From assembly GCA_018261735.1 (NCBI GenBank), contig JAGTRM010000022.1, positions 1 to 64,000 on the forward strand: a stretch of 64,000 nucleotides of DNA. Reading direction: 5' to 3'. The translations under genes and the position numbers were made by a program. Origin of the DNA: Pseudomonadota bacterium (lineage in GTDB: Bacteria > Pseudomonadota > Gammaproteobacteria > Burkholderiales > Chitinibacteraceae). The stretch's first letter is position 1, and the number at the start of each line of letters is the position of its first letter. The notes under the pieces were generated by a model, which saw nothing but the letters and a program-made list of their open reading frames with translations, was not told the origin of the DNA and did no database searches. This document shows, in pieces, positions 1 through 64,000 of this stretch.

Positions 1-47
1 GTGATCATCGGCGGAATGACGCCATGCATAAAGCCATTGTTTTTCAT
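1..47 (-). CDS. 5' end of a probable dihydrodipicolinate synthase (DapA)-family gene, cut by the window edge
   Basis: Only 15 full codons and part of a sixteenth are inside the window. They read MKNNGFMHGVIPPMIT, and HG(V/I)IPP(M/V)xT is the typical first beta-strand of the DapA/NAL class I aldolase family. An ATG at 47-45 is preceded on the minus strand by GGAG at a 7-nt spacing, which supports a real start. Members of this family act as lyases or dehydratases on 2-keto acids. A 5-keto-4-deoxyglucarate dehydratase or a keto-acid aldolase would suit the aldarate operon at 7-18 kb, but that is inference, because PBP and other unrelated genes lie between. The rest of the gene is needed to identify it. 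Confidence 0.45.
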   Translation of the reverse strand, partial: MKNNGFMHGVIPPMI

Positions 48-368
48 TACTAGACTCCGTGAGATTGTTCGTGGCTGCCAACCCGGCAATACATCGTGAA
101 CAGAAACGGGACATGGCAGAAGACGCGACTATATTCCCACAAGCAGTCCAAAAGGTTATTGGGCATTAACCCAAAGATGAGAATGTTTTGCTGCGTATTT
201 ATGGGTTTTGTTACAAGTATGGTGCGAAAGAACAAATTAACCCGAACAGGGTGAGCTGGCTCTGCGGCCCCGGTATCGAGGCAGACCGGCGCTCGCCAGA
301 ATCAGGCTGCAAAGACACGATTCGCCGCCCGGACGATCGATGCCCATTGCGGAAACAAGCGACAAAAA
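48..368. other. Intergenic region, 5' control region of the edge gene
   Basis: No convincing gene. Short ORFs on both strands have no recognisable product or good start. The clearest structure is an inverted repeat at 159-174, TTGGG-CATTAA-CCCAA (5-bp arms), about 115 bp upstream of the edge gene start. It could be an operator or weak hairpin. No strong terminator was found immediately downstream of the penicillin-binding protein stop at 369. Confidence 0.4.
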
Positions 369-2756
369 TCAGTTCGCGATTGCGCTTGCGGCCCGTTCTT
401 CTTTTTTGCCTTCCTCGACGATCTGATCGATTTTTTCCTGCAACGGATCCGGTCCGCTTTGCGGCTGCGATGCAATCGGGGCCGATGAAACGGTTTCTGC
501 CGGGCGCTCAAGTCGTTGTGGCGGGACGCTCACCGGCTGCGATGCCGGCGCGGAGGCCGATTTTTCCTCGAACATGCCCTGAATCCAGTCCGGACTGCTC
601 TTGAGCATGCGTGTCAGCAGTCCTTTCTCATCGGGCGCTTCGAAGCGAGTCCGTGCGTCGATGCTGCGGCTGCGCAATGCCGCACGGAAAAAGTCGCCGA
701 CGATGGGCAGGGCACTGTGGGCGCCCTGGCCCCAGTAGTCGCTGCGCAGCGTGATGCGATTGTCGTTGAAGCCGACCCAGGCGCCGGCAACGAGCTGCGG
801 GTGCATCAGAATGAACCAGCCGTCGGTGTTGTCCTGGGTGGTGCCGGTCTTGCCGGCCACATCGGCGTGGATGCCGTAGCGGTTACGGATATCGCTGCCG
901 GTGCCTCGGTCGACCACGCCGCGCATGACATCAAGCAGGGTGTAGTTCACCTCGCGCGGAAATACCGGCTCGGGGGCGGCGGAGGCAATCTGTTCGATGA
1001 GCCGGCCTTGGCGGTCTTCGATGCGCGTGACCAGCACCGGTTCGATGTAGTTGCCACCGTTGGCGATGGTGCCATAGGCCGCAACCATTTCCTTCAGCGT
1101 GACCGGGCTGGTGCCCAGCGCGAGCGAGGGAACCTCTTCGAGCGGGCTCTGGCGTACGCCCATGGCGCGGGCGAGCCGGGCTACCTTGGCCGGGCCGAGG
1201 TTCTGCATCAGCTGGGCGGTGATCGTATTCTTCGAATAGGCCAAGGCATTGCGCAGGGTGATGGCCCGCCCGCTGGGCGGCCTGGCATCGGCGGGACGCC
1301 AAATCTCGTTGTTGCCGACGGCGATTTCCACGGCCTGGTCGATCAGGGTGTCATCCGGGCTGGCTCCCTGGCGAAACGCCTCGCCATAGACGAAGGGCTT
1401 GAAGGTCGAGCCGGGCTGGCGCCGGGCCTGCTGCACATGATCGAATGCATCCTGCCCGAAATCACGGCTGCCGACCCAGGCCTTGATATGGCCGTTGCGC
1501 GGATCGAGCGCCAGAAAGCCGGCCTGGATTTGCGTTTTTTGCAGGTGCAGTGTCTTCATGAAGGCGGCATCCGCCAGCAATTGCTTCATGGCCTGTTCGG
1601 GCGTAACGCCGGTGGAAATGGCCGCACGGTATTCCGGCGATTCATGCAGGAAGGCCTGCACCAGCGCGGTGTCGGCCCTCCATCCCGCGTAGGTTCCCCA
1701 TACCGCATTGGCTATGCCCTGAAGCTGGTTGCCCTGGCGGGCTACGGCTTGCTGGGCTTGGGTTTGCAGTCGGGAATCCAGCGTGGTGTAGACGACCAGT
1801 CCATCGCTGTAGATGTTGTAGTCATTGCGGTCGGCCCAGGCAATCAGCCATTTGCGTAGCTGCTGGGCGAAATGCGGTGCCGGTCCCGGCGGTTCGGTTT
1901 GCCGTTCAAAGTCGATGCGTAGCGGTTTTTTCTTGAGCGATTCGAACTTTGCCTTGTCCAGTTTCTGGCGCTTGACCATCTGGGCCAGCACGGTGTTGCG
2001 GCGCTGCATGGCGCGTTCCGGATTCAGCACCGGGTTGTAGGTGCTGTTGCCCTTGAGCATGCCGACCAGCGTGGCGCTTTCGAGCACGTCGAGCGATTGC
2101 GCCGAGGTATCGAAATACGTGCGCGCCGCCATCTCGATGCCAAAGGCGTTGTAGAGGAAGGGTACGGTGTTGAGGTAGGTTTCCAGGATCTCGTCCTTGG
2201 AGTGCACCGCCTCGATTTTCAATGCGGTAATAGCTTCCTTGATCTTGCGCGTGAGCGTGGGCGAGCGGCCGATCTCCTCGGGGTAGAGATTGCGCGCAAG
2301 TTGCTGGGTGAGGGTGGAACCGCCCTGGCGGTCGCCCCTGAGGGTATGCACCATGGACGAGGCGATGCGCCGCCAATCGAGGCCATGATGTTCGTAGAAG
2401 CGGTGATCCTCGGTGGCGATCAGGGCCTCGATGACCCGCGGCGAGACCTGGGAGAGCTTGACCCACTCACGGTTGGACTGCTTGAACTCGGTCAGCTTCG
2501 TGCCGTCTGCAAACAGGATCTGCGCCGGCTGGTCCAGCGTGGCCTTGCGGATGTCGCTGATGCTGGGGGTGAAGGGAATCAGGATCAGTACATAGAGCAG
2601 CAGCACGACCGGCACCGCCACGAACAGGCGGATAACCCCGCGCCGGGAGGGATGGCGCAGGTGTTTCCAGGCAAAGGCAAATCCGGCGGCAAGCCGGGGG
2701 CGAATCCGGGCCTGCAGCGCTTTCAGCGCACTAAGCAGAGAGTGTATCGAGGTCAT
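369..2756 (-). CDS. Class A penicillin-binding protein (bifunctional transglycosylase/transpeptidase)
   Basis: Polymerises lipid II glycan strands and cross-links the peptides in the periplasm. 795 aa from the chosen ATG at 2756. A cytoplasmic basic tail is followed by one TM segment (about residues 40-62). The GT51 transglycosylase shows EDHRFYEHHG (EDH at 116-118) and GGSTLTQQLARNL. The transpeptidase domain carries all three penicilloyl-transferase motifs: STFK (in RQPGSTFKPF), SKN (in YSKNT) and KTG (in AGKTGTT). A Pro/Ser-rich tail ends the protein. The reading frame stays open 49 codons further upstream, but that part is not PBP-like. It resembles PBP1A/1B/1C proteins, and I do not assign which. 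No partner gene is adjacent; the next gene, a CorC-type protein, is on the same strand. Confidence 0.93.
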   Translation of the reverse strand: MTSIHSLLSALKALQARIRPRLAAGFAFAWKHLRHPSRRGVIRLFVAVPVVLLLYVLILIPFTPSISDIRKATLDQPAQILFADGTKLTEFKQSNREWVKLSQVSPRVIEALIATEDHRFYEHHGLDWRRIASSMVHTLRGDRQGGSTLTQQLARNLYPEEIGRSPTLTRKIKEAITALKIEAVHSKDEILETYLNTVPFLYNAFGIEMAARTYFDTSAQSLDVLESATLVGMLKGNSTYNPVLNPERAMQRRNTVLAQMVKRQKLDKAKFESLKKKPLRIDFERQTEPPGPAPHFAQQLRKWLIAWADRNDYNIYSDGLVVYTTLDSRLQTQAQQAVARQGNQLQGIANAVWGTYAGWRADTALVQAFLHESPEYRAAISTGVTPEQAMKQLLADAAFMKTLHLQKTQIQAGFLALDPRNGHIKAWVGSRDFGQDAFDHVQQARRQPGSTFKPFVYGEAFRQGASPDDTLIDQAVEIAVGNNEIWRPADARPPSGRAITLRNALAYSKNTITAQLMQNLGPAKVARLARAMGVRQSPLEEVPSLALGTSPVTLKEMVAAYGTIANGGNYIEPVLVTRIEDRQGRLIEQIASAAPEPVFPREVNYTLLDVMRGVVDRGTGSDIRNRYGIHADVAGKTGTTQDNTDGWFILMHPQLVAGAWVGFNDNRITLRSDYWGQGAHSALPIVGDFFRAALRSRSIDARTRFEAPDEKGLLTRMLKSSPDWIQGMFEEKSASAPASQPVSVPPQRLERPAETVSSAPIASQPQSGPDPLQEKIDQIVEEGKKEERAASAIAN

Positions 2757-2960
2757 GGGCGGCATGGGCCAAGGCGCAAACTGCCCGCAGGCAGTCGTCA
2801 AAAAAAGATTGCCAATGCTACCAAGGAAGCGCCTGTGCAGGCTGTGCGGATTGCCGGAAAGAAGGGGAACAAATGAAAAAATCGATAAAACTTGATCTGG
2901 CAATCAGGCCCCGCCAAGGCGGGTTGCTGCCAGATCAAGTCCGGGTTGCAGCGGCAGGTT

Positions 2961-4274
2961 TTATTTACCTGCGATTTCGGCACTCACTTCATCGCTGGCG
3001 ATGGGCGTGACCAGTACTTTGTCGATGCGTTTCTCGTCCATGTCCACCACTTCGAAGCGCCAGCCTTCCCAATCGGCAAAATCGCCTGCGCTGGGAACCC
3101 GTCCGAGCAGCAGCATCACCATGCCGCTCAAGGTGTGGTAGCGGCCTTTGTCTTCTTCGGGCACCACCTTCAGTTCCAGCCGGTCTTTCATTTCCGGGAT
3201 CGGGATGGCGCCATCCAGCAGCCATGATCCGTCATCACGCTGTACCGCCCATGCATCATCGGCATTCCGGGGCGTGAACTCGCCGGTGACTGCTTCCAGC
3301 AGGTCTTGCAGGGTGACAATACCTTCGGTTTCACCGTATTCGTCGATGACGAAGGCCATCTGCATATTGTTGGCTCGGAATTGTTCCAGCAATTCCATCC
3401 CGGTCAGGGTTTCCGGAACAAAAACGCACGGCTGCAAGTTCGCGGTCAAATCGAGTCCTTGCCCTTTGGCCACGTAGGCGAGCACCTGCTTGGCATGGAT
3501 CACACCCAGCACCTTGTCGAGTCCACCCTCGCACACCGGGAAGCGCGAACGTTCCGATTCGACCAGCAGGCGCAGGTTTTCCTCGCTGGGCAGCTCGATA
3601 TCAAGGTAAACCACATCCGAGCGCGGAATCATCAACGAGCCAAGCTGCCGGTCATCCAAGCGGAATACATTGCGCACCATGGTGTGCTGATGCTGTTCGA
3701 TCACCCCGGCCTCCGAGCCTTCTTCCAGCATGGCGTGAATTTCTTCTTCCGTGACGATGTTCTGCGTGCCCTGTTTGACGCCCATGAGGTGCAGCAATCC
3801 GTGGGTGGAAAGGGTCAACAGCAAGATGAAGGGGCGGGTGATCAGGGCCAGAACCTGCATGGGCCGCGCCACGAGCCGGGCAATCGGCTCCGGGTTGATT
3901 TGCCCCAGTCGCTTGGGCACCAGTTCGCCAACGACGATGGAGACATAGGTCACCACCACGACGACCACGACGGTGGCGCCAATGCTGGCTGTTCGTTCGG
4001 GCAGGCCGAGCGCGAGCAGCCATTGGGACAGCGGTTCGGCCAGGACGGCCTCGCCGACGATACCGTTCAAAAGACCAATCGAGGTAATGCCGATCTGGAT
4101 GGTGGAGAGGAAACGAGTCGGGTCTTCGCCCAGCTTCAGCGCTACGGCAGCGGAATTATCCCCGTCGGCGGCCAGCTTCATCAGGCGGGCTTTGCGAGCA
4201 GTCACCAAGGCGATTTCGGACATGGCAAAGATGCCATTCAGGACAATCAGCCCGATCAAAATCATGAATTCCAT
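2961..4274 (-). CDS. CorC/HlyC-family membrane protein (DUF21-CBS pair-CorC_HlyC)
   Basis: 437 aa. The N-terminal DUF21/CNNM transmembrane domain (about 1-190) starts MEFMILIGLIVLNGIFAMSE, the family's typical opening, with a very hydrophobic valine-rich helix near residue 100. Two CBS domains follow (about 205-335, with MIPRSDVVYLD and VIDEYGETEGIVTLQDLLE), then the C-terminal transporter-associated CorC_HlyC domain (about 350-430). The family is linked to Mg2+/Co2+ efflux or Mg2+ homeostasis, and some members were first described as hemolysins, which is probably a misnomer. The substrate cannot be read from sequence. It is monocistronic by appearance, with 545 bp of non-coding DNA upstream. 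Confidence 0.88.
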   Translation of the reverse strand: MEFMILIGLIVLNGIFAMSEIALVTARKARLMKLAADGDNSAAVALKLGEDPTRFLSTIQIGITSIGLLNGIVGEAVLAEPLSQWLLALGLPERTASIGATVVVVVVVTYVSIVVGELVPKRLGQINPEPIARLVARPMQVLALITRPFILLLTLSTHGLLHLMGVKQGTQNIVTEEEIHAMLEEGSEAGVIEQHQHTMVRNVFRLDDRQLGSLMIPRSDVVYLDIELPSEENLRLLVESERSRFPVCEGGLDKVLGVIHAKQVLAYVAKGQGLDLTANLQPCVFVPETLTGMELLEQFRANNMQMAFVIDEYGETEGIVTLQDLLEAVTGEFTPRNADDAWAVQRDDGSWLLDGAIPIPEMKDRLELKVVPEEDKGRYHTLSGMVMLLLGRVPSAGDFADWEGWRFEVVDMDEKRIDKVLVTPIASDEVSAEIAGK

Positions 4275-4819
4275 GATTCGCCCCTCAAGGTGGCTTGTTC
4301 AATGCACCGGGTGCAAAGAAGAGAATCAATCGCTAGGGGAAACAGGAAGCCGGCGGGGACGGAAACAACACGCGGCAGAGAGGCGGAGGGGAAAACTGAG
4401 CGACTTCGACAACTCGAACTATCCATGGTGAGCCAGGCAAGCCTGGGCACTCCTTTTAAAAACAAGGGACTCTGATACTACAAACCAAGCAGGATCAGTG
4501 TCAACAGAACCTGGGATGGACCGCTTCCGAGTCCATGATGAGTCTTGGCGGGAGCTGGATTCCCGATACGGAAAAGCGGACAGGCGCAGCGCGCTTGAAA
4601 ACCCCGTGCCGGTAGCGAGTCAAATCGCGAACTAACCGGGTTGAAATCCAGTCTAATCCCGCTTTCTGATGGTTATTTTCTGGGCGCTTGTCCGCTTTGC
4701 GGCTTGAGTACGGGGTCTGCTTCACGAAGAAGCAAGACCTGCCGGAAACGGGTGGGTTCGACAGGCCCGATCCTGAACCAATCTGCTGGTTCTGTGGATG
4801 AAGGAGGGAGGGCGCGTGC
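4275..4819. other. 545-bp intergenic region with inverted repeats
   Basis: It separates the divergent CorC-type and cytochrome b561 genes. The ORFs on both strands are low-complexity translations without family signatures. A 15-bp inverted repeat with one mismatch lies at 4573-4587 (AAAGCGGACAGGCGC) and 4684-4698 (GCGCTTGTCCGCTTT). A local hairpin at 4715-4738 has a 9-bp stem, one bulged base and loop ACGAA. I see no known ncRNA, tRNA or transposase remnant. The b561 gene has a purine-rich GGAGGGAGG stretch upstream of its ATG. Confidence 0.5.
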
Positions 4820-5344
4820 ATGCAGTACACCCGAACTGCCATTTGGCTGCACTGGCTGATGGCTATCCTGATTGTTGCAACCTTTGTTATGGGCGTGTCG
4901 GTCGCGAATATTGAAGGGCTCACGCTCGGCAAGCTTAAGGCGGTCACGATTCACAAGTGGATGGGGATCACGGTATTGCTGCTGGCTTGCCTGCGCCTGC
5001 TGTGGCGCTTGTTTCATCCCGCGCCGCCACTCCCGGACAGCGTGCCGGCGTGGCAGCAGAAGGCCGCCCATGCGGTGCATGCGCTGATGTATTTCCTGAT
5101 CTTCGCCGTTCCGCTTTCCGGCTATTTGTTCAGTCTGGCTGCCGGCGTGCCCGTCGTGCTTTACGGAATTATCCCGCTCCCGCTCATCATCGAACCGAAT
5201 CCAGAATTGCGACCGCTGCTGCGCAGCGCACACTTCTGGCTCAACCTGACCCTGTTGTCGAGTGTGCTTTTGCATGTGGCCGCTGCGCTCAAACACTACT
5301 TCATCGATCGCGATACGGTGATGCAGCGCATGCGGCCCTGGTAG
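4820..5344 (+). CDS. Cytochrome b561 (di-heme membrane protein)
   Basis: 174 aa, four hydrophobic helices, an inner-membrane b-type cytochrome that carries electrons between quinones and periplasmic or membrane partners. The opening QYTRTAIWLHWLMA has the His in helix I expected to ligand heme. Further helix histidines occur in IHKWMG, HAVHALMYFL and LHVAAALKHYF. The length is normal for the YceJ/CybB family. Only 6 bp separate it from the first of two YceI genes, and the b561-YceI pair is a widely conserved arrangement (yceJ-yceI), so the three genes probably form one operon. The YceI partners bind polyisoprenoids, which suggests a quinone-linked role (inference). Confidence 0.9.
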   Translation: MQYTRTAIWLHWLMAILIVATFVMGVSVANIEGLTLGKLKAVTIHKWMGITVLLLACLRLLWRLFHPAPPLPDSVPAWQQKAAHAVHALMYFLIFAVPLSGYLFSLAAGVPVVLYGIIPLPLIIEPNPELRPLLRSAHFWLNLTLLSSVLLHVAAALKHYFIDRDTVMQRMRPW

Positions 5345-5350
5345 CGTGCC

Positions 5351-5932
5351 ATGGCTCGCCGATCCTTGCCGTTGTTGCCCCCCGTTCTGATCGCCTTGCT
5401 TGTCGGCATGGCCGGACAATCCGGATGGGTAACCAGTGCGAAGGCTGCCGGGGTCGACATTGCCCATAGCCGGGTCAGCATTGTCTTCAGGACGATGGCG
5501 ACACCGGTCGAGGCGCCGTTCAGGCGCTTCCGTGCGACGATCAATTATGACGCCGCCCAGCCCGAGGCGGCGAAAGCCGAAGTCGCGATCGATACCGGCA
5601 GTCTCGACCTGGGCGAGCCGGACTTGAGCAAGGCGGTCGCGCAAAAGGAATGGCTGGATGTGGCCCGGTTTCCGTCATCCACCTTCGTTTCAAGCTCGAT
5701 CAAGGCTTCTGCGGGCAATAACCTCATGGTCTTTGGCACGTTGATGATCAAGGGAAAAGCGGCGGATATCAGCTTCCCGGTCACGGTCAAAACCGAAAAC
5801 GGGGCCAACGTGTTTGAGGGCAAGATTCCGATCCGGCGCCTGACCTTCAACGTTGGCGAGGGCGAATGGCGCTATACCGGCGTGGTTGCCGACGAGGTGG
5901 TGATCGCGTTTCGTCTGGTGCTGACCCGATAG
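5351..5932 (+). CDS. YceI-family periplasmic lipid-binding protein (first copy)
   Basis: 193 aa with an N-terminal signal peptide (hydrophobic stretch about 6-32, likely cleavage near SAKAA). The mature part has the YceI lipocalin-like pattern: DIAHSRVSIVFRTM, paired strands IDTGSLDLGEPDL, then SFPVTVKTENG and a terminal GEGEWRYTGVVADEVVI. It differs from the classic family by having FRTMATPVEAPFRRF in place of the usual FxxxHxGxSxxxGxF segment. It sits between cytochrome b561 and a second YceI gene. YceI proteins bind polyisoprenoid lipids in the periplasm; the ligand here is unknown. Confidence 0.88.
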   Translation: MARRSLPLLPPVLIALLVGMAGQSGWVTSAKAAGVDIAHSRVSIVFRTMATPVEAPFRRFRATINYDAAQPEAAKAEVAIDTGSLDLGEPDLSKAVAQKEWLDVARFPSSTFVSSSIKASAGNNLMVFGTLMIKGKAADISFPVTVKTENGANVFEGKIPIRRLTFNVGEGEWRYTGVVADEVVIAFRLVLTR

Positions 5933-5978
5933 GGATGGGCAGTGCCGCATTTTTGCGAGGCGGCGGAGGTAAGCGGCG

Positions 5979-6560
5979 ATGAACTCTCGACCCGTTTGGG
6001 CGTTACTCCTGCTCGCGTTGAGCAGTTGCGCCGCCGCACCCACCCGTGCCGGCGAGCGCTACACGATCGATCCCGACCATACCTTTTCAATTTTCGAATA
6101 CAGTCATTGGGGCCTGTCGCGGCAACAGGGGCGTTTCGACCGCAACACGGGCTTTATCGAAATGGATCAGGACGCCGGGACGGGTGCGCTTGAAATCGAA
6201 ATCGACGCGGCTTCGATCCATGCCGGCGGCCAGTTGTTCAACGACACGCTGCGTTCGGCCCTCTTTTTCGATGTGAGTCACCATCCCAAGATCACGTTCA
6301 AGTCGTCGGCGCTGCGCTTTGCCGATAGGCAGTTGCAGAAAGTCGAAGGTGATCTGACCATCAAGGGCATCACCAAACCGGTTGTTCTGGAGATTACGCA
6401 GTTCAATTGCCGCTTTATGCTGGCCTACGGCAAGCGCGCCTGCGGTGCCAATGCCGCAAGCAAGATTTCCCGCAGCGACTTCGATCTTGGCCGCTATGTG
6501 CCGTTCGTGAGCGATGAAGTGAAGCTGCATATCGCCGTCGAGGCGATCAAGGACGAATGA
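5979..6560 (+). CDS. YceI-family lipid-binding protein (second copy, possible lipoprotein)
   Basis: 193 aa, canonical YceI with YTIDPDHTFSIFEYSHWGLS near the mature N-terminus, DQDAGTGALEIEIDAASI, and HPKITFKSSALRF. The signal sequence ends LLLALSSCAAAPTRAGE. LSSC fits a lipobox, so the protein may be lipidated at that Cys, although cleavage after TRA by signal peptidase I is also possible. It follows the first YceI gene by 46 bp and ends the b561 operon. The two copies are clearly diverged, so they likely have different ligands or partners rather than being a recent duplication. Confidence 0.9.
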   Translation: MNSRPVWALLLLALSSCAAAPTRAGERYTIDPDHTFSIFEYSHWGLSRQQGRFDRNTGFIEMDQDAGTGALEIEIDAASIHAGGQLFNDTLRSALFFDVSHHPKITFKSSALRFADRQLQKVEGDLTIKGITKPVVLEITQFNCRFMLAYGKRACGANAASKISRSDFDLGRYVPFVSDEVKLHIAVEAIKDE

Positions 6561-6576
6561 GCGGGTACGCGCCGGA

Positions 6577-7026
6577 TCAGAGCTTGAGTGTGCCGACAAT
6601 CAGGGCCACCATGCCGCCGGCGATCAGCGGGCCGACCGCCAGTCCGCGCAGGAAGCACACCCCCAGCAAGGTACCCACCATCAGCGCAGTCACGGTTTCG
6701 GGCGAAGATTTCATGAAAGGCACGCCCTGTCCGGCGATCCAGGCCACCGCCAGGCCGATTCCGACGGCGATCAGCCCCGTTGGTGATTTGAACACATTGA
6801 GGATGCCGTTGGCATCGATGCGGCCGGATACCAGCGGCACCAGCACGGCCGCAGTCAGCACCGTGACGCCGATGCTGATGCCCCGCGCTTCGATCAGCGG
6901 CAGCCAGTTGCTCAGGCCCAGCAGTTTCAGCAGCAGCAGCGCCAGCGCGGCAATCGACACCGTGTGGTTGTTGCCGATGACCGAGATCGCCAGGATAAGC
7001 AGGATGGGCAGGTTTTCGTAATTCAT
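6577..7026 (-). CDS. DUF441 (YeaL-type) small membrane protein
   Basis: 149 aa, four to five TM segments, beginning MNYENLPILLILAISVIGNN. The glycine-rich VGIGLAVAWIAGQGVPFM and GTLLGVCFLRGLAVGPLIAGG segments are typical of DUF441. Function is unknown. It lies tail to tail with the b561/YceI operon (17 bp between stops) and has about 190 bp to garD upstream, where a hairpin is found, so it is likely transcribed alone. Confidence 0.85.
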   Translation of the reverse strand: MNYENLPILLILAISVIGNNHTVSIAALALLLLKLLGLSNWLPLIEARGISIGVTVLTAAVLVPLVSGRIDANGILNVFKSPTGLIAVGIGLAVAWIAGQGVPFMKSSPETVTALMVGTLLGVCFLRGLAVGPLIAGGMVALIVGTLKL

Positions 7027-7155
7027 GGTGCGTATTTTGAGGACTGGATTGCCGATATGGTAATGCGAATGGGTGCTGTGCGATGGAGACTTGCCAACTA
7101 CAGGCAGTATTCACGAACTCGTCCGGCAAGCTGGCGAATGGGCCGAAAATTCCAA

Positions 7156-7191
7156 CACGGCCATTTCGAAAAAAATCCGAAAATGGCCGTG
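7156..7191 (-). terminator. Hairpin downstream of garD, probable terminator of the aldarate operon
   Basis: An 11-bp perfect stem (CACGGCCATTT at 7156-7166 with AAATGGCCGTG at 7181-7191) encloses an A/T-rich loop, 24 bp beyond the garD stop. On the minus strand it is followed by TTGGAATTTT, a weak U-rich run, so termination is likely but not textbook. Confidence 0.6.
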
Positions 7192-7214
7192 CTGAATCGA
7201 CAGGGCGTTACTGA

Positions 7215-8771
7215 TCAGGTCACCGGGGCGGGGTTGAACACGGCGAGCGCGTTGAACAGCCCCCACTGGTCGGCCCAGGTTTTCTTGCGGGCGCTGGCCA
7301 CATCGAGGATCAGCTGGAAGATTTCCCAGCCCACCTGTTCGATCGTGGCTTCGCCGGTGGCGATGGTGCCGGCGTCGACTTCCATCAGGTCGTGCCAGCG
7401 CGCGGCCAGATCGCGGCGCGTGGCGACCTTGATCACCGGTGCGGCTTCCAGGCCGTACGGCGTGCCGCGGCCGGTAGTGAATACCTGGATCGTCATGCCC
7501 GAAGCCAGTTGCTGTGTGCCGCAGACGAAATCGCTCGCCGGCGTGGCGGCGTAGGTCAGGCCTTTCTTGCGAATCTTTTCCCCGGGAGAGAGCACGTCAA
7601 CGATGGGGCTCGTGCCGGATTTGGTGATCGACCCCATGGCCTTTTCAACGATATTGGCCAGGCCTCCCTTCTTGTTGCCCGGCGTCGTGTTGGCGGCGCG
7701 GTCGGTTTGTCCGCGATCCAGGTAGTCGTCGTACCAGGCCATTTCGCGCAGCAGGGCACGGCCGACTTCTTCATCGGCGCAACGCGGGGTCAAGAGGTGG
7801 ATGCCGTCACGCACTTCGGTGACTTCCGAGAACATGACCGAGGCGCCGGCACGCACCAAGAGGTCGGCGGCATAGCCCACGGCCGGGTTGGCGGTGACGC
7901 CGGAGAACGCATCGCTGCCGCCGCACTGCAGGCCGACGATCAGGTCGGATGCCGGGCAGGTTTCGCGCTGGCGCTGGTTGAGCTTGGCCAGATGCACTTC
8001 GGCCTGTTTCATGATCGCATCGACCATGGGCATGAAGCCCATGAATTTTTCATCCTGCAGGCAGATCACGTCGTCGCTGACGACCTTGATCGGAATGCCG
8101 CCTTCGTTGAGCAGGCGGTCCGGCGGCAGTTTTTCGCAGCCGAGGCTGATCACCAATACTTCGTTGCCGAAGTTGGGATTGAGCGCGAGGTTGTGGATCG
8201 TGCGGATCGGCACCACGGCGGCCGGCGCATTGATCGCCACGCCGCAGCCGTACAGGTGGTTCAGGCCGACCACGCCATCGACGTTCGGGTACTTGGGCAG
8301 CAGTTCGGCCTTGATGCGCTTGACGACGAAATCCACCACGCCGGCGACGCACTGCACCGTCTGGGTGATCGCCAGCATGTTCTTGGTGCCGACCGTGCCG
8401 TCGGCGTTGCGGTAGCCTTCGAAGGTATAGCCTTCGAGCGGCGGCAGCGGTTCGGGAACCTTGGTCGCGAGCGGCAGGGTCTCCAGTGCCGGCGCGACGG
8501 GCATGCGCACCAGCGATTCCTCGATCCAGGAGCCCTGGGGGATCGGCTGCATGGCGTAACCGATGGTTTCGCCGTAGCGAAGGATCGGCTCGTCCTGTGC
8601 CAGATCAACCAGCGCGACCTTGTGGCCTTGCGGAACATGCTCTTTCAGCACCAGCCCACAGGCGAATTCGGCACCTGCCGGCAGACCGTTCGAGTTGACG
8701 ATGATGGCAACGTTATCGCTCTCGTGCACCTTGATGTAGAGCGGTTTAGCCAATGGGAGAAGATTTGACAT
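7215..8771 (-). CDS. garD: Galactarate dehydratase
   Basis: 518 aa. Dehydrates meso-galactarate to 5-keto-4-deoxy-D-glucarate (KDG) in the cytoplasm. It has the N-terminal SAF/UxaA-like domain (about 10-95, [15 protein letters not shown]), then the D-galactarate dehydratase/altronate hydrolase core with [48 protein letters not shown] and the C-terminal [26 protein letters not shown]. The ATG at 8771 gives the normal family length; upstream in-frame codons start at a TTG and add no domain. It is the last gene of the gudP-gudX-gudD-garK-tctCBA-garD operon, 93 bp after tctA. Together with GudD it brings both aldarate epimers to the same intermediate. Confidence 0.95.
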
Positions 8772-8864
8772 GTTTTTGCCTATGTAGATGCGGTCGAACA
8801 AAAGGAAGGAGTTGCATGAACAACTCCTGTCCCTATTTCTTTTTATGTGCGTGTATTTTTGCTT

Positions 8865-10364
8865 TTACGCAGTTACCAGAACTGAACTCTTGCGATGATG
8901 CTGGTAAATGTGCAAGACGACCGAAGCCACAGCCAAGGTCAGGAAAGCTGCTGAAATCGGCTCGGTCAGGAATCCCATGAAGTTGCCGTCGCTTAACATC
9001 AACCCGCGACGCAGGTTGGTTTCCGCCATGGGTCCCAGGATGAGGCCGATAATAAACGGTGTCTGTGGAATGCCGCTTTTTACAAAACCATAGCCGACCA
9101 GCCCGAAAAACACGATGGTGCCAACGTCGAAGATACGATTTCCCAGGCCGAATGCGCCGACGAAACAAAGAACAAGGATGATCGGCAAGAGGATGTGCTT
9201 GGGGATGGCCAGCAGCTTGACGAAGATACGGACCCCGAACAATTCGCAGACCAGCATCATCAGTGAAGACACGAGCATGGCAACGAAAATTGAGTAGACG
9301 AGCGGGCCTTGCGAAACAAACAGAAGTGGCCCTGGCTGGATGCCATGAATCATGAAACCACCCAACAACATCGCCGTTACCGTGTCGCCCGGGATGCCCA
9401 GGGTCAGCAACGGAATCATGGCACCACCGACCGCCGAACATGCAGCCGCCTCGGAGGCGACGATGCCGTCAATGATGCCTGTGCCGAACTTTTCGGGATG
9501 TTTGGAGCGCTTTTTGGCGATCATGTAGGACACGATGTTCGATGTGCCGGAACCGATGCCAGGAAGAATGCCAATACCCGTCCCGATCAGCGTGGAGCGA
9601 ATGCAATTCCAGCCCTGCTCGAAGAATTCCTTCAAGGAGAAGCCGAATCCCTTCAACTTGACTGCATTGATGGTTGCATGTTTCTCGGTTTTGACGTTTT
9701 CAGCGACCTTGATAATCTCGGAAATGGCGAAGAGGCCGATCAGTACAGTCAGAATATCGAAACCGCCGTTCAATTCTGTCTGGCCAAAGGTAAAGCGCGT
9801 GATGGCGTCCACCGGCGCAATGCCCACGGTTGCGAACATGAAACCGAGTGCGCCAGAAAATATGCCTTTGACCATCGAACCGCTCGACAAGGTAACGATC
9901 AGCGTCAGCGAGAAGATCGCAATCGCGAAATACTCATGCGGCCCGAAGCTCAAGGCAAGTTTTGCCAGAGTCGGTGCAATGAACATCAGTGCGAAGATGC
10001 TCAGCAGGGTGCCGATATACGAGTAGACGATTCCGACGCCGAGCGCTTTGGCTCCTTCGCCCTTTTCCATCATGGGTCCGCCGTCGAAGACGGTGGCGAC
10101 GGAGGCGGGCGTGCCCGGGATCTTCAACAGAATCGCCGAAATCAGGCCGCCGGAAACACCGCCGATGTAGAGTCCCACCAGAAGCGAGATGCCAGCGGCT
10201 GTGCTAAGGCTGTAGGTAATGGGAAGAAACAGCGCCACCGCCATGGTTGCCGTCAGTCCGGGAATTGCGCCGAAAATGATGCCGACCACCGTCCCGAAAA
10301 ATAGCAGCCCTAAAATCTGGACTGTGAATACGATTTCGAAGCCCTGCTGGAATAGAGATAACAT
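8865..10364 (-). CDS. tctA: Tripartite tricarboxylate transporter, large membrane subunit TctA
   Basis: 499 aa, about 11-12 TM segments, with the family's GAIPGLTATMAVALFLPITY near residue 35, GIYIGGVSGG-like glycine clusters, and DILTVLIGLFAISEI mid-protein. It forms the secondary transporter with TctB and uses the periplasmic receptor TctC. TTT systems carry carboxylates such as citrate, and several sit with sugar-acid genes; context suggests an aldarate or related dicarboxylate substrate (inference). It starts 13 bp after tctB. Confidence 0.93.
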   Translation of the reverse strand: MLSLFQQGFEIVFTVQILGLLFFGTVVGIIFGAIPGLTATMAVALFLPITYSLSTAAGISLLVGLYIGGVSGGLISAILLKIPGTPASVATVFDGGPMMEKGEGAKALGVGIVYSYIGTLLSIFALMFIAPTLAKLALSFGPHEYFAIAIFSLTLIVTLSSGSMVKGIFSGALGFMFATVGIAPVDAITRFTFGQTELNGGFDILTVLIGLFAISEIIKVAENVKTEKHATINAVKLKGFGFSLKEFFEQGWNCIRSTLIGTGIGILPGIGSGTSNIVSYMIAKKRSKHPEKFGTGIIDGIVASEAAACSAVGGAMIPLLTLGIPGDTVTAMLLGGFMIHGIQPGPLLFVSQGPLVYSIFVAMLVSSLMMLVCELFGVRIFVKLLAIPKHILLPIILVLCFVGAFGLGNRIFDVGTIVFFGLVGYGFVKSGIPQTPFIIGLILGPMAETNLRRGLMLSDGNFMGFLTEPISAAFLTLAVASVVLHIYQHHRKSSVLVTA

Positions 10365-10377
10365 AGTGTGGCTCCTT

Positions 10378-10854
10378 TCAGTTCATTAGCCCGTTCAACA
10401 GTCCGACCGGCAGGATCATGTCAAATGCGTAACGAAATGTCAGATAGACCGTTACGGAAGTGATGATCGCAATGGCGCCATACACCGGATAATTGACTTT
10501 CTTGTCCGTTGGCGTCAGTACGATGAACTGGGCGAACAGATATACGATCGTCATGATCGGAAAACCTACCGGTTCCAGGAACGCGGCGTAGGCGACAATC
10601 AAGCCCAGCGTTTTCGAGACGGTGCGATAGTCTGCCTTGTCACCCCCTCCAGATTGCTTGCTGGCGGCCAGTTTGCGAGCATCCCACAGCTGCAGCACCC
10701 CCAGCAGGCACATCGTAATTGCCAGGACGTAGGGGACGAAGGCGGCGTCGATGAATTGCTTGCGCGGTAGGGTGCTGGTCATGTAAAGATACCCGAGGCC
10801 GACTGCAAGAAAGACGACTCCAACGACGAACTCCCGTTTTTTAATGTCACTCAT
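10378..10854 (-). CDS. tctB: Tripartite tricarboxylate transporter, small membrane subunit TctB
   Basis: 158 aa, four TM segments (REFVVGVVFLAVGLGYLYM at the start), with a short hydrophilic loop rich in Lys/Gly near residue 70. The length and pattern are those of TctB, the poorly conserved small subunit that pairs with TctA. It lies between tctC and tctA, as in the usual tctCBA order. Confidence 0.88.
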   Translation of the reverse strand: MSDIKKREFVVGVVFLAVGLGYLYMTSTLPRKQFIDAAFVPYVLAITMCLLGVLQLWDARKLAASKQSGGGDKADYRTVSKTLGLIVAYAAFLEPVGFPIMTIVYLFAQFIVLTPTDKKVNYPVYGAIAIITSVTVYLTFRYAFDMILPVGLLNGLMN

Positions 10855-10882
10855 GGTGAGTCCTTGAGAGAAAGGTTGAAAG

Positions 10883-10916
10883 CGGAGAGACGCGCGCCAC
10901 GACGCACTTCTCTCCG
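10883..10916 (-). other. Intercistronic hairpin between tctC and tctB
   Basis: CGGAGAGA at 10883-10890 pairs perfectly with TCTCTCCG at 10909-10916, with further pairing possible inside the loop. No U-run follows. It lies 20 bp after the tctC stop. Such hairpins often stabilise the upstream message or limit read-through, so more receptor than membrane subunit is made (inference). Confidence 0.6.
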
Positions 10917-10935
10917 TGCAAGGTGCCGACGTTGA

Positions 10936-11907
10936 TTACTTTTTCTGGCGCAGCAGATCCTTGTACTGCATGAATTCATCGCGAACCTTGTTCAGCTCAG
11001 CGATCGCATCCTTGGTCGGATAGAACGAGACCGGTTGCTTGAAGCCCTCTTCCAGCATCTTGGCGTAGGCCGGATTCTTGGTGACCTGCTCCGCAACGTC
11101 GGACATCTTCTTGATGATGGCCGGGTTGGTGCCCTTCGGAAACGCGATGATGTAAGGCTTCTCCATTTCAAACTTCATGCCTTGCTCGTTGAAGGTCTTG
11201 ATGTCGCCAAGCAACGGGTTACGTGTCTTGCTGTACTGGCCGACCATGGCCATGTCGCCCGTGGTCTGATAGTCCTTGACCGGACCGTACGAGATCGAGG
11301 AAAGATTGATGCGGCCGCCCAGCAGCGAGGTAATCTTGTCGGACGCGGAGCCAACGTCGACGAATTTCAGTTGGATGCCCGCCTGTTTCTGGAAGATCAG
11401 CCCCTGCAGGTGCGAGTAGCCGCCGAGTTCGGTGCCGTAGATCACGGTGTTCGGTGCCGCCTTGGCCTTGGTGACTACATCCTGCACGTTCTTGAAGCCG
11501 GATTTCTTGCCGGCTACCAGGACTACGCTCTTGTCGACTGCGGGGATGCAGGCGATGTCGAACTTGGCGTCGAACTTATCGCTGGTGAGCCCCGACACTT
11601 CGTTGACGATCAACATGCCGGTATGCCCGAAGAATATCGTGTTGCCGTCCGGAGCCGCATTCTGGACTTGCGACATGGCGATCGTTCCGCCGCCCCCATT
11701 GACGTTGGTGACGACCATCGGCTTGCCTGTGATCTTCTCGAAGAAGCGCGCCATGGTGCGCGCGTTGAAATCGGTATCACCGCCTGCGCCAGCGGGTACG
11801 ATGACCTGGATTGGTCTGGTCGGCCAAGCCACGTCTGCTGCAAAAGTTGTGATAGCACTAACAGAGAGTGCAGCACCAAGAATGGATAAACTAATCGACC
11901 TCTTCAT
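10936..11907 (-). CDS. tctC: Tripartite tricarboxylate transporter periplasmic receptor TctC (Bug family)
   Basis: 323 aa with a signal peptide (MKRSISLSILGAALSVSAIT, likely cleavage after TFAAD or thereabouts). The mature protein begins WPTRPIQVIVPAGAGGDTDF, the conserved first Bug ligand-binding loop, and includes MVVTNVNGGGGT. It captures the substrate in the periplasm and delivers it to TctAB. The ATG at 11907 has a strong GGAAGGAG Shine-Dalgarno. Longer in-frame starts add no signal-like residues. A 19-bp perfect palindrome and an A/T-rich region lie upstream, so the tctCBA-garD part may have its own promoter. Confidence 0.93.
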   Translation of the reverse strand: MKRSISLSILGAALSVSAITTFAADVAWPTRPIQVIVPAGAGGDTDFNARTMARFFEKITGKPMVVTNVNGGGGTIAMSQVQNAAPDGNTIFFGHTGMLIVNEVSGLTSDKFDAKFDIACIPAVDKSVVLVAGKKSGFKNVQDVVTKAKAAPNTVIYGTELGGYSHLQGLIFQKQAGIQLKFVDVGSASDKITSLLGGRINLSSISYGPVKDYQTTGDMAMVGQYSKTRNPLLGDIKTFNEQGMKFEMEKPYIIAFPKGTNPAIIKKMSDVAEQVTKNPAYAKMLEEGFKQPVSFYPTKDAIAELNKVRDEFMQYKDLLRQKK

Positions 11908-11991
11908 TGTAAATCTCCTTCCTTCGTTAAAAATATATAACTGTGACTTGAGTAAATATTTATAAAGCGATAACGGAATTGTGATTTCTTG

Positions 11992-12010
11992 GTGTGGATT
12001 AAATCCACAC
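11992..12010. promoter_or_regulatory. Perfect 19-bp palindrome upstream of tctC (candidate operator)
   Basis: GTGTGGATTAAATCCACAC has two 9-bp arms around a central A. It lies 85 bp upstream of the tctC start and 120 bp beyond the garK stop, in otherwise A/T-rich DNA. No U-run follows on either side, so an operator is more likely than a terminator. The regulator is unknown; no regulator gene lies in the operon. Confidence 0.5.
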
Positions 12011-12129
12011 TTCATTGTTTTTATTTAATAAACCGCGATTTCCTGGTCGACGTCTCCTTTTTGTTTCGGTGCGTGAAAGTAAAATAATTTAACTGTGTGC
12101 GGCAATTAAGCTCAAATATTCAGGGAAAT

Positions 12130-13275
12130 TTATGTTTTGATGAGCTGACCCATTTTCAGCGTGGCTGCGATGTTGCGCGCGGCCATGCGGACATTGGCAG
12201 CGGCATTGTCCAAAGCTTCCTGTCGGGTACAGAAGCTGTAGAGCACGCTGAATACCGCATCGATGCCATGATCGTGGACAATGCCCACGTCAGCCGTCAA
12301 TCCGCCGGCAATGCCGATTACCGGGATGCCCAAATGCTTCGCTGTCTTGGCCACGCCGATCGGCGTCTTGCCATGAATGGTTTGGCTATCGATCCGGCCT
12401 TCACCGGTAATGACCAGATTCGCGCCCTGAATCGCCTGTTCCAGCCCCGCCGCCTTGAGCACGATTTCAATACCGGGGCGCAGATCGGCTTTCAGGAAGG
12501 CCAGTGCCGCTGCGCCCATGCCGCCACCCGCCCCTGCGCCCGGGGTGTGGCAAATATCAAGGCCGATATCACGGGCGATCAGCTTGCAGTAGTGCGCCAG
12601 GTTGGCATCGAGCAGGGCAACCAGCTCCGGCGTGGCACCTTTTTGCGGGCCGAAGATGGCCGAAGCGCCTTTGGGCCCAATCAGTGGATTGGTGACATCG
12701 CATGCGACTTCGATTTGGCAGGATGCCAAGCGTGAATCCAGACCGCTGATATCGATGCTGTCGAGTCGATTCAGCGCCCCGCCGCCGAAACCGATTTCCT
12801 TGCCGTTTTTATCCCGCAGGTGCGCGCCCAGTGCCTGTGCCATGCCGGAACCGCCGTCATTGGTGGCACTGCCGCCAATGCCGAGAATGATGTGGCGTAC
12901 GCCTGCATTCAGGGCATCGCGAATCAGTTCGCCGGTGCCAAAGGTGGTGGTGATCAGCGGATTGCGCTGAGTGAAGGGGACCAGTTCCAGGCCGCTGGCG
13001 GCCGCCATTTCAATGACCGCCGTCTGGCCGTCGCCGGTCAGGCCGTAAAAGGCTTCAACCGGTTGGCCAAGGGGGCCGGTGACCGTTTTCTTGATCACGC
13101 GGCCCTGCGTGGCGGCAACCAGTGCCGCGACGGTGCCTTCGCCGCCGTCGGCCATGGGCAGCTTGATGTATTCCGCATTGGGGAATATCTCCGCAAAGCC
13201 GGCCTCGATCTGGTTTGCCACTTCCTCGGCAGACAGACTTTCCTTGTAGGAGTCTGGTGCAATGATGATTTTCAT
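12130..13275 (-). CDS. garK: Glycerate kinase
   Basis: 381 aa, GarK/GlxK family (two-domain, unrelated to the GLYCTK type). Phosphorylates D-glycerate to 2-phosphoglycerate, the last step of aldarate catabolism. The start KIIIAPDSYKESLSAEEVA holds the family's APDSFKxSLSA motif. LPMADGGEGTVAAL, GIGGSATNDGGSGMAQALGA and NLVITGEGRIDSQT are diagnostic. It sits between gudD and tctC in the operon. Its presence implies a route through KDG aldolase and tartronate semialdehyde reductase, whose genes (garL, garR) are not in the window. Confidence 0.95.
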   Translation of the reverse strand: MKIIIAPDSYKESLSAEEVANQIEAGFAEIFPNAEYIKLPMADGGEGTVAALVAATQGRVIKKTVTGPLGQPVEAFYGLTGDGQTAVIEMAAASGLELVPFTQRNPLITTTFGTGELIRDALNAGVRHIILGIGGSATNDGGSGMAQALGAHLRDKNGKEIGFGGGALNRLDSIDISGLDSRLASCQIEVACDVTNPLIGPKGASAIFGPQKGATPELVALLDANLAHYCKLIARDIGLDICHTPGAGAGGGMGAAALAFLKADLRPGIEIVLKAAGLEQAIQGANLVITGEGRIDSQTIHGKTPIGVAKTAKHLGIPVIGIAGGLTADVGIVHDHGIDAVFSVLYSFCTRQEALDNAAANVRMAARNIAATLKMGQLIKT

Positions 13276-13390
13276 GGTTGTTTGAACCGTTCTAAATGAG
13301 TGTTGGACCCAGTGTCATTTGTTCGTTGTTTCGGGATCTGTGTCCCTCTGTCACGAAAACCGGCTGTAATAGAACAGGCTTTCGCGACAG

Positions 13391-13418
13391 TCCCTCCATG
13401 ACCGCAGTCATGGAGGGA
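13391..13418 (-). other. Intercistronic hairpin between gudD and garK
   Basis: Perfect 12-bp stem TCCCTCCATGAC / GTCATGGAGGGA with loop CGCA, 9 bp after the gudD stop. No U-run follows on the minus strand, so it is probably an mRNA-stabilising or attenuating hairpin rather than a full terminator. The gudD-garK gap of about 150 bp contains nothing else recognised. Confidence 0.65.
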
Positions 13419-13426
13419 AGCGGGGC

Positions 13427-14776
13427 TTAGCGCACCAGGCAAGGCTTCTTGTTGTTGAACTTCCAGTCCGGGATCAGGAACTGCATGGCCATTGCGTCGT
13501 CGCGCGCACCCAGGCAGTTTTCCTTGTACATCGCGTGGGCCTTTTCGACCTGCGCCATGTCGATTTCGATGCCGAGGCCGCCTTTTTCCGGCACGGCAAC
13601 CATGCCGCCCTTGATCTGGAACGGCTCGCGCGTCAATCGTTCCTGACCTTCCTGCCAGATCCAGTGGGTATCGATCGCGGTGGTCTTGCCCGGCACGGCG
13701 GCAGCCACGTGCGTGAACATCGCCAGCGACACGTCGAAGTGGTTGTTCGAGTGCGAACCCCAGGTCAGGCCGTGGTCGTTGCAGGTCTGGCCGACGCGCA
13801 CCGAGCCCTGCATGGTCCAGAAGTGCGGATCGGCGAGCGGAATGTCGACCGAATGCAGTTCGATCGAGTGGGCCATCTGGCGCCAGTCGGTCGCGATCAT
13901 GTTGGTCGCGGTCGGCAGACCGGTGGCCTTGCGGAACTCGGCCATGATTTCGCGACCGGAATAGCCGTTCTCGGCGCCGCACGGATCTTCGGCGTAAGCC
14001 AGCACATCGCCCTTGCCCTTGCACAGGCGGATCGCTTCTTCCAGCGACCAGGCGCCGTTCGGATCGAGCGTGACGCGGGCTTTCGGGAAGCGCTTCTTGA
14101 TTTCGGTCACGGCGGCGATTTCCTCGTCGCCAGCCAGCACGCCGCCCTTGAGCTTGAAGTCGTTGAAGCCGTACATCTCGTGCGTGGCTTCAGCCAGATC
14201 GGCCACGGTATCCGGGGTCAGCGCTTCTTCGTGACGCAGGCGGTACCAGGCTTCCCTTGCGTTCGGGTTGCTCAGGTATGGCAGCGTGGTCTTGTTGCGA
14301 TCACCGATGTAGAACAGGTAGCCGAGCATCTCGACTTCGCTGCGCTGCTGGCCTTCGCCCAAGAGCGCGGCCACTGGCAGGCTCAGGAACTGGCCGAACA
14401 GGTCGAGCATCGCCGCTTCGACCGCGGTCACGGCGTGGATGGTGATGCGCAGGTCGAAAGTCTGCAGGCCGCGACCACCGACATCGCGGTCGGCAAACTG
14501 CTTGCGCATGGCGTTCAGTACGCGGTTGTAGGCGCCGATCTGCTGGCCGATCACCAGCGGCTTGGCATCTTCCAGCGTCTTGCGGATGCCTTCGCCGCCC
14601 GGCACTTCGCCCACGCCGGTGTTGCCGGCATTGTCTTTCAGGATCACCAGGTTACGGGTGAAGAACGGGCTGTGCGCGCCGCTCAGGTTGAGCAGCATGC
14701 TGTCCTGGCCGGCGACCGGGATCACCTGCATGTCGGTCACGATCGGGCTGCCGCCGAATTTCTGGATTTCACTCAC
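13427..14776 (-). CDS. gudD: D-glucarate dehydratase
   Basis: 449 aa, enolase superfamily. Dehydrates D-glucarate (and L-idarate) to KDG. It matches E. coli GudD closely along its length: [49 protein letters not shown], the catalytic FKLKGG Lys pair, TLDPNGAW and [10 protein letters not shown] metal ligands, and the general-acid/base His in GSHSNNHFD, ending CLVR. A GTG at 14776 with GGAG 7 nt upstream is preferred; a TTG at 14782 is too close to that Shine-Dalgarno. A paralogue lies directly upstream. Confidence 0.95.
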
Positions 14777-14808
14777 AGTCAAACTCCTTGTTTATTGTTG
14801 TGTTTGTC

Positions 14809-14830
14809 GGGCCACCCGCTGGGGCGGCCC
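14809..14830 (-). other. Intercistronic hairpin between the two glucarate dehydratase genes
   Basis: GGGCCACCC (14809-14817) pairs with GGGGCGGCCC (14821-14830), giving two short GC blocks around one mismatch, immediately after the upstream gene's stop. No U-run follows. Confidence 0.5.
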
Positions 14831-14835
14831 GTGAT

Positions 14836-16209
14836 TTACTTGCGGCCGATGCTCGGCTGCTTCGGGTCGTACTTCCAGCCCGGGATCAGGTACTGCATGG
14901 CCATTGCGTCATCGCGCGCGCCGGTGCCGACCTTCTTGTACAGTTCGTGGGCCTTCTCGACCTGCGCCATGTCGATTTCGATTCCCAAGCCGCCCTTTTC
15001 CGGCACGGCCACTTCGCCGCCGACCATCTTCAAAGGCTCCTTGGTCAGGCGTTCGGTGCCTTCCTGCCAGATCCAGTGGGTGTCGATCGCGGTGATGTTG
15101 CCCGGCGCCGCAGCGGCGCAGTGGGTGAACATGGCGAGCGAGATATCGAAGTGGTTGTTCGAGTGCGAACCCCAGGTCAGGCCGAACTCGTGGCACATCT
15201 GCGCCACGCGCACGGAACCCTGCATAGTCCAGAAGTGCGGATCGGCGAGCGGGATATCGACGGCTTCCAGCGACAGCGAATGGTTCAGCTGGCGCCAGTC
15301 GGTCGCGACCATGTTGGTCGCGGTGCGGATGCCGGTCGCGCGCTTGAACTCGGCCATGATTTCGCGGCCGGAGTAACCGTTTTCCGGGCCGCACGGGTCT
15401 TCGGCGTAAGCCAGGATGTCACCGCGACCCTTGCACAGGTCGATGGCTTCGGCGAGCGACCAGGCGCCGTTCGGATCGAGCGTGATGCCGGCGGTCGGGA
15501 AGCGCTTCTTCAGTGCGGCGATGGCTTCCATTTCATCGGTGCCGGACATCACGCCGCCCTTGAGCTTGAAATCGTTGAAACCATACAGCTCGGCGCAGGC
15601 TTCGGCCTGGCGCACGATGCCTTCCGGGGTGATGGCCTCCTCGTGGCGTACGTCGTACCAGTGATTTTTGTTGCCGTTGCCGGCGAGGTAGGGCAGATCG
15701 GTTTTCTGGCGGTCGCCGATATAGAACAGATAGCCCAGCATGCGGGCGGCCTTGCGCTGCTGGCCGTTGCCGAGCAGCGCCGCGACCGGCACGTTGAGGA
15801 ACTGGCCCAAGAGATCGAGCAATGCAGCTTCGACCGCGGTGATCACGTTGTCGGCGCGCAGGTTGATTTCGTGCGGCTGCTTCAGCACGCGGGCTTCGCT
15901 CTCGGAAGTCACCTTGTGCACGGTGGTCTTGCCGAGCAACTGCTGGCGCATGGTATTCAGTACATTGTTGTACAGGCCGATCGGTTGACCCACAACCAGC
16001 GGGATTGATTTTTCCAGTGTCTGGCGGATGCCTTCGCCGCCCGGCACTTCGCCGACCCCGGTATTGCCCAGGTTGTCTTTCAGAATCACGATGTTGCGGG
16101 TGAAAAACGGGGCATGGGCACCGCACAGGTTGAGCAGCATGCCGTCGTAACCGGCAACGGGAACCACCTGCATCGAGGTGATGACGGGTGTACTGGATTG
16201 GCTAGTCAT
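14836..16209 (-). CDS. Glucarate dehydratase-related enolase-superfamily protein (GudX-like)
   Basis: 457 aa, paralogue of the next gene. It keeps the catalytic landmarks [24 protein letters not shown] and GSHSNNHFD. Where GudD has [15 protein letters not shown] it has a different, lysine/glutamate-rich segment ([18 protein letters not shown]), and it shares DRQKTDLPY and a GRK end with GudX-type proteins. In E. coli GudX is a glucarate dehydratase-related protein of low activity that may work with GudD. Here it could be a second dehydratase with another substrate or a GudD partner. It lies directly after gudP, the order gudP-gudX-gudD being that of E. coli. Confidence 0.88.
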
Positions 16210-16247
16210 TGTTTCAATTTTCCCGAAAAGAGTAGGTAAATTAAAAG

Positions 16248-16278
16248 AGGCGGCGCACAGGGAGGATGCGCGCCGCCT
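16248..16278 (-). other. Intercistronic hairpin between gudP and the gudX-like gene
   Basis: Perfect 9-bp stem AGGCGGCGC (16248-16256) / GCGCCGCCT (16270-16278) starting 7 bp after the gudP stop. The A/T-rich TTTAATTTACC lies beyond it on the minus strand, so partial termination is possible. Confidence 0.6.
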
Positions 16279-16284
16279 GGCGCC

Positions 16285-17637
16285 TTACTTCAGTTCTACG
16301 CGCTTGATTTCACCCACCACGAACAGATAGCAAGCCATTGCGATGAAGGCATGCACGCCGACATACACCAGGGCGCCGTTGAAGGAACCGGTGGTCTGGA
16401 TGATGTAGCCGATCGCGATCGGGGTGGTAATGCTGGAAAGGTTGCCGCAAACGTTGAGCAGGCCACCGGAAAGACCGGCAATCTGCTTCGGCGCGGTATC
16501 GGAGTTCACGGCCCAGCCCAGTGCGCCGATACCCTTGCCGAAGAATGCCAGCGCCATGAAGAAGATCACGGCCTGTTCTGCGGACACGTAGTTGCAGAAC
16601 ACCATGCTCATCGAGAGCAGCATGCCGAGCACGATCGGCGTTTTGCGCGCAGCGGTCAGTGAGAAGCCGCGCTTGAGCATGGCGTCGGAGATGACACCGC
16701 CCAGCACGCCACCGACAAAGCCGCAGATCGCCGGAATGGCGGCCACGAAACCGGCCTTCAGAATGGTCATGTGCTTTTCTTTGACCAGATACACCGGGAA
16801 CCAGGTGATGAAGAAGTAGGTCAGCGCATTGATGCAATACTGGGCGATATAGATACCGGCCATCATGCGGTTGCCGAGCAATTGCTTGATGTATTCGAGC
16901 TTGGGGCCTTCTTCCTTGATGCCGGCCTTTTTGTTCTGGTCCATACTGACCAGACCGCCGCCTTGTTCGATGTAACTGATTTCCTCGGCATTGGCCATCG
17001 GATGATCTTTCGGATCATGGATCAGCTTGTTCCAGACCAGCACGAACAAGATGCCGAGCACACCCATCACGGTAAACACCCAGTGCCAGCCGTAGGAATG
17101 GATCAACCAGCCCATGATCGGGGCAAAAATCACGGTCGCGGCATACTGGGCGGAGTTGAAAATGGCCGAGGCGGTACCGCGTTCATTGGCCGGGAACCAG
17201 GCCGCAACGATGCGGCTGTTGGCCGGGAACGAAGGCGCTTCGGAAGCGCCAACCATGAAGCGCAGGCCAAAAAGCGTTGCCACGGCAGCGAATCCGGTCA
17301 GGAAACCGACGGAACCGGTTAATAGCGTGAAGAGTGACCAGAAGAAAATGCTGAACGCATAGACTTTCTTGGAACCGAATTTGTCCAGTAGCCATCCGCC
17401 CGGCAATTGGGCAATCACATAAGACCAGCCAAAGGCCGAGAAGATATAGCCCATGGTGACCGAGTCAAAGCCTAACTCTTTGGCCATGGCTGGGCCGGCC
17501 AGCGAGATCGTGGCGCGGTCGGCGTAGTTGATGACCGTGATGAAAAACAGGACAGCGACGACGACCCATCGCGCATTGGTTTTTTTGGTGGTTGCGACCC
17601 TGGCCCCGGGATTCAGTACCATTTCATTGCTCTGCAT
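16285..17637 (-). CDS. gudP: MFS D-glucarate/galactarate transporter (GudP/GarP type)
   Basis: 450 aa, 12 TM segments, anion:cation symporter family. The opening TNARWVVVAVLFFITVINYADRATIS is the family's TM1 signature; then SYVIAQLPGGWLLDKFGSK between TM2 and TM3 and SEAPSFPANSRIVAAWFP (the conserved SEAPxFPxN motif). It imports aldarates by proton symport. It is the first gene of the operon. The ATG at 17637 has AGAGG upstream; a downstream Met (VLNPG) is an alternative. Confidence 0.93.
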   Translation of the reverse strand: MQSNEMVLNPGARVATTKKTNARWVVVAVLFFITVINYADRATISLAGPAMAKELGFDSVTMGYIFSAFGWSYVIAQLPGGWLLDKFGSKKVYAFSIFFWSLFTLLTGSVGFLTGFAAVATLFGLRFMVGASEAPSFPANSRIVAAWFPANERGTASAIFNSAQYAATVIFAPIMGWLIHSYGWHWVFTVMGVLGILFVLVWNKLIHDPKDHPMANAEEISYIEQGGGLVSMDQNKKAGIKEEGPKLEYIKQLLGNRMMAGIYIAQYCINALTYFFITWFPVYLVKEKHMTILKAGFVAAIPAICGFVGGVLGGVISDAMLKRGFSLTAARKTPIVLGMLLSMSMVFCNYVSAEQAVIFFMALAFFGKGIGALGWAVNSDTAPKQIAGLSGGLLNVCGNLSSITTPIAIGYIIQTTGSFNGALVYVGVHAFIAMACYLFVVGEIKRVELK

Positions 17638-18018
17638 AATATAAATCGACCTCTTCAAAGTTATGTACAGCGGAGAAAATCTGGCCAATGAATGGCTTCT
17701 GTTTGTAAAAAATGAAATGCAAGCCCGTTGAGTGACTTTGGAATGCTGAGATTGGCATCAGGTTTGGGCGCGCATGGGTATTGCCCCTTTATCCCTGTCC
17801 GGCCACAAACCGGTTCAATGCATCCAAGGAGTCAGTTCTTTGGTGTGAACAGAATAAGGCAGTAACCTGTGCACCATCTTCATGGCCTGGCCCTAAAGTT
17901 TGTTTTTAAAACCTGAAAATTTAGGGCGGATGCACGGGATGGCGTGCGACGAAGCGGACTTATTACCAAAATACGGGGCGCGGGCGTACTGGTGCTGCCA
18001 GTGAGCAGAAAGGCTGGA
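17638..18018. other. Upstream control region of the aldarate operon
   Basis: About 380 bp without a gene, which must hold the gudP promoter. A 7-bp inverted repeat CCCTAAA (17891-17897) / TTTAGGG (17920-17926) surrounds an A/T-rich core. It could be an operator, or a weak terminator for the HAD/CBS pair that ends at 18019. I could not pick a convincing -35/-10 pair, and found no sigma-54 box. Confidence 0.4.
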
Positions 18019-18675
18019 TCAGCGTTTTGAGGGGAAGCGGGCGGAAAGATCCGCGAGGTTGCGGATCAGGATGTCGGCCGGCAGGGCGCGGCGCGTCGAG
18101 CGGCGCAGCCAGACGGTTTTCATGCCGAGGCGCTTGGCCGGAAGCAGGTTGTGGCTGGAATCTTCGACCATGATGCAGCGGCGCGGATTGATCTGCAGGC
18201 TGTAGAGCAGCGTGCGGTAGGCACCGATCAGCGGTTTGGGTTGCAGATGCACGTCTTCCACGCCGAAAACCGCGCTGAAGCAGTCGCTGATACCCAATGC
18301 GCTGAGCAGGGCATCGGCATAGGCGATCGGGCTGTTGGTGAACAGCACCTTGTCGCCCTGCAGCCGCAGCAGGGTGCGGCGCAGGCCGGGCATCGGGTGG
18401 ATTTCGCGGGTGACCTCGTCAAGTGGATGGGCCGCATGCAGGAAATGGTGCGGATCGATTTCCGGATGGTGACGGATCAGCCCCAGCAGGGTGGCGCCGT
18501 AACGGTGCCAGTAGCGCTGCCGCAGCGCAGAAGCCGCGTCATGATCCAGCCCGAGGCGCTCTGCTATATAAGTAGTCATCGAGCGGTTGATGACCGGGAA
18601 CGCATGGCGGCTGGCATTGTGCAGGGTGTTATCCAGATCGAAGATCCAGGTGATGCCAGCCGGGTTGTTTTTCAT
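18019..18675 (-). CDS. HAD-superfamily hydrolase, pyrimidine 5'-nucleotidase-like
   Basis: 218 aa. HAD motif I is TWIFDLDNTLHNA (DxD nucleophile pair near residues 12-14), motif II is VLFTNSP, and motif IV is CIMVEDSSHNLLPAKRLGMKTVW. The order and the DNTLH signature match the pyrimidine 5'-nucleotidase/SDT1-type branch, which removes phosphate from nucleotides or small sugar phosphates. Its ATG overlaps the stop of the CBS gene (ATGA), so the two are translationally coupled. Longer in-frame starts are rejected because they run through the CBS gene. Confidence 0.88.
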   Translation of the reverse strand: MKNNPAGITWIFDLDNTLHNASRHAFPVINRSMTTYIAERLGLDHDAASALRQRYWHRYGATLLGLIRHHPEIDPHHFLHAAHPLDEVTREIHPMPGLRRTLLRLQGDKVLFTNSPIAYADALLSALGISDCFSAVFGVEDVHLQPKPLIGAYRTLLYSLQINPRRCIMVEDSSHNLLPAKRLGMKTVWLRRSTRRALPADILIRNLADLSARFPSKR

Positions 18676-19103
18676 CGGTAGATATAGCTTTCCAGTTGTT
18701 CGATCGTGAAACGCTGTTCGGCGATGGTGGCACGCACCAAGTCGCCGATCGACAGCACGCCGATGACCTTGCCTTCTTCCTTGACCGGCAGGTGGCGGAT
18801 GCGTTTTTCGGTAATCAGTGCCAGGCATTCGCTGGCGTAGGTCTCTGCGCGGACGCAGACCACTTGGCTGGTCATGACTTCGTTGACCCGCGTGGTGGCC
18901 GTGGAACGCCCTTGCAGCGCCACTTTGCGGGCGTAATCGCGTTCGGAAAAAATGCCGATCAGTTTGTCTTCATCCATCACCAGCGCGGCACCGACATTCC
19001 ACTCGGCAAAGATCTGCAATGCCTGAAATACGGTGGCGCCGGAAGGGATGGTGACCAGGTGGTGAATCTGTTTTTCACCCAGGAGCTGGCGTGCGGTCTT
19101 CAT
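18672..19103 (-). CDS. Small CBS-domain-pair protein
   Basis: 143 aa made almost entirely of two CBS domains (about 8-65 and 75-135): GATVFQALQIFAEWNVGAALVMD, GIFSERDYARKV, then VCVRAETYASECLALITEKRIRHLPV and GVLSIGDLV. Such stand-alone pairs bind adenine nucleotides and regulate a partner. The coupled HAD phosphatase is a plausible partner (inference). Confidence 0.88.
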   Translation of the reverse strand: MKTARQLLGEKQIHHLVTIPSGATVFQALQIFAEWNVGAALVMDEDKLIGIFSERDYARKVALQGRSTATTRVNEVMTSQVVCVRAETYASECLALITEKRIRHLPVKEEGKVIGVLSIGDLVRATIAEQRFTIEQLESYIYR

Positions 19104-19209
19104 ATTGGGTCTCCAGTGTTTTTAAGAATTATTCCCAATTTATAAGCCAGTTTGCCACTGTGGTGCAAGCGATTGCCGCCGGGGCGACCGCCTGCACGGG
19201 ATTCGTGCG

Positions 19210-20157
<948 letters not shown>

Positions 20158-20198
20158 CTAAAGGATTCGTCGAGGCATTATTCGCATGATGTTTTACG

Positions 20199-20244
20199 TT
20201 GACGCACGGTCTGCTTGTCTAAATAATAAATGACCGTTCATTCA
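20199..20244 (+). promoter_or_regulatory. Candidate promoter with overlapping TetR-type operator upstream of the TolC-like gene
   Basis: TTGACG at 20199-20204 is followed after 17-18 bp by AATAAT/ATAATA (20222-20228). Immediately downstream lies TGACCGTTCATTCA (20231-20244), a semi-palindrome like those bound by TetR repressors of efflux genes. The TolC-like start is about 165 bp further on. No tetR gene is adjacent, so this rests on pattern only. Confidence 0.35.
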
Positions 20245-20406
20245 TTAATGGGCCGACGGTGTCAGCAACCGCTTGGGATCCGATCCCCGGCCGCTTCCTT
20301 GCCGCAAAACCAGAAGGCGTAGACGTATTGAGAAAAGGAAAGGCCGATGTATTGTGTGCGGGAAGCTGGAATGAATGATAATGGCGCAAATGTTCGAGGA
20401 AATACC

Positions 20407-21738
20407 ATGAAAAAGTCTTTGCTTGCTCTGGCAACGCTCCTGGCTGCGCAGGCCGTCCTGGCCGATGATCTGATGACCGCGTGGAACGCGGCGCAAAAAG
20501 CGGATGCAACCTACCGGGCGGCCTACAATGCGCTGCTTGCCGGCAGGGAAAACGCGGTGCTGGGGCGGGCACTGCTGCTGCCGAAAGTGACCTTGAGCAG
20601 CAATGCCACGCGCACGAACAGCGAATACGATTCGGGCAATCAAAGCAAATCCGCGAGCACGGACCAGACCGGCACGACCCTGGGCTATACGCTGAGCCTG
20701 ACCCAGCCGATCTACCGTGTCGAAGCCTGGGCGGGCTATGACCAGCAGAAACTCCAGACCGAGCTGGCCGAAATTCAGTACAAGGTTGCACAGCAAGACC
20801 TGATCCAGAAAGTGGCGAAGGCCTATTTTGATGTGGCATTGTCCGAGGAAAAAATCCGGCAAATCAATGCGCAGAAAGAAGCGGTTTCCAAGCAGCTGGA
20901 ACAGGCCAAAAAATCCTTTGAAGTCGGCGTTTCCACCATTACGGACGTGGATTCGGCCCAGGCCAGCTTCGATACCCTGCTGGCGCAGGAAATCGTGGCC
21001 CAAAATGATCGCGAAATAAAATACCAGGCATACGAACAGCTCACCGGGCTGGATCCCCAGGCCGTAGTCCAGGTCAGTGACCGGATCGTGCCCGTCCTGC
21101 CGCAGCCCGCAGAGGTGAAGGACTGGGTTTCCCGGGCAGAGGCTGCCAACTACGGCTTGCTGGCGCAGCGCCTGAATCTGGACATCGCCCGGCGCGAGAT
21201 AGACAAATTCCGTGCCGAAACGGCCGTCGCAGTGGATCTGGTGGCCAGTTATGGCGACAAGCACGATGCCAGCGGCATTTCCAAAAGCGGCGGAAAAGAT
21301 TCGACCAGGACCGCACAGATCGGCGTGGTGATGAGTATCCCGCTGTATACCGGCGGCAATCGCTCCTCCCAGTTCCGCCAGGCCGTGGCCAGGCAGGAGC
21401 AGCTGCGCGATCTGGTTGAGGCCTCCCGTCTGAGTGCCGTTCAAACCACGCGTCAAGCCTTCCTTGGCATGCAGAACGGAGTTGCCCAGGTGCGGGCGTT
21501 AACCCAATCGCTGAATTCCAGCAAATCGTTGCTCGATTCCACCACGCTGGGCAAAGAAGTTGGAGTGCGAACTATTGTGGATGTCTTGAATGCCCAGCAG
21601 CAATATTATTCCACGCGTTATGAGTTGACCTCCGCCCGATACAATTACCTGATTAGCCGGCTGCAATTGGCAGCTGCGATTGGCGCATTGGGCGAGCCGG
21701 ATTTGCAGAGTGCAAATAGCCTGTTGCTGGAAAAATGA
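20407..21738 (+). CDS. TolC-family outer-membrane efflux/secretion channel
   Basis: 443 aa. Signal peptide MKKSLLALATLLAAQAVLAD with cleavage after VLA. Two repeats of the OEP domain follow: DLMTAWNAAQKADATYRAA opens the first, and VEVGV-type SFEVGVSTITDVDSAQASF and LGKEVGVRTIVDVLNAQQQYY mark the equivalent helix turns of the two halves, as in TolC. It forms the trimeric exit duct for tripartite efflux pumps or type I secretion. The ATG at 20407 has AGGAAATACC upstream and yields a proper signal peptide; the 20347 start does not. No inner-membrane pump gene is adjacent. Confidence 0.93.
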   Translation: MKKSLLALATLLAAQAVLADDLMTAWNAAQKADATYRAAYNALLAGRENAVLGRALLLPKVTLSSNATRTNSEYDSGNQSKSASTDQTGTTLGYTLSLTQPIYRVEAWAGYDQQKLQTELAEIQYKVAQQDLIQKVAKAYFDVALSEEKIRQINAQKEAVSKQLEQAKKSFEVGVSTITDVDSAQASFDTLLAQEIVAQNDREIKYQAYEQLTGLDPQAVVQVSDRIVPVLPQPAEVKDWVSRAEAANYGLLAQRLNLDIARREIDKFRAETAVAVDLVASYGDKHDASGISKSGGKDSTRTAQIGVVMSIPLYTGGNRSSQFRQAVARQEQLRDLVEASRLSAVQTTRQAFLGMQNGVAQVRALTQSLNSSKSLLDSTTLGKEVGVRTIVDVLNAQQQYYSTRYELTSARYNYLISRLQLAAAIGALGEPDLQSANSLLLEK

Positions 21739-21768
21739 TTTTTTTGACTTTTCATATCATAAATTTAC

Positions 21769-21797
21769 TTGTATTCAAAAAATTAGCCACGCATAAT
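21769..21797 (+). promoter_or_regulatory. Candidate sigma-70 promoter of the H-NS-like gene
   Basis: TTGTAT (21769-21774), a 17-bp spacer, and CATAAT (21792-21797), in an A/T-rich stretch 45 bp before the start codon. Confidence 0.45.
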
Positions 21798-21841
21798 TCG
21801 GGGGTAACTATTGTTAACCAATCAATACCGGGAGAGCGATT

Positions 21842-22162
21842 GTGGTTGATCTTTCTAGCCAGACCCTCAGCCAATTGGCTGATCTGAAAAAACAAATCGA
21901 TGTTGAAATTGTTCGCCGCAAAGAATCTGAAAAGCAGAATCTGCGCGCAGAAATGCAGCGCATGGCCGCAGCCGCCGGCCTTTCCTTGGCCGAAGTGGTC
22001 GGCAGCGGAGAAAAGAAGACACGCAAAGTGACTTCGACCGGTGTTGCTCAATTCGCCAATCCGGCCGATGCCTCGCAAACCTGGACCGGCCGTGGCCGCA
22101 AGCCGCAGTGGGTGCTCGACTGGCTCGCCGCCGGCAAAGCGCTGGATGCCCTGCGGGTTTGA
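21842..22162 (+). CDS. H-NS family nucleoid-associated protein
   Basis: 106 aa. An N-terminal helical oligomerisation region (about 1-50: LSSQTLSQLADLKKQIDVEI then a charged coiled coil) is joined by a KK/TR linker to the C-terminal AT-hook-like DNA-binding domain TWTGRGRKPQWVLDWL. It silences A/T-rich and foreign DNA and organises the nucleoid. It starts with GTG after GGGAGAG. It is a single gene with a strong terminator. Confidence 0.93.
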   Translation: MVDLSSQTLSQLADLKKQIDVEIVRRKESEKQNLRAEMQRMAAAAGLSLAEVVGSGEKKTRKVTSTGVAQFANPADASQTWTGRGRKPQWVLDWLAAGKALDALRV

Positions 22163-22177
22163 TGCAAGCTGAAAAAT

Positions 22178-22208
22178 AAAAAAGGGTGGCATAGGCCACC
22201 CTTTTTTA
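22178..22208 (+). terminator. Intrinsic terminator of the H-NS-like gene
   Basis: A-tract, then GGGTGGC, loop ATAG, GCCACCC and six Ts. The 7-bp GC-rich stem extends through A-T pairs, so it can work in both directions. Confidence 0.9.
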
Positions 22209-22247
22209 TTCGGTACAATCTGCCTATTGCCGGTTCTGGAAAATGTC

Positions 22248-24362
22248 ATGCCCCATCCGCTTACCCTCCATCTCAATCCGGAACAATCGGCAGCGGTTGA
22301 ATTGCCGGCCGAACACGCGCTGATTCTTGCCGGCGCAGGCAGCGGCAAGACCCGAGTGCTGACCACGCGCATTGCCTGGCTGCTTTCCACCGGCATGGTG
22401 AGCTCGGCCGGTATCCTGGCGGTGACCTTCACCAACAAGGCTGCCAAGGAAATGCTGGCCCGACTCACCTCCATGCTGCCACTCAACCCGCGCGGCCTGT
22501 GGATGGGCACATTCCATGGCTTGTGCAACCGCATGCTGCGCCTACACTGGCGCGAAGCCGGCCTGCCAGAGGCCTTTGCCATTCTCGACAATCAGGATCA
22601 GCTGGCTGCGGTCAAGCGGGTGATGAAAGCCATCAATGTCGATGACGAGCGCTATCCTCCGCGGACCGTGCAGCTGTATATCAATGGCCATAAAGAAAAT
22701 GGCCGGCGCGCGGATGCGGTGGAGGCGTGGGACGATTATTCGCACATGCTGAAAACGATCTATGCGGAATACGAGCGCCAATGCCAGCGCGAAGGCGTGG
22801 CGGATTTTCCGGAGTTGTTGTTGCGCTGTTATGAATTATTGCAGCGCAATGCTGCATTGCGCGAACATTATCAAAGCCGATTTCGGCATATCCTGGTGGA
22901 TGAATTCCAGGATACCAATCGCTTGCAATACCAGTGGCTGAAGCTTTTTGTTGGCGAAAGTAATTGCCTTTTTGCCGTGGGCGACGACGATCAATCCATT
23001 TATGCTTTTCGCGGCGCCAATGTAGGCAATATGCAGGATTTCCAGCGCGATTACGCGGTCAAGCACATCATTCGGCTGGAGCGCAATTACCGTTCGCACG
23101 GAAACATTCTGGATGCGGCCAATGCGGTGATTGCCCGCAACCGCAATCGTTTGGGGAAAAATTTGTGGACCGAGGCGGAATCGGGCGAGCCGATTCGCGT
23201 CTATGAAGCGGCCACCGATTTCGAGGAAGCGGAATTTATCGTCGATGAAGCGCGCAACCTGATGCGCGATGGCGCCAATCCCACCGAAATTGCCGTGCTG
23301 TATCGGGCCAATGCCCAATCGCGCGTGATCGAACACGCCTTGTTTTCGGCCGGCATTCCCTATCGTGTTTATGGCGGATTGCGTTTTTTCGAACGCCAGG
23401 AAATCAAGCATGCCATGGCCTATTTGCGCCTGATCGCCAATTCCGACGATGACAATGCCTTGCTGCGCGTGATCAATTTTCCGACGCGCGGCATCGGTGC
23501 GCGCACGGTAGAAGGCCTGCAGGATGCGGCGCGGCAGGCCGGCACCAGCCTGTGGCAGGTGGCCTGTGCCGGTGCGGGCGGGCGCGGCGGTGCCGCAGTG
23601 AAAAAGTTCATCGAGCTGGTGGAATCGATGCGCTCGCAGGGCGAAGGTTTGCCCTTGCCGGAGCTGGTCGCCATGATGCTCGATCTTTCCGGACTGCAGG
23701 CGCATTACCGGCTGGAGCGCGAGGGCGAGGAGCGCCTCGCCAACCTGGATGAGCTGATCAATGCCGCGACCGTGTTCGTGACCGAAGACGAGAACGATCT
23801 GATCGCCTTTCTGGCGCATGCCTCGCTCGAAGCCGGCGAGCATCAGGCCGGGGCCGGGCAGGAGGCGATCCAGTTGATGACGGTGCATGCCGCCAAGGGG
23901 CTGGAATTCCACGCGGTATTCCTCTGTGGCATGGAAGAAGGGCTGTTCCCGCACGACAACAGCCTGAACGACCCGAACGGCCTGGAGGAAGAGCGAAGGC
24001 TGATGTATGTGGCCATTACCCGGGCGCGCCGCCGGCTCTATCTCACGCTGGCGCAAAGCCGCATGCTGCACGGCCAGACGCGCTTTGGCGTGGCCTCGCG
24101 CTTTCTGGCCGAGATCCCGCCCGATCTGCTCAAGTATCTGAATCGCGGCTATGCGCCATCGGCACCGGTGGTCAGCAAGCGGGTAGAAGTGCCCGATCAT
24201 GGCCTGGCGATCGGCATGACGGTCACGCATCCCAAGTTCGGCCAGGGCGTGGTGATCGATGCCGAAGGGCAGGGCAAGGGCGCCAACGTGCAGGTCAATT
24301 TCCGCGATCATGGCCCCAAGTGGCTGGCGGTCGCCTATGCCAAGCTGCAACCGGTAGCCTAG
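22248..24362 (+). CDS. uvrD: UvrD/PcrA-type superfamily 1A DNA helicase
   Basis: 704 aa. An ATP-driven 3'-5' helicase of mismatch and nucleotide-excision repair. Q-motif region LNPEQSAAVELP, Walker A ILAGAGSGKTRVL, motif Ia AVTFTNKAAKEM, Walker B/DExx LVDEFQDTNRLQ, motif III GDDDQSIYAFRGA, motif IV LERNYRS, motif V LMTVHAAKGLEFHAVFL, motif VI EERRLMYVAITRA. The C-terminus ends in a Tudor-like segment (GMTVTHPKFGQGVVIDAEG) typical of UvrD/PcrA. The ATG at 22248 is preferred to an upstream TTG at 22227. The order of motifs and the tail favour UvrD/PcrA over Rep. Confidence 0.93.
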   Translation: MPHPLTLHLNPEQSAAVELPAEHALILAGAGSGKTRVLTTRIAWLLSTGMVSSAGILAVTFTNKAAKEMLARLTSMLPLNPRGLWMGTFHGLCNRMLRLHWREAGLPEAFAILDNQDQLAAVKRVMKAINVDDERYPPRTVQLYINGHKENGRRADAVEAWDDYSHMLKTIYAEYERQCQREGVADFPELLLRCYELLQRNAALREHYQSRFRHILVDEFQDTNRLQYQWLKLFVGESNCLFAVGDDDQSIYAFRGANVGNMQDFQRDYAVKHIIRLERNYRSHGNILDAANAVIARNRNRLGKNLWTEAESGEPIRVYEAATDFEEAEFIVDEARNLMRDGANPTEIAVLYRANAQSRVIEHALFSAGIPYRVYGGLRFFERQEIKHAMAYLRLIANSDDDNALLRVINFPTRGIGARTVEGLQDAARQAGTSLWQVACAGAGGRGGAAVKKFIELVESMRSQGEGLPLPELVAMMLDLSGLQAHYRLEREGEERLANLDELINAATVFVTEDENDLIAFLAHASLEAGEHQAGAGQEAIQLMTVHAAKGLEFHAVFLCGMEEGLFPHDNSLNDPNGLEEERRLMYVAITRARRRLYLTLAQSRMLHGQTRFGVASRFLAEIPPDLLKYLNRGYAPSAPVVSKRVEVPDHGLAIGMTVTHPKFGQGVVIDAEGQGKGANVQVNFRDHGPKWLAVAYAKLQPVA

Positions 24363-24371
24363 GCCGCAAAT

Positions 24372-26075
24372 ATGGCTGAAATCCGCGCTTATTCCTTTGC
24401 CAACCCGGTGCTCGAACAGGAGGTAGCTCCGATGCCGGCCGGCGCGGCGGATTTGTCTGCGCTGCGGATTCTGGTGGTCGACAGCGTGCCGGGCATGCGC
24501 GCGGCCACCTGTGCCCAGTTGGGCAATTTTGGCGCAACCCGGATCGAACAAGCCAGCCAGGCCGGCGATGCGCTTGCCCTGATCCGGCGCGTTGGCTACG
24601 ACGTGATCCTGTCCGAGTACGACCTGGGCAACGGGTTCGATGGTTTGAACCTGTTCGAGGAAGCGCGGCGCCAAGGCCTGCTGAAAGCTTCCTGCGTATT
24701 TATGATTGTCACCGCCGAGCGGCGTGCCACGCGCGTGATTGGCGCGGCCGAACTGGCGCCCGATGCCATCGTGCTCAAGCCGTATACCGGCGAAACGCTC
24801 TACAGCAAGCTCGTTCGCGCCATTCGCCGCAAGGTGCGTTTCCGCCCGATCGACGAGGCCATTCTGGCGCACGACTTCCTGCTGGCCATCCGGCTGTGCA
24901 ATAGCGGGATCGATGCTGGCGACGATGATGCCCCGGCATTTGTGCGCATGAAAGTTCACCTGCTGTTGCGGGTGGGCGACTGGACCGCGGTGCGTGATGT
25001 GTGCCGCGAAGTGCTGGCCCTGACCGATCTGGCCTGGGCGCGAATGGCGTTGGGCAAGGCGCAGTATCACCTTGGCGGATTTGAAGAAGCGCTGACCGTG
25101 TTCCAGGGTGTGATCGCGGAACATGAACTGGTGATTGAGGCCTACGACTGGCTGGCGCGGACACTGCGTTCGCGCGGTGATACGGGCGGTGCGCTGGACG
25201 TGTTGAAGCGCGCGGCGGTGCGATCGCCTTATGTCCTGGAGCGGCAACGCGATCTGGGTGATTTGGCCTGGCATCACGGCGATCTGGCCGTGGCGGAAAC
25301 GGCCCTGTCCGAAACCGTGCGCCTGGCGCGTTTTTCGTTCCGGCGCGACGCGGCGGATCTGGGGCGCTTGGCCGAGGTGCAGCTTGCGCGTGGCGATATG
25401 CTGAGCGCCCGGCGCAGCGTGGCAGAAATCCGCAAGGAGTTCCGGGAATCGCCCGCTGCGGTGCTGGCAGACGCGCTGGATGCCACGATTTGGCTGAGAC
25501 AAGGCGAGAAGCAGAAGGCGCGCGAGGCACTCAACCAGTCACTGCAAGGCCTTGCCACGCAACTGGTGCCGCCGGCGCCGGCTGTTGGTCTGGCCGTGGC
25601 CAATGCCTGCATGCAGCAACAACAGTTTGAAGTCGGTGAGAACATTGTCCGCACGGTGCTCAAGAACCGGCATGACGACCCCGTGCTGCATGCCCGGGTT
25701 GCCGAGGTGTTCCGTTGTGCCGGGCATGAAGAGCAGGGACGGCAACTGATCGAGGCGGCGGTGCAGGATATCGTGGCCCTGAATAACGAAGCCGTGCGCC
25801 TTGCGCAGGCGGGCGAGCTGGCAGTGGCGGCGGAGCAGTTCGTCCGGGCCGTGGCCGATATGCCGGCCAATATCCAGGTACTGGTCAACGCGATCAATGC
25901 CTTGCTGGCCTGTGTGAACCGGCATGGCTGGCACGATGGCTACATGCAGCATGCGGCGGAATACCTGGAGCGGGCAAGGGCGCTCGATCCGGATAACGGC
26001 CGCGCCTTGCAACTGGCGGAAATCTACCGGCGCACCTGCCGGCGCCATGAAAAAGCGATACCGGGCCGACTTTAG
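24372..26075 (+). CDS. Receiver-like domain plus TPR-repeat protein with Glu in place of the phospho-accepting Asp
   Basis: 567 aa. A CheY-like domain (about 31-150) is followed by a long helical TPR region to the C-terminus. In the receiver, VVDS (D37, S38) replaces the usual acidic pair and ILSEYDLGNGFDG puts E82 where the Asp normally is (spacing S38 to E82 is 44, as D13 to D57 in CheY). The switch Thr (T114 in MIVTAE) and Lys (K136 in VLKPYT) are kept. A Glu there often mimics the phosphorylated form, so this domain may be locked active or act only by protein contact (inference). REC-TPR proteins of this type occur in beta- and gammaproteobacteria with unclear roles. It follows uvrD by 9 bp and may be cotranscribed. 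Confidence 0.88.
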   Translation: MAEIRAYSFANPVLEQEVAPMPAGAADLSALRILVVDSVPGMRAATCAQLGNFGATRIEQASQAGDALALIRRVGYDVILSEYDLGNGFDGLNLFEEARRQGLLKASCVFMIVTAERRATRVIGAAELAPDAIVLKPYTGETLYSKLVRAIRRKVRFRPIDEAILAHDFLLAIRLCNSGIDAGDDDAPAFVRMKVHLLLRVGDWTAVRDVCREVLALTDLAWARMALGKAQYHLGGFEEALTVFQGVIAEHELVIEAYDWLARTLRSRGDTGGALDVLKRAAVRSPYVLERQRDLGDLAWHHGDLAVAETALSETVRLARFSFRRDAADLGRLAEVQLARGDMLSARRSVAEIRKEFRESPAAVLADALDATIWLRQGEKQKAREALNQSLQGLATQLVPPAPAVGLAVANACMQQQQFEVGENIVRTVLKNRHDDPVLHARVAEVFRCAGHEEQGRQLIEAAVQDIVALNNEAVRLAQAGELAVAAEQFVRAVADMPANIQVLVNAINALLACVNRHGWHDGYMQHAAEYLERARALDPDNGRALQLAEIYRRTCRRHEKAIPGRL

Positions 26076-26076
26076 T

Positions 26077-26115
26077 CCGCCCGGCTGTCAGCTGCGAAGG
26101 CGCAGCCGCCTAATG
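26077..26115. repeat. 39-bp dispersed intergenic repeat, copy A
   Basis: Matches 46996-47034 at 35 of 39 positions, without gaps. Both contain the core TGCGAAGGCGCAGCC, a small hairpin (CTGCG-AAGG-CGCAG here). It lies between the convergent REC-TPR and ntrC genes. Origin unknown; it looks like a short mobile or REP-like element. Confidence 0.6.
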
Positions 26116-26125
26116 CAGATAGGCT

Positions 26126-27523
26126 CTACACCACGCCTTCCATCCCCAACTCCTGAATCTTGCGTGTCAGCGTATTGCGGCCCCAGCCCAGCAGCTCCGC
26201 GGCTTCAATGCGTTTGCCGCCGGTATAGGCCAGTGCCTGCTCGATCACCACGCGCTCGAATGCCGGCGTGATCTCGTCCAGTACCCGATGTTCGCCGCGC
26301 GCGAGCCGTCCGGAGATTTCCGTGGCTAGTGCGGCCAGCCAGTTGCCGGCGGGTGCTGCCACGGCACCGCTGTCTTCGGTCAGCTCCGGCGGCAGATCGT
26401 TCACTTCGACCACCTGACCAGGGGCCATCACGGTGATCCAGTGGCAAACGTTTTCCAATTGGCGCACGTTGCCGGGAAAGGCGAAGTTTGCCAGTTGCGC
26501 CATGGCTTCTTCCGACAGGCGTTTGGCTTCGACCCCCAGCTCGGTGGCGGATTTGCTCAGGAAGAAGCGCGCCAGCAGCGGGATGTCTTCCTTGCGCTCG
26601 CGCAGGGGTGGCAGGCGCAGGCGAATCACGTTCAAACGGTGAAACAAGTCTTCGCGGAACTGGCCGAGCTTGACGCGCTCTTCCAGATTCTGGTGCGTGG
26701 CGGCAATCACGCGCACATTGGCCTTGATCGGTTGATGGCCGCCGACGCGGTAGAAAAAGCCGTCGGACAAAACGCGCAGCAGCCGGGTTTGCAGGTCGGG
26801 CGGCATGTCGCCGATTTCATCGAGGAACAGCGTGCCGCCCTCGGCCTGCTCGAAGCGACCCTGGCGCTTGGCGTCCGCACCGGTAAAGGCGCCACGCTCA
26901 TGGCCGAACAGTTCGGATTCGAGCAGATCTTTCGGAATGGCTGCGGTGTTGATCGCGATGAACTGTTTGGCCGCGCGCGGGCTGTGGCGGTGCAGCGCGC
27001 GGGCGACCAGTTCCTTGCCGGCGCCGGATTCGCCGGTGATCAGCACGGTGGCGGCCGATTGCGATAGCCGTCCGATCGCGCGAAACACGTCCTGCATGGC
27101 CGGCGCCTTGCCGAGAATTTCCGGCGCGGGCGAGGCGGCCTCGATGGTTTCAGCCTGGCGCTCGCTTTCCTGCAGCGCGCGGCGTACCAGCAGCACGGCC
27201 TGGTCCACATCGAACGGCTTGGGCAAGTATTCGAACGCGCCGCCCTGGAAGGCAGAAACTGCGCTGTCGAGATCGGAATGCGCGGTCATGATGATGACCG
27301 GAATTTCCGGCCATTCGCGCTTCACGATTTCCAGGAAAGTCAGGCCGGATTCACCCGGCATGCGCATGTCGCAGACCACGACGCGCGGGCGCTCGGTTTC
27401 CATGCGCGCCAGCGCTTCGGTGGCAGAGGGGAAGGTGGCGTGGTCAATGCCTTCGCGGGCCAGCGCTTTTTCGAATACCCAGCGAATGGAGCGATCGTCA
27501 TCGATGACCCAGACAGTTTTCAT
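26126..27523 (-). CDS. ntrC: Nitrogen regulation response regulator NtrC
   Basis: 465 aa. Receiver domain (1-120; acidic VIDDDRS, phospho-site D52 in VVVCDMRMPGESG), sigma-54 AAA+ domain (about 140-370; Walker A GESGAGKE, sigma-54 contact GAFTGA, Walker B GGTLFLDEIGDMP), and a C-terminal Fis-type HTH (EAAELLGWGRNTLTRKI). It activates sigma-54 promoters such as glnA under nitrogen limitation. The ATG at 27523 overlaps the ntrB stop (ATGA), giving coupled translation. Two sites of its expected binding type lie upstream of glnA in this window. Confidence 0.96.
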   Translation of the reverse strand: MKTVWVIDDDRSIRWVFEKALAREGIDHATFPSATEALARMETERPRVVVCDMRMPGESGLTFLEIVKREWPEIPVIIMTAHSDLDSAVSAFQGGAFEYLPKPFDVDQAVLLVRRALQESERQAETIEAASPAPEILGKAPAMQDVFRAIGRLSQSAATVLITGESGAGKELVARALHRHSPRAAKQFIAINTAAIPKDLLESELFGHERGAFTGADAKRQGRFEQAEGGTLFLDEIGDMPPDLQTRLLRVLSDGFFYRVGGHQPIKANVRVIAATHQNLEERVKLGQFREDLFHRLNVIRLRLPPLRERKEDIPLLARFFLSKSATELGVEAKRLSEEAMAQLANFAFPGNVRQLENVCHWITVMAPGQVVEVNDLPPELTEDSGAVAAPAGNWLAALATEISGRLARGEHRVLDEITPAFERVVIEQALAYTGGKRIEAAELLGWGRNTLTRKIQELGMEGVV

Positions 27524-28587
27524 GGTTGCTCCGTAAAGGAAGTATCTGCCTGCCATGCGTTCAGCGGCAGCAAAATGGTGAAAGATGTTTGGCCGGGGCG
27601 GCTTTCGAATTCGATCGTGCCATGGTGTTGCACGACAAAGGTATGCGCCAGGTGCAGCCCGATGCCGGTGCCGCCGGGGCGGCCGGAAACCAGCGGGTAG
27701 AACAGCGTGTCGCGCAGCGATTCCGGAATGCCGGGGCCGTTGTCCGTGATTTCGATGCGCACCGCCAGCGGGAAGCGTCGGCGATTGAGGGTGACCTGGC
27801 GGGCAATCCGGGTGCGCAGCACGACCTCGCCGATACCGCTCATGGCCTGCACGGCATTGCGCACGATATTGAGTACGACCTGGATCAGTTGTTCGCGGTC
27901 GGCGATCAGCGGCGGCAGGCTGGTGTCGTAGTCGCGCTTGACCGCGAGCCCGTTGGGCGTTTCGGCCTGGACCAGGCTGCGCACGCGCTCCAGCACTTCG
28001 TGGATATTGAGCTCAGTCAGCTTGGGCAGGCGATGCGGCGTCAGCAGCCGGTCGAGCAGGCCCTGCAGGCGCTGCGATTCCTCGACGATGACCTGCGTGT
28101 ATTCCTTCAGGCGTGGATCGGGCAGCTCGTGCGCCAGCAACTGGGCCGCGCCCTGAATCCCGCCGAGCGGATTCTTGATTTCATGCGCCAGATTGCGGAT
28201 CAGTTCGCGGTTGGCCTGTTGCTGCGCCTGGATGCGCTCCTCGTTGGCAATGCGCCGTTGCTGGTCGATATGGCGGATTTCCAGGATGAAGGCGCCTTCG
28301 CTCGCCTCGATCGGCGAAACGGTCAGCGTGATGTACATCTCGCCGTTGGGCCCGTCCACGGCCAACTCGTGCTCGGTGATGGAAATGTTGCCTTGCTGTG
28401 CAGTCAGAAATGCCTGAGTGATCGGGCTGGCCGGCCCGAAGCAGGCAGACAGGGTCATGCCCTCGCAGTCTCGCAGGGAAAAAAGGGATTGGGCTGCCGG
28501 ATTGGCGCAAACGATCCGGCCATCGGATCCGATGGCAAGTACCGCTGCGTCAAGAAATTCAAGTCCGGCAAAGGCGCGGGGGCTCAT
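27520..28587 (-). CDS. ntrB: Nitrogen regulation sensor kinase/phosphatase NtrB
   Basis: 355 aa, soluble. PAS domain (about 8-110, VLAIGSDGRIVCANPAAQ), HisKA with phospho-accepting H135 (NLAHEIKNPLGG), and an HATPase_c domain (N-box LNIVRNAVQAM, G1 EITDNGPGIPES, G2 GRPGGTGIGL). Phosphorylates or dephosphorylates NtrC under control of PII proteins. It overlaps ntrC by 4 bp. Confidence 0.96.
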   Translation of the reverse strand: MSPRAFAGLEFLDAAVLAIGSDGRIVCANPAAQSLFSLRDCEGMTLSACFGPASPITQAFLTAQQGNISITEHELAVDGPNGEMYITLTVSPIEASEGAFILEIRHIDQQRRIANEERIQAQQQANRELIRNLAHEIKNPLGGIQGAAQLLAHELPDPRLKEYTQVIVEESQRLQGLLDRLLTPHRLPKLTELNIHEVLERVRSLVQAETPNGLAVKRDYDTSLPPLIADREQLIQVVLNIVRNAVQAMSGIGEVVLRTRIARQVTLNRRRFPLAVRIEITDNGPGIPESLRDTLFYPLVSGRPGGTGIGLHLAHTFVVQHHGTIEFESRPGQTSFTILLPLNAWQADTSFTEQP

Positions 28588-28748
28588 GGCGGTGCGCTCC
28601 TGTTTAGGTTAGGTTACCTATAAGCAAAAGCTGGGCCAGCCCGAAAAGGCGCAGGAAACAGGCGGGTTTGATCTGTCCGGGCGGGCTGTGCACCATAATG
28701 TTGCCCCAAAACAGGGCGGATGGGCAGGGAGGGTGAGGGTGCCGGAGA

Positions 28749-29240
28749 TCAGCGGTTTTTGCCGAGCTCGATTTGTAGTGCGGCGACATTCTTTTCGTGC
28801 AGTTGCAGGCGCTCACGCAAACGGCCGATGCGTTCGAGGTATTTCTGCGGATTGGCTTTTTCCTCGGCGCTGCGATTGGTTTCGGCGTCGGCCAGCGCCT
28901 TCTTCTGCTCGGCCAGCAGGCGTTGCTCGGATGCCAGCTCATCCTGCAGGATGCGCTGGCGGTTCACGTCGCGCTCTTTCTGTGTTCCGCTATCCACGCG
29001 CGGAAAGTGGGTAGGTGAAGGCGTGTTGACGCGGGGCGTACCGGCTTCGCCGTTTTTGGCTTTGTTGGCCTGCCGCGGAGCGGCGTAGCCCGGTTCGACA
29101 AAAATGCGCTGGGCGCCGCGCACCGGCGTATTGGTAAACGTGATGTTGCCGTGTTCGTCGACATGTTTGTATATGTCGGCCCAAGCCGGGCTTCCCAGCA
29201 GGATGAGCAATAAAGACGCGAGAGGAAGTTTTTTACACAT
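28749..29240 (-). CDS. DUF4124-containing periplasmic protein with coiled coil
   Basis: 163 aa. Signal peptide MCKKLPLASLLLILLGSPAWAD, then the DUF4124 segment IYKHVDEHGNITFTNTP, a Pro/Arg-rich linker, and a long charged coiled-coil (about 95-160) rich in Glu, Arg and Gln. Function unknown. DUF4124 proteins of this build are commonly found just upstream of ntrB in betaproteobacteria. The ATG at 29240 starts a clean signal peptide; the GTG at 29258 adds only six residues. Confidence 0.85.
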   Translation of the reverse strand: MCKKLPLASLLLILLGSPAWADIYKHVDEHGNITFTNTPVRGAQRIFVEPGYAAPRQANKAKNGEAGTPRVNTPSPTHFPRVDSGTQKERDVNRQRILQDELASEQRLLAEQKKALADAETNRSAEEKANPQKYLERIGRLRERLQLHEKNVAALQIELGKNR

Positions 29241-29284
29241 GGCATCAAGGTAACACACGGTCGATCCGGGTGTGCATAACGGTT

Positions 29285-29581
29285 TTAATCGGACACAGGC
29301 CGGTCGCTGTGGCCCAGTGTCTTCTCCGGTGCAATCAGATCGCGCAGGCGCTGCTTAAGTTCCTTGGCTTCCGGAAAACGCCCCTCGGTTTTGCGGTTCC
29401 AGATTTCCACGCCATCGCAGGTCACGATAAACGCGCCGCCGGTGCCGGGTTGCAGTGCGACTTCCCCGAGCTCGTCGCTGAATGTGGTCAGTAGCTCCTG
29501 CGCCAGCCAGGCGGCGCGTAACAGCCAGTTACAGCGTGTGCAGTAGTGGATGACGATGCGGGGCAGATGGGGTTGGTCCAT
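29285..29581 (-). CDS. Rdx-family (SelT/SelW/SelH-like) thioredoxin-fold protein
   Basis: 98 aa. The early CxxC motif in VIHYCTRCNWLLRAAWLAQELL and the later GTGGAFIVTCDGVEIWNRK are typical of bacterial Rdx proteins, cysteine homologues of mammalian selenoprotein W. Probably a small redox protein. The ATG at 29581 is preceded by GGAG at good spacing. It lies 15 bp after the HAD hydrolase gene. Confidence 0.85.
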   Translation of the reverse strand: MDQPHLPRIVIHYCTRCNWLLRAAWLAQELLTTFSDELGEVALQPGTGGAFIVTCDGVEIWNRKTEGRFPEAKELKQRLRDLIAPEKTLGHSDRPVSD

Positions 29582-29595
29582 AAGAGGCTCCTTGA

Positions 29596-30219
29596 TCAAA
29601 CAGGCAGGCCAAGTTCGCGCATGGCTGCGCGGGAGGCATGAACGTCAACATGGTGCACGCCATGCCAGCCCAGATCGCGGGCAGCATGGATGTTGTGCGC
29701 CACATCGTCGATGAAGACAATCTCATCGGGGGCGATTCCGGGCAAGTCACGGGCGATGCGTTGCTGCATGACCTGATAGATGGCGGGGTCCGGCTTGATC
29801 AGACCCAGTTCGCCGGAAACCAGGATGTCGCGGAAGTGGCGCAAAAACGATAGGTTCTCGCGCGCATAAGGGAAGGTTTCGGCCGACCAGTTGGTCAGCG
29901 CGTACAGTGGCACATTGGCCGCGTGCAAGGTTTCCAGCAGTGCGACACCTTCGGGCAGTTCACCGGCCAGCATCTCGCTCCAGCGCCCGTAAAAAGCACG
30001 GATCCAGTCGGCATATTCCGGGTGCTTTCCCAGCAATTCTGCCGTGCCCTCGGCCAGCGGGCGCCCGGCATCCTGCCGGACATTCCAGGCGCCATTGCAT
30101 ACATGCTCCAGAAACCAGCGGCGTTGCTGCGGATCGGGAATCAGCTCGCAGTAGACATATTCGGGGTTCCAGTCGACCAGAACACCGCCCAGATCGAAAA
30201 CAACGGCGCGGATGGGCAT
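29596..30219 (-). CDS. HAD-superfamily subfamily IA hydrolase (YihX-like)
   Basis: 207 aa. Motif I AVVFDLGGVLVDWNPEYVY, motif II LYALTNWSAE, motif III around GLIKPDPAIYQ and motif IV EIVFIDDVAHNIHAARDLGW. YihX-type members dephosphorylate sugar phosphates such as alpha-glucose-1-phosphate; the substrate here is unknown. It lies between glnA and the Rdx gene, separated from glnA by a strong terminator. Confidence 0.88.
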   Translation of the reverse strand: MPIRAVVFDLGGVLVDWNPEYVYCELIPDPQQRRWFLEHVCNGAWNVRQDAGRPLAEGTAELLGKHPEYADWIRAFYGRWSEMLAGELPEGVALLETLHAANVPLYALTNWSAETFPYARENLSFLRHFRDILVSGELGLIKPDPAIYQVMQQRIARDLPGIAPDEIVFIDDVAHNIHAARDLGWHGVHHVDVHASRAAMRELGLPV

Positions 30220-30272
30220 GACAAGCGTCTTTTAGATGAGATGAGTGCGATTGTAGCGCGCAAGACCGGGCG

Positions 30273-30310
30273 GAAAAACAAAACCCCGCGTACGGGACGC
30301 GGGGTTTTGT
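30273..30310 (-). terminator. Intrinsic terminator of glnA
   Basis: Stem CAAAACCCCGCG (30279-30290) / CGCGGGGTTTTG (30298-30309), loop of 7 nt, followed on the minus strand by TTTTTCCG. It lies 26 bp beyond the glnA stop. Confidence 0.9.
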
Positions 30311-30335
30311 ACTGCCAGGAATCCGGAACGCTGGA

Positions 30336-31745
30336 TTACAGGCTGTAGTACATGTCGAACTCAACCGGGTGAGTCGTCATGCGGGTGCGGTTCACTTCGG
30401 TCATCTTCAGCTCGAGATAAGCATCGATGAACTCGTTGCTGAACACGCCGCCACGGGTCAGGAACTCGCGGTCTGCGTCGAGTGCGGCCAGGGCTTCTTC
30501 CAGCGATGCGCACACGGTCGGGATCAGCTTGTCTTCTTCCGGCGGCAGATCGTACAGGTTCTTGTCGGCCGGATCGCCAGGGTGGATCTTGTTCTGGATG
30601 CCGTCGAGACCTGCCATCATCAGTGCGGCGAAGCACAGGTACGGGTTGGCCAGCGGATCCGGGAAGCGGGTTTCGATGCGGCGGGCCTTGTCGCTGGAAA
30701 CGTGCGGAATGCGGATCGAAGCGGAACGGTTGCGGGCGGAGTAAGCCAGCTTGACCGGAGCTTCATAGTGCGGAACCAGACGCTTGTAGGAGTTGGTGCC
30801 CGGGTTGGTGATCGCGTTCAGTGCCTTGGCGTGTTTGATGATACCGCCGATGTAGTACAGGGCCATGTCGGACAGACCGGCGTAGCCATTGCCTGCGAAC
30901 AGGTTCTTGCCATCTTTCCAGATCGACTGGTGAACGTGCATGCCGGAACCGTTGTCGCCAACGATGGGTTTCGGCATGAAGGTTGCAGTCTTGCCGTACT
31001 GGTGCGCAACGTTGTGCACCACGTACTTCAGGGTCTGGGTCCAGTCGGCGCGCTCAACCAGGGTCGAGAACTTGGTGCCGATTTCGTTCTGGCCGGCGGT
31101 TGCCACCTCGTGGTGGAACACTTCAACCGGAATGCCCAGTTCTTCAAGCACCAGCACCATGGTGGCGCGGATGTCTTGATGGCTGTCAACCGGCGGAACC
31201 GGGAAGTAGCCACCCTTGACCATCGGACGGTGGCCGGTGTTGGAGCCATCGTAATCGATACCGGTCGACCATGCGGCTTCGGAAGAGTTGATCTTTACCG
31301 AGCAGCCGGACATGTCTGCATGCCAGGTGATGCTGTCGAAGATGAAGAATTCGGGTTCCGGGCCGAAGTAGGCGGTATCGCCCAGGCCGGAGGACTTCAG
31401 GTAGGCTTCAGCGCGCTTGGCGATGGAGCGCGGGTCACGATCGTAGCCCTTGCCGTCGGACGGTTCGATCACGTCGCAGGTGATGAATACGGTCGGTTCG
31501 TCGAAGAACGGATCGATCTTGGCGGTGGCAGCATCCGGAGCAAGCAGCATGTCGGAGGCTTGAATGCCCTTCCAGCCGGCGATGGAGGAACCATCGAAAG
31601 CATGGCCGCGCTCGAACCATTCTTCGTCAACGATGTGCGACGGGATGGAAACGTGTTGTTCCTTGCCGCGGGTGTCGGTAAAACGCAGGTCAACGAATTT
31701 GATATCGTTTTCCTGGATAAGCTTGATTACGTCGGCTGCCGCCAT
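30336..31745 (-). CDS. glnA: Glutamine synthetase type I
   Basis: 469 aa, dodecameric GSI-beta. Makes glutamine from glutamate, ammonia and ATP. Landmarks: [63 protein letters not shown] and the adenylylation loop [10 protein letters not shown], so activity is probably controlled by GlnE at the Tyr. The ATG at 31745 with AAGGAG upstream is the start; the longer frame would run through the sigma-54 promoter. Transcription: sigma-54/NtrC control is visible upstream. Confidence 0.97.
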
Positions 31746-31826
31746 GAGTGATTCTCCTTGTTGAGAGACTGAAGTAGAGCTGATTCGATAGACGCCGTTT
31801 ACGGACAGGCGTTCGGGGCGATATAC

Positions 31827-31842
31827 AGCAGAATTCGTGCCA
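31827..31842 (-). promoter_or_regulatory. Sigma-54 promoter of glnA
   Basis: Minus-strand TGGCACGAATTCTGCT matches the -24/-12 consensus TGGCACG-N4-TTGCW at every fixed position except one T to C. It predicts transcription from about 31815, a 70-nt leader and no overlap with the gene. Confidence 0.88.
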
Positions 31843-31906
31843 GCCATTTCAAATGGGTGGCGCTATTGTGCCACAAGAACTTGCCATGCTGCATAGAGTT
31901 GCACGC

Positions 31907-31923
31907 TGCACCAATAGGCAGCA
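31907..31923. promoter_or_regulatory. NtrC binding site, promoter-proximal
   Basis: TGCACCAATAGGCAGCA matches TGCACC-N5-GGTGCA at 10 of 12 fixed positions. It is centred about 100 bp upstream of the predicted start, and 30 bp (three helix turns) from the distal site. Confidence 0.7.
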
Positions 31924-31936
31924 AACAGCATCATAT

Positions 31937-31953
31937 TGCACCAATATAGTGCA
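31937..31953. promoter_or_regulatory. NtrC binding site, distal
   Basis: TGCACCAATATAGTGCA matches the consensus at 11 of 12 fixed positions and forms a perfect TTGCAC/GTGCAA palindrome. It is about 130 bp upstream of the predicted start. The two-site enhancer layout resembles that of enteric glnA. Confidence 0.85.
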
Positions 31954-32054
31954 ATTGCGAGGCTGGTTTTGCCGGTCTCGATTGGCAGGAACGCAACAAT
32001 GAAATACAGGTCGTATGACAACAAGCACAACCGGACAAACGGCTAGGTACTGTT

Positions 32055-32082
32055 GACGCCAGATAGGTTTTTATCTAGCGTC
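32055..32082 (+). promoter_or_regulatory. Inverted repeat upstream of the rhodanese gene
   Basis: GACGC-C-AGATA ... TATCT-A-GCGTC, 10 paired bases per arm around one mismatch and a 6-nt centre. A TATAAA lies at 32094-32099, 17 bp after TTATCT, so the repeat may be an operator overlapping a promoter, or an RNA hairpin. Confidence 0.35.
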
Positions 32083-32116
32083 GATAGCACTCTTATAAAA
32101 GCCAAGGAGACATTAC

Positions 32117-32569
32117 ATGAGCCAGTCCGCCAAAATTTTGCAAGTCGCCCGTGAGCGGAGCGAAGAGTTTGATCTGCCCTATTCCGGCGCAGTGACGCCC
32201 GAAGAAGCCTGGACGCTGATGCAGAGCCTGCCCGGGGTGAAGCTGGTTGATGTGCGCACCCAGCCTGAATGGCAGTTTGTCGGGGTGGTGCCGGGGAGCG
32301 AGTTGATCGAATGGAAGCGCTATCCGCTGATGGCGCTGAACCCGGATTTTCTCTCCCGACTCAAAGCAGCGGTCGATCCGGAAAACATGGTGCTGTTCCT
32401 GTGCCGTTCCGGCGTGCGCTCGCACGAGGCGGCCGCGCTGGCCGCACAGCATGGTTATACCGAGGCGTTCAATGTGCTGGAAGGCTTCGAGGGCGACAAG
32501 GATGACTTGCAGCAACGCGGCAAGTTGAACGGCTGGAAGGCGGCCGGTTTGCCGTGGATAAACATGTAG
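32117..32569 (+). CDS. Rhodanese-like domain protein (sulfurtransferase)
   Basis: 150 aa, one rhodanese domain (about 25-140): TPEEAWTLMQSLPGVKLVDVRTQPEW and the active-site loop LFLCRSGVRSHEAA with the catalytic Cys. Transfers sulfane sulfur; the partner is unknown. It has a strong AAGGAG Shine-Dalgarno. It is followed 103 bp later by aroE. Confidence 0.88.
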   Translation: MSQSAKILQVARERSEEFDLPYSGAVTPEEAWTLMQSLPGVKLVDVRTQPEWQFVGVVPGSELIEWKRYPLMALNPDFLSRLKAAVDPENMVLFLCRSGVRSHEAAALAAQHGYTEAFNVLEGFEGDKDDLQQRGKLNGWKAAGLPWINM

Positions 32570-32672
32570 CGCGGGCTGTTGACATGGGTTTGCGTAAAAA
32601 CTAATCACCGTCAACAGAACCAGGCGCGGGTGCTAAAATCGCCGCCTTGTTTATCCAAGCTAAGGCCGTGTC

Positions 32673-33485
32673 ATGCGCCTCGCCATTTTTGGCAATCCCG
32701 TTGCCCAGAGCAAATCGCCGCTCATCCAGACCGCGTTTGCCGCGCAGTTCGGTCTGCCCGACTTTGAATACGGCCGTATTCTTGCCCCGCTCGATGGTTT
32801 TACCGAGGCCTTGCAACGCTTCATCGCGGAAGGCGGCCAGGGCGGCAATGTCACTGCGCCGTTCAAGGAAGAGGCTTTTCGGGCCTGCGACCGGCTGACT
32901 GCGCGGGCGGCGGCAGCGCAGGCGGTGAATACGCTCAAAGTCGAGGCCGACGGTCAGCTTCTGGGGGACAACACCGATGGCGCCGGGCTGGTGGCCGACC
33001 TCAACCGGTTCTGTTCGCTGGCGGGCAAGCGCATTCTGGTACTCGGCGCGGGCGGCGCGACGCGCGGGGCGATCCTGCCGCTGGCGGGCGAGCAGCCGGC
33101 CGAGATCGTGATTGCCAACCGCACTGCGCTGAAAGCCGTTGATCTGGCGGCTGTTTTCAGTGCCCAGGTCGATGTGCCGGTTCGAGGTGTGGCGCTCGAC
33201 CAGATTTCTGGCGTGTTCGATGTGGTCATCGATGCGACATCTGCCAGTTTGGGAGGCGAAGCCTTTCCCTTGCCGGCTAGCGTTTTCGGCGCGGGGTGCG
33301 TGGCGTACGAGATGGTTTATGGCAAGGGTGAAACGCCGTTCATGGCGCGAGCTCAAGAGGCTGGGGCTGCGCACCGGGTCGATGGATTGGGCATGCTGGT
33401 GTATCAGGCCGTGGAGGCGTTCGAACTGTGGACCGGATTGCGCCCCGAGGCCGAGCCGGTGTTTGCTTTGTTGCGCAACGCCTAG
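32673..33485 (+). CDS. aroE: Shikimate dehydrogenase
   Basis: 270 aa. NADPH-dependent reduction of 3-dehydroshikimate to shikimate in aromatic amino-acid synthesis. Substrate site FGNPVAQSKSPLIQ, catalytic Lys in VTAPFKEEAF, catalytic Asp in GDNTDGAGLV, nucleotide loop VLGAGGATRGAIL followed by NRT (NADPH-type). MtgA follows 12 bp later, and the aroE-mtgA pairing is common in betaproteobacteria. Confidence 0.95.
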   Translation: MRLAIFGNPVAQSKSPLIQTAFAAQFGLPDFEYGRILAPLDGFTEALQRFIAEGGQGGNVTAPFKEEAFRACDRLTARAAAAQAVNTLKVEADGQLLGDNTDGAGLVADLNRFCSLAGKRILVLGAGGATRGAILPLAGEQPAEIVIANRTALKAVDLAAVFSAQVDVPVRGVALDQISGVFDVVIDATSASLGGEAFPLPASVFGAGCVAYEMVYGKGETPFMARAQEAGAAHRVDGLGMLVYQAVEAFELWTGLRPEAEPVFALLRNA

Positions 33486-33497
33486 TCGGGTGCCGAG

Positions 33498-34199
33498 ATG
33501 CAAAAGCGTTCACTGGGCGGGCTGCTGGGGCGAATTGGGCTGATACTGCTGCTGCTTTTCCTGTGCTGGAATGTCTGGATTCTGGGCCACGTGCTGTGGT
33601 GGCGCAGCCATAACCCGTCCGAGACCGCTTTCATGTCGGAGCAGCGCGACAGGTTGCAGCAGAAGAACCCCGATGCCGAACTGCGCCACAAATGGGTGCC
33701 CTACAACCGGATTTCCCCCAGCCTGAAACAGGCGCTGGTGGCGAGCGAGGATGCCAAGTTCCTCGAGCATGAAGGCTTTGACTGGGAAGGCATCCAGACC
33801 GCGTGGGAAAAGAACGTGAAGAAAGGGCGCATTGTGGCCGGCGGATCGACGATCAGCCAGCAACTGGCCAAGAACCTGTTCCTGTCATCGAAGCGCACGC
33901 CGTGGCGCAAACTGGAGGAAGCCCTGATCACCGTGATGCTGGAGGCGGTGATGGACAAGCGGCGGATCTTCGAGATTTACCTGAATGTGATCGAGTGGGG
34001 TAATGGCGTATTCGGCGCAGAAGCGGCCGCACGCTATTATTTCAAGACCTCTGCTGCCAATCTTGGCCCGGGCCAGGCGGCGAGACTGGCCGCCATGGTG
34101 CCCAATCCCCGTTATTTCGATACGCACCGCAACGATTCCAGGTTGTTGCGCAAGGCGGCTATCATTTCGCGCCGGATTGCGTATGCCGACGCGCCTTGA
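33498..34199 (+). CDS. mtgA: Monofunctional peptidoglycan transglycosylase
   Basis: 233 aa. One N-terminal TM helix (about 10-30) followed by a GT51 domain with ALVASEDAKFLEHEGFDWE, AGGSTISQQLAKNLFLS and RRIFEIYLNVIEWGNGVFGAE. Polymerises glycan strands without transpeptidase activity. No penicillin-binding motifs are present. Confidence 0.95.
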   Translation: MQKRSLGGLLGRIGLILLLLFLCWNVWILGHVLWWRSHNPSETAFMSEQRDRLQQKNPDAELRHKWVPYNRISPSLKQALVASEDAKFLEHEGFDWEGIQTAWEKNVKKGRIVAGGSTISQQLAKNLFLSSKRTPWRKLEEALITVMLEAVMDKRRIFEIYLNVIEWGNGVFGAEAAARYYFKTSAANLGPGQAARLAAMVPNPRYFDTHRNDSRLLRKAAIISRRIAYADAP

Positions 34200-34250
34200 T
34201 GCGTCATCCTGCCTGCTGGCCTAACGAGTCGTAACTAACCATCCAATCGG

Positions 34251-35300
34251 ATGTTGGAACCAGGGACGCGCGTGAAACTCGAGACCGTCTTTTGGCTGGC
34301 CAGTGTCGGGCTGGTCGCCATGCTGCTGGCCGTGCTGGTCTGGTGTTTATGGCGCTGGCAGGCGACGGTGCATCGGCGAGCCGCGGGGGCCCCGGTGCGC
34401 CTCGGCGCACAGGTGGAGGGGCGATCCGCAACGCTGCCGGTTGAATTGTCCGAGCTGGGGGGCTGCCGAATCGAGCGCCAGCTTGGCCGCGGTGCGATGG
34501 GGGTGGTCTATCTGGGGCGCGAGCTTGATTCGGGCCGCCAGGTGGCACTCAAGACCATGGCGCTGGCAAGCGAGTTTGATGAAGACGCCTTGGCCGATGC
34601 ACGGAACCGCTTTTTTCGCGAGGCCGAAACCGCTTCCCGGCTGCATCATCCCGGCACCGTGCGAGTGTTCGGTTCGGGCGAAGATCACGATCTGGCCTGG
34701 ATCGCCATGGAGTTTCTGCCCGGCCAGCCCCTGACCGAGTGGACCCGGCCGGATACCCTGCTGCCGCTGCCCGAGGCGCTGGCCGTGGTGCGCCAGGCGG
34801 CGCTGGCGCTGGATTATGCGCACCGGCAGCAGGTGGTTCACCGTGACATCAAACCGGCCAATCTCATGTACGATCCCGGCACGCGCAAGGTCAAGCTCAC
34901 CGACTTTGGCGTGGCGCGGCTGACCGATTCCAACCGTACCCGCACGGGACTCGTGCTCGGCACGCCCGCCTTCATGTCGCCGGAACAGTTGGCCGGAGCG
35001 CGCATCGATGCGCGATCCGATCTTTTTTCGCTCGGTGTCACGCTCTATCAACTGACCACCGGCCAGTTGCCGTTTACGGCCAAGTCGCTGGGCGAGTTGA
35101 TGTACGCGATTACCCATCATTCCCCGCTGGACCCCCGAATTGCCAATCCCCGGCTGCCAGCTGCGCTGGCGGCGATTATCATGAAAGCATTGCAAAAAGA
35201 AACCGCCGCGCGTTTTCAGACCGGGGCGCAGTTTGCGCTGGCGCTCGCCCGTCTTGAAGTTGCGCTGAAAGGAAACAAGCCGCATGCAAAGCCTACGTGA
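34251..35300 (+). CDS. Membrane-anchored Ser/Thr protein kinase (Hanks type)
   Basis: 349 aa. An N-terminal TM helix (about 13-34) leads by a short linker to a kinase domain (about 72-335): P-loop LGRGAMGVVYLG (79-84 core), catalytic K101, HRDIKPANL (197-199), DFG (218-220) and the APE-like FMSPEQ. All catalytic residues are intact. The anchor is N-terminal and there is no extracellular sensor or PASTA repeat, unlike PknB. The ATG at 34251 is used; a GTG at 34272 is possible. It overlaps the PP2C gene by 17 bp and heads a kinase-phosphatase-FHA-hydrolase operon. Confidence 0.92.
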   Translation: MLEPGTRVKLETVFWLASVGLVAMLLAVLVWCLWRWQATVHRRAAGAPVRLGAQVEGRSATLPVELSELGGCRIERQLGRGAMGVVYLGRELDSGRQVALKTMALASEFDEDALADARNRFFREAETASRLHHPGTVRVFGSGEDHDLAWIAMEFLPGQPLTEWTRPDTLLPLPEALAVVRQAALALDYAHRQQVVHRDIKPANLMYDPGTRKVKLTDFGVARLTDSNRTRTGLVLGTPAFMSPEQLAGARIDARSDLFSLGVTLYQLTTGQLPFTAKSLGELMYAITHHSPLDPRIANPRLPAALAAIIMKALQKETAARFQTGAQFALALARLEVALKGNKPHAKPT

Positions 35301-36111
35301 TGCAATCGAGATGACCGGCCTCACCGATACCGGCCGGGTGCGCGAGCATAATGAAGACGCCGTGCTCTACGATGCCGATCTGGGCATCGTGGTGCTGGCC
35401 GACGGCATGGGCGGCTACAATGCCGGCGAGGTGGCCAGCGGCCTGGCCGTCGATGTGGTGAGCGACACCTTGCGCACCACGCTGAACGCCGAGTGGCCGC
35501 AGGGCATATCGAGCAAGGCCACACCCGCTGTCGCGACGGAACTGCTTGCGGCTGCCATTGCGCGTGCCAATGAGGCAGTCTTCGAGATGGCACACAACGA
35601 TCCGCTTTGTTCCGGGATGGGGACGACGCTGGTCGCTGCAATTTTTTACGATAACCGGGTCGCGGTGGGGCATGTGGGCGATTCGCGGCTTTATCGTTAT
35701 CGCTCGGCGGAATTCATCCAATTGACCCGCGATCATTCGCTGCTGCAGGAGCAACTGGATGCCGGCCTGATCCGGGCAGAGGACGCCCGGCATGCCACCT
35801 ACCGCAATCTGGTGACGCGGGCGGTCGGCATCGAAGCACAGGTCGAGGCCGAGATCCAGGAATTCGAGGTCCAGCCGGGCGATATTTACCTGTTTTGCTC
35901 GGACGGATTGACCGATATGCTTGAGGACCCGCTGATCGGCGAGACCGTGAGCCTGTTTTTCGATAGCCTGCCGTTGGCGGCCCAGGCGCTGGTTGATCAA
36001 GCGAACGCCAATGGGGGCAAGGACAATATTTCAGTCGCACTGGCGGGCATCCGGCGCGATTATGCGGTGGAAACCGGCTGGTTTTCGCGGCTTTCTTCCC
36101 GGTTTCGGTGA
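35284..36111 (+). CDS. PP2C-family Ser/Thr phosphatase
   Basis: 275 aa. GLTDTGRVREHNEDAV, VVLADGMGGYNAGEVASG (metal Asp and Gly), GHVGDSRLYRYRSAEF, FCSDGLTDML and GGKDNISVAL are the PPM metal-site motifs, so it should be active with Mn/Mg. It reverses the upstream kinase's phosphorylation (inference from the pairing). An internal ATG at 35311 is an alternative start. Confidence 0.92.
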   Translation: MQSLRDAIEMTGLTDTGRVREHNEDAVLYDADLGIVVLADGMGGYNAGEVASGLAVDVVSDTLRTTLNAEWPQGISSKATPAVATELLAAAIARANEAVFEMAHNDPLCSGMGTTLVAAIFYDNRVAVGHVGDSRLYRYRSAEFIQLTRDHSLLQEQLDAGLIRAEDARHATYRNLVTRAVGIEAQVEAEIQEFEVQPGDIYLFCSDGLTDMLEDPLIGETVSLFFDSLPLAAQALVDQANANGGKDNISVALAGIRRDYAVETGWFSRLSSRFR

Positions 36112-36824
36112 GTGGCATGGCTAAGTTACAAGTGATTCTGGATGGTGCGGTCATCGATGAGTTCCGGCTGACGCGGGGACGCATCACCATCGGCCGGCGC
36201 AGGTATAGCGATATTCTGCTGGACAACCCCGCCGTTTCCGGCGACCACGCGCTGATCGAGCGCATCGGCCGTGATGTCTATCTTGAAGACCGCGACAGCA
36301 CCAACGGCACCAAGCTCAATGGCAAGCCGGTGCGACGACAGGTGTTGCGTTTTGGCGATGAAATCGGCATTGCGCACTATGCCTTGCGTTACTGCAATGA
36401 CGATGCGCCAGCCCAGCCCGGCTTTGAGCATACCTTGATGATGAAAGAGATTCGCCCCGGCGGTGGGCGGGTGGATACCCGCCCGCAGGCCGAGGCGGCC
36501 GTCGCATCGCGCAATCCGGCTTCCATCCTGGGTCCGCTCGGGGTGCTCCATGTGCTGACCGGGCCCAATGCCGGGCGCGAGCTGAAGCTGGTCAAGAATC
36601 TCACCACGCTGGGCAAGGCCGGCACGCAGGTCGCCGTGGTGACGCGCCGGGCGGAGGGCTATTTCCTGAGCCATGTCGAAGGCGCGCAATGCCCGCGAAT
36701 CAACGGCCGGGAAGTCGGCACCCAGCCCTGCGCGCTGCAGGCCGGGGACCAGATTGAATTCATGGGGGTGTCCATGATTTTTGACCACCAGATTGAGCCA
36801 GCCGGCAAGCCGGCGGGTGGCTGA
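36108..36824 (+). CDS. Protein with two FHA domains
   Basis: 238 aa. First FHA (about 20-95) has the phosphothreonine-binding pattern TIGRRRYSDILLDNPAVSGDHA and DRDSTNGTKLNG. A second, degenerate FHA (about 145-232) begins LHVLTGPNAGRELKL and keeps PRINGREV. It should read the phosphothreonine marks made by the neighbouring kinase. The start is GTG at 36108 overlapping the PP2C stop, or ATG at 36117. Confidence 0.88.
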   Translation: MSGMAKLQVILDGAVIDEFRLTRGRITIGRRRYSDILLDNPAVSGDHALIERIGRDVYLEDRDSTNGTKLNGKPVRRQVLRFGDEIGIAHYALRYCNDDAPAQPGFEHTLMMKEIRPGGGRVDTRPQAEAAVASRNPASILGPLGVLHVLTGPNAGRELKLVKNLTTLGKAGTQVAVVTRRAEGYFLSHVEGAQCPRINGREVGTQPCALQAGDQIEFMGVSMIFDHQIEPAGKPAGG

Positions 36825-36826
36825 GC

Positions 36827-37588
36827 ATGCAACTCAGGGTGCTTGGCTGCAGCGGCGGCATCGGCGGCGCGAACCGGACCACGGCTTTCCTGCTGGATGA
36901 GCATGTGCTGGTCGACGCGGGCACGGGAGTCGGCAGCTTGTCGCTGCAGGCGCTGCGGGCGATCGACCATGTTTTTCTGACGCACGCCCACTTCGATCAT
37001 ATCGCTTGCCTGCCGATGCTGCTCGATACGGTCGCCGGCTTGCGCAACGGTGTGCCGATTACCTTGCATGCCCGGCGCGAGACGATTGCCGTGCTGAAGG
37101 AACATGTCTTCAACTGGCGAATCTGGCCCGATTTCAGCCTGATCCCGGATGAATCCAGTGCGCTGTTGCAGTTCGCCGTGCAGGAAGTCGGCGAAACGCG
37201 CGAAGTGGCGGGGTGCCGCATTACCGCCTTGCCGGCCGAGCATACGGTGCCGGCAGTCGGCTTCCGGCTCGATAGCGGCAAGTCATCGGTGATTTTCAGC
37301 GGCGACAGCACGGGCGGTGATGCCTTCTGGGCGGCGGTCAATGCCACGGACAACCTGACGACCCTGATCATCGAAACCGCCTTCCCCGACCGGGAAGCCG
37401 CGCTGGCGCACGCGGCCCGGCATCTTTGCCCGGCCACGCTGCAACGCGAGCTGGCGCGCCTGCGGCGTCCGGCCGATATCCGGATCACGCACCTCAAGCC
37501 GGCGGACAGTGCGCTGATCCTGGGCGAGATCGCTGCGCTGGGCCTGCCGGCGCGTGCCTTGCTTCCTGGCGATGTGATCGAGTTCTAA
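36827..37588 (+). CDS. Metallo-beta-lactamase-fold hydrolase, resembling class II cyclic-nucleotide phosphodiesterases
   Basis: 253 aa. Two-metal site motif THAHFDHIACLP, later His in LPAEHTVPAVGF, and Asp in IFSGDSTGG. The layout is like PdeA/CpdP-type class II phosphodiesterases, which open cAMP, but substrate cannot be read from sequence. It starts 2 bp after the FHA gene, so it belongs to the kinase operon. Its stop abuts that of the convergent gene with no gap. Confidence 0.85.
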   Translation: MQLRVLGCSGGIGGANRTTAFLLDEHVLVDAGTGVGSLSLQALRAIDHVFLTHAHFDHIACLPMLLDTVAGLRNGVPITLHARRETIAVLKEHVFNWRIWPDFSLIPDESSALLQFAVQEVGETREVAGCRITALPAEHTVPAVGFRLDSGKSSVIFSGDSTGGDAFWAAVNATDNLTTLIIETAFPDREAALAHAARHLCPATLQRELARLRRPADIRITHLKPADSALILGEIAALGLPARALLPGDVIEF

Positions 37589-38617
37589 CTAACGCCTGCT
37601 GGCAACGCTCGACAGCAAGCGCGACCAGTAGAACTCGCGTTGCGCGGCATCTTCCACCGGCTGGATCCAGACCAGCTTGCCGGTATCGGGCATCGAGGGT
37701 TTGGGCGTATCGCGCAAGGTGTTGGCCAGCCCCTCGCGCACGGTGAGCTGGCCCGATATTTCCGGTGTCAGCATGTGGTTGATCCAGGCCTCGGCCAGCG
37801 CCGGGTTGCCGGTCTGGCTCAAAATGGCCCAACAATCGAGCCAGGCCAGGGCGCCTTCTTGCGGGATCACGTAACCGATATCCGCGCCGGCGCGCTGCAA
37901 GGCCTGGATCTGCTGGTCGCCGTAATTGGCATAGACCAGCGCGACTTCGTTGTCGCGGAACAGTTGCACCACTTCTTCCGGGGTGCTGTAGAACTTCAGC
38001 ACATTCTTGCGCAGATCGCGCAGCTGATCGACCACTTGCGTGAATTGGGTCGGGTTAAGCTTGAACGGATCGCGATAGCCCAGCATCAACGCCGTCAGGC
38101 TGAAGTTATGGGCGCCGCCGTGGTAAGCCAGTACCTTGCCCTGGTAGCGCGGATCCCACATGGCCGACATCGAGCGCGGGGGCTTGGCCACCAGCTTGCG
38201 GTTGTAGATCAGGCCCATCGCCGAGTAAGTGTAGGGAACCGCATAGGGTTCGTTCTGGTAAACGATGCCGGGAATGCTGTCGAGCTTGCGAAAGCGTTGG
38301 GTCTGGTTGCGGGTATTCGGAATGTTTTTCAGCCGGATCGGGATCACCAGTCGGGCATCCACGTAGCGGCGCAATTCTGCGGTGTTGACCGCAAGCAGAT
38401 CGAAAGGCTCGCTTTTTTTGCCGGCGGCGCGTGCCCACAATTCCTCGTCGGAATTGATGACGGACACCTCGACCTTCGCATTGTGACGGGCTTCGAAACT
38501 GCGGATGGCCTCGGTGCTGACGTAACCGGGCCAGGCCAGTACGCGCAAGGTTTCGCCTGCGCTGGCGCAGGCGGCAAGGACCATGGATAACAGCAGGCAA
38601 TAGAACACGCGTGGCAT
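37589..38617 (-). CDS. Orphan PotD/PotF-like periplasmic binding protein, probable lipoprotein
   Basis: 342 aa. The signal ends MVLAACASAGETL; LAAC fits a lipobox, though cleavage after ASA is also possible. The mature part begins LRVLAWPGYVSTEAIRSFEARHN, as in polyamine-binding proteins, with SDEELWARAA and VPYTYSAMGLIYNRK. No permease or ATPase gene is nearby, so it may use a distant ABC system or be a sensor. Confidence 0.88.
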   Translation of the reverse strand: MPRVFYCLLLSMVLAACASAGETLRVLAWPGYVSTEAIRSFEARHNAKVEVSVINSDEELWARAAGKKSEPFDLLAVNTAELRRYVDARLVIPIRLKNIPNTRNQTQRFRKLDSIPGIVYQNEPYAVPYTYSAMGLIYNRKLVAKPPRSMSAMWDPRYQGKVLAYHGGAHNFSLTALMLGYRDPFKLNPTQFTQVVDQLRDLRKNVLKFYSTPEEVVQLFRDNEVALVYANYGDQQIQALQRAGADIGYVIPQEGALAWLDCWAILSQTGNPALAEAWINHMLTPEISGQLTVREGLANTLRDTPKPSMPDTGKLVWIQPVEDAAQREFYWSRLLSSVASRR

Positions 38618-38843
38618 TTTCCCTCTGGCTCCCGCGCTGTTGGATCAATCAATGAGATCAATCAATGAAGAAAGGCTGATTCGTGCCAATGCCGGCAGAA
38701 TGAAAGCCATTCTATCAAAATAGAACGCGGCGGCTTGGTGCTTGAGGATTTTTTACTGATCGCTGGGTGAGCAGGGCAGAGATGAATCCGGCAACAGGGC
38801 GTTGCCGGATTATCAGGGAGAGGCAGTTAAATCCAGGCTGCGG
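38618..38843. other. Intergenic region
   Basis: About 225 bp between the PotD-like gene start and the SDR gene stop, both minus. No gene, strong terminator or promoter recognised. Confidence 0.4.
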
Positions 38844-39617
38844 TCAGCCGGCCATCCAGCCGCCGTCGACATGCAGGATCTGGCCGGTGACGAAGTCCGA
38901 GCATTGCGACAGCAGGAAGGCGATCGGGCCGACCAGCAGGTGTTTTTCGCACAGGCGGCCCTTGGGCAGGCGGCCCATCACCCAGTTGTAGGCCTCTTTC
39001 TGGTCGAGGATGTCCTTGTTGATGTCGGTCAGCGTGAAGATCGGCGCCACGGCGTTCACGTTGATGTTGTGCGGCGCGAACTCGACGGCGATCGAGCGCG
39101 TCAGGTTGTTGATCGCACCCTTGCTGGCGGCATAGGCGGAAAACTTGGCCTTGCCTTGCGAGCCGCGCACCGACGAGATGTTGACGATGCGGCCGGATTG
39201 CTTCTCCAGCATATATTTGCTCACCGACTTGCAGCAGATCATGGTGCCGGTGAGGTTGATATCCATCACCCACTTGAACTTGTCGATGTTGAAGTCTTGC
39301 TGCTCTTCGAGGTAAGTCACGCCGGCGCAGTTCACCAGCCCATCGATCTGGCCGTATTTCTGCACCACGGCGGCGGTCATTGCGTCGACGCTGGCCTCGC
39401 TGGTGATATCGGTCGCCACGGCAAAGCCTGCGAGGCCGCGCTCGGCGAATTCCTGCAGCGCCTCATCGAGCAGCGGCTGGGAAATATCGACCAGTACCGC
39501 GTGCGCGCCGATGCTGGCGAGCCCTGCCGCCACTTCGCGGCCAATGCCGCGGCCGGCGCCGGTTACGATGCAGACTTTGTCTTTCAGTCCGTACATGTCT
39601 TCAAGTGTGTAATTCAT
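38844..39617 (-). CDS. Short-chain dehydrogenase/reductase
   Basis: 257 aa, classical SDR. NAD(P)-binding VTGAGRGIGREVA with VDIS after strand 2 (Asp, suggests NAD), LVNCAGV, catalytic Ser in VNISSVRG and YAASK. C-terminal GQILHVDGGW. Sugar or polyol dehydrogenases of this group are common in sugar-acid clusters; here it is next to a lactonase and a sugar ABC importer, so a sugar or sugar-acid substrate is likely (inference). Confidence 0.9.
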   Translation of the reverse strand: MNYTLEDMYGLKDKVCIVTGAGRGIGREVAAGLASIGAHAVLVDISQPLLDEALQEFAERGLAGFAVATDITSEASVDAMTAAVVQKYGQIDGLVNCAGVTYLEEQQDFNIDKFKWVMDINLTGTMICCKSVSKYMLEKQSGRIVNISSVRGSQGKAKFSAYAASKGAINNLTRSIAVEFAPHNINVNAVAPIFTLTDINKDILDQKEAYNWVMGRLPKGRLCEKHLLVGPIAFLLSQCSDFVTGQILHVDGGWMAG

Positions 39618-39707
39618 GCTGCAAAATCCTCCAAAAATCCGGCGCTGGGCGCGAGCGGGCCCCGCCGGCGCCGCTGGCGCCGGTCGAGTGATCCGCTGAA
39701 GCGGGGG

Positions 39708-40628
39708 TCAGAGCAGGTGGGAATACTGGCAACCCTGTGTTGCCAGACGAATGTGGTACAGGGAACGGGTGGCGGTGATGAACAGCTCGTCCTGTTGCGG
39801 TCCGCCAAACGTGCAGTTGGAAACGCGCTCGGGCACCTTGATCTTGCCGAGCTTCTGCCCATCAGCGCTCAGCACCAGAATGCCGTCCTCGCAGCTGCAG
39901 AAAATCCGCCCGTTGTGGTCGATACGGAAGCCGTCGGGAATACCCGGTTCGATTTGGGCGATCACCTGTGGATTGGCCAGCCGGCAGCCGTCGATCACGT
40001 CATAGGCCACCAGATGGCGGTGGCCCTGGGTCGGGAATTCGACGATCGACATGTCGGCCACAACAAGGCGCGATTCATCCGGCGAAAAAGCAAGGCCATT
40101 CGGGCGCTGGATATCGGTGGCGACCGCCGTCAGTTCACCGCTGGCCGGATCGAAGCGGTAGACGTAGCAGCCGATGATCTGGCTTTCCGACCTGTAGCCT
40201 TCGGCGTCACCGAGAATGCCGTAGGGCGGATCGCTGAACCAGATCGTGCCGTCGGATTTCACCACCACGTCGTTGGGCGAATTCAGCCGCTTGCCATCGA
40301 AGCGGTCGACCAGGATGCGCGCCACGCCTTCGGCATCGGTGCGGCTGATGCCGCGCCGGCCGTGCTCGCAACTGACCAGCTGGCCTTCGCGGTCGAGCGT
40401 GTTGCCGTTGCTGAAGTTCGACGCCTCGCGGAACACGCTGACCGTGCCGCTGCGATCCCAGCGATACATGCGGTTGGCCTTGACGTCGCTGAACACGACG
40501 GCGTCTTCTCGTGGCAGCCAGACTGGTCCTTCAGCCCAGACCGCCGGCGAGGCGAGGCAGACGAGCGCACTGTCGTCGCGCAGCAGTGTGGAAAATTCCG
40601 GGTGATACGTTTCAACTTGGCAAGTCAT
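39708..40628 (-). CDS. SMP-30/gluconolactonase-family lactonase
   Basis: 306 aa, six-bladed beta-propeller. Metal-site segments AEGPVWLPREDAVVFSD (Glu), RLNSPNDVVVKSDGTIWFSDPPYG (Asn) and RPNGLAFSPDESRLVVAD (Asn/Asp) are all present, so it should hydrolyse a sugar lactone. It lies between the SDR gene and the ABC importer, fitting an oxidative sugar pathway of dehydrogenase, lactonase, then dehydratase or dehydrogenase. Confidence 0.92.
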   Translation of the reverse strand: MTCQVETYHPEFSTLLRDDSALVCLASPAVWAEGPVWLPREDAVVFSDVKANRMYRWDRSGTVSVFREASNFSNGNTLDREGQLVSCEHGRRGISRTDAEGVARILVDRFDGKRLNSPNDVVVKSDGTIWFSDPPYGILGDAEGYRSESQIIGCYVYRFDPASGELTAVATDIQRPNGLAFSPDESRLVVADMSIVEFPTQGHRHLVAYDVIDGCRLANPQVIAQIEPGIPDGFRIDHNGRIFCSCEDGILVLSADGQKLGKIKVPERVSNCTFGGPQQDELFITATRSLYHIRLATQGCQYSHLL

Positions 40629-40689
40629 TTCGGGCAGTGCTCCAACAAATCCCCGCAGGGTTCTTATTGATCAGGCCCCTTGAGACATC

Positions 40690-40764
40690 GTCATTCCGGC
40701 GAAGGCCGGAATCCAGTGCCAACATGGGTGGGCTGCCTGGGCCCCGGCCTTCGCCGGGGCGACG
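40690..40764. repeat. 75-bp intergenic double-hairpin repeat
   Basis: Hairpin ATTCCGGC-gaag-GCCGGAAT (40693-40712) and hairpin GCCCCGGC-cttc-GCCGGGGC (40741-40760) around a 28-nt middle. This REP-like pattern is widespread in intergenic DNA of GC-rich proteobacteria. It lies between the ABC binding-protein gene and the SMP-30 gene and may reduce read-through there. Confidence 0.75.
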
Positions 40765-40815
40765 AGTTAAAACATTACGGGGCCGAATCAATAAGCTCTG
40801 GCGGGATGGTTCTCT

Positions 40816-41919
40816 TTACTTCACGCCCCAGATCTTCTTGTATTGGTTCTGGTAATCGTTCTGCGGGTCGTAAACGTTCTTGTCGCCGCCATCGAAAGCC
40901 ACGTTGTCCTTGGTCACGAGGTGCACCGGCGTGACGTAGCCCGACGGTTTGGACTTGGACAACGCACGATTCAGCTCGTCGACCAGCTGCCAGCCATGCA
41001 GACGCAGCGGTTCCGGCACGGTGGCGCTCTGGTGGTCGCCGTTGCGGATGCGCTGGTAGGCCGACATCGAGCCATCGCCGGCCGAGATGTTATGCGGCGC
41101 GGCGTTGCCCTTCTTGCCGGCGGTCTTCAGCGACGAGCCCATGAAGTCGAAGTACAGGTCGTTGATGCCGAGCGCGTATTCGAAATCGTCGCCGTATTTC
41201 TGCAGCAGGCTGAACGTCATCTGCGGCATGCGGTTCGAGGTATCGGCGAGCGGCGTGTCGATGAACTCGACCAGCTTGCAGCCGCTGCATTTCTGCACCA
41301 CGGCCTTCATCGCGTTGGCCTTCTCCAGCGCGATCTGATAGAGCGAATCGGTGAAGATCAGCACGCGCGCCTTGCCTTCAGACTTGGCGATCGCGTACAT
41401 CGCGGCCACTTTCGAGACTTCGTTCGCGTCGGAACCGACGTTGAAGAACATGTTGTATTCGGGTGCCGGGCCCGGTTGCGGCACAGCGTGCCAGCCGACC
41501 AGCGCGATGCCCTGCTCGGTGGCCTTCTTCAGCGGGATCTTGGCCACGTTCGGGTTCCAGCCACCGATGATGATGCCGGCCGGTTTCTTGGCGATGGCCT
41601 GGTTCAGCGCGGCGAGCTGGTCCTTGACCGATCCGGCGCCGTCGAGCACGTCGAGCTTCCACCCGGCGGTTTTGGCGGCCTCGACCACGCCTTCCTTCAC
41701 GCCCTGCACGCCGCCGTTCTTCATGTCGGAGGCGATGTAGACGATGCTCTTGTTCGCCGCGATCTTCGGTCCGGAAACCGGCCCGTCCCACTTGTTGGAC
41801 GGGGCGGTCGCCTTGGCGACGACAGCCTTGGCCTCGTCGAGAAAAGCGTCGGCTTGGGCCGTCTGACTCAGGGTGAACAGGGCGCCAACTGCAACTGCAC
41901 ATGCGGTAATGCGTTTCAT
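40816..41919 (-). CDS. Sugar ABC transporter periplasmic binding protein (ribose/xylose type)
   Basis: 367 aa. Signal peptide MKRITACAVAVGALFTLSQTAQA, cleavage before DAFLDEA. Type I periplasmic-binding fold with YIASDMKNGGVQGVKEG, ALNQAIAKKPAGIIIGGWNP and YALGINDLYFDF in place of the usual AxNDxxA. A local CSGC pair is unusual. The ligand is unknown; genes around it suggest a sugar, sugar acid or lactone. Confidence 0.9.
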   Translation of the reverse strand: MKRITACAVAVGALFTLSQTAQADAFLDEAKAVVAKATAPSNKWDGPVSGPKIAANKSIVYIASDMKNGGVQGVKEGVVEAAKTAGWKLDVLDGAGSVKDQLAALNQAIAKKPAGIIIGGWNPNVAKIPLKKATEQGIALVGWHAVPQPGPAPEYNMFFNVGSDANEVSKVAAMYAIAKSEGKARVLIFTDSLYQIALEKANAMKAVVQKCSGCKLVEFIDTPLADTSNRMPQMTFSLLQKYGDDFEYALGINDLYFDFMGSSLKTAGKKGNAAPHNISAGDGSMSAYQRIRNGDHQSATVPEPLRLHGWQLVDELNRALSKSKPSGYVTPVHLVTKDNVAFDGGDKNVYDPQNDYQNQYKKIWGVK

Positions 41920-41931
41920 AGTGACTGCCTC

Positions 41932-43014
41932 CTAAACATGATGGGATTGAACTTGCGGATCGGCCACTTTCTTGGCGGTGACCTTCTGGACTGCTTTTTG
42001 GTTGAGCAAACGGCGGCGCTGGGCGTAGCCGGCAAAACTGATCGACAGCAGCAGCGTGGCGCCGTTGAACATCGGCTCGACCCAGAACGCGCCGCCGAAC
42101 TGCTGGATGCCGGCGATGCCGATCGCCAGGATCGCGATGCCGACGATCGTGCCCCAGACATTCACGCGTCCGGGACGGATCGTGGTGCTGCCGAGAAAAG
42201 CGCCGACCAGTGCCGGCAGCAGGAAATCCATGCCGACGCTGGCCTGTCCCACGCCCTGTTCGGCCGAAACCAGCACGCCGGTTGCGCCGGTCAGCACACT
42301 GGAGAGGATGTAGCTGCCGATCACGTAGCGTTTGACCGGGATGCCGTTCAGGTGCGCGGCGGTCGGGTTGCCGCCGATCGCGTACATGTTGCGGCCGACC
42401 GGCGTGTGTTCGGTCACGAGCCAGAGCGCGATGGCGACGAAGATCACGTAGAACGCGGCGATCGGCACGCCGGCGATCTCGGTGTGATGCAGCGCGGTGA
42501 AGGCTTCCGGCAGGTCGCCGACGATCTGGCGCCCACCCGAATGCCACAGCGCCACGGCATACAGGAAAGTGCCGGAGCCGAGCGTGGCGACGAAACTGTC
42601 GATGTCGGCCAGTGCCACCAGGATACCGTTGAGAAAGCCATACAGCGCGGCGAGCACCAGCACCACCAGCACCGCCGCAGGCCAGGAAAGGCCGAGGTTG
42701 ATCTGCAGCGTGATCGCCAGGATGTGCCAGAGCACGATGCCGAAGCCGACGTTCAGGTCGATCTTGCCGACGATCATCGGAATGGTCGCGGCCAGTGCCA
42801 GCAACGCGATTTTCGATTTGCTCGCCAGGATCGCTTGCAGCGTCAGCATCGAAGCGAACGACGGCGTGGCGGCGGAAAAGACCGCCACCAGCACGAAGCA
42901 GAGGATCAGCAGGCTGTAGCGCGACGCGGTTTCGCTCAGCCACGGCAGCCAGCCGTCGCGGGCGAGGCTCACGTTTTCTTCCAGCGCTGTGGATTTCACC
43001 GATGTTTTGGACAC
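41932..43014 (-). CDS. Sugar ABC transporter permease (RbsC type)
   Basis: 360 aa, about 9-10 TM segments, BPD_transp_2 family. GKIDLNVGFGIVLWHILAIT corresponds to the family's GGIDLSVG region, and GGNPTAAHLNGIPVKRYVIGSYILSS to the conserved GGN(E/P)xAAxxSGI coupling loop. It starts with GTG, 36 bp after the ATPase stop, and is followed 12 bp later by the binding protein. Confidence 0.9.
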   Translation of the reverse strand: MSKTSVKSTALEENVSLARDGWLPWLSETASRYSLLILCFVLVAVFSAATPSFASMLTLQAILASKSKIALLALAATIPMIVGKIDLNVGFGIVLWHILAITLQINLGLSWPAAVLVVLVLAALYGFLNGILVALADIDSFVATLGSGTFLYAVALWHSGGRQIVGDLPEAFTALHHTEIAGVPIAAFYVIFVAIALWLVTEHTPVGRNMYAIGGNPTAAHLNGIPVKRYVIGSYILSSVLTGATGVLVSAEQGVGQASVGMDFLLPALVGAFLGSTTIRPGRVNVWGTIVGIAILAIGIAGIQQFGGAFWVEPMFNGATLLLSISFAGYAQRRRLLNQKAVQKVTAKKVADPQVQSHHV

Positions 43015-43050
43015 TTTAGTTACCCCTGTAACAGATATGGCAAATCTGGG

Positions 43051-44610
43051 TTAGGCCGTTTGCAGCGCGGCTGCCGGCTGATCGTTGTTTTCGTCCTGTC
43101 CACTGCCGCACGCCAGCGCGAGCAGGTTGGCAAAGCTCACGTCCTCGTCGCACAGCTCGCCCACGACCTGGCCGCGGTTGAACACCAGCGCGCGGCTGCA
43201 GATGTGGGCAATCTCTTCGAAGTCGGTCGAAACCACCAGCACGGCGATGCCCTGGTCGAGCGCCTGGTTGAGGATGTGGTAAATCTCGGCGCGCGCGCCG
43301 ACATCGACGCCGGCGGTCGGGTCTTCCAGGATCAAGAGCGGGCTGTGCATGTTCAGCCAGCGCGCCATTACCACCTTCTGCTGGTTGCCGCCGGACAAGG
43401 CGCTGATGTCGAGGTTGACGTTTTTCGGACGCACGTCGAATTCCCTGACCTTCTGATTGGCGAGCGGAATCTCGGCGCCCGCGCCGTAGGCGGAAAACGG
43501 CTTGCGCCCCAGATTGCACGGATTGATAAACAGGTTCTCGCGCACCGACATCGACATCACCACGCTCTCGTGGATGCGGTCGCCTGCGACCATCGAGATC
43601 CCGGCGCGAATCGCTTCGAGCGGGGAATCGGCCTTGAGCGGCATGCCGTTCAGGCTGATGCGGCCCTGGTCCAGCGTGCGCAGTCCGAACAGGCTGCGGC
43701 CGATTTCTTCCTGCCCCGCGCCGCGTAACCCGGCCAGCGCGAGCATTTCGCCGCGGCGCAGCGTGAACGACACCGGGCCGGTATCGCCGATCACGACCTT
43801 GTCGAGCGTGAGCAGGGTTTGCGCCTCGGGCGAGACTTGCGGGCGGCGCAGTTTGCGCTCGGCTTCCTGCCCGACAATCGCGCGCACCAGATCGCGCAGC
43901 GTGTATTGCGCGGTCGGACCGCCGGCGACGTAATTGCCGTCGCGCATCACGCAGATGTCGTCGGCGATCTCGATCACCTCGTCCAGGCGGTGCGTCACGT
44001 AGATCATGCCGACGCGTTTTTCCTTGAGTCTTTTCAGCACGGTGAACAGGTGGCGCACGTCGTCGGCCGGCAGCGAGGCGGTCGGCTCGTCGAGCACCAG
44101 CACTTCGGCCTCGACCGCGACGGCGCGGGCAATGGCCAGCAGCGATTTCTCGGTGCGAGAAAGATCGAACACGCGCGCATCCGGATCAAGGTCGATGCCG
44201 ACCTCGCGCAAGGCCTGGTGTGCGCGCTGGCGCACCAGCGGCCAGTTGATCAGGCCGAGGCGGCGCGGGAAGCCCATGACCAGCGCCATGTTTTCCGCGA
44301 CCGTCATCCAGTCGACCAGTCCCAGATCCTGATGGATGAAGGCAATCGGTTGCGTGGTGCGCTTTTTCAGCGCGGCGGCGGATTTGATCTCCTGGCCGTG
44401 AAACAGGATGCGGCCGCCATCGCGCTTGTAGACGCCGGCCAGCACCTTGATCAGCGTGGATTTTCCGGCGCCGTTTTCGCCGAGCAGCGCCATGATCTTG
44501 CCGGGCTCGATGGTGACGCTGACATTGTTGACGACGGTATTGCTGCCGAATTTCTTGACGATCCGTTCCAGCCGCAGCAAGGGCTGGCCTGATGTGTGTG
44601 GCGAATTCAT
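43051..44610 (-). CDS. Sugar ABC transporter ATPase (RbsA type, two ABC domains)
   Basis: 519 aa. First ABC: Walker A LLGENGAGKSTLIKVLAG, a non-canonical signature DLSRTEKSLLAIARAV, Walker B VLVLDEPTASL. Second ABC: degenerate Walker A ALAGLRGAGQEEIGRSLFG, canonical signature LSGGNQQKVVMARWL, LLILEDPTAGVDVGA with Glu-Asp after the hydrophobic run. This asymmetry is normal for RbsA/MglA. The ATG at 44610 follows GGAG and lies 24 bp after the dlgD-like stop. Confidence 0.93.
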   Translation of the reverse strand: MNSPHTSGQPLLRLERIVKKFGSNTVVNNVSVTIEPGKIMALLGENGAGKSTLIKVLAGVYKRDGGRILFHGQEIKSAAALKKRTTQPIAFIHQDLGLVDWMTVAENMALVMGFPRRLGLINWPLVRQRAHQALREVGIDLDPDARVFDLSRTEKSLLAIARAVAVEAEVLVLDEPTASLPADDVRHLFTVLKRLKEKRVGMIYVTHRLDEVIEIADDICVMRDGNYVAGGPTAQYTLRDLVRAIVGQEAERKLRRPQVSPEAQTLLTLDKVVIGDTGPVSFTLRRGEMLALAGLRGAGQEEIGRSLFGLRTLDQGRISLNGMPLKADSPLEAIRAGISMVAGDRIHESVVMSMSVRENLFINPCNLGRKPFSAYGAGAEIPLANQKVREFDVRPKNVNLDISALSGGNQQKVVMARWLNMHSPLLILEDPTAGVDVGARAEIYHILNQALDQGIAVLVVSTDFEEIAHICSRALVFNRGQVVGELCDEDVSFANLLALACGSGQDENNDQPAAALQTA

Positions 44611-44633
44611 CTGCTGTTCTCCGTAGCCTTTGA

Positions 44634-45632
44634 TCAGAGTGCCTTGATCCGCGCCCATACCCGGTCATCGACCGATATGCCGTTTTGGCGGTTTTCCGCC
44701 AGCAGTTGCGGGAATTCATGGCCGGGCATGCGGATCGGTGCTGCGGGATCGGCGCGTTCGGCGCTCTGCACGTAGTCGCGGATGCGCTCAAGCTTGGCGT
44801 CGCGGCTGGGGCCGTCGATCAGGCGGTCGACTTCGATCGCGATGAAGACCTGCGAGATGTTGTATTCGTCGTCCATTTCCTCGGTAACCTCGGCGACCGA
44901 CAGGCCGCCCGAGAGCAGCGTGGCGATCATGTCGAGCACGATGGAAAGGCCGGAACCTTTCCAGTAGCCCATCGGCAGGATGCGGCGGTTTTTCTCGATC
45001 GGCGCCGGATCGCGGGTCAGATTGCCTGCGTCGTCGAAGCCGCCGTCGACCGGCAGTTGGCGCCCGGCCAGGCGGTTCACTTCGAGCATGCCGTAGGAGA
45101 ACATCGACATCGACATGTCGACCATGGTGACGGGATCGCCGGGAGCGGCCACGATCAGCGGGTTGGTGCCGATGCGGCATTCCTTGGCGCCCCACGGCGG
45201 CATCACGGCGATCGAGTTGGTCCAGCAGATGCCGATGTAGCCTTTTTCCGCCGCCTGGTAACCGTAACCGCCGCCGCGCATCCAGTGGTTGGCGTTGCGC
45301 AATGCCACGAGGCCGATGCCGTGCTGGTCGGCGAGCGTCATTGCGCGGTCCATCATCTGCTTCGCGGTGAGGTTGCCGATCGCGCGCCGGGCATCCCATT
45401 GTTCGATCGCGCCGAGCGAAAGCAGGCATTGCGGCTCGGCATCGGGGCGGATATGGCCGGCCTTGAGTTGTTCGATAAAGCGCGGGAAGCGGTTGACACC
45501 ATGCGAGTACACGCCGGTTTCCGTGGTGTCGGCAAACAGCGTGGCGCAGGCTTCCGCCTTGTCTAGCGCGACTCCGCAACCGAGCAATACCCGCTTGAAT
45601 TCCTGTTTCAGCTCTGCATGACCCAAACGCAT
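44634..45632 (-). CDS. dlgD: Ldh/YiaK-family oxidoreductase (dehydro-L-gulonate dehydrogenase-like)
   Basis: 332 aa, malate/L-lactate/ureidoglycolate dehydrogenase fold. [15 protein letters not shown] has the catalytic His-containing SHG motif; [19 protein letters not shown] and [12 protein letters not shown] bind nucleotide. It resembles YiaK/DlgD, which reduces 2,3-diketo-L-gulonate to 3-dehydro-L-gulonate. Family members differ in substrate, so the symbol is tentative. First gene of the operon with the ABC importer and divergent from the IclR gene. Confidence 0.85.
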
Positions 45633-45974
45633 GGAGGTTCTCCGATCCGATATTCAGTCCAAAAGACAGGGACACGGCTTACTGTGAAATGGAGGGCAAG
45701 GCAGGGGCATGACACGCCGCCAGCCAGATACGGTGGGGTGTTGGGGGTCTTCTCCATCCTCTGCTATTATCGTTCCATATGTTGGAAGCGTGTTTTAACA
45801 AATACTAGGACACCAGTTTATGCGTGTCAATCACCCGGCATGAAAAAAACATCAAGAAGCGGGGGGTGTGTTGAAGCCGGGATAAAAAAGGTTATCCTTC
45901 GCGGCGGGTGTTTTCATCTTGCAGGCACAGATGAAACTCCTGGTGCGGATTCAAAATTCACAGGTAAAGCAGCA
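45633..45974. other. Divergent control region of the sugar-acid island
   Basis: About 340 bp between the dlgD-like start and the iclR start. The best structure is the TTCCA-N5-TGGAA repeat listed separately. An in-frame extension of the IclR frame covers all of it but has no domain and would cross the promoters. No sigma-54 box seen. Confidence 0.5.
45773..45787. promoter_or_regulatory. Candidate IclR operator
   Basis: TTCCATATGTTGGAA is a perfect 5-5-5 inverted repeat in the divergent promoter region, about 140 bp upstream of the dlgD-like start and 190 bp upstream of iclR. IclR proteins bind short A/T-rich palindromes; assignment is by position only. Confidence 0.4.
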
Positions 45975-46871
45975 ATGCGCAAACAAGACAATGATCAGGT
46001 TTTAAAGGAAAAACCGGGCAAGACCGGCGCGCGCACGGGCAAACGCGCGGAGCCGAATCCGGTAGCGCCCGATGCGGACGGCGAGGAACAGGCCGGCAAG
46101 GCCGAGGCGCCGTTCGGCACGCAAAGCCTGCTGCGCGGGCTGCAGATCATGGAAACGCTGAGCAATTTCCCGAACGGCTGCCCGCTCGCCAAGCTGGTCG
46201 AACTGTGCGGCATGAACAAGAGCACCACGCACCGCCTGCTGCAGGGTTTGCAGAGCGCCGGTTACGTGACCAATGCGCCAACGCCGGGCAGCTACCGGCT
46301 GACGACCAAGTGCGTGGCGGTCGGCGAAAAAGCGTTGTCTTCGCTCAACATCATCCACGTGGCCGCGCACCATCTGGAAGCGCTGAACATCGAAACCGGC
46401 GAGACGGTGAACCTCTCGTTCCGCGAGGGCGATCACGCGATCCTGATCTACAAGCTGGAATCCACGATCGGCATGATCCGCACCCGCGCCTATATCGGCC
46501 AGCATCTGCCGATGTACTGCTCGGGGATGGGCAAGATTTTTCTCGCCTACGATCACCCGGCGCATGTCGCGCGTTACTGGCAGGAACAGCGGGACAGCAT
46601 CGTGCCGCTGACGCCGAGCACGATTACTGACGAGCCGGCGATGCTCGACGAACTGGCCGAAATCCGCAAGCAGGGTTACGCGCTGGATCGCGAGGAAAAC
46701 GGCCTCGGGATGTGGTGCATCGCCGCGCCGATCTTCAATATCCGCCAGCAGGCGGAGTACGCGGTGTCGGTGGCCGTGTCCACCGCGAGTTTGAGTCCGG
46801 CGAGAAAAACCGAACTGATCGAACGTGTGCGGCAGACGGCGGAACAAATTACCAAGGAACTGGCGGGCTAG
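45975..46871 (+). CDS. IclR-family transcriptional regulator
   Basis: 298 aa. A hydrophilic, Lys/Glu-rich N-terminal tail of about 45 residues precedes the winged HTH (GTQSLLRGLQIMETLSNF ... LAKLVELCGMNKSTTHRLLQGL) and the IclR effector domain (about 130-295, with RTRAYIGQHLPMYCSGMGK and DREENGLGMWCIAAPIF). Effectors are typically small acids or sugars. It probably controls the divergent dlgD-ABC operon and the following Gfo/Idh gene. The ATG at 45975 is chosen because the longer frame has no family match. Confidence 0.92.
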   Translation: MRKQDNDQVLKEKPGKTGARTGKRAEPNPVAPDADGEEQAGKAEAPFGTQSLLRGLQIMETLSNFPNGCPLAKLVELCGMNKSTTHRLLQGLQSAGYVTNAPTPGSYRLTTKCVAVGEKALSSLNIIHVAAHHLEALNIETGETVNLSFREGDHAILIYKLESTIGMIRTRAYIGQHLPMYCSGMGKIFLAYDHPAHVARYWQEQRDSIVPLTPSTITDEPAMLDELAEIRKQGYALDREENGLGMWCIAAPIFNIRQQAEYAVSVAVSTASLSPARKTELIERVRQTAEQITKELAG

Positions 46872-46995
46872 GTTTTTGCGGTCGGCAGAACCGCTATTCA
46901 GCGCCATCTCAGTAGGCGAGCGAGCCAAAGCAGGTGGCAGGAGGACGGAGCGCAGGAACCGGAATGTACATGTGAGTACATGAGGATTCCGAGCA

Positions 46996-47034
46996 CCGCC
47001 CGACTGCCAGATGCGAAGGCGCAGCCGACTAATG
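46996..47034. repeat. 39-bp dispersed intergenic repeat, copy B
   Basis: Shares 35 of 39 bases with 26077-26115. Here it is the right end of a longer structured stretch (about 46930-47034) that also has direct GTACATG copies inside a GGAAT/ATTCC pair (46963-46990). It lies between the IclR and Gfo/Idh genes, just before the latter's Shine-Dalgarno. Confidence 0.6.
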
Positions 47035-47051
47035 AATAAGGAGAAACAACA

Positions 47052-48023
47052 ATGCGTTATGTCTTGATCGGCACCGGCAATATCAGCAATACCTATGTGG
47101 CAGCGATCGGCAAGATCGACGGCTGCGAAGTGGTGGGCTGCGTTTCGCGCAGCGGCAACCGGCCCAAGTCCGCGCCGCAGATCGAATGCAAGCCGACGCT
47201 GGCCGAGATAGAAACGCCGTTCGATGCGGTGATCATCACCACGCCCAACGGCCTGCATCATGAAGGCGCAATCGAGGCGGCGCGGCTCGGCAAGCATGTG
47301 CTGACCGAAAAGCCGCTCGATATCAGCCTTGCCGCCATGGACCGGATGATCGCCGCGTGCGAAACGGCCGACGTGACGCTGGCGGTGGCGTACCAGCGCC
47401 GCACCAACCCGGACAATCTCGCTTTGAAGCAACTCATCGATCAGGGTGCGTTCGGGCGCATCTACGCCGCGGATCTATCGTGCAAGTTCTGGCGCGACCA
47501 GGCGTATTACGACAGCGGTGCCTACCGTGGCGGCTGGGAAATCGATGGCGGCGGGCCGTTCATGCAGCAAGCTTGCCACAATATCGATTTTTACCTGTGG
47601 CTGTTTGGCATGCCGGAACAGGTGAACAGCCACTATGGCACGTTCATGCACGCTATCGAAGTCGAGGACCACGGCGCGGCGCTGCTGAAATATGCCAACG
47701 GCATGATCGGCACCATCGTCGCCTCCACGGCGACGAAGCCCGGCTTCCCGGCGCGGCTGGAAGTGCACAGCGAAAAAGGCGCCTTCATCACGCTGGACGA
47801 TGCCATCAGCTTCTGGGATATCGAAGGGGTGCCCAATCCGGCCAGGCCCACCACGACCAACCGCGGCGAGGGCGCCAGCAGTGCCGCGGTCACGGATACG
47901 GCACGCCACGAAGACATCCTGCGCGATTTCGAAGCAGCGGTACGCGATGGCCGGCCGCCCTTGGTCGACGCTCACTCGGCACGGCAAACCACGGAGTTCA
48001 TTCTGCAGATCTACGGACGCTGA
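47052..48023 (+). CDS. Gfo/Idh/MocA-family oxidoreductase
   Basis: 323 aa. N-terminal Rossmann fold YVLIGTGNISNTYVAAIG, EKPLD with the catalytic Lys (residues near 95), and a C-terminal beta-sheet domain with GGWEIDGGGPFMQQACHNIDFYLWLFG containing the expected Asp/His pair. Oxidises or reduces a sugar or sugar derivative with NAD(P). It follows iclR and a repeat element, with a strong AAGGAG. It is probably part of the same catabolic island. Confidence 0.9.
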   Translation: MRYVLIGTGNISNTYVAAIGKIDGCEVVGCVSRSGNRPKSAPQIECKPTLAEIETPFDAVIITTPNGLHHEGAIEAARLGKHVLTEKPLDISLAAMDRMIAACETADVTLAVAYQRRTNPDNLALKQLIDQGAFGRIYAADLSCKFWRDQAYYDSGAYRGGWEIDGGGPFMQQACHNIDFYLWLFGMPEQVNSHYGTFMHAIEVEDHGAALLKYANGMIGTIVASTATKPGFPARLEVHSEKGAFITLDDAISFWDIEGVPNPARPTTTNRGEGASSAAVTDTARHEDILRDFEAAVRDGRPPLVDAHSARQTTEFILQIYGR

Positions 48024-48542
48024 GCGAGCGCTTCCGAACGGCTCCTTTGGCAAGGGGGGCGGGGTGCCATGTCCGCGTCGGACATGCCTCGCCCGTGAGG
48101 GGCGTGATGCAGGAACAACGGTCTTCCTTCCTTGGCCTGCATCCGGCTTGCACATGGATTGTGCGCATCGCCAGCAAATGGTGCAGCTTGTCAGGCTCAT
48201 CTTGAGGTTAATGGCACGATCTGCTGACGATTTTTGCTGAATTGAATCGATTGCCGTCTCCGGGTGGGACGCTCTTCCGGGTGTTTTGTATCGCTTCTGC
48301 GCCACGATCATTCTGCCGCATGAGTGAATCAGTGCCGTGTCGACGGACAAACCGATTGCTCAGGTGTCGCAGGAATCCCCATCTTTTTACCAGGATACGT
48401 TGAATTCATTGGGTCGCCGGGATGGCGCACTCCGGATCAGCGCAGCTGTGCTGCGCGCGCAATCCAGGATGTTTGACGGATTTGCAGTTGTCGGTCGGGA
48501 AATGCCGGGCATGTATATTGCTTGAATGGGAATGAGAACTGT
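48024..48542. other. 520-bp intergenic region before the ANTAR-type leader
   Basis: No supported gene. A hairpin CATGTCCG-CGT-CGGACATG at 48068-48086 may end the Gfo/Idh transcript, although no U-run follows. A 62-codon ORF at 48337-48525 has no homologous features. A TATATT at 48514-48519 is a possible -10 for the leader, without a good -35. Confidence 0.4.
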
Positions 48543-48618
48543 TCGGATCAACGGCGATCCGATTCGTTCGAGGACAACGGCGTCCTCTGCGCTTGCGAGC
48601 GCAGGGGACGCTTTTTTT
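48543..48618 (+). promoter_or_regulatory. Predicted ANTAR-protein-responsive antitermination leader (two hexaloop hairpins plus terminator)
   Basis: Hairpin P1: CGGATC (48544-48549), loop AACGGC (48550-48555), GATCCG (48556-48561), extendable by a U-A pair. After an 8-nt linker, hairpin P2: GAGGAC (48570-48575), loop AACGGC (48576-48581), GTCCTC (48582-48587). Both loops have A1 and G4, the conserved bases of RNA targets of ANTAR proteins such as EutV and NasR. The 3' arm of P2 is also the 5' arm of the terminator at 48580-48618, so P2 and the terminator exclude each other. No ANTAR gene is in the window; the regulator would act in trans. The EAL gene starts 18 bp further on. Confidence 0.82.
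48580..48618 (+). terminator. Intrinsic terminator within the leader of the EAL operon
   Basis: A stem of 14 pairs (48580-48593 with 48598-48611, one G-U) with loop TGCG and then seven Ts (48612-48618). It lies before, not after, a gene on its strand, which marks it as an attenuator. Confidence 0.9.
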
Positions 48619-48636
48619 GAAATTTGGAATCCTGTC

Positions 48637-49965
48637 ATGCAAAGCAGATTAAGACGCGAGCAACGAATTGGCCCGCCGCGCCTATGGCAAGACCGTGGCG
48701 GCACGATTTCAGCAATTGAGCCGGCCCCGTGTCTTTCCGCGCTCGACAAGGTTGAGCAGGCAATCGTCTATGAGAATGGCCGCGCGGTGGGCAGTTTTCG
48801 CGGCATGCGGATGGATGGCTGCTTTCAGCCGATCTATAGCTTGCCGCATCGACGCATCGTGGGGCATGAGGCATTGCTGCGCGCGAGCTTGAACAATGGT
48901 GTTGCAGTGCCTCCGCCGCAGGCCCTGGCCGCCGCACAAGGCGAGACTGAGCAGGTCTTCGTGGACAGGCTATGCCGGGCGCTGCATCTGTTCAATTACC
49001 AGACCCATGATGCGCATTCGGACGGCATGACCTGGCTGTTCCTGAACATTTCAACGGCGGTGGTCAGCCAGCGGCAGGATTTTGGCTCTTTTTTTACGGA
49101 TCTGTTGAACCGCGCCCAGTTTCCCGCTCGCCGGGTTGTCGTGGAGATTCTGGAAGGCGCAGTGCCCGATCTGGTTTTGTTGAGCGAAGCCGTGGCGTGG
49201 TACCAAAGCCTGGGCTGCCTGGTTGCGCTGGATGATTTTGGCGCACAAGCCTCGAATATCGAGCGCATCTGGCGCACCTCGCCGGATATCGTGAAGCTGG
49301 ACCGTAGCCTGATCGCGGCCGCTGAGAAATCACCCAAGGCCAGACGCGTCTTGCCCGCGATCGTGGCGTTGATTCACGAAGCCGGTAGCCTGGCCCTGGT
49401 CGAGGGTGTGGAAAACCCGCAGCAATCTGCGATCGCGCTGGATTGCGATGCCGATTTGGCGCAGGGGTTTTATTTCGCTCGCCCCGCGCCTGTTCCGTTG
49501 TACCGGGGCGACGGCGGAATCGCCTCCGTTGCGGACATGCATCTCGCATCCTCCGAGGTCAGCAAGCGCAATTTTCTCGAATCCTATGTGACGGTATTTC
49601 GCCAGGCCGCCCGTGCTGTGCAAGCCGGTCTTGCGCTCCGGAATGCGTGCGCGGAACTGTTATCCATGGACCGCGTTGACCGGTGTTTCCTGATCAACGA
49701 GGCCGGCATCCAGATCGGCGCCAGCGTTTTACCGGCAGGCAAGCAGCCTGCCATTTCCCGCTTCGCTCCCCTGGAGGATGCCGCAGGAATCAACTGGTCG
49801 CGCAGGCCCTATCACTACTGCGCGCTTTCCCAGGCGGGAGAGGCGCAGATCAGCCGGCCATATCTGTCGGTCGCCAATTCACGGTTGTGTGTGACTTTAT
49901 CGATGGCTTTCCGTCAGGGAAGCGAACTTATCGTTCTGTGCTGCGATATCAACTGGGAGGTATGA
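48637..49965 (+). CDS. EAL-domain c-di-GMP phosphodiesterase with C-terminal sensor-like domain
   Basis: 442 aa, cytoplasmic. EAL domain about 60-300: [22 protein letters not shown] (E78), [35 protein letters not shown] and [10 protein letters not shown]. All metal-binding and catalytic residues (Glu, Asn, Glu, Asp-Asp, Lys, Glu, Gln) are present, so hydrolysis of c-di-GMP to pGpG is expected. The C-terminal part (about 310-442, with [22 protein letters not shown]) resembles the Cache/PAS-like tail of YkuI-type EAL proteins and may bind a ligand (inference). The start at 48637 is the first ATG after the terminator; the longer frame would translate the terminator. Its stop overlaps the next start (ATGA). 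Confidence 0.92.
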
Positions 49966-51170
49966 CGAATATGAACCTGATGCTCAATCCGGCAATAGCA
50001 CTGATGCATAGGCTGAAGCTGGGCGGAAAATTTGCTTTGGTGGGCTTGCTGTTCTGTGTGTCGCAAGTCGGGATCTCCGGCGCGGGGCGCTGGGGCAATG
50101 GCTTCTGGGCAGGCATGCTCGAGGCCGCGTCCTGGGCCATCGGCCTTCTGGCGCTCTATCTGTTCTTCGCCCTTTATTGCACCACCGCGGGCGCGGTACG
50201 CGAGCTTTTGCAAACCGTGCAGCGTCTGGCGGAGGGAGATCTTCTGGTGCGCAGTGCGGTGGATGGCCGTGACGAGCTGGCCAAAGTGGCGAGGCGCCTC
50301 AATGAAATGGCGCGGGAAAATGGCCGCTTGATCGCGAACGTGCGCGGCGCGGCGGAGGAAGTCGCCAGTGCCGCCACCGAGCTGGCGACGGCTTCCGGCC
50401 ACGTCCAGAAGGGCGCCGCCGCGCAAAGCGAAATATCCGGTGTCACGGCCGGTGCCATGGAGCAGATCCTGTGCAGTGTCGAATCGGTTGCCGCCAGTGC
50501 CAAGGATACCGAGTTTATTGCCGATCATTCCGAGTCGCTGGTCCAGGACGGGGCGGACGTGGTCGGGCAGGCTGGCGCAGAAATGGACGGTTTGCGTGAA
50601 TCGGTCTCGCATCTCTCGCAACTGATCGGCTCCCTCGGGGTGCGCTCCAGTGAAATTGGCAGCATTGTCGGCGTGATACGCGGCATTGCCGATCAGACCA
50701 ATCTGCTGGCGCTTAACGCGGCCATCGAGGCGGCGCGGGCCGGCGAGCAAGGGCGCGGCTTTGCCGTCGTTGCCGATGAGGTGAGAAGGCTCGCCGAGCG
50801 CAGCAGCGGCGCGACGGCAGAAATCAGCCGGATGATCGAGGCTGTCCGTACCGAGGTCGACGCCATTGTGCTGCGCATGGATGAAAGCCGACTCCAGGCA
50901 GAACGCGGCGTGCATCTCGCCCAACAGGCCGCGCAGTCGCTGGCGGGCATCCGCGATGGCGTGCACCGCACCCGTGACCAAATTTGCTCGATTGCCGCCG
51001 CCGCCAACGAACAAAGCAAAGCCAGCAGTCATGCGGTGAGCAATGTGGCGCTGATTGCCACCAAGGCGCAAGAAAACCATGCCGCCAGCAGCGAGGCGGC
51101 TGCCGTTGCGCGTTACCTGGAAGAGTTGTCTTCAGGGCTGCGCGGGGCCGTGCTGCGTTTCAAAATCTGA
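49962..51170 (+). CDS. Methyl-accepting chemotaxis protein without a periplasmic sensor domain
   Basis: 402 aa. Two TM helices (about 24-39 and 55-75) are joined by only about 15 residues, so there is no ligand-binding domain. A HAMP-like linker (about 76-125) and the signalling coiled coil follow, with the hairpin tip [21 protein letters not shown] and [20 protein letters not shown]. It should dock CheA/CheW. The ATG at 49962 overlaps the EAL stop and has GGGAGG upstream. Its sensing is likely provided by another protein, the next gene being a candidate. Confidence 0.92.
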
Positions 51171-51192
51171 TTGATCGGCAAGGGGAGGCATC

Positions 51193-52131
51193 ATGGCGGC
51201 AATGATTGCAGGAATGGGCGTGGCGTTTGGGGTCGCTTCGGTATTGAATTGGGCGCAAATTCGCCTGGCGCACGAACAGGCTCGCCGCAGGCAACGGGGA
51301 TTGTCCGCCGTGCGGGCCGGTGTGGCCTTGATGACCGCCATGCAACAACATCGAGGGATAGCGGCCGCGCTATTGAACGGTGATCGCGGATTCGCCCCCC
51401 GCCTGGTCGCCAAGCAGCAGGAAGTCGGGCAGGCGATGGCGGCGCTGGATGAGGTCTTGAGCGATGCGCCCGAACTTGCAGGCAGCGGGCGGCGCTTCGC
51501 CTCGATTCAGAAAGCCTGGCGGCAATTGCAGGGCGCCGTGCAGACACTGCCCGCCGAGGCCAGTTATCACAGCCATACCGCGCTGATTCAGCAAATTCTG
51601 TATTTGCTCGGCGATGTGGGTGAACGGGCGGGCCTGCTGGAGCATCGCAGCGCCAGCGTATCTATGCTGGCCGAATCCTTGCTGGTGCGCTTGCCGCTGC
51701 TGGCAGAAAGTATCGGCCAGGCACGCGCCTTGGGGTCGGGCTACGCCGCGAGGGGGAAATGCGGCGCAGTGGGGCGCATTCGCCTTTCTTTTCTGGAGCA
51801 ACGCATGCGCGTCAGCCTGTCCCGCGTCGTCGCGGCGCTGGAGTCCTTCCCCTTGCAGACCCAAGCCGCAGACTGCAGCGACAAAGTTCACGCGCTGCTG
51901 AATGTGATCACCGACCGCATTGTTGGCGCAGAAGAAATCGATCTGGTGCCAGAGGCTTACTTTGCGATTGCTACGGAAGCCATCGATGCCTGCCTGGCGC
52001 TTTGGCAAAAAACTGCTCAGGCGGCCGAGCAGGCCGAGTCGTCGGCCACGAAACCGCGCTTCCAGTTCACGCTGATAACCGGTCTGTTGATGCTGGGGAT
52101 CTCTGCAGGGGCTTCGTGGATCGGGGTCTGA
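51193..52131 (+). CDS. Two-TM protein with a NIT-like (nitrate/nitrite-sensing) periplasmic domain
   Basis: 312 aa. A TM helix at about 5-20, a large all-helical domain (about 30-245), and a C-terminal TM helix at about 290-308. ALMTAMQQHRGIAAALLNGD (HRG 53-55) and LAESIGQARALGSGYAARG resemble the two characteristic helices of NIT domains, found in NasR and in nitrate-responsive chemoreceptors. There is no output domain, so it must signal through a partner. It starts 22 bp after the chemoreceptor with GGGGAGG, so it is the third gene of the leader-controlled operon. The NIT assignment is by motif resemblance. Confidence 0.7.
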   Translation: MAAMIAGMGVAFGVASVLNWAQIRLAHEQARRRQRGLSAVRAGVALMTAMQQHRGIAAALLNGDRGFAPRLVAKQQEVGQAMAALDEVLSDAPELAGSGRRFASIQKAWRQLQGAVQTLPAEASYHSHTALIQQILYLLGDVGERAGLLEHRSASVSMLAESLLVRLPLLAESIGQARALGSGYAARGKCGAVGRIRLSFLEQRMRVSLSRVVAALESFPLQTQAADCSDKVHALLNVITDRIVGAEEIDLVPEAYFAIATEAIDACLALWQKTAQAAEQAESSATKPRFQFTLITGLLMLGISAGASWIGV

Positions 52132-52166
52132 GCGACTCTCGATGAAGCATTGGCGAAGTGGATCGC

Positions 52167-53786
52167 TCAGGCAGTTTGCAGGGCATACAGCACCCGCTCG
52201 AAATTGCTGCCGCGTTCCAGGGCTTGCACCAGCCGGACTCGGTAGAGCGTGCTGCCGTCCCAGATATCGAGCTGGCGCCCGGGGCGATGCCAGCCGCAAG
52301 GCAGGATCAGGCTGGCCGCAGACTTGAGTGCCGGGACGGCGGGCAGCAGCAGGATATCGCTGTAATCGCGTTGCCCCACCCGCATCAGGTCGGTCGGGCG
52401 TGCGCGCGCCGGCTGGGGCACGCCCGGCAGCAGGCGCACGCCGACCTGGAGCAGATCGTCCGCTTCTTCCAGCGAACGGGTTACGCCGGCCAGATACGAT
52501 GACCCTGCCGGCGCGATGCCGATCAGCTGCTGCAACTGGATCCGTGAAGCGCTGCTGGCGGGACGGAGCAGCAGCAACTCTTGCGCGGTTTCGCGCTGGA
52601 CTTCCCAGTATTCGGTGTTCACCGCCCGAGGCGGAGCAGGAGGGCGGGCGCTGCTGCCGGTCTGGCCGAAAAGCTGCAATTTTTCCAGTGCTTGCCGATC
52701 GAGGTGCTGCCGGTCTTCGGGGGGCGGCTGCAACGGCTTATCCCGGGTCAGCTGGCTGTGCAGGTCGAGCAGGTCCTGTTCGACCGCAATCGGGCGTGCG
52801 CCGCTTTGGCGGCGCAGCGGCAGCTCGGTGGGCAAATCGCACCAGCGGCGGTAAAGATCGGTCAGCAGCGCTTCGGCGGCTTGCGGCGCCAGTTCGTTGC
52901 CGAGCCCGAGCCGCTGCGGCAGCTCTCCTTCGCGCAGCAACTTGATCCGCTTGCTCAAGACCTTGGCCAGCGCCAGGGTATCGATTCCCCGCACGCCGGC
53001 GCCTTCCAGCGGTTTGCTCGCGCGCAGGGCCGGTGCGGGTGCGTCCAGGTCGATCTGCAGGCCGGTTTTGTCTTGCGGCGTGGCGGCATCAAAGGCCAGG
53101 GTGGTGCGCGTGGCCAATACCTCCAGGCTGCGGTCGAGCCAGAGTATTTGCCGGCTGGAGAGCTGGCGCACGCCGCCCGCGGCCAGCAGCAGGAGGCTGA
53201 TCAGCATGGATTGCGGCATGGTCGAGCCGTGCACATCGATCACGCTGTCGCGCACCGTTTGCCGTTCCAGCCCTGCTTCCTCGATCAGCCGGTAGCGCGC
53301 AAACAGGCGCTGCCAGACTTCGGCCGGCACCGGGCGGTAAACCAGCAGATAACCGCGCGCCACATAGGCGCCGTAGCGCAGGGTGCGTTCGGCGATCAGC
53401 GCATGATGCTCGGCGAGCTTGCTGTGGCCGTCCCGGACCGCGCGCCAGCAACGGGCATAGCCCGTTTCCAGTTGTGCCCACAGGGACTGGGCTTCCTGCC
53501 AGCGTTGTGTTTCCTGCGCGAGCAGCGGCAGCGCTTTGCCGGTGTACTGGGGCAGCAGCCCGGCCTGGGTGGTATGAACGGCATCGCGCAGTAATTCCAG
53601 GCACCTGAGCAGTTCGACCGCGTCGATCTGGGCGGCATTGAGCTGGGTGAACATCTCGTCCAGCTCGTGGCGGGCCTGCCGGGTGTTGATCAGCGGCAGC
53701 AGCTTCAGCCATTCCCGGGCCGCGCGCACATCCGTGAACGGGGCAGGGCCTCCACTGGATGGAGGAAGGATGGCGTCGAGGCTCAT
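52167..53786 (-). CDS. Conserved protein of unknown function
   Basis: About 539 aa if started at the ATG at 53786 (an ATG at 53801 is also possible; neither has a clear Shine-Dalgarno). It is soluble, helical in its first 300 residues, rich in Leu/Ala/Arg, without TM segments or recognised catalytic motifs. The last 100 residues look beta-rich (YWEVQRETAQELLLL ... WDGSTLYRVRLVQALERG) and faintly recall PilZ-type tails, but the NxSxxG and RxxxR c-di-GMP motifs are not clear. It converges with the EAL operon and lies near other c-di-GMP genes; a link is only a guess. Confidence 0.8.
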   Translation of the reverse strand: MSLDAILPPSSGGPAPFTDVRAAREWLKLLPLINTRQARHELDEMFTQLNAAQIDAVELLRCLELLRDAVHTTQAGLLPQYTGKALPLLAQETQRWQEAQSLWAQLETGYARCWRAVRDGHSKLAEHHALIAERTLRYGAYVARGYLLVYRPVPAEVWQRLFARYRLIEEAGLERQTVRDSVIDVHGSTMPQSMLISLLLLAAGGVRQLSSRQILWLDRSLEVLATRTTLAFDAATPQDKTGLQIDLDAPAPALRASKPLEGAGVRGIDTLALAKVLSKRIKLLREGELPQRLGLGNELAPQAAEALLTDLYRRWCDLPTELPLRRQSGARPIAVEQDLLDLHSQLTRDKPLQPPPEDRQHLDRQALEKLQLFGQTGSSARPPAPPRAVNTEYWEVQRETAQELLLLRPASSASRIQLQQLIGIAPAGSSYLAGVTRSLEEADDLLQVGVRLLPGVPQPARARPTDLMRVGQRDYSDILLLPAVPALKSAASLILPCGWHRPGRQLDIWDGSTLYRVRLVQALERGSNFERVLYALQTA

Positions 53787-53850
53787 GATGGCGGGCAACA
53801 TCTCATGGGTGCGTGTTACAAGATTATAGGTCTTTATCTTCAATGAAAAT

Positions 53851-53873
53851 GGGCCACGCATCATGCGTGGCCC
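53851..53873. terminator. Hairpin between the FAD/Fe-S dehydrogenase and the unknown gene
   Basis: Perfect 10-bp stem GGGCCACGCA / TGCGTGGCCC with a 3-nt loop, 26 bp after the dehydrogenase stop. On the minus strand ATTTTCATT follows, a weak U-run. Confidence 0.7.
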
Positions 53874-53898
53874 TTCGACACCGCCAGCGGGATTTGGT

Positions 53899-56800
53899 TT
53901 ACAGCAATACTCGCTCGATTCCGCCGTTGCGTGCCTGCTCCACATACTGCGGCAGCCAGTCTTCGCCCAGTATCTTGCGTGCCATTTCGATCACGATGTA
54001 ATCGGCCTCGGTGCCGGTATCGTCGTTGTAACGGCTGAGCCCTTGCAGGCAGGACGGGCAGGAGGTGAGGATCTTGACCGGCGTACCTGCGCCCGATTCG
54101 GCGCGCAGCCGGTCAGCGCCCTGCTGCATTTCCTCCTGCTTGCGGAAACGCACCTGCGTGGCGATATCGGGACGGGCCACGGCAAAGGTGCCCGCTTCAC
54201 CGCAGCAGCGATCATTCAGCGCCACCGGGGCGCCCATCAGCTTGTTGGCGACATCGATGCCCTTGTACTGCTTCATCGGCGTGTGGCAGGGCTCGTGGTA
54301 CATGTAGCGCGTGCCGTTGACGCCGTCGAGCTTCACGCCTTTTTCCAGCAGGTATTCATGGATGTCGAGCAGGCGGCAGCCGGGGAAGATTTCCTCGAAG
54401 CGGTATTTCACCAGCTGGTCCATGCAGGTGCCGCAGGAAACGATCACGGTCTTGATGTCGAGATAATTGAGCGTATTGGCCACGCGGTGGAACAGCACGC
54501 GGTTCTCGGTGGTGATTTTCTCGCCCTTGTCCTCGAAGCCGGAAGAGGTTTGCGGATAGCCGCAGCACAGGTAGCCTGGCGGCAAGACCGTGGTGGCGCC
54601 GACATGCCAGAGCATGGCCTGCGTGGCGAGTCCGACTTGGCTGAACAGCCGTTCCGAACCGCAGCCGGGGAAGTAGAACACCGCATCCTGCTCGTCCTGC
54701 TGCTGCGGGTTGCGGATCACCGGCACCATGTTGGCGTCGTCCAGATCCAGCAGCGCGCGCGAGGTCTTGGTCGGCACCTTGGCCGGCAGCGGCTTGTTGA
54801 TGAAGTGGATGACCTGGGTCTTGATGTCCGGCCGACCCAGCGTGGCGGGCGGCTGCTTCACGGAAGCGCCGGTCAGCCCCAGGCGACGGCCGATTGCATG
54901 GCCGAGGCGCTGGGCGCGGTAGCCGAGGCTGACCATGCCGACGCGCAACAGCTTGATCGTGGCCGGGTCTTTCAACGTCAGGAAAGCCATGCCCAGCGCG
55001 GTGCCGGGGTTGAACGGCTTCTTGCCTTCCTTTCTGAGGAAGTTGCGCATCGCCACTGAAACATCGCCGAAGTCGATCTTGACCGGGCAGGGCGTGACGC
55101 AACGGTGGCAAACCGTGCAATGGTCGGCCACATCGGCGAGCTCGCTGAAGTGCTTGAGCGAAATGCCGCGACGGGTCTGCTCTTCGTACAGGAAGGCCTC
55201 GGTCAAGAGGCTGGTGGCGAGGATCTTGTTGCGCGGGCTGTAGAGCAGGTTGGCGCGCGGCACGTGCGTGGTGCACACCGGCTTGCACTTGCCGCAGCGC
55301 AGGCAATCCTTGATCGATTCGGAAATCGCGCCCAGGTCGGAAGCTTCGAGGATCAGCGATTCGGCGCCGAGCAGATTGAACGACGGCGTGTAGGCGTTGG
55401 TCAGGTCCGAGCCGGGCAAGAGCTTGCCCTTGTTGAAGTGGCCGTTGGGATCGACCTGCTGCTTGTAGGTCTCGAACGGCGCCAGTTCCGCGCGGCTGAG
55501 GAATTCGTACTTGGTGATGCCGATGCCGTGCTCGCCGGAAATCACGCCGCCCAGATCGCGCGCGACCTGCATGATGCGCGCCACGGCGCGGTGCGCCGTC
55601 TGCAGCATCTCGTAATCGTCCGAGTTGACCGGGATGTTGGTGTGCACGTTGCCGTCGCCTGCGTGCATGTGCAGCGCCACGAACACGCGGCCTTTCAGGT
55701 TCTTGCGCTGGATCTCGCCCACGGCACGCAGGATCGGCTCGTCGGCGGTGCCGGAGAACAGGTCCTGCAGGCTCGCCAGCACTTCGCGCTTCCAGGAAAC
55801 GCGCAGGAAGAAGTCACGCAGCGCGGTGAACACGCTGTGCGGGTCGGTGCAGGTCTTTTCCAGCGGTGCGGACGGGAAGGCACCCAGATAGTCGGTCAGC
55901 CCGGCATCCAGATGGTCGAGTTGCCACTGCCAGCGCGCGCGCGTGGTTTCGAGCAGTTCCAGCGCCGCTTCGCGCCGGTCGCCGATCAGCTCGTCGAGCA
56001 GCACCGGTTTTTCGCCGGGCGTGGTCACCGGCAGGTGGCCGGCGGTGAAGAAGTCGGCCAGGCGAGCCAAAAGCTTCAGTTTGTTGGCGATCGACAGCTC
56101 GATATTGATGCGCTCGATTGCATCGGAATAATCGCCGAGGCGCGGCAACGGAATCACCACGTCCTCGTTCACCTTGAACGCGTTGGTATGCTTGGCGATG
56201 GCGGCGGTGTTGGAGCGGTCGGTCCAGAATTTCTTGCGGGCATCCGCCGTGACAGCGATGAAGCCCTCGCCGCCGCGCGCGTTGGCGATGCGAACGACCT
56301 GCGAGGCGGCCTCGCCGACGGCGTTTTCGTTGTCCGAGGCGATATCGGCGATCAGCACCATCTTGGGCCGGCCGCGATGCTTGGCCTTGGTCGAATAGCC
56401 GACCGCGCGCACATAACGCCAGTCCAGATGCTCCAGCCCGGCCAGCACCGCTTGCGGCTTGCCGGCAAACAGTTGCGTGACTTCAACGATCGCCGGCGTG
56501 GCCTGCGCCACGGTGCCGAAGAATTCCAGGCAGACCGTGCGCACATGCGCGGGCATCTTGTGCAGCACGAAGCGCGCCGAGGTGATCAGGCCGTCGCAGC
56601 CTTCCTTTTGTACGCCGGGAATGCCGCAGAGGAATTTGTCGGTCACGTCCTTGCCGAGGCCTTCCTTGCGGAAGACGCTGCCCGGCGCTTCAATCAGTTT
56701 TTCCTCGATCAGCGTGATGCCGTCGGGCTTGTAGCGGCTGACGCGGAAGGTCACTTTTTCGGCATCGTGGATCTTGCCGAGGTTATGGTCCAGGCGCTCG

Positions 56801-57747
56801 GTGAACAGCCAGTTGCCGTCCGGGTCGACCATCTTCCACGAAACGAGGTTGTCGAGCGCGGTGCCCCACAGCACGGCTTTCTTGCCGCCGGCATTCATGG
56901 CGACATTGCCGCCGATGCACGAAGCATCGGCCGAAGTCGGATCGACGGCAAAGACGAGGCCCGCGGTCTCGGCGGTATCCATCACGCGCCGGGTCACGAC
57001 GCCGGCGCCGCACTGGATCGTGGCGACGTCGTGCGCCACGCCGGGAATGCGGCCATATTCCACGCCGTTGTGGCGATCGAGTTTTTCGGTGTTGATTACG
57101 GCCGACATTGGCGTCAGCGGCACGGCGCCGCCGGTGTAGCCGGTGCCGCCGCCACGCGGAATCACGGTGAGTCCCAATTCGATGCAGGCGGCGACCAGCG
57201 GTGCCATTTCGCCCTCGGAATCCGGGTTGAGCACGACGAACGGATACTCGACGCGCCAGTCGGTGGCATCGGTGACGTGCGACACGCGCGCCAGACCGTC
57301 GAAGCAGATATTGTCGCGCCGGGTGAGACCTGCCATGCGCTGCTGGATCTTGCGGCGCAACTGGGCGATATCGCTGAATTCCTGCTCGAAGTCGTTCACC
57401 GCCTGCCGGGCGCTGGCCAGCAGCTTGCCGACCATTTCGTTGTCCTGGCGGCGCTTTTCGATTTCGTTCAGGCGGTGGCGCATCGCCTCGATCAGCAACT
57501 TCAGGCGCTGCGGGTTTTCCAGCTGCTCATCCTGCAGGTAGGGGTTGCGCTTCACCACCCAGATATCGCCCAGCACCTCGAACAGCATGCGTGCCGAACG
57601 CCCGGTGCGCCGCTCGCGCCGCAACGCATCCAGCTGGTCCCACGCTTGTGGACCCAGCAGGCGCATCACGATTTCGCGGTCGGAAAACGAGGTGTAGTTG
57701 TAGGGAATCTCGCGCAGACGCTCGGGTGCGGTGGTGAGTTCGGCCAT
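53899..57747 (-). CDS. DUF3683 FAD-linked oxidase/Fe-S oxidoreductase fusion
   Basis: 1282 aa. N-terminal DUF3683 (about 1-115), FAD-binding_4 (about 165-330, [19 protein letters not shown] and [18 protein letters not shown]), the FAD-linked oxidase C-terminal domain (about 370-790, [16 protein letters not shown]), two 4Fe-4S clusters ([11 protein letters not shown] and [12 protein letters not shown] near 850 and 900), and two CCG heterodisulfide-reductase-like domains (CCGYPQ, CCGEAG). The layout is that of D-2-hydroxyacid or D-lactate dehydrogenases that pass electrons to the respiratory chain. The substrate is not known. Confidence 0.9.
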
Positions 57748-57894
57748 TATGTGTGTTCTCCAGTGACTACGATCCGCTGCTCTTGCAGTCGGGAACCGTA
57801 AATCTTAGCGGAAAACGCAGACTTTCAAGATGCAAATTGTTGGCTTTGTGTTCGGGAATTGCCTGATCGATTATTTTGCCAATCTGGTATCGCC

Positions 57895-59634
57895 TCAGCC
57901 GGTATCGTGGCTGCTGAAGAAATGCCGGCTGGTCTTGAGCAAATTCTGCGCGTATTCACTCAGACGGGTGGGGTGTCGACTTGGTTCAGTGGTAATGATC
58001 GTATCGGCGCGGGCCAGCAGCGGGGCAAATTCATCTGCGTAATCCTCATCCCGCAGTAATTCCAGGATACCGGCTTTCCACAGCTTGGCGCGCACCCGGT
58101 GATTGGCTTCGCACAGCATGACCCGTATACCGCGGTGTTGCAGTTTTTGTGTGACTTCTTCCAGCAGCTGCAGCGCCGTGATGTCTATGAACGGGACGCG
58201 GTGCAGGCGCAAAATCAGAATGCGCGGGTCGGTATGCGTTTGCAGCAGGGCACGTTCGAAATTTTCCACGGCGCCGAAGAAAAACGGGCCATCAATCTCA
58301 TAGACGAGCAGACCCTTGGGCAGGTCGGTCAAGCCCTGATTCAGGAGTTCCAGCTTGAGTTCATGGGCCCCGAGTTGCTGGACCTCGACACTGGAAGCCA
58401 TGCGGCGCATGAATTGCAGAATCGCCAAAATCACGCCGATATTCACCGCCACCACCAGATCGGTGACCACGGTCAGAATAAAAGTGACGATCAATATCGC
58501 CACATCGGCGCGCGGGGCTCGGCGCACGATGCGGGCGAAGTGTTTCATCTCGCTCATGTTGTAGGACACGACGAACAGGATCGCGGCCAGGGCGGCCAAC
58601 GGGATATCGGAGGCCAGTGGAGCGAGAAACAGCAGGGTAGCGACCAGCGTCAGCGTGTGGGTAATGCCGGCCAGCGGGCTGGTGCCGCCGTTGCGGATAT
58701 TGGTTGCGGTGCGGGCAATGGCCCCGGTCGCGGGAAAGCCACCAAACAGGGGGGTTGCGATATTGGCCAGTCCCTGGCCGATCAGTTCCTGGTTGGAATC
58801 GTGTTTGGTGCCGGACATGCCGTCGGCCACCACCGCCGACAGCAGGGATTCGATGGCGCCGAGCATGGCGATCGTGAAGGCGGGTCCGATCAACTCGATC
58901 ACGCGTGTCGGGGTGACGCTGGGCAGCGCGAAGTTCGGCAATCCCAGCGGAATGCCGCCAAATGCGCTGCCGATAGTGGCTACGCCCTCAAAGTGAAAGA
59001 TCGATTGCAGGAGCGTTGCGGTGATCATGGCAACCAAGGGGCCCGGGATACGCTGCAGGCCACGGATGCGCGAGGAAAACAGCACCAGCAGCAGGCTCAG
59101 GATGGCCAGTGCCGTCGTGGTCAGATTGAGTTGCGGAAAAACCTGAATCAGATGCCAGAGTTTTTCATGGAAATGCGTGCCGCCCACGGCCGGCAAGCCA
59201 AAAAAATCCTTCCACTGCCCGACAAAAATGATCAGGGCGATGCCGGTGGTAAAGCCGACGATGACCGGTGCGGGAATGAACTTGATAACCGCGCCCATCT
59301 TGGCCATGCCCATGACGACCAGCATCAACCCAGCCATCAGCCCGGCCACCTGCAGGCCGTCGACGCCATATTTGGCGGTCACCCCGGCCAGGATCGCGAT
59401 AAACGCGCCGGTGGGGCCGGCAATTTGTACCCGGCTGCCGCCCAGCGCGGAAACCATGAAACCCCCGATGATCGCGGTATACAGGCCCTGCTCCGGCCGC
59501 ACGCCGGAGGCGATGGCGAAGGCCATGGCCAAAGGCAGGGCCACGACCCCGACAATGATCCCGGCGACAATATTCGGTAGCAGCTTGCCACGCCCGAACA
59601 ATCCGGCGCGTTTGGCTTCAAGAATGGTAATCAC
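57895..59634 (-). CDS. SulP-family anion permease with STAS domain
   Basis: 579 aa. About 12-14 TM segments, starting with the family's NIVAGIIVGVVALPLAMAFAIASGVRPEQGLYTAII and GGSRVQIAGPTGAF, then a cytoplasmic STAS domain (about 440-550, YEIDGPFFFGAVENFERALL and VPFIDITALQLLEEV). SulP proteins move sulfate, bicarbonate or other anions; this one cannot be assigned. It starts with GTG. The gap of 147 bp to the dehydrogenase gene holds nothing recognised. Confidence 0.92.
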   Translation of the reverse strand: MITILEAKRAGLFGRGKLLPNIVAGIIVGVVALPLAMAFAIASGVRPEQGLYTAIIGGFMVSALGGSRVQIAGPTGAFIAILAGVTAKYGVDGLQVAGLMAGLMLVVMGMAKMGAVIKFIPAPVIVGFTTGIALIIFVGQWKDFFGLPAVGGTHFHEKLWHLIQVFPQLNLTTTALAILSLLLVLFSSRIRGLQRIPGPLVAMITATLLQSIFHFEGVATIGSAFGGIPLGLPNFALPSVTPTRVIELIGPAFTIAMLGAIESLLSAVVADGMSGTKHDSNQELIGQGLANIATPLFGGFPATGAIARTATNIRNGGTSPLAGITHTLTLVATLLFLAPLASDIPLAALAAILFVVSYNMSEMKHFARIVRRAPRADVAILIVTFILTVVTDLVVAVNIGVILAILQFMRRMASSVEVQQLGAHELKLELLNQGLTDLPKGLLVYEIDGPFFFGAVENFERALLQTHTDPRILILRLHRVPFIDITALQLLEEVTQKLQHRGIRVMLCEANHRVRAKLWKAGILELLRDEDYADEFAPLLARADTIITTEPSRHPTRLSEYAQNLLKTSRHFFSSHDTG

Positions 59635-59728
59635 ACGGTTCTTCCTGCGAAAAGGGGTGGTCCGGGGCGCGCCCGTGGAGCCTTATGCATTCAGTTTCTG
59701 GGGTGTTACGAATTTCTCATTACGGTTC

Positions 59729-61279
59729 TTACAGTATTACCCGGTTCCGTCCGGCGTGCTTGGCCTCGTAAAGTTTTTCGTCAGCCTGCTGGAAAACGCT
59801 GGCAAGGTCGTCCTCGGCCTGGTACTGCGCGACCCCGATGCTGATCGTCACCGTGATTGCGGGGGCAATCCGCTCCCAGGTCCAGCCTTCGACCAGTCGG
59901 CGCAAGCGTTCGGCGACATCGGCGCCTTGCGGGCCATTGCGGTTTTGCAGCAGCACGGCGAATTCCTCGCCGCCCCAGCGCGAGACCAGATCGCCTTGCC
60001 GGCAGCCGGATTTCAGCAGTGCGGCGACCTGGCGCAACACCTTGTCGCCGATTTCATGGCCCCAGCTGTCGTTGATCGACTTGAAGTGATCCACGTCAAT
60101 CATCAGGGCCGATACGGGAATGCCTTCCGTCATCAGCAGGCTGTCCGCGCTTTGTTCCAGGCCGCGCCGGTTCAAGAGGCCAGTCAGGGCGTCTTCGCTC
60201 GCCATGCGCTCGATCCGGTGTCTCTCCTGGCGCTCGTTGGCATGCTTGCGGCGCAAGTGGGCGTTTTCCATGCGCGCTTTTTCCACTTCAAGTTGCATTT
60301 CCATGGCTTGCAGCTTGAAAGGGGCCAGCCGTCGTTGCGTTTCCTGCTGCAGCGCGTGGTAGCGTTTGAAGTGGCTCAGCGCGCGCTGCCAATCCTGCCG
60401 GGCTTCGCAGGCTTCCGACATGGCCAGCTCGATCTGGAGCAGCAGATGCTGGGTGCCCATGGCCTTGGCCTGATCGAGCGCCCGTTCCAGCAGATCGGTC
60501 GCTGCAGACAAGTTGCCGCGCAACATGGCGAGCCGGGCCAAAGCCAGCAAGTTGGTAGCCAGACCCAGCGCGTTGCCCTGAGTGCGGTTGATCTGTTGTG
60601 CCGAGAGCAAAGCGCGTTCTGCGGCAGCCAAATCGCCACGGGTCAGATGGATCAAGCCCAGGACGGTCTGGATTTCGGCCTGTTGTTCGTGGCTGGCGCC
60701 GCGCGCCTGGTTCAGGGCCTCCAGGGCCTCGCCGTGGCGCCCCATTTCATAGAGATCGACGCCGGTGTTGATGCAGGCGGCGGCATACAGGGTGGGATCA
60801 TTGCCTTCTTTCCAGCTGGACATGGCCCAGCGGTGATGGGACAGGGCAGACGTTGCGTCGCCGTGGGCCAGGTAGATCTGTCCCAGGCCGATCAGTGCGC
60901 GCAGCCAGGGCTCGTCGGCCTGGGCGCTGTGGGAGATATCCAGACAGCGCGACCAGTATTGCAAGGCGGTATCGAAATCGCTGATGGTGAAATGGGCGCG
61001 GGCGATTTCCTGCAGGCATTCGGCGGTCAGCAATTGCAGGCTGGATTCCTCGGCGATTTTCAGCGTGTGGCTGAACAGGGCGATCGCCTCTTGGTAGCCG
61101 CCCTGCAGGGTGAGCGCGCGACCGTGGTTGACCAGTCCTTCCAGGTAGCCCTGTTGATAGCCCAGGCGAATGGCGTGCATGCAGGCCTCTTCGGCAAGGG
61201 CTTGGGCCTCGGCGCTTTTTTCGCGGTAGAGCAGGTGGGCGCGCCGGTTGAGGTGGTCGATTTCTGCAGGTGAGGTCAT
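59729..61279 (-). CDS. TPR-GGDEF diguanylate cyclase
   Basis: 516 aa. Seven or more TPR-like helical pairs (about 1-330), a coiled-coil linker (about 325-365), and a C-terminal GGDEF domain with DALTGLLNRRG, DVDHFKSINDSWGHEIGD and RWGGEEFAVLL (GGEEF at 436-440). The RxxD inhibitory site (RQGD, 427-430) is at the right distance, so product inhibition is expected. No TM segment, so it is soluble and probably regulated by protein contacts through the TPRs. It follows a TPR-only gene by about 65 bp. Confidence 0.93.
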   Translation of the reverse strand: MTSPAEIDHLNRRAHLLYREKSAEAQALAEEACMHAIRLGYQQGYLEGLVNHGRALTLQGGYQEAIALFSHTLKIAEESSLQLLTAECLQEIARAHFTISDFDTALQYWSRCLDISHSAQADEPWLRALIGLGQIYLAHGDATSALSHHRWAMSSWKEGNDPTLYAAACINTGVDLYEMGRHGEALEALNQARGASHEQQAEIQTVLGLIHLTRGDLAAAERALLSAQQINRTQGNALGLATNLLALARLAMLRGNLSAATDLLERALDQAKAMGTQHLLLQIELAMSEACEARQDWQRALSHFKRYHALQQETQRRLAPFKLQAMEMQLEVEKARMENAHLRRKHANERQERHRIERMASEDALTGLLNRRGLEQSADSLLMTEGIPVSALMIDVDHFKSINDSWGHEIGDKVLRQVAALLKSGCRQGDLVSRWGGEEFAVLLQNRNGPQGADVAERLRRLVEGWTWERIAPAITVTISIGVAQYQAEDDLASVFQQADEKLYEAKHAGRNRVIL

Positions 61280-61343
61280 GGTCTTGCTAGTTTACAACCA
61301 ATTGACTTACAAGGCAGCGGAAGGAACAAGTCTGAAGGCGCCT

Positions 61344-62324
61344 TCATTCGGCGGTGAATTGATCCAGTATCTGTGTGCGCAGACGCCGGTATTCGTCGGC
61401 ATGGTGTTCGGCTTCCTGGGCTTGCCCGGCGGCCCGGCAAGCCTCGGCGAGTCCTTGCTCGGCCTGCGCCAGCAGGTGCGTCGAACCGGATTCGAGGGCG
61501 AGGGCGTGCGCGCTGTGCAACAAATCCAGCGCACCTTCGATCTCCTGGTTGCGCAGCTCGCATTGACCAAGCAGGATCAGGTTGATGACTTCGCCTGGCA
61601 GGTTCGCGATCAGGCGGTTGATTTTGAGCGCCAGCATCAGGCTGGTCTGTGCCTTTTCCAGCTCGCCGTGATGGATGTGGATTTCGCCGATCAAGCCGTA
61701 AACAACGGCTTCCTGGGTGTAATTTTTGGCGGCGCGTATTTGCGGCAGCGCTTCCTTGAGCAGGGCCAGCGCGGTGGTGTGCTGGCCTTGTTTGACGAAG
61801 ATGGTGGCAAGGTGCAGCTGCGCTTCGCTGTAGAGCAACGGGTCGTCGCTGTTCAGTGCCAGCGATTCGGCCTGGCGGTGATGCTCAAGCGCTTGGTCAA
61901 ATTGGTCACGAATGAAATGAATTGACCCCAGTCCCATCTGGGCCCGGGTGAGCGGTTTGCTGTCGATGGCAGAAGCGGGCAGCGTCAGGCAGTTCTGCCA
62001 GCAAACGGCCGCTTGTTGATACAGACTGCTGGAAAAGAGGGCGCGGCCCTGCAGTTGCATGGCTTCTCCCTGACGGGGGCCAATGTCGTGCCCGCTGGCC
62101 AGGGCGTGAACCTGCACAAGGGCAGCCAGGGCTTCATTGTTGCGGCTGAGCAACAGCAGGATCCTGGCCTGCAGGCAAAGTGCTGCCGCTTCCTGGTCGG
62201 GAAGATTTTGCTCGGCGGCGCGCTGGCGTGCCTGCAGCGTCAGTTCCAGTGCGTCGCGGCTTTGGGACTTGGCCAGTGCTTTGGCGCGGGCAATGAGTTG
62301 ATCTGCTGATACGGGTGTCGGCAT
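61344..62324 (-). CDS. TPR-repeat protein
   Basis: 326 aa, almost entirely TPR helical pairs: AIARA-type helices such as QAAVCWQNCLTLPASAIDSKPLTRAQMGLGSIHFIRDQFDQALEHH in segments. No signal peptide, TM segment or catalytic domain. It resembles the N-terminal half of the downstream cyclase (TRAQMGLGSIHFI against RALIGLGQIYLA at the same place in the array), so it may be a duplicated sensor or binding partner of that cyclase. Confidence 0.85.
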   Translation of the reverse strand: MPTPVSADQLIARAKALAKSQSRDALELTLQARQRAAEQNLPDQEAAALCLQARILLLLSRNNEALAALVQVHALASGHDIGPRQGEAMQLQGRALFSSSLYQQAAVCWQNCLTLPASAIDSKPLTRAQMGLGSIHFIRDQFDQALEHHRQAESLALNSDDPLLYSEAQLHLATIFVKQGQHTTALALLKEALPQIRAAKNYTQEAVVYGLIGEIHIHHGELEKAQTSLMLALKINRLIANLPGEVINLILLGQCELRNQEIEGALDLLHSAHALALESGSTHLLAQAEQGLAEACRAAGQAQEAEHHADEYRRLRTQILDQFTAE

Positions 62325-62540
62325 AAGGTTGGGTTATCTTTACAAGAGGGGCTCTTGATGGTTTCAGCATACCACTGCATGGTGGAAGTGCCAGCCCGGA
62401 AATGGTTGGGCGCGCGGGTTGTACGGACGACCAAGTGACAAATCCGCTGTAAACAGCCTAAGCTTAGCAAGATTGCCGAAAACCATTCTGCCAGTAGTGT
62501 TCCATGGCTGGCTTGAGTACTCAGTGAATGAGGACATGAA
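62325..62540. other. Divergent promoter region of the TPR and CHASE4-GGDEF genes
   Basis: About 215 bp, without a gene. No operator-like repeat or confident promoter picked. Confidence 0.4.
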
Positions 62541-64000
62541 TTGCGCACGATAACCGAGCGTGGCTGGCGCAGTACGCTGTACCGCCACCCGATCCTGTTG
62601 ATTGCCGGACTGTTCCTGGCGGGACTGACCTTGATCGCGCTGGGGCTGCGTTATGTGGATGCGCGCGAAGAACGCAGTTTCATGGCGTATTCCGAACGCC
62701 TGATGCAGACCTTTGTCGAGCAGCAATCCCACGAGCTGGAAAAAGCGGTTCGGGATTATGCGGTGTGGGACGATTTTGTCGAGCATATGCATGGCGAGAC
62801 GGCGGATCAGGCGTGGCTGGAAAAAAACATCACCGAATCGGTCTACCGCAACTTTGATGTGGTGGATGCCCTGGTTCTGACTCCCGGCCTGCGCCCGGTT
62901 TATGCGCTGCATCGCGGCGAGCGGGTCAGCTTGGCCAGCCTCGCCGACTGGAACGAGGAATTTGCCAGTCTGTTGGCCCGTAAACAATCGTTGCAGCCCG
63001 GCGTGAACTCGCTTTCCGGGGTGGTACGCGGCGCACATGGCCTGCAACTGCTGGTGGCCGAGCGTATTCGGCCGGAGCAGGGGGCTGAAATGAGCAAGCA
63101 ACGATTTGGCTGGCTGATTTTTGTGCGCAATCTGGATCCTTCCTGGCTCGAGGAAACGGGCCGCTTGCTGGCGGTCAATGATGCGGCAATCCAGGCCCGG
63201 CCCCCGCGCGACGGCGTGCCGCGCTATGCCTTGCTCGGGCTGGACCGGCAAGAGATGGGCTGGCTGTCGTGGCGCGTGAATCGCATCAACGGTGGGGATG
63301 TCACACTCTACCCCTTGCTGGGCGGGCTGTTCGTGCTGTTCCTGTTTGTATTGCTGCTGGCGCGCGCGGTGTTGAGGATGCACCGCTGGCAAGTCGACGT
63401 GCATGCCCGCATGCTGCGCCAGTCTGAAACCCTGCGCCATCTTGCGCACCTGCCGCACGGCGGTGAAAACGAAAGCAGCTATTTCCTGGAAATAGCCAAT
63501 GCGGTCCGCAAAACGCTGGAAATTGCCCGTGTCTCGCTCTGGCGTCACGATGCCGGTCACGGGGTTTTACTCTGTGTCGCGGTGAGCGGGGAAAGTGTGG
63601 TGCAGGAGCCTCCGATTGAAACCTGGCGGCATCCCGATTATTTCCGGCTCTTGAACGAGCGCCGCACCCTGGTGATCAACGAGGTTGCCAAGCAGCCCGA
63701 ACTGGGAAGCATGGCCGAGCGCTGGCGTTTGCCTGGCATCAAATCCATGCTGGATGCCGCGGTGACCGTGCGCGGCCGCTTGTCGGGCGTGCTGTGTGTC
63801 GATGCGGTGGATCATGCACTCGACTGGACTCAGGATCAGATCGGCTTTGTGACGGCGGCTGCCGATCTGGTTGCCGTGGCTTACGAATCGGCCGAGCGGC
63901 GCCGTACCGAAGCCGCGCTGCACCGTCAGCAGTTCTACGATGTCCTGACCGGGCTGCCCAACCAGTTGCGCCTTGGACAAATACTGCAGCAGCAACTGCT
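62541..64000 (+). CDS. CHASE4-GAF-GGDEF protein, 3' end beyond the window
   Basis: At least 486 codons, open to the window edge. TM helix about 19-37, a periplasmic CHASE4-like domain (about 40-245, with ELEKAVRDYAVWDDFVEHM, the conserved DYxxWDD block), TM helix about 255-275, a GAF domain (about 305-455) and the start of a GGDEF domain (FYDVLTGLPNQLRL). An EAL domain may follow outside. The start is TTG at 62541 with GAGGA 7 nt upstream; a nearby ATG at 62535 is in another frame that stops after five codons. It senses a periplasmic signal and probably alters c-di-GMP. Confidence 0.9.
   Translation, partial: MRTITERGWRSTLYRHPILLIAGLFLAGLTLIALGLRYVDAREERSFMAYSERLMQTFVEQQSHELEKAVRDYAVWDDFVEHMHGETADQAWLEKNITESVYRNFDVVDALVLTPGLRPVYALHRGERVSLASLADWNEEFASLLARKQSLQPGVNSLSGVVRGAHGLQLLVAERIRPEQGAEMSKQRFGWLIFVRNLDPSWLEETGRLLAVNDAAIQARPPRDGVPRYALLGLDRQEMGWLSWRVNRINGGDVTLYPLLGGLFVLFLFVLLLARAVLRMHRWQVDVHARMLRQSETLRHLAHLPHGGENESSYFLEIANAVRKTLEIARVSLWRHDAGHGVLLCVAVSGESVVQEPPIETWRHPDYFRLLNERRTLVINEVAKQPELGSMAERWRLPGIKSMLDAAVTVRGRLSGVLCVDAVDHALDWTQDQIGFVTAAADLVAVAYESAERRRTEAALHRQQFYDVLTGLPNQLRLGQILQQQL

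Follow-up and report, generated by a model that had tools for sequence, protein, structure and literature searches.

We propose that the short RNA leader at positions 48543-48618 of the window (the whole stretch of DNA analysed here, 64,000 nucleotides) is an ANTAR-type transcription antiterminator, which belongs to the nitrate (NasT) regulon and controls an operon encoding an EAL-domain protein, an MCP signalling protein and a NIT-domain protein. We put the probability of this reading at roughly 88%. Computation has yielded the anatomy of the leader, the mutual exclusion of its second hairpin and its terminator, the covariation of its stems, the co-occurrence with ANTAR genes and the sharing of the leader with nitrate genes, and from these we infer the binding of NasT, the nitrate signal and the effect on motility. 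The switch would be of a known kind, with the EAL operon apparently as a new target, and the comparison of sequences supports this well.

Anatomy of the leader

The leader is composed of two hairpins, P1 and P2, and an intrinsic terminator (Table 1). The first-pass annotation described the hairpins as two 6-bp stems with identical loops, 8 nt apart. The common loop stands, while P1 actually has 7 bp and the gap is 7 nt (8 nt when P1 is taken as 6 bp). The coordinates also agree with its description of a P2 3' arm common to P2 and the terminator, just before the EAL gene: the terminator stem pairs 48580-48593 with 48598-48611, its 5' arm contains the P2 3' arm, the T7 tract occupies 48612-48618, and the ATG of the EAL gene (48637) lies 3' of it. 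Calculated alone, the terminator has a folding energy of -28.6 kcal/mol and P2 of -8.5 kcal/mol. When the folding of the growing transcript is followed, P1 and P2 form first, then the terminator displaces P2 and P1 stays. For the 141-nt stretch around the leader, the folding z value is -3.9.

Table 1 Features of the leader and of the operon behind it, in window coordinates
Feature	Positions	Strand	Details
sigma54-type -24/-12 promoter-like element GGGCATGTATATTGCT	48507..48522	+	2 mismatches to TGGCACGNNNNTTGCW, GG/GC kept
P1 hairpin	48543..48562	+	TCGGATC-AACGGC-GATCCGA, 7 bp, loop AACGGC (A1, G4), C-G closing pair
P2 hairpin	48570..48587	+	GAGGAC-AACGGC-GTCCTC, 6 bp, loop AACGGC, C-G closing pair
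Intrinsic terminator	48580..48618	+	14-bp stem (one G-U pair) + T7; mutually exclusive with P2
EAL-domain protein, 442 aa, predicted c-di-GMP phosphodiesterase	48637..49965	+	Pfam EAL 1.7e-43; aligned to RocR, YkuI
HAMP-MCP signalling protein, 402 aa	49962..51170	+	ATG 49962; ATGA overlap with EAL stop
NIT-domain protein, 312 aa, hydrophobic N-terminus	51193..52131	+	Pfam NIT 6.7e-12

We have also scanned both strands for chance occurrences of two A..G.. hexaloop hairpins 2-30 nt apart, the 3' arm of the second beginning a terminator-like stem with a T-rich tail. With stems of at least 6 bp, the EAL leader is the sole match in the window, and 20 dinucleotide shuffles of the window give 0 matches in total (1 for stems of at least 5 and 6 for stems of at least 4). 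At these two looser settings a single extra site appears in the window, at 19381; its loops are unlike and its terminator is weaker. Scanning the genome with a DNA pattern gave 621 matches (up to 3 mismatches), fewer than the 1392 of the reversed control, and was uninformative.

A coding role of the leader has been considered and rejected. In the window (ORF 48526-49965) and in the relatives G026 and G002 (see below), the EAL frame is uninterrupted along most or the whole of the leader; we take this to be chance, since the ORF of a further relative, G101, starts 3' of the leader.

The operon behind the leader

Aligned with RocR, the EAL protein has the motifs EAL, N, ExxE, DDFG, K, EGVE and QG, the residues of which we take to be catalytic. 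Since its EAL domain carries these motifs, the protein is likely an active c-di-GMP phosphodiesterase. In the following HAMP-MCP protein, a Pfam scan recognised the HAMP and signalling domains and no ligand-binding domain. The third protein matches Pfam NIT with 46.7 bits, above the cut-off of 24.9, and no meaningful relative of it was found in the PDB by sequence, with either the single sequence or a 4-row profile. Its N-terminus shows a hydrophobic stretch followed by arginines, and the protein may thus be a membrane-tethered cytoplasmic domain. A NIT protein in the operon would suit nitrate control.

The gene order suggests that the MCP and the NIT protein could act jointly as a split receptor. 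Such an apparent split chemoreceptor, i.e., an MCP without a recognised ligand-binding domain beside a separate NIT-like protein, is seen in three genera of two families (window 49962-52131; L072, L127). An oxidoreductase gene of the same orientation lies upstream of the leader, with its end at 48023.

Conservation at orthologous EAL operons

EAL proteins of at least 62% identity are found in G026 (same genus), G002 (same family, other genus), G101 (other family of the order) and Pandoraea terrae. The leader is kept at the orthologous operons of G026, G002 and G101 with compensating changes. It scores 62.6-72.2 bits there under the covariance model R1, which was built from nine leaders (four EAL leaders, two nitrate leaders of this genome and three from relatives) and has all three in its training set. 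Besides the window, 3 of the 4 close orthologous operons thus keep both hairpins, A1/G4 and the terminator, with P1 showing only 4-5 uninterrupted pairs. The four EAL leaders, all part of the R1 training set, span two families and three genera, and in all four genomes the terminator is kept closely 5' of the EAL start. An EAL operon that keeps the terminator and loses P1 or A1/G4, which the first-pass annotation had held to speak against the switch, was not seen. Pandoraea terrae, the close orthologue without the hairpins, has no terminator of the leader-type arrangement either.

The gene order EAL, short HAMP-MCP and NIT-like protein is common to the window, G002 and G101; for G026, the contig breaks off within the MCP gene. 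The NIT-like proteins of the window and of G101 share 53% identity, and no Pfam family passed for that of G101 at 0.001. In Pandoraea terrae, the gene behind the EAL gene (64% identical) encodes an MCP whose sensor is a four-helix bundle. The 11 kb read there contained no NIT homologue, and no leader was found before the EAL operon. This species does have an ANTAR gene, and leaders of this type precede its nirB and lie close to a narK-like gene.

Overall, the leader is seen upstream of 4 of 33 EAL genes, the window's included. Counted by locus, it is present at 3 of the 26 loci around EAL genes besides the window, and a further match, with unlike loops, lies in the G025 locus. In G420 (L132 5472-8891), the order is MCP-NIT-EAL, and a sigma54 element is present while no ANTAR leader was found. 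We have also observed a second EAL-MCP family in the same genus (L073, L074, L075), with EAL proteins 40-42% identical, long MCPs and sigma54 elements. EAL/long-MCP paralogue pairs occur in this genome (G000), G025 and G026, with sigma54 elements and no leader. In a Pfam scan, the long MCPs of G000 and G026 matched MCPsignal only, and a related MCP of G088 gave a weak dCache match, below the cut-off.

The leader family across the order

In this genome, R1 scores the EAL leader at 77 bits and two nitrate leaders at 65.5 and 64.5 bits, all three being in the training set; of the 8 matches, the best one after these three has an E-value of about 1. Across the order, matches at E <= 0.001 are found at 90 sites in 81 of the 399 genomes sampled. 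We have read the downstream genes for 87 of the 90 matches, leaving out the two nitrate sites of this genome (already known) and one site at a contig end. Assigned by similarity to reference proteins, these genes are NrtA-like in 58 cases, NarK-like in 12, NirB in 5, a second MFS type in 4, EAL in 3, and a molybdopterin oxidoreductase and a tetrapyrrole methylase in 1 each, with none in 3. For the second MFS type, for the oxidoreductase and for the methylase, these same sites supplied the references, and Pfam supports each. The three downstream proteins without a reference are a MobA-like protein, one with an alginate-export match (weak, below the cut-off) and one with a transcriptional-regulator C-terminal domain. 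Judged by this tally of assigned genes, the leader family is mainly a nitrate/nitrite family, with the EAL operon as an outlier.

P2 with a C-G closing pair is recognised in 82 of the 87 leaders, and A1/G4 in 81 of these 82. Among the 82, P1 shows A1/G4 and 4 or more uninterrupted pairs in 59, a P1-like hairpin has another loop in 13, and no P1 is found in 10; that is, an ideal P1 is recognised in only 59/87.

For the covariation analysis, the 87 leaders were joined by the EAL leader of G026 and by this genome's two nitrate leaders, and all were fitted to the model (alignment A3; 90 matches, 88 distinct rows). In A3, 87.7% of the cells are paired, and changes on both sides of a pair are found in 158 cells, compared with 51 in shuffles. 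They occur in 9 of the 11 pairs among the 88 distinct leaders, which none of 500 shuffles reached. In a MAFFT alignment of the nine leaders with a structure named by ourselves, 7 of 11 pairs show both-side changes (3.1 on average in shuffles, 0/500 as high); counted by further pair types, 3/500 shuffles were as high.

The ANTAR regulator and the nitrate genes

The genome (94% complete) has one detected ANTAR gene, nasT, on contig C36 (C36:79789-80427; L023, G000), with its ANTAR domain at C36:79813-79971; the same search gave 0/14 in control genomes. The protein of 212 aa is a receiver-ANTAR protein (REC-ANTAR; Pfam ANTAR and Response_reg), which by its architecture is of the NasT type. The first-pass annotation had called for an ANTAR gene, especially of the NIT-ANTAR or NasT-like kind. 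A NasT-like one has indeed been found, and a NIT-ANTAR regulator has been discarded, the sole ANTAR protein found being REC-ANTAR.

In the order sample, 188 of 399 genomes have an ANTAR gene. It is present in 80 of the 81 genomes with the leader versus 108 of the 318 others (Fisher p 4.5e-30, kinship ignored), and the sole leader genome without a detected ANTAR gene is 67% complete. Grouped by EAL homologues instead (E <= 1e-70), ANTAR genes are found in 36/48 genomes with and 152/351 without one. Together, the single ANTAR gene, the covarying leader family and this co-occurrence (80/81 vs 108/318) lend good comparative support to the original suggestion of an ANTAR-controlled switch.

On contig C36, nasT lies just upstream of a leader and a gene for an NrtA-like substrate-binding protein. 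Behind these are genes for the permease (TIGR01183) and the ATPase (TIGR01184) of a nitrate ABC transporter; nirB (TIGR02374), with a leader of its own, is found further along. The two leaders, at C36:79481-79572 before the NrtA-like gene and C36:63997-64090 before nirB, are of the same kind as the EAL leader (E <= 2.8e-14, both in the training set). One more nitrate leader, the third, precedes a NarK-like MFS gene (Pfam MFS_1; the NarK name is assigned in the present analysis) and is weak, with 22 bits for Rfam narK and 11.5 bits for R1.

A NasS gene beside nasT was not found in C36:60000-84000, where the NrtA-like protein, encoded behind a leader of its own, is the sole NrtA/NasS-kind homologue found. 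Both G002 and G101 encode, close to nasT, a protein homologous to the NrtA-like one; its alignment lacks the N-terminal part, as expected for NasS. That is, nasT of this genome has no recognisable nasS adjoining it, unlike in G002 and G101, with their shorter NrtA-like homologue.

The putative upstream promoter

Of 86 leaders, 51 have a sigma54-like element (up to 2 mismatches, GG and GC kept) between -60 and +20 relative to the model start, compared with 2.8% of random windows from the same loci. With a cruder GG-N10-GC test the enrichment is slight: 35 of the 82 leaders in which P2 was recognised, against a background of 34%. Allowing up to 3 mismatches, such an element is near 9/9 of the EAL/MCP starts examined. 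Transcription of the operon would start at the sigma54-type promoter just upstream of the leader. No NtrC-type site was recognised upstream of the leader in the window, and NtrC-like palindromes are perfect only in G002 and Pandoraea terrae. In Burkholderia cenocepacia, nasT and a gene with an EAL domain are reported to be transcribed at a lower level in an ntrC mutant (PMC5491218).

Proposed mechanism and alternative readings

We envisage that transcription would start from the sigma54-type promoter, with P1 and P2 predicted to fold first. Without active NasT, the terminator would take the P2 3' arm and transcription would end. Nitrate or nitrite would free NasT from its inhibitor, and the freed NasT would bind both hexaloops and preserve P2, letting the polymerase enter the operon. 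A nitrogen-limited cell meeting nitrate would then make a c-di-GMP phosphodiesterase and a chemotaxis/nitrate-sensing pair alongside the uptake and reduction genes; that is, nitrate may directly switch on motility as well as uptake genes. If true, this would connect the nitrate regulator with c-di-GMP turnover and chemotaxis directly at the RNA level, and would be a simple mechanism for a nitrate-dependent change between sessile and motile states. ANTAR-associated genes are mostly related to nitrogen management, according to the abstract of PMC3369931. A decrease of c-di-GMP with nitrate is reported for one Burkholderia species (PMC5524735); the main text of that report makes no mention of ANTAR.

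A bolder extension, for which we would put the odds somewhat below even, is that the nitrate-gated RNA switch and the nitrogen-limitation (sigma54) promoter control a whole sense-and-move module. In it, an MCP lacking its own ligand-binding domain would have the membrane-tethered NIT protein as a detached sensor, the phosphodiesterase would lower c-di-GMP, and nitrate would set assimilation and motility via one ANTAR protein.

On the other hand, the leader could work by ANTAR antitermination with an inducer other than nitrate or nitrite (an orphan NasT, with constitutive or nitrogen-limitation control). The lone NrtA/NasS-kind homologue in C36:60000-84000, being the NrtA-like protein behind a leader, fits such control, as does the fall of the nasT transcript in the Burkholderia cenocepacia ntrC mutant (PMC5491218). 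However, the other leaders mostly serve nitrate genes, NasS may lie outside C36:60000-84000, and G002 and G101 have the NasS-like shorter homologue near nasT; we regard another inducer as unlikely. EutX/Rli55 RNAs titrate EutV, and the main product of this ANTAR target could in the same manner be a short terminated RNA that titrates NasT, rather than control of the EAL operon. The EAL leader is the best-scoring R1 leader of the genome (77 bits, with R1 built partly from this leader) and a short RNA of roughly 80 nt would carry both hairpins, but the terminator is kept closely before the EAL start in four genomes and the NIT protein in the operon suits nitrate control, which makes titration as the main role very improbable. 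Finally, the leader might be an intrinsic terminator only, e.g., that of the upstream oxidoreductase gene, whose read-through this very stable structure could block, with paired loops of no regulatory role; we reject this reading as scarcely credible, because P1, which a terminator does not need, covaries through compensatory changes and ANTAR genes co-occur with leaders of the same kind, which precede nitrate genes elsewhere, and the sigma54 element moreover sits between the oxidoreductase gene and the terminator.

Comparison with known systems

The antiterminator reading places the leader beside NasR-nasF of Klebsiella oxytoca and NasT-nasA of Paracoccus denitrificans. These share with it paired A1/G4 hexaloops with a C-G closing pair, leader attenuation, nitrate genes as fellow targets and a NasT-like ANTAR regulator. 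They differ in the target, which in the window is predicted to be the EAL-MCP-NIT operon. The targets of EutV and NasR, as described, also pair hexaloop hairpins with an overlapping terminator. SELEX with NasR gave A1/G4 hexaloops closed by C-G (PMC7496416), and NasT is reported to bind the nasA leader when nitrate is present (PMC3795266).

In Bradyrhizobium, such hairpins are found at only some NasT-dependent genes, and narK, which has them, rose in a nasT mutant (PMC6759348); the leader thus does not guarantee simple activation. Chemotaxis and EAL are unmentioned in the main text of that paper. Among the papers listed in our literature search, mostly open-access main texts, we saw no ANTAR leader described for an EAL gene. 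The legend of Figure S3 of Ramesh et al. 2012 (PMC3369931) mentions a putative ANTAR RNA for a methyl-accepting chemotaxis gene, which likewise makes a chemotaxis gene a possible ANTAR target. That RNA, as the legend describes it, overlaps the ribosome-binding site, and it serves there as an example of possible translation control, not attenuation. The first-pass annotation had considered the target class unusual, and the rarity of EAL genes behind the leaders (3/87) agrees with this; the class is nevertheless less odd than it had seemed, because the operon also encodes a NIT (nitrate/nitrite-sensing) protein, and a chemotaxis-gene case is already in print.

Two Rfam families resemble the leader. 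The model of the narK RNA (RF03032) reads as a sigma54 element, a P1 with the loop AACGGC and a P2-like stretch, which it leaves unpaired, unlike the leader of the window. It matches the leader end to end (window 48508-48586) with 31.9 bits (E 1.6e-4, 301-base search), below its gathering score of 43.2 bits, and by this curated score the leader is not a narK member. At a loose threshold, RF03032 also matches 13 of the 14 control genomes, so weak narK matches alone prove nothing. The consensus of P11 (RF00625, a Pseudomonas sRNA) has GGACAAAGGCGUCC and then a terminator-like stem, as in the window leader. RF00625, described as an sRNA, scores 18.7 bits on the leader against a gathering score of 70. 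The leader model further suggests that the narK RNA and P11 may be, at least partly, ANTAR antiterminators, often behind sigma54 promoters. At E <= 0.1, RF03032 and/or RF00625 match 11 of the 20 leader loci tried, all below the gathering scores; the loci concerned, besides the leader of the window, are L180, L181, L185, L186, L207, L213, L216, L229, L237, L244 and L262.
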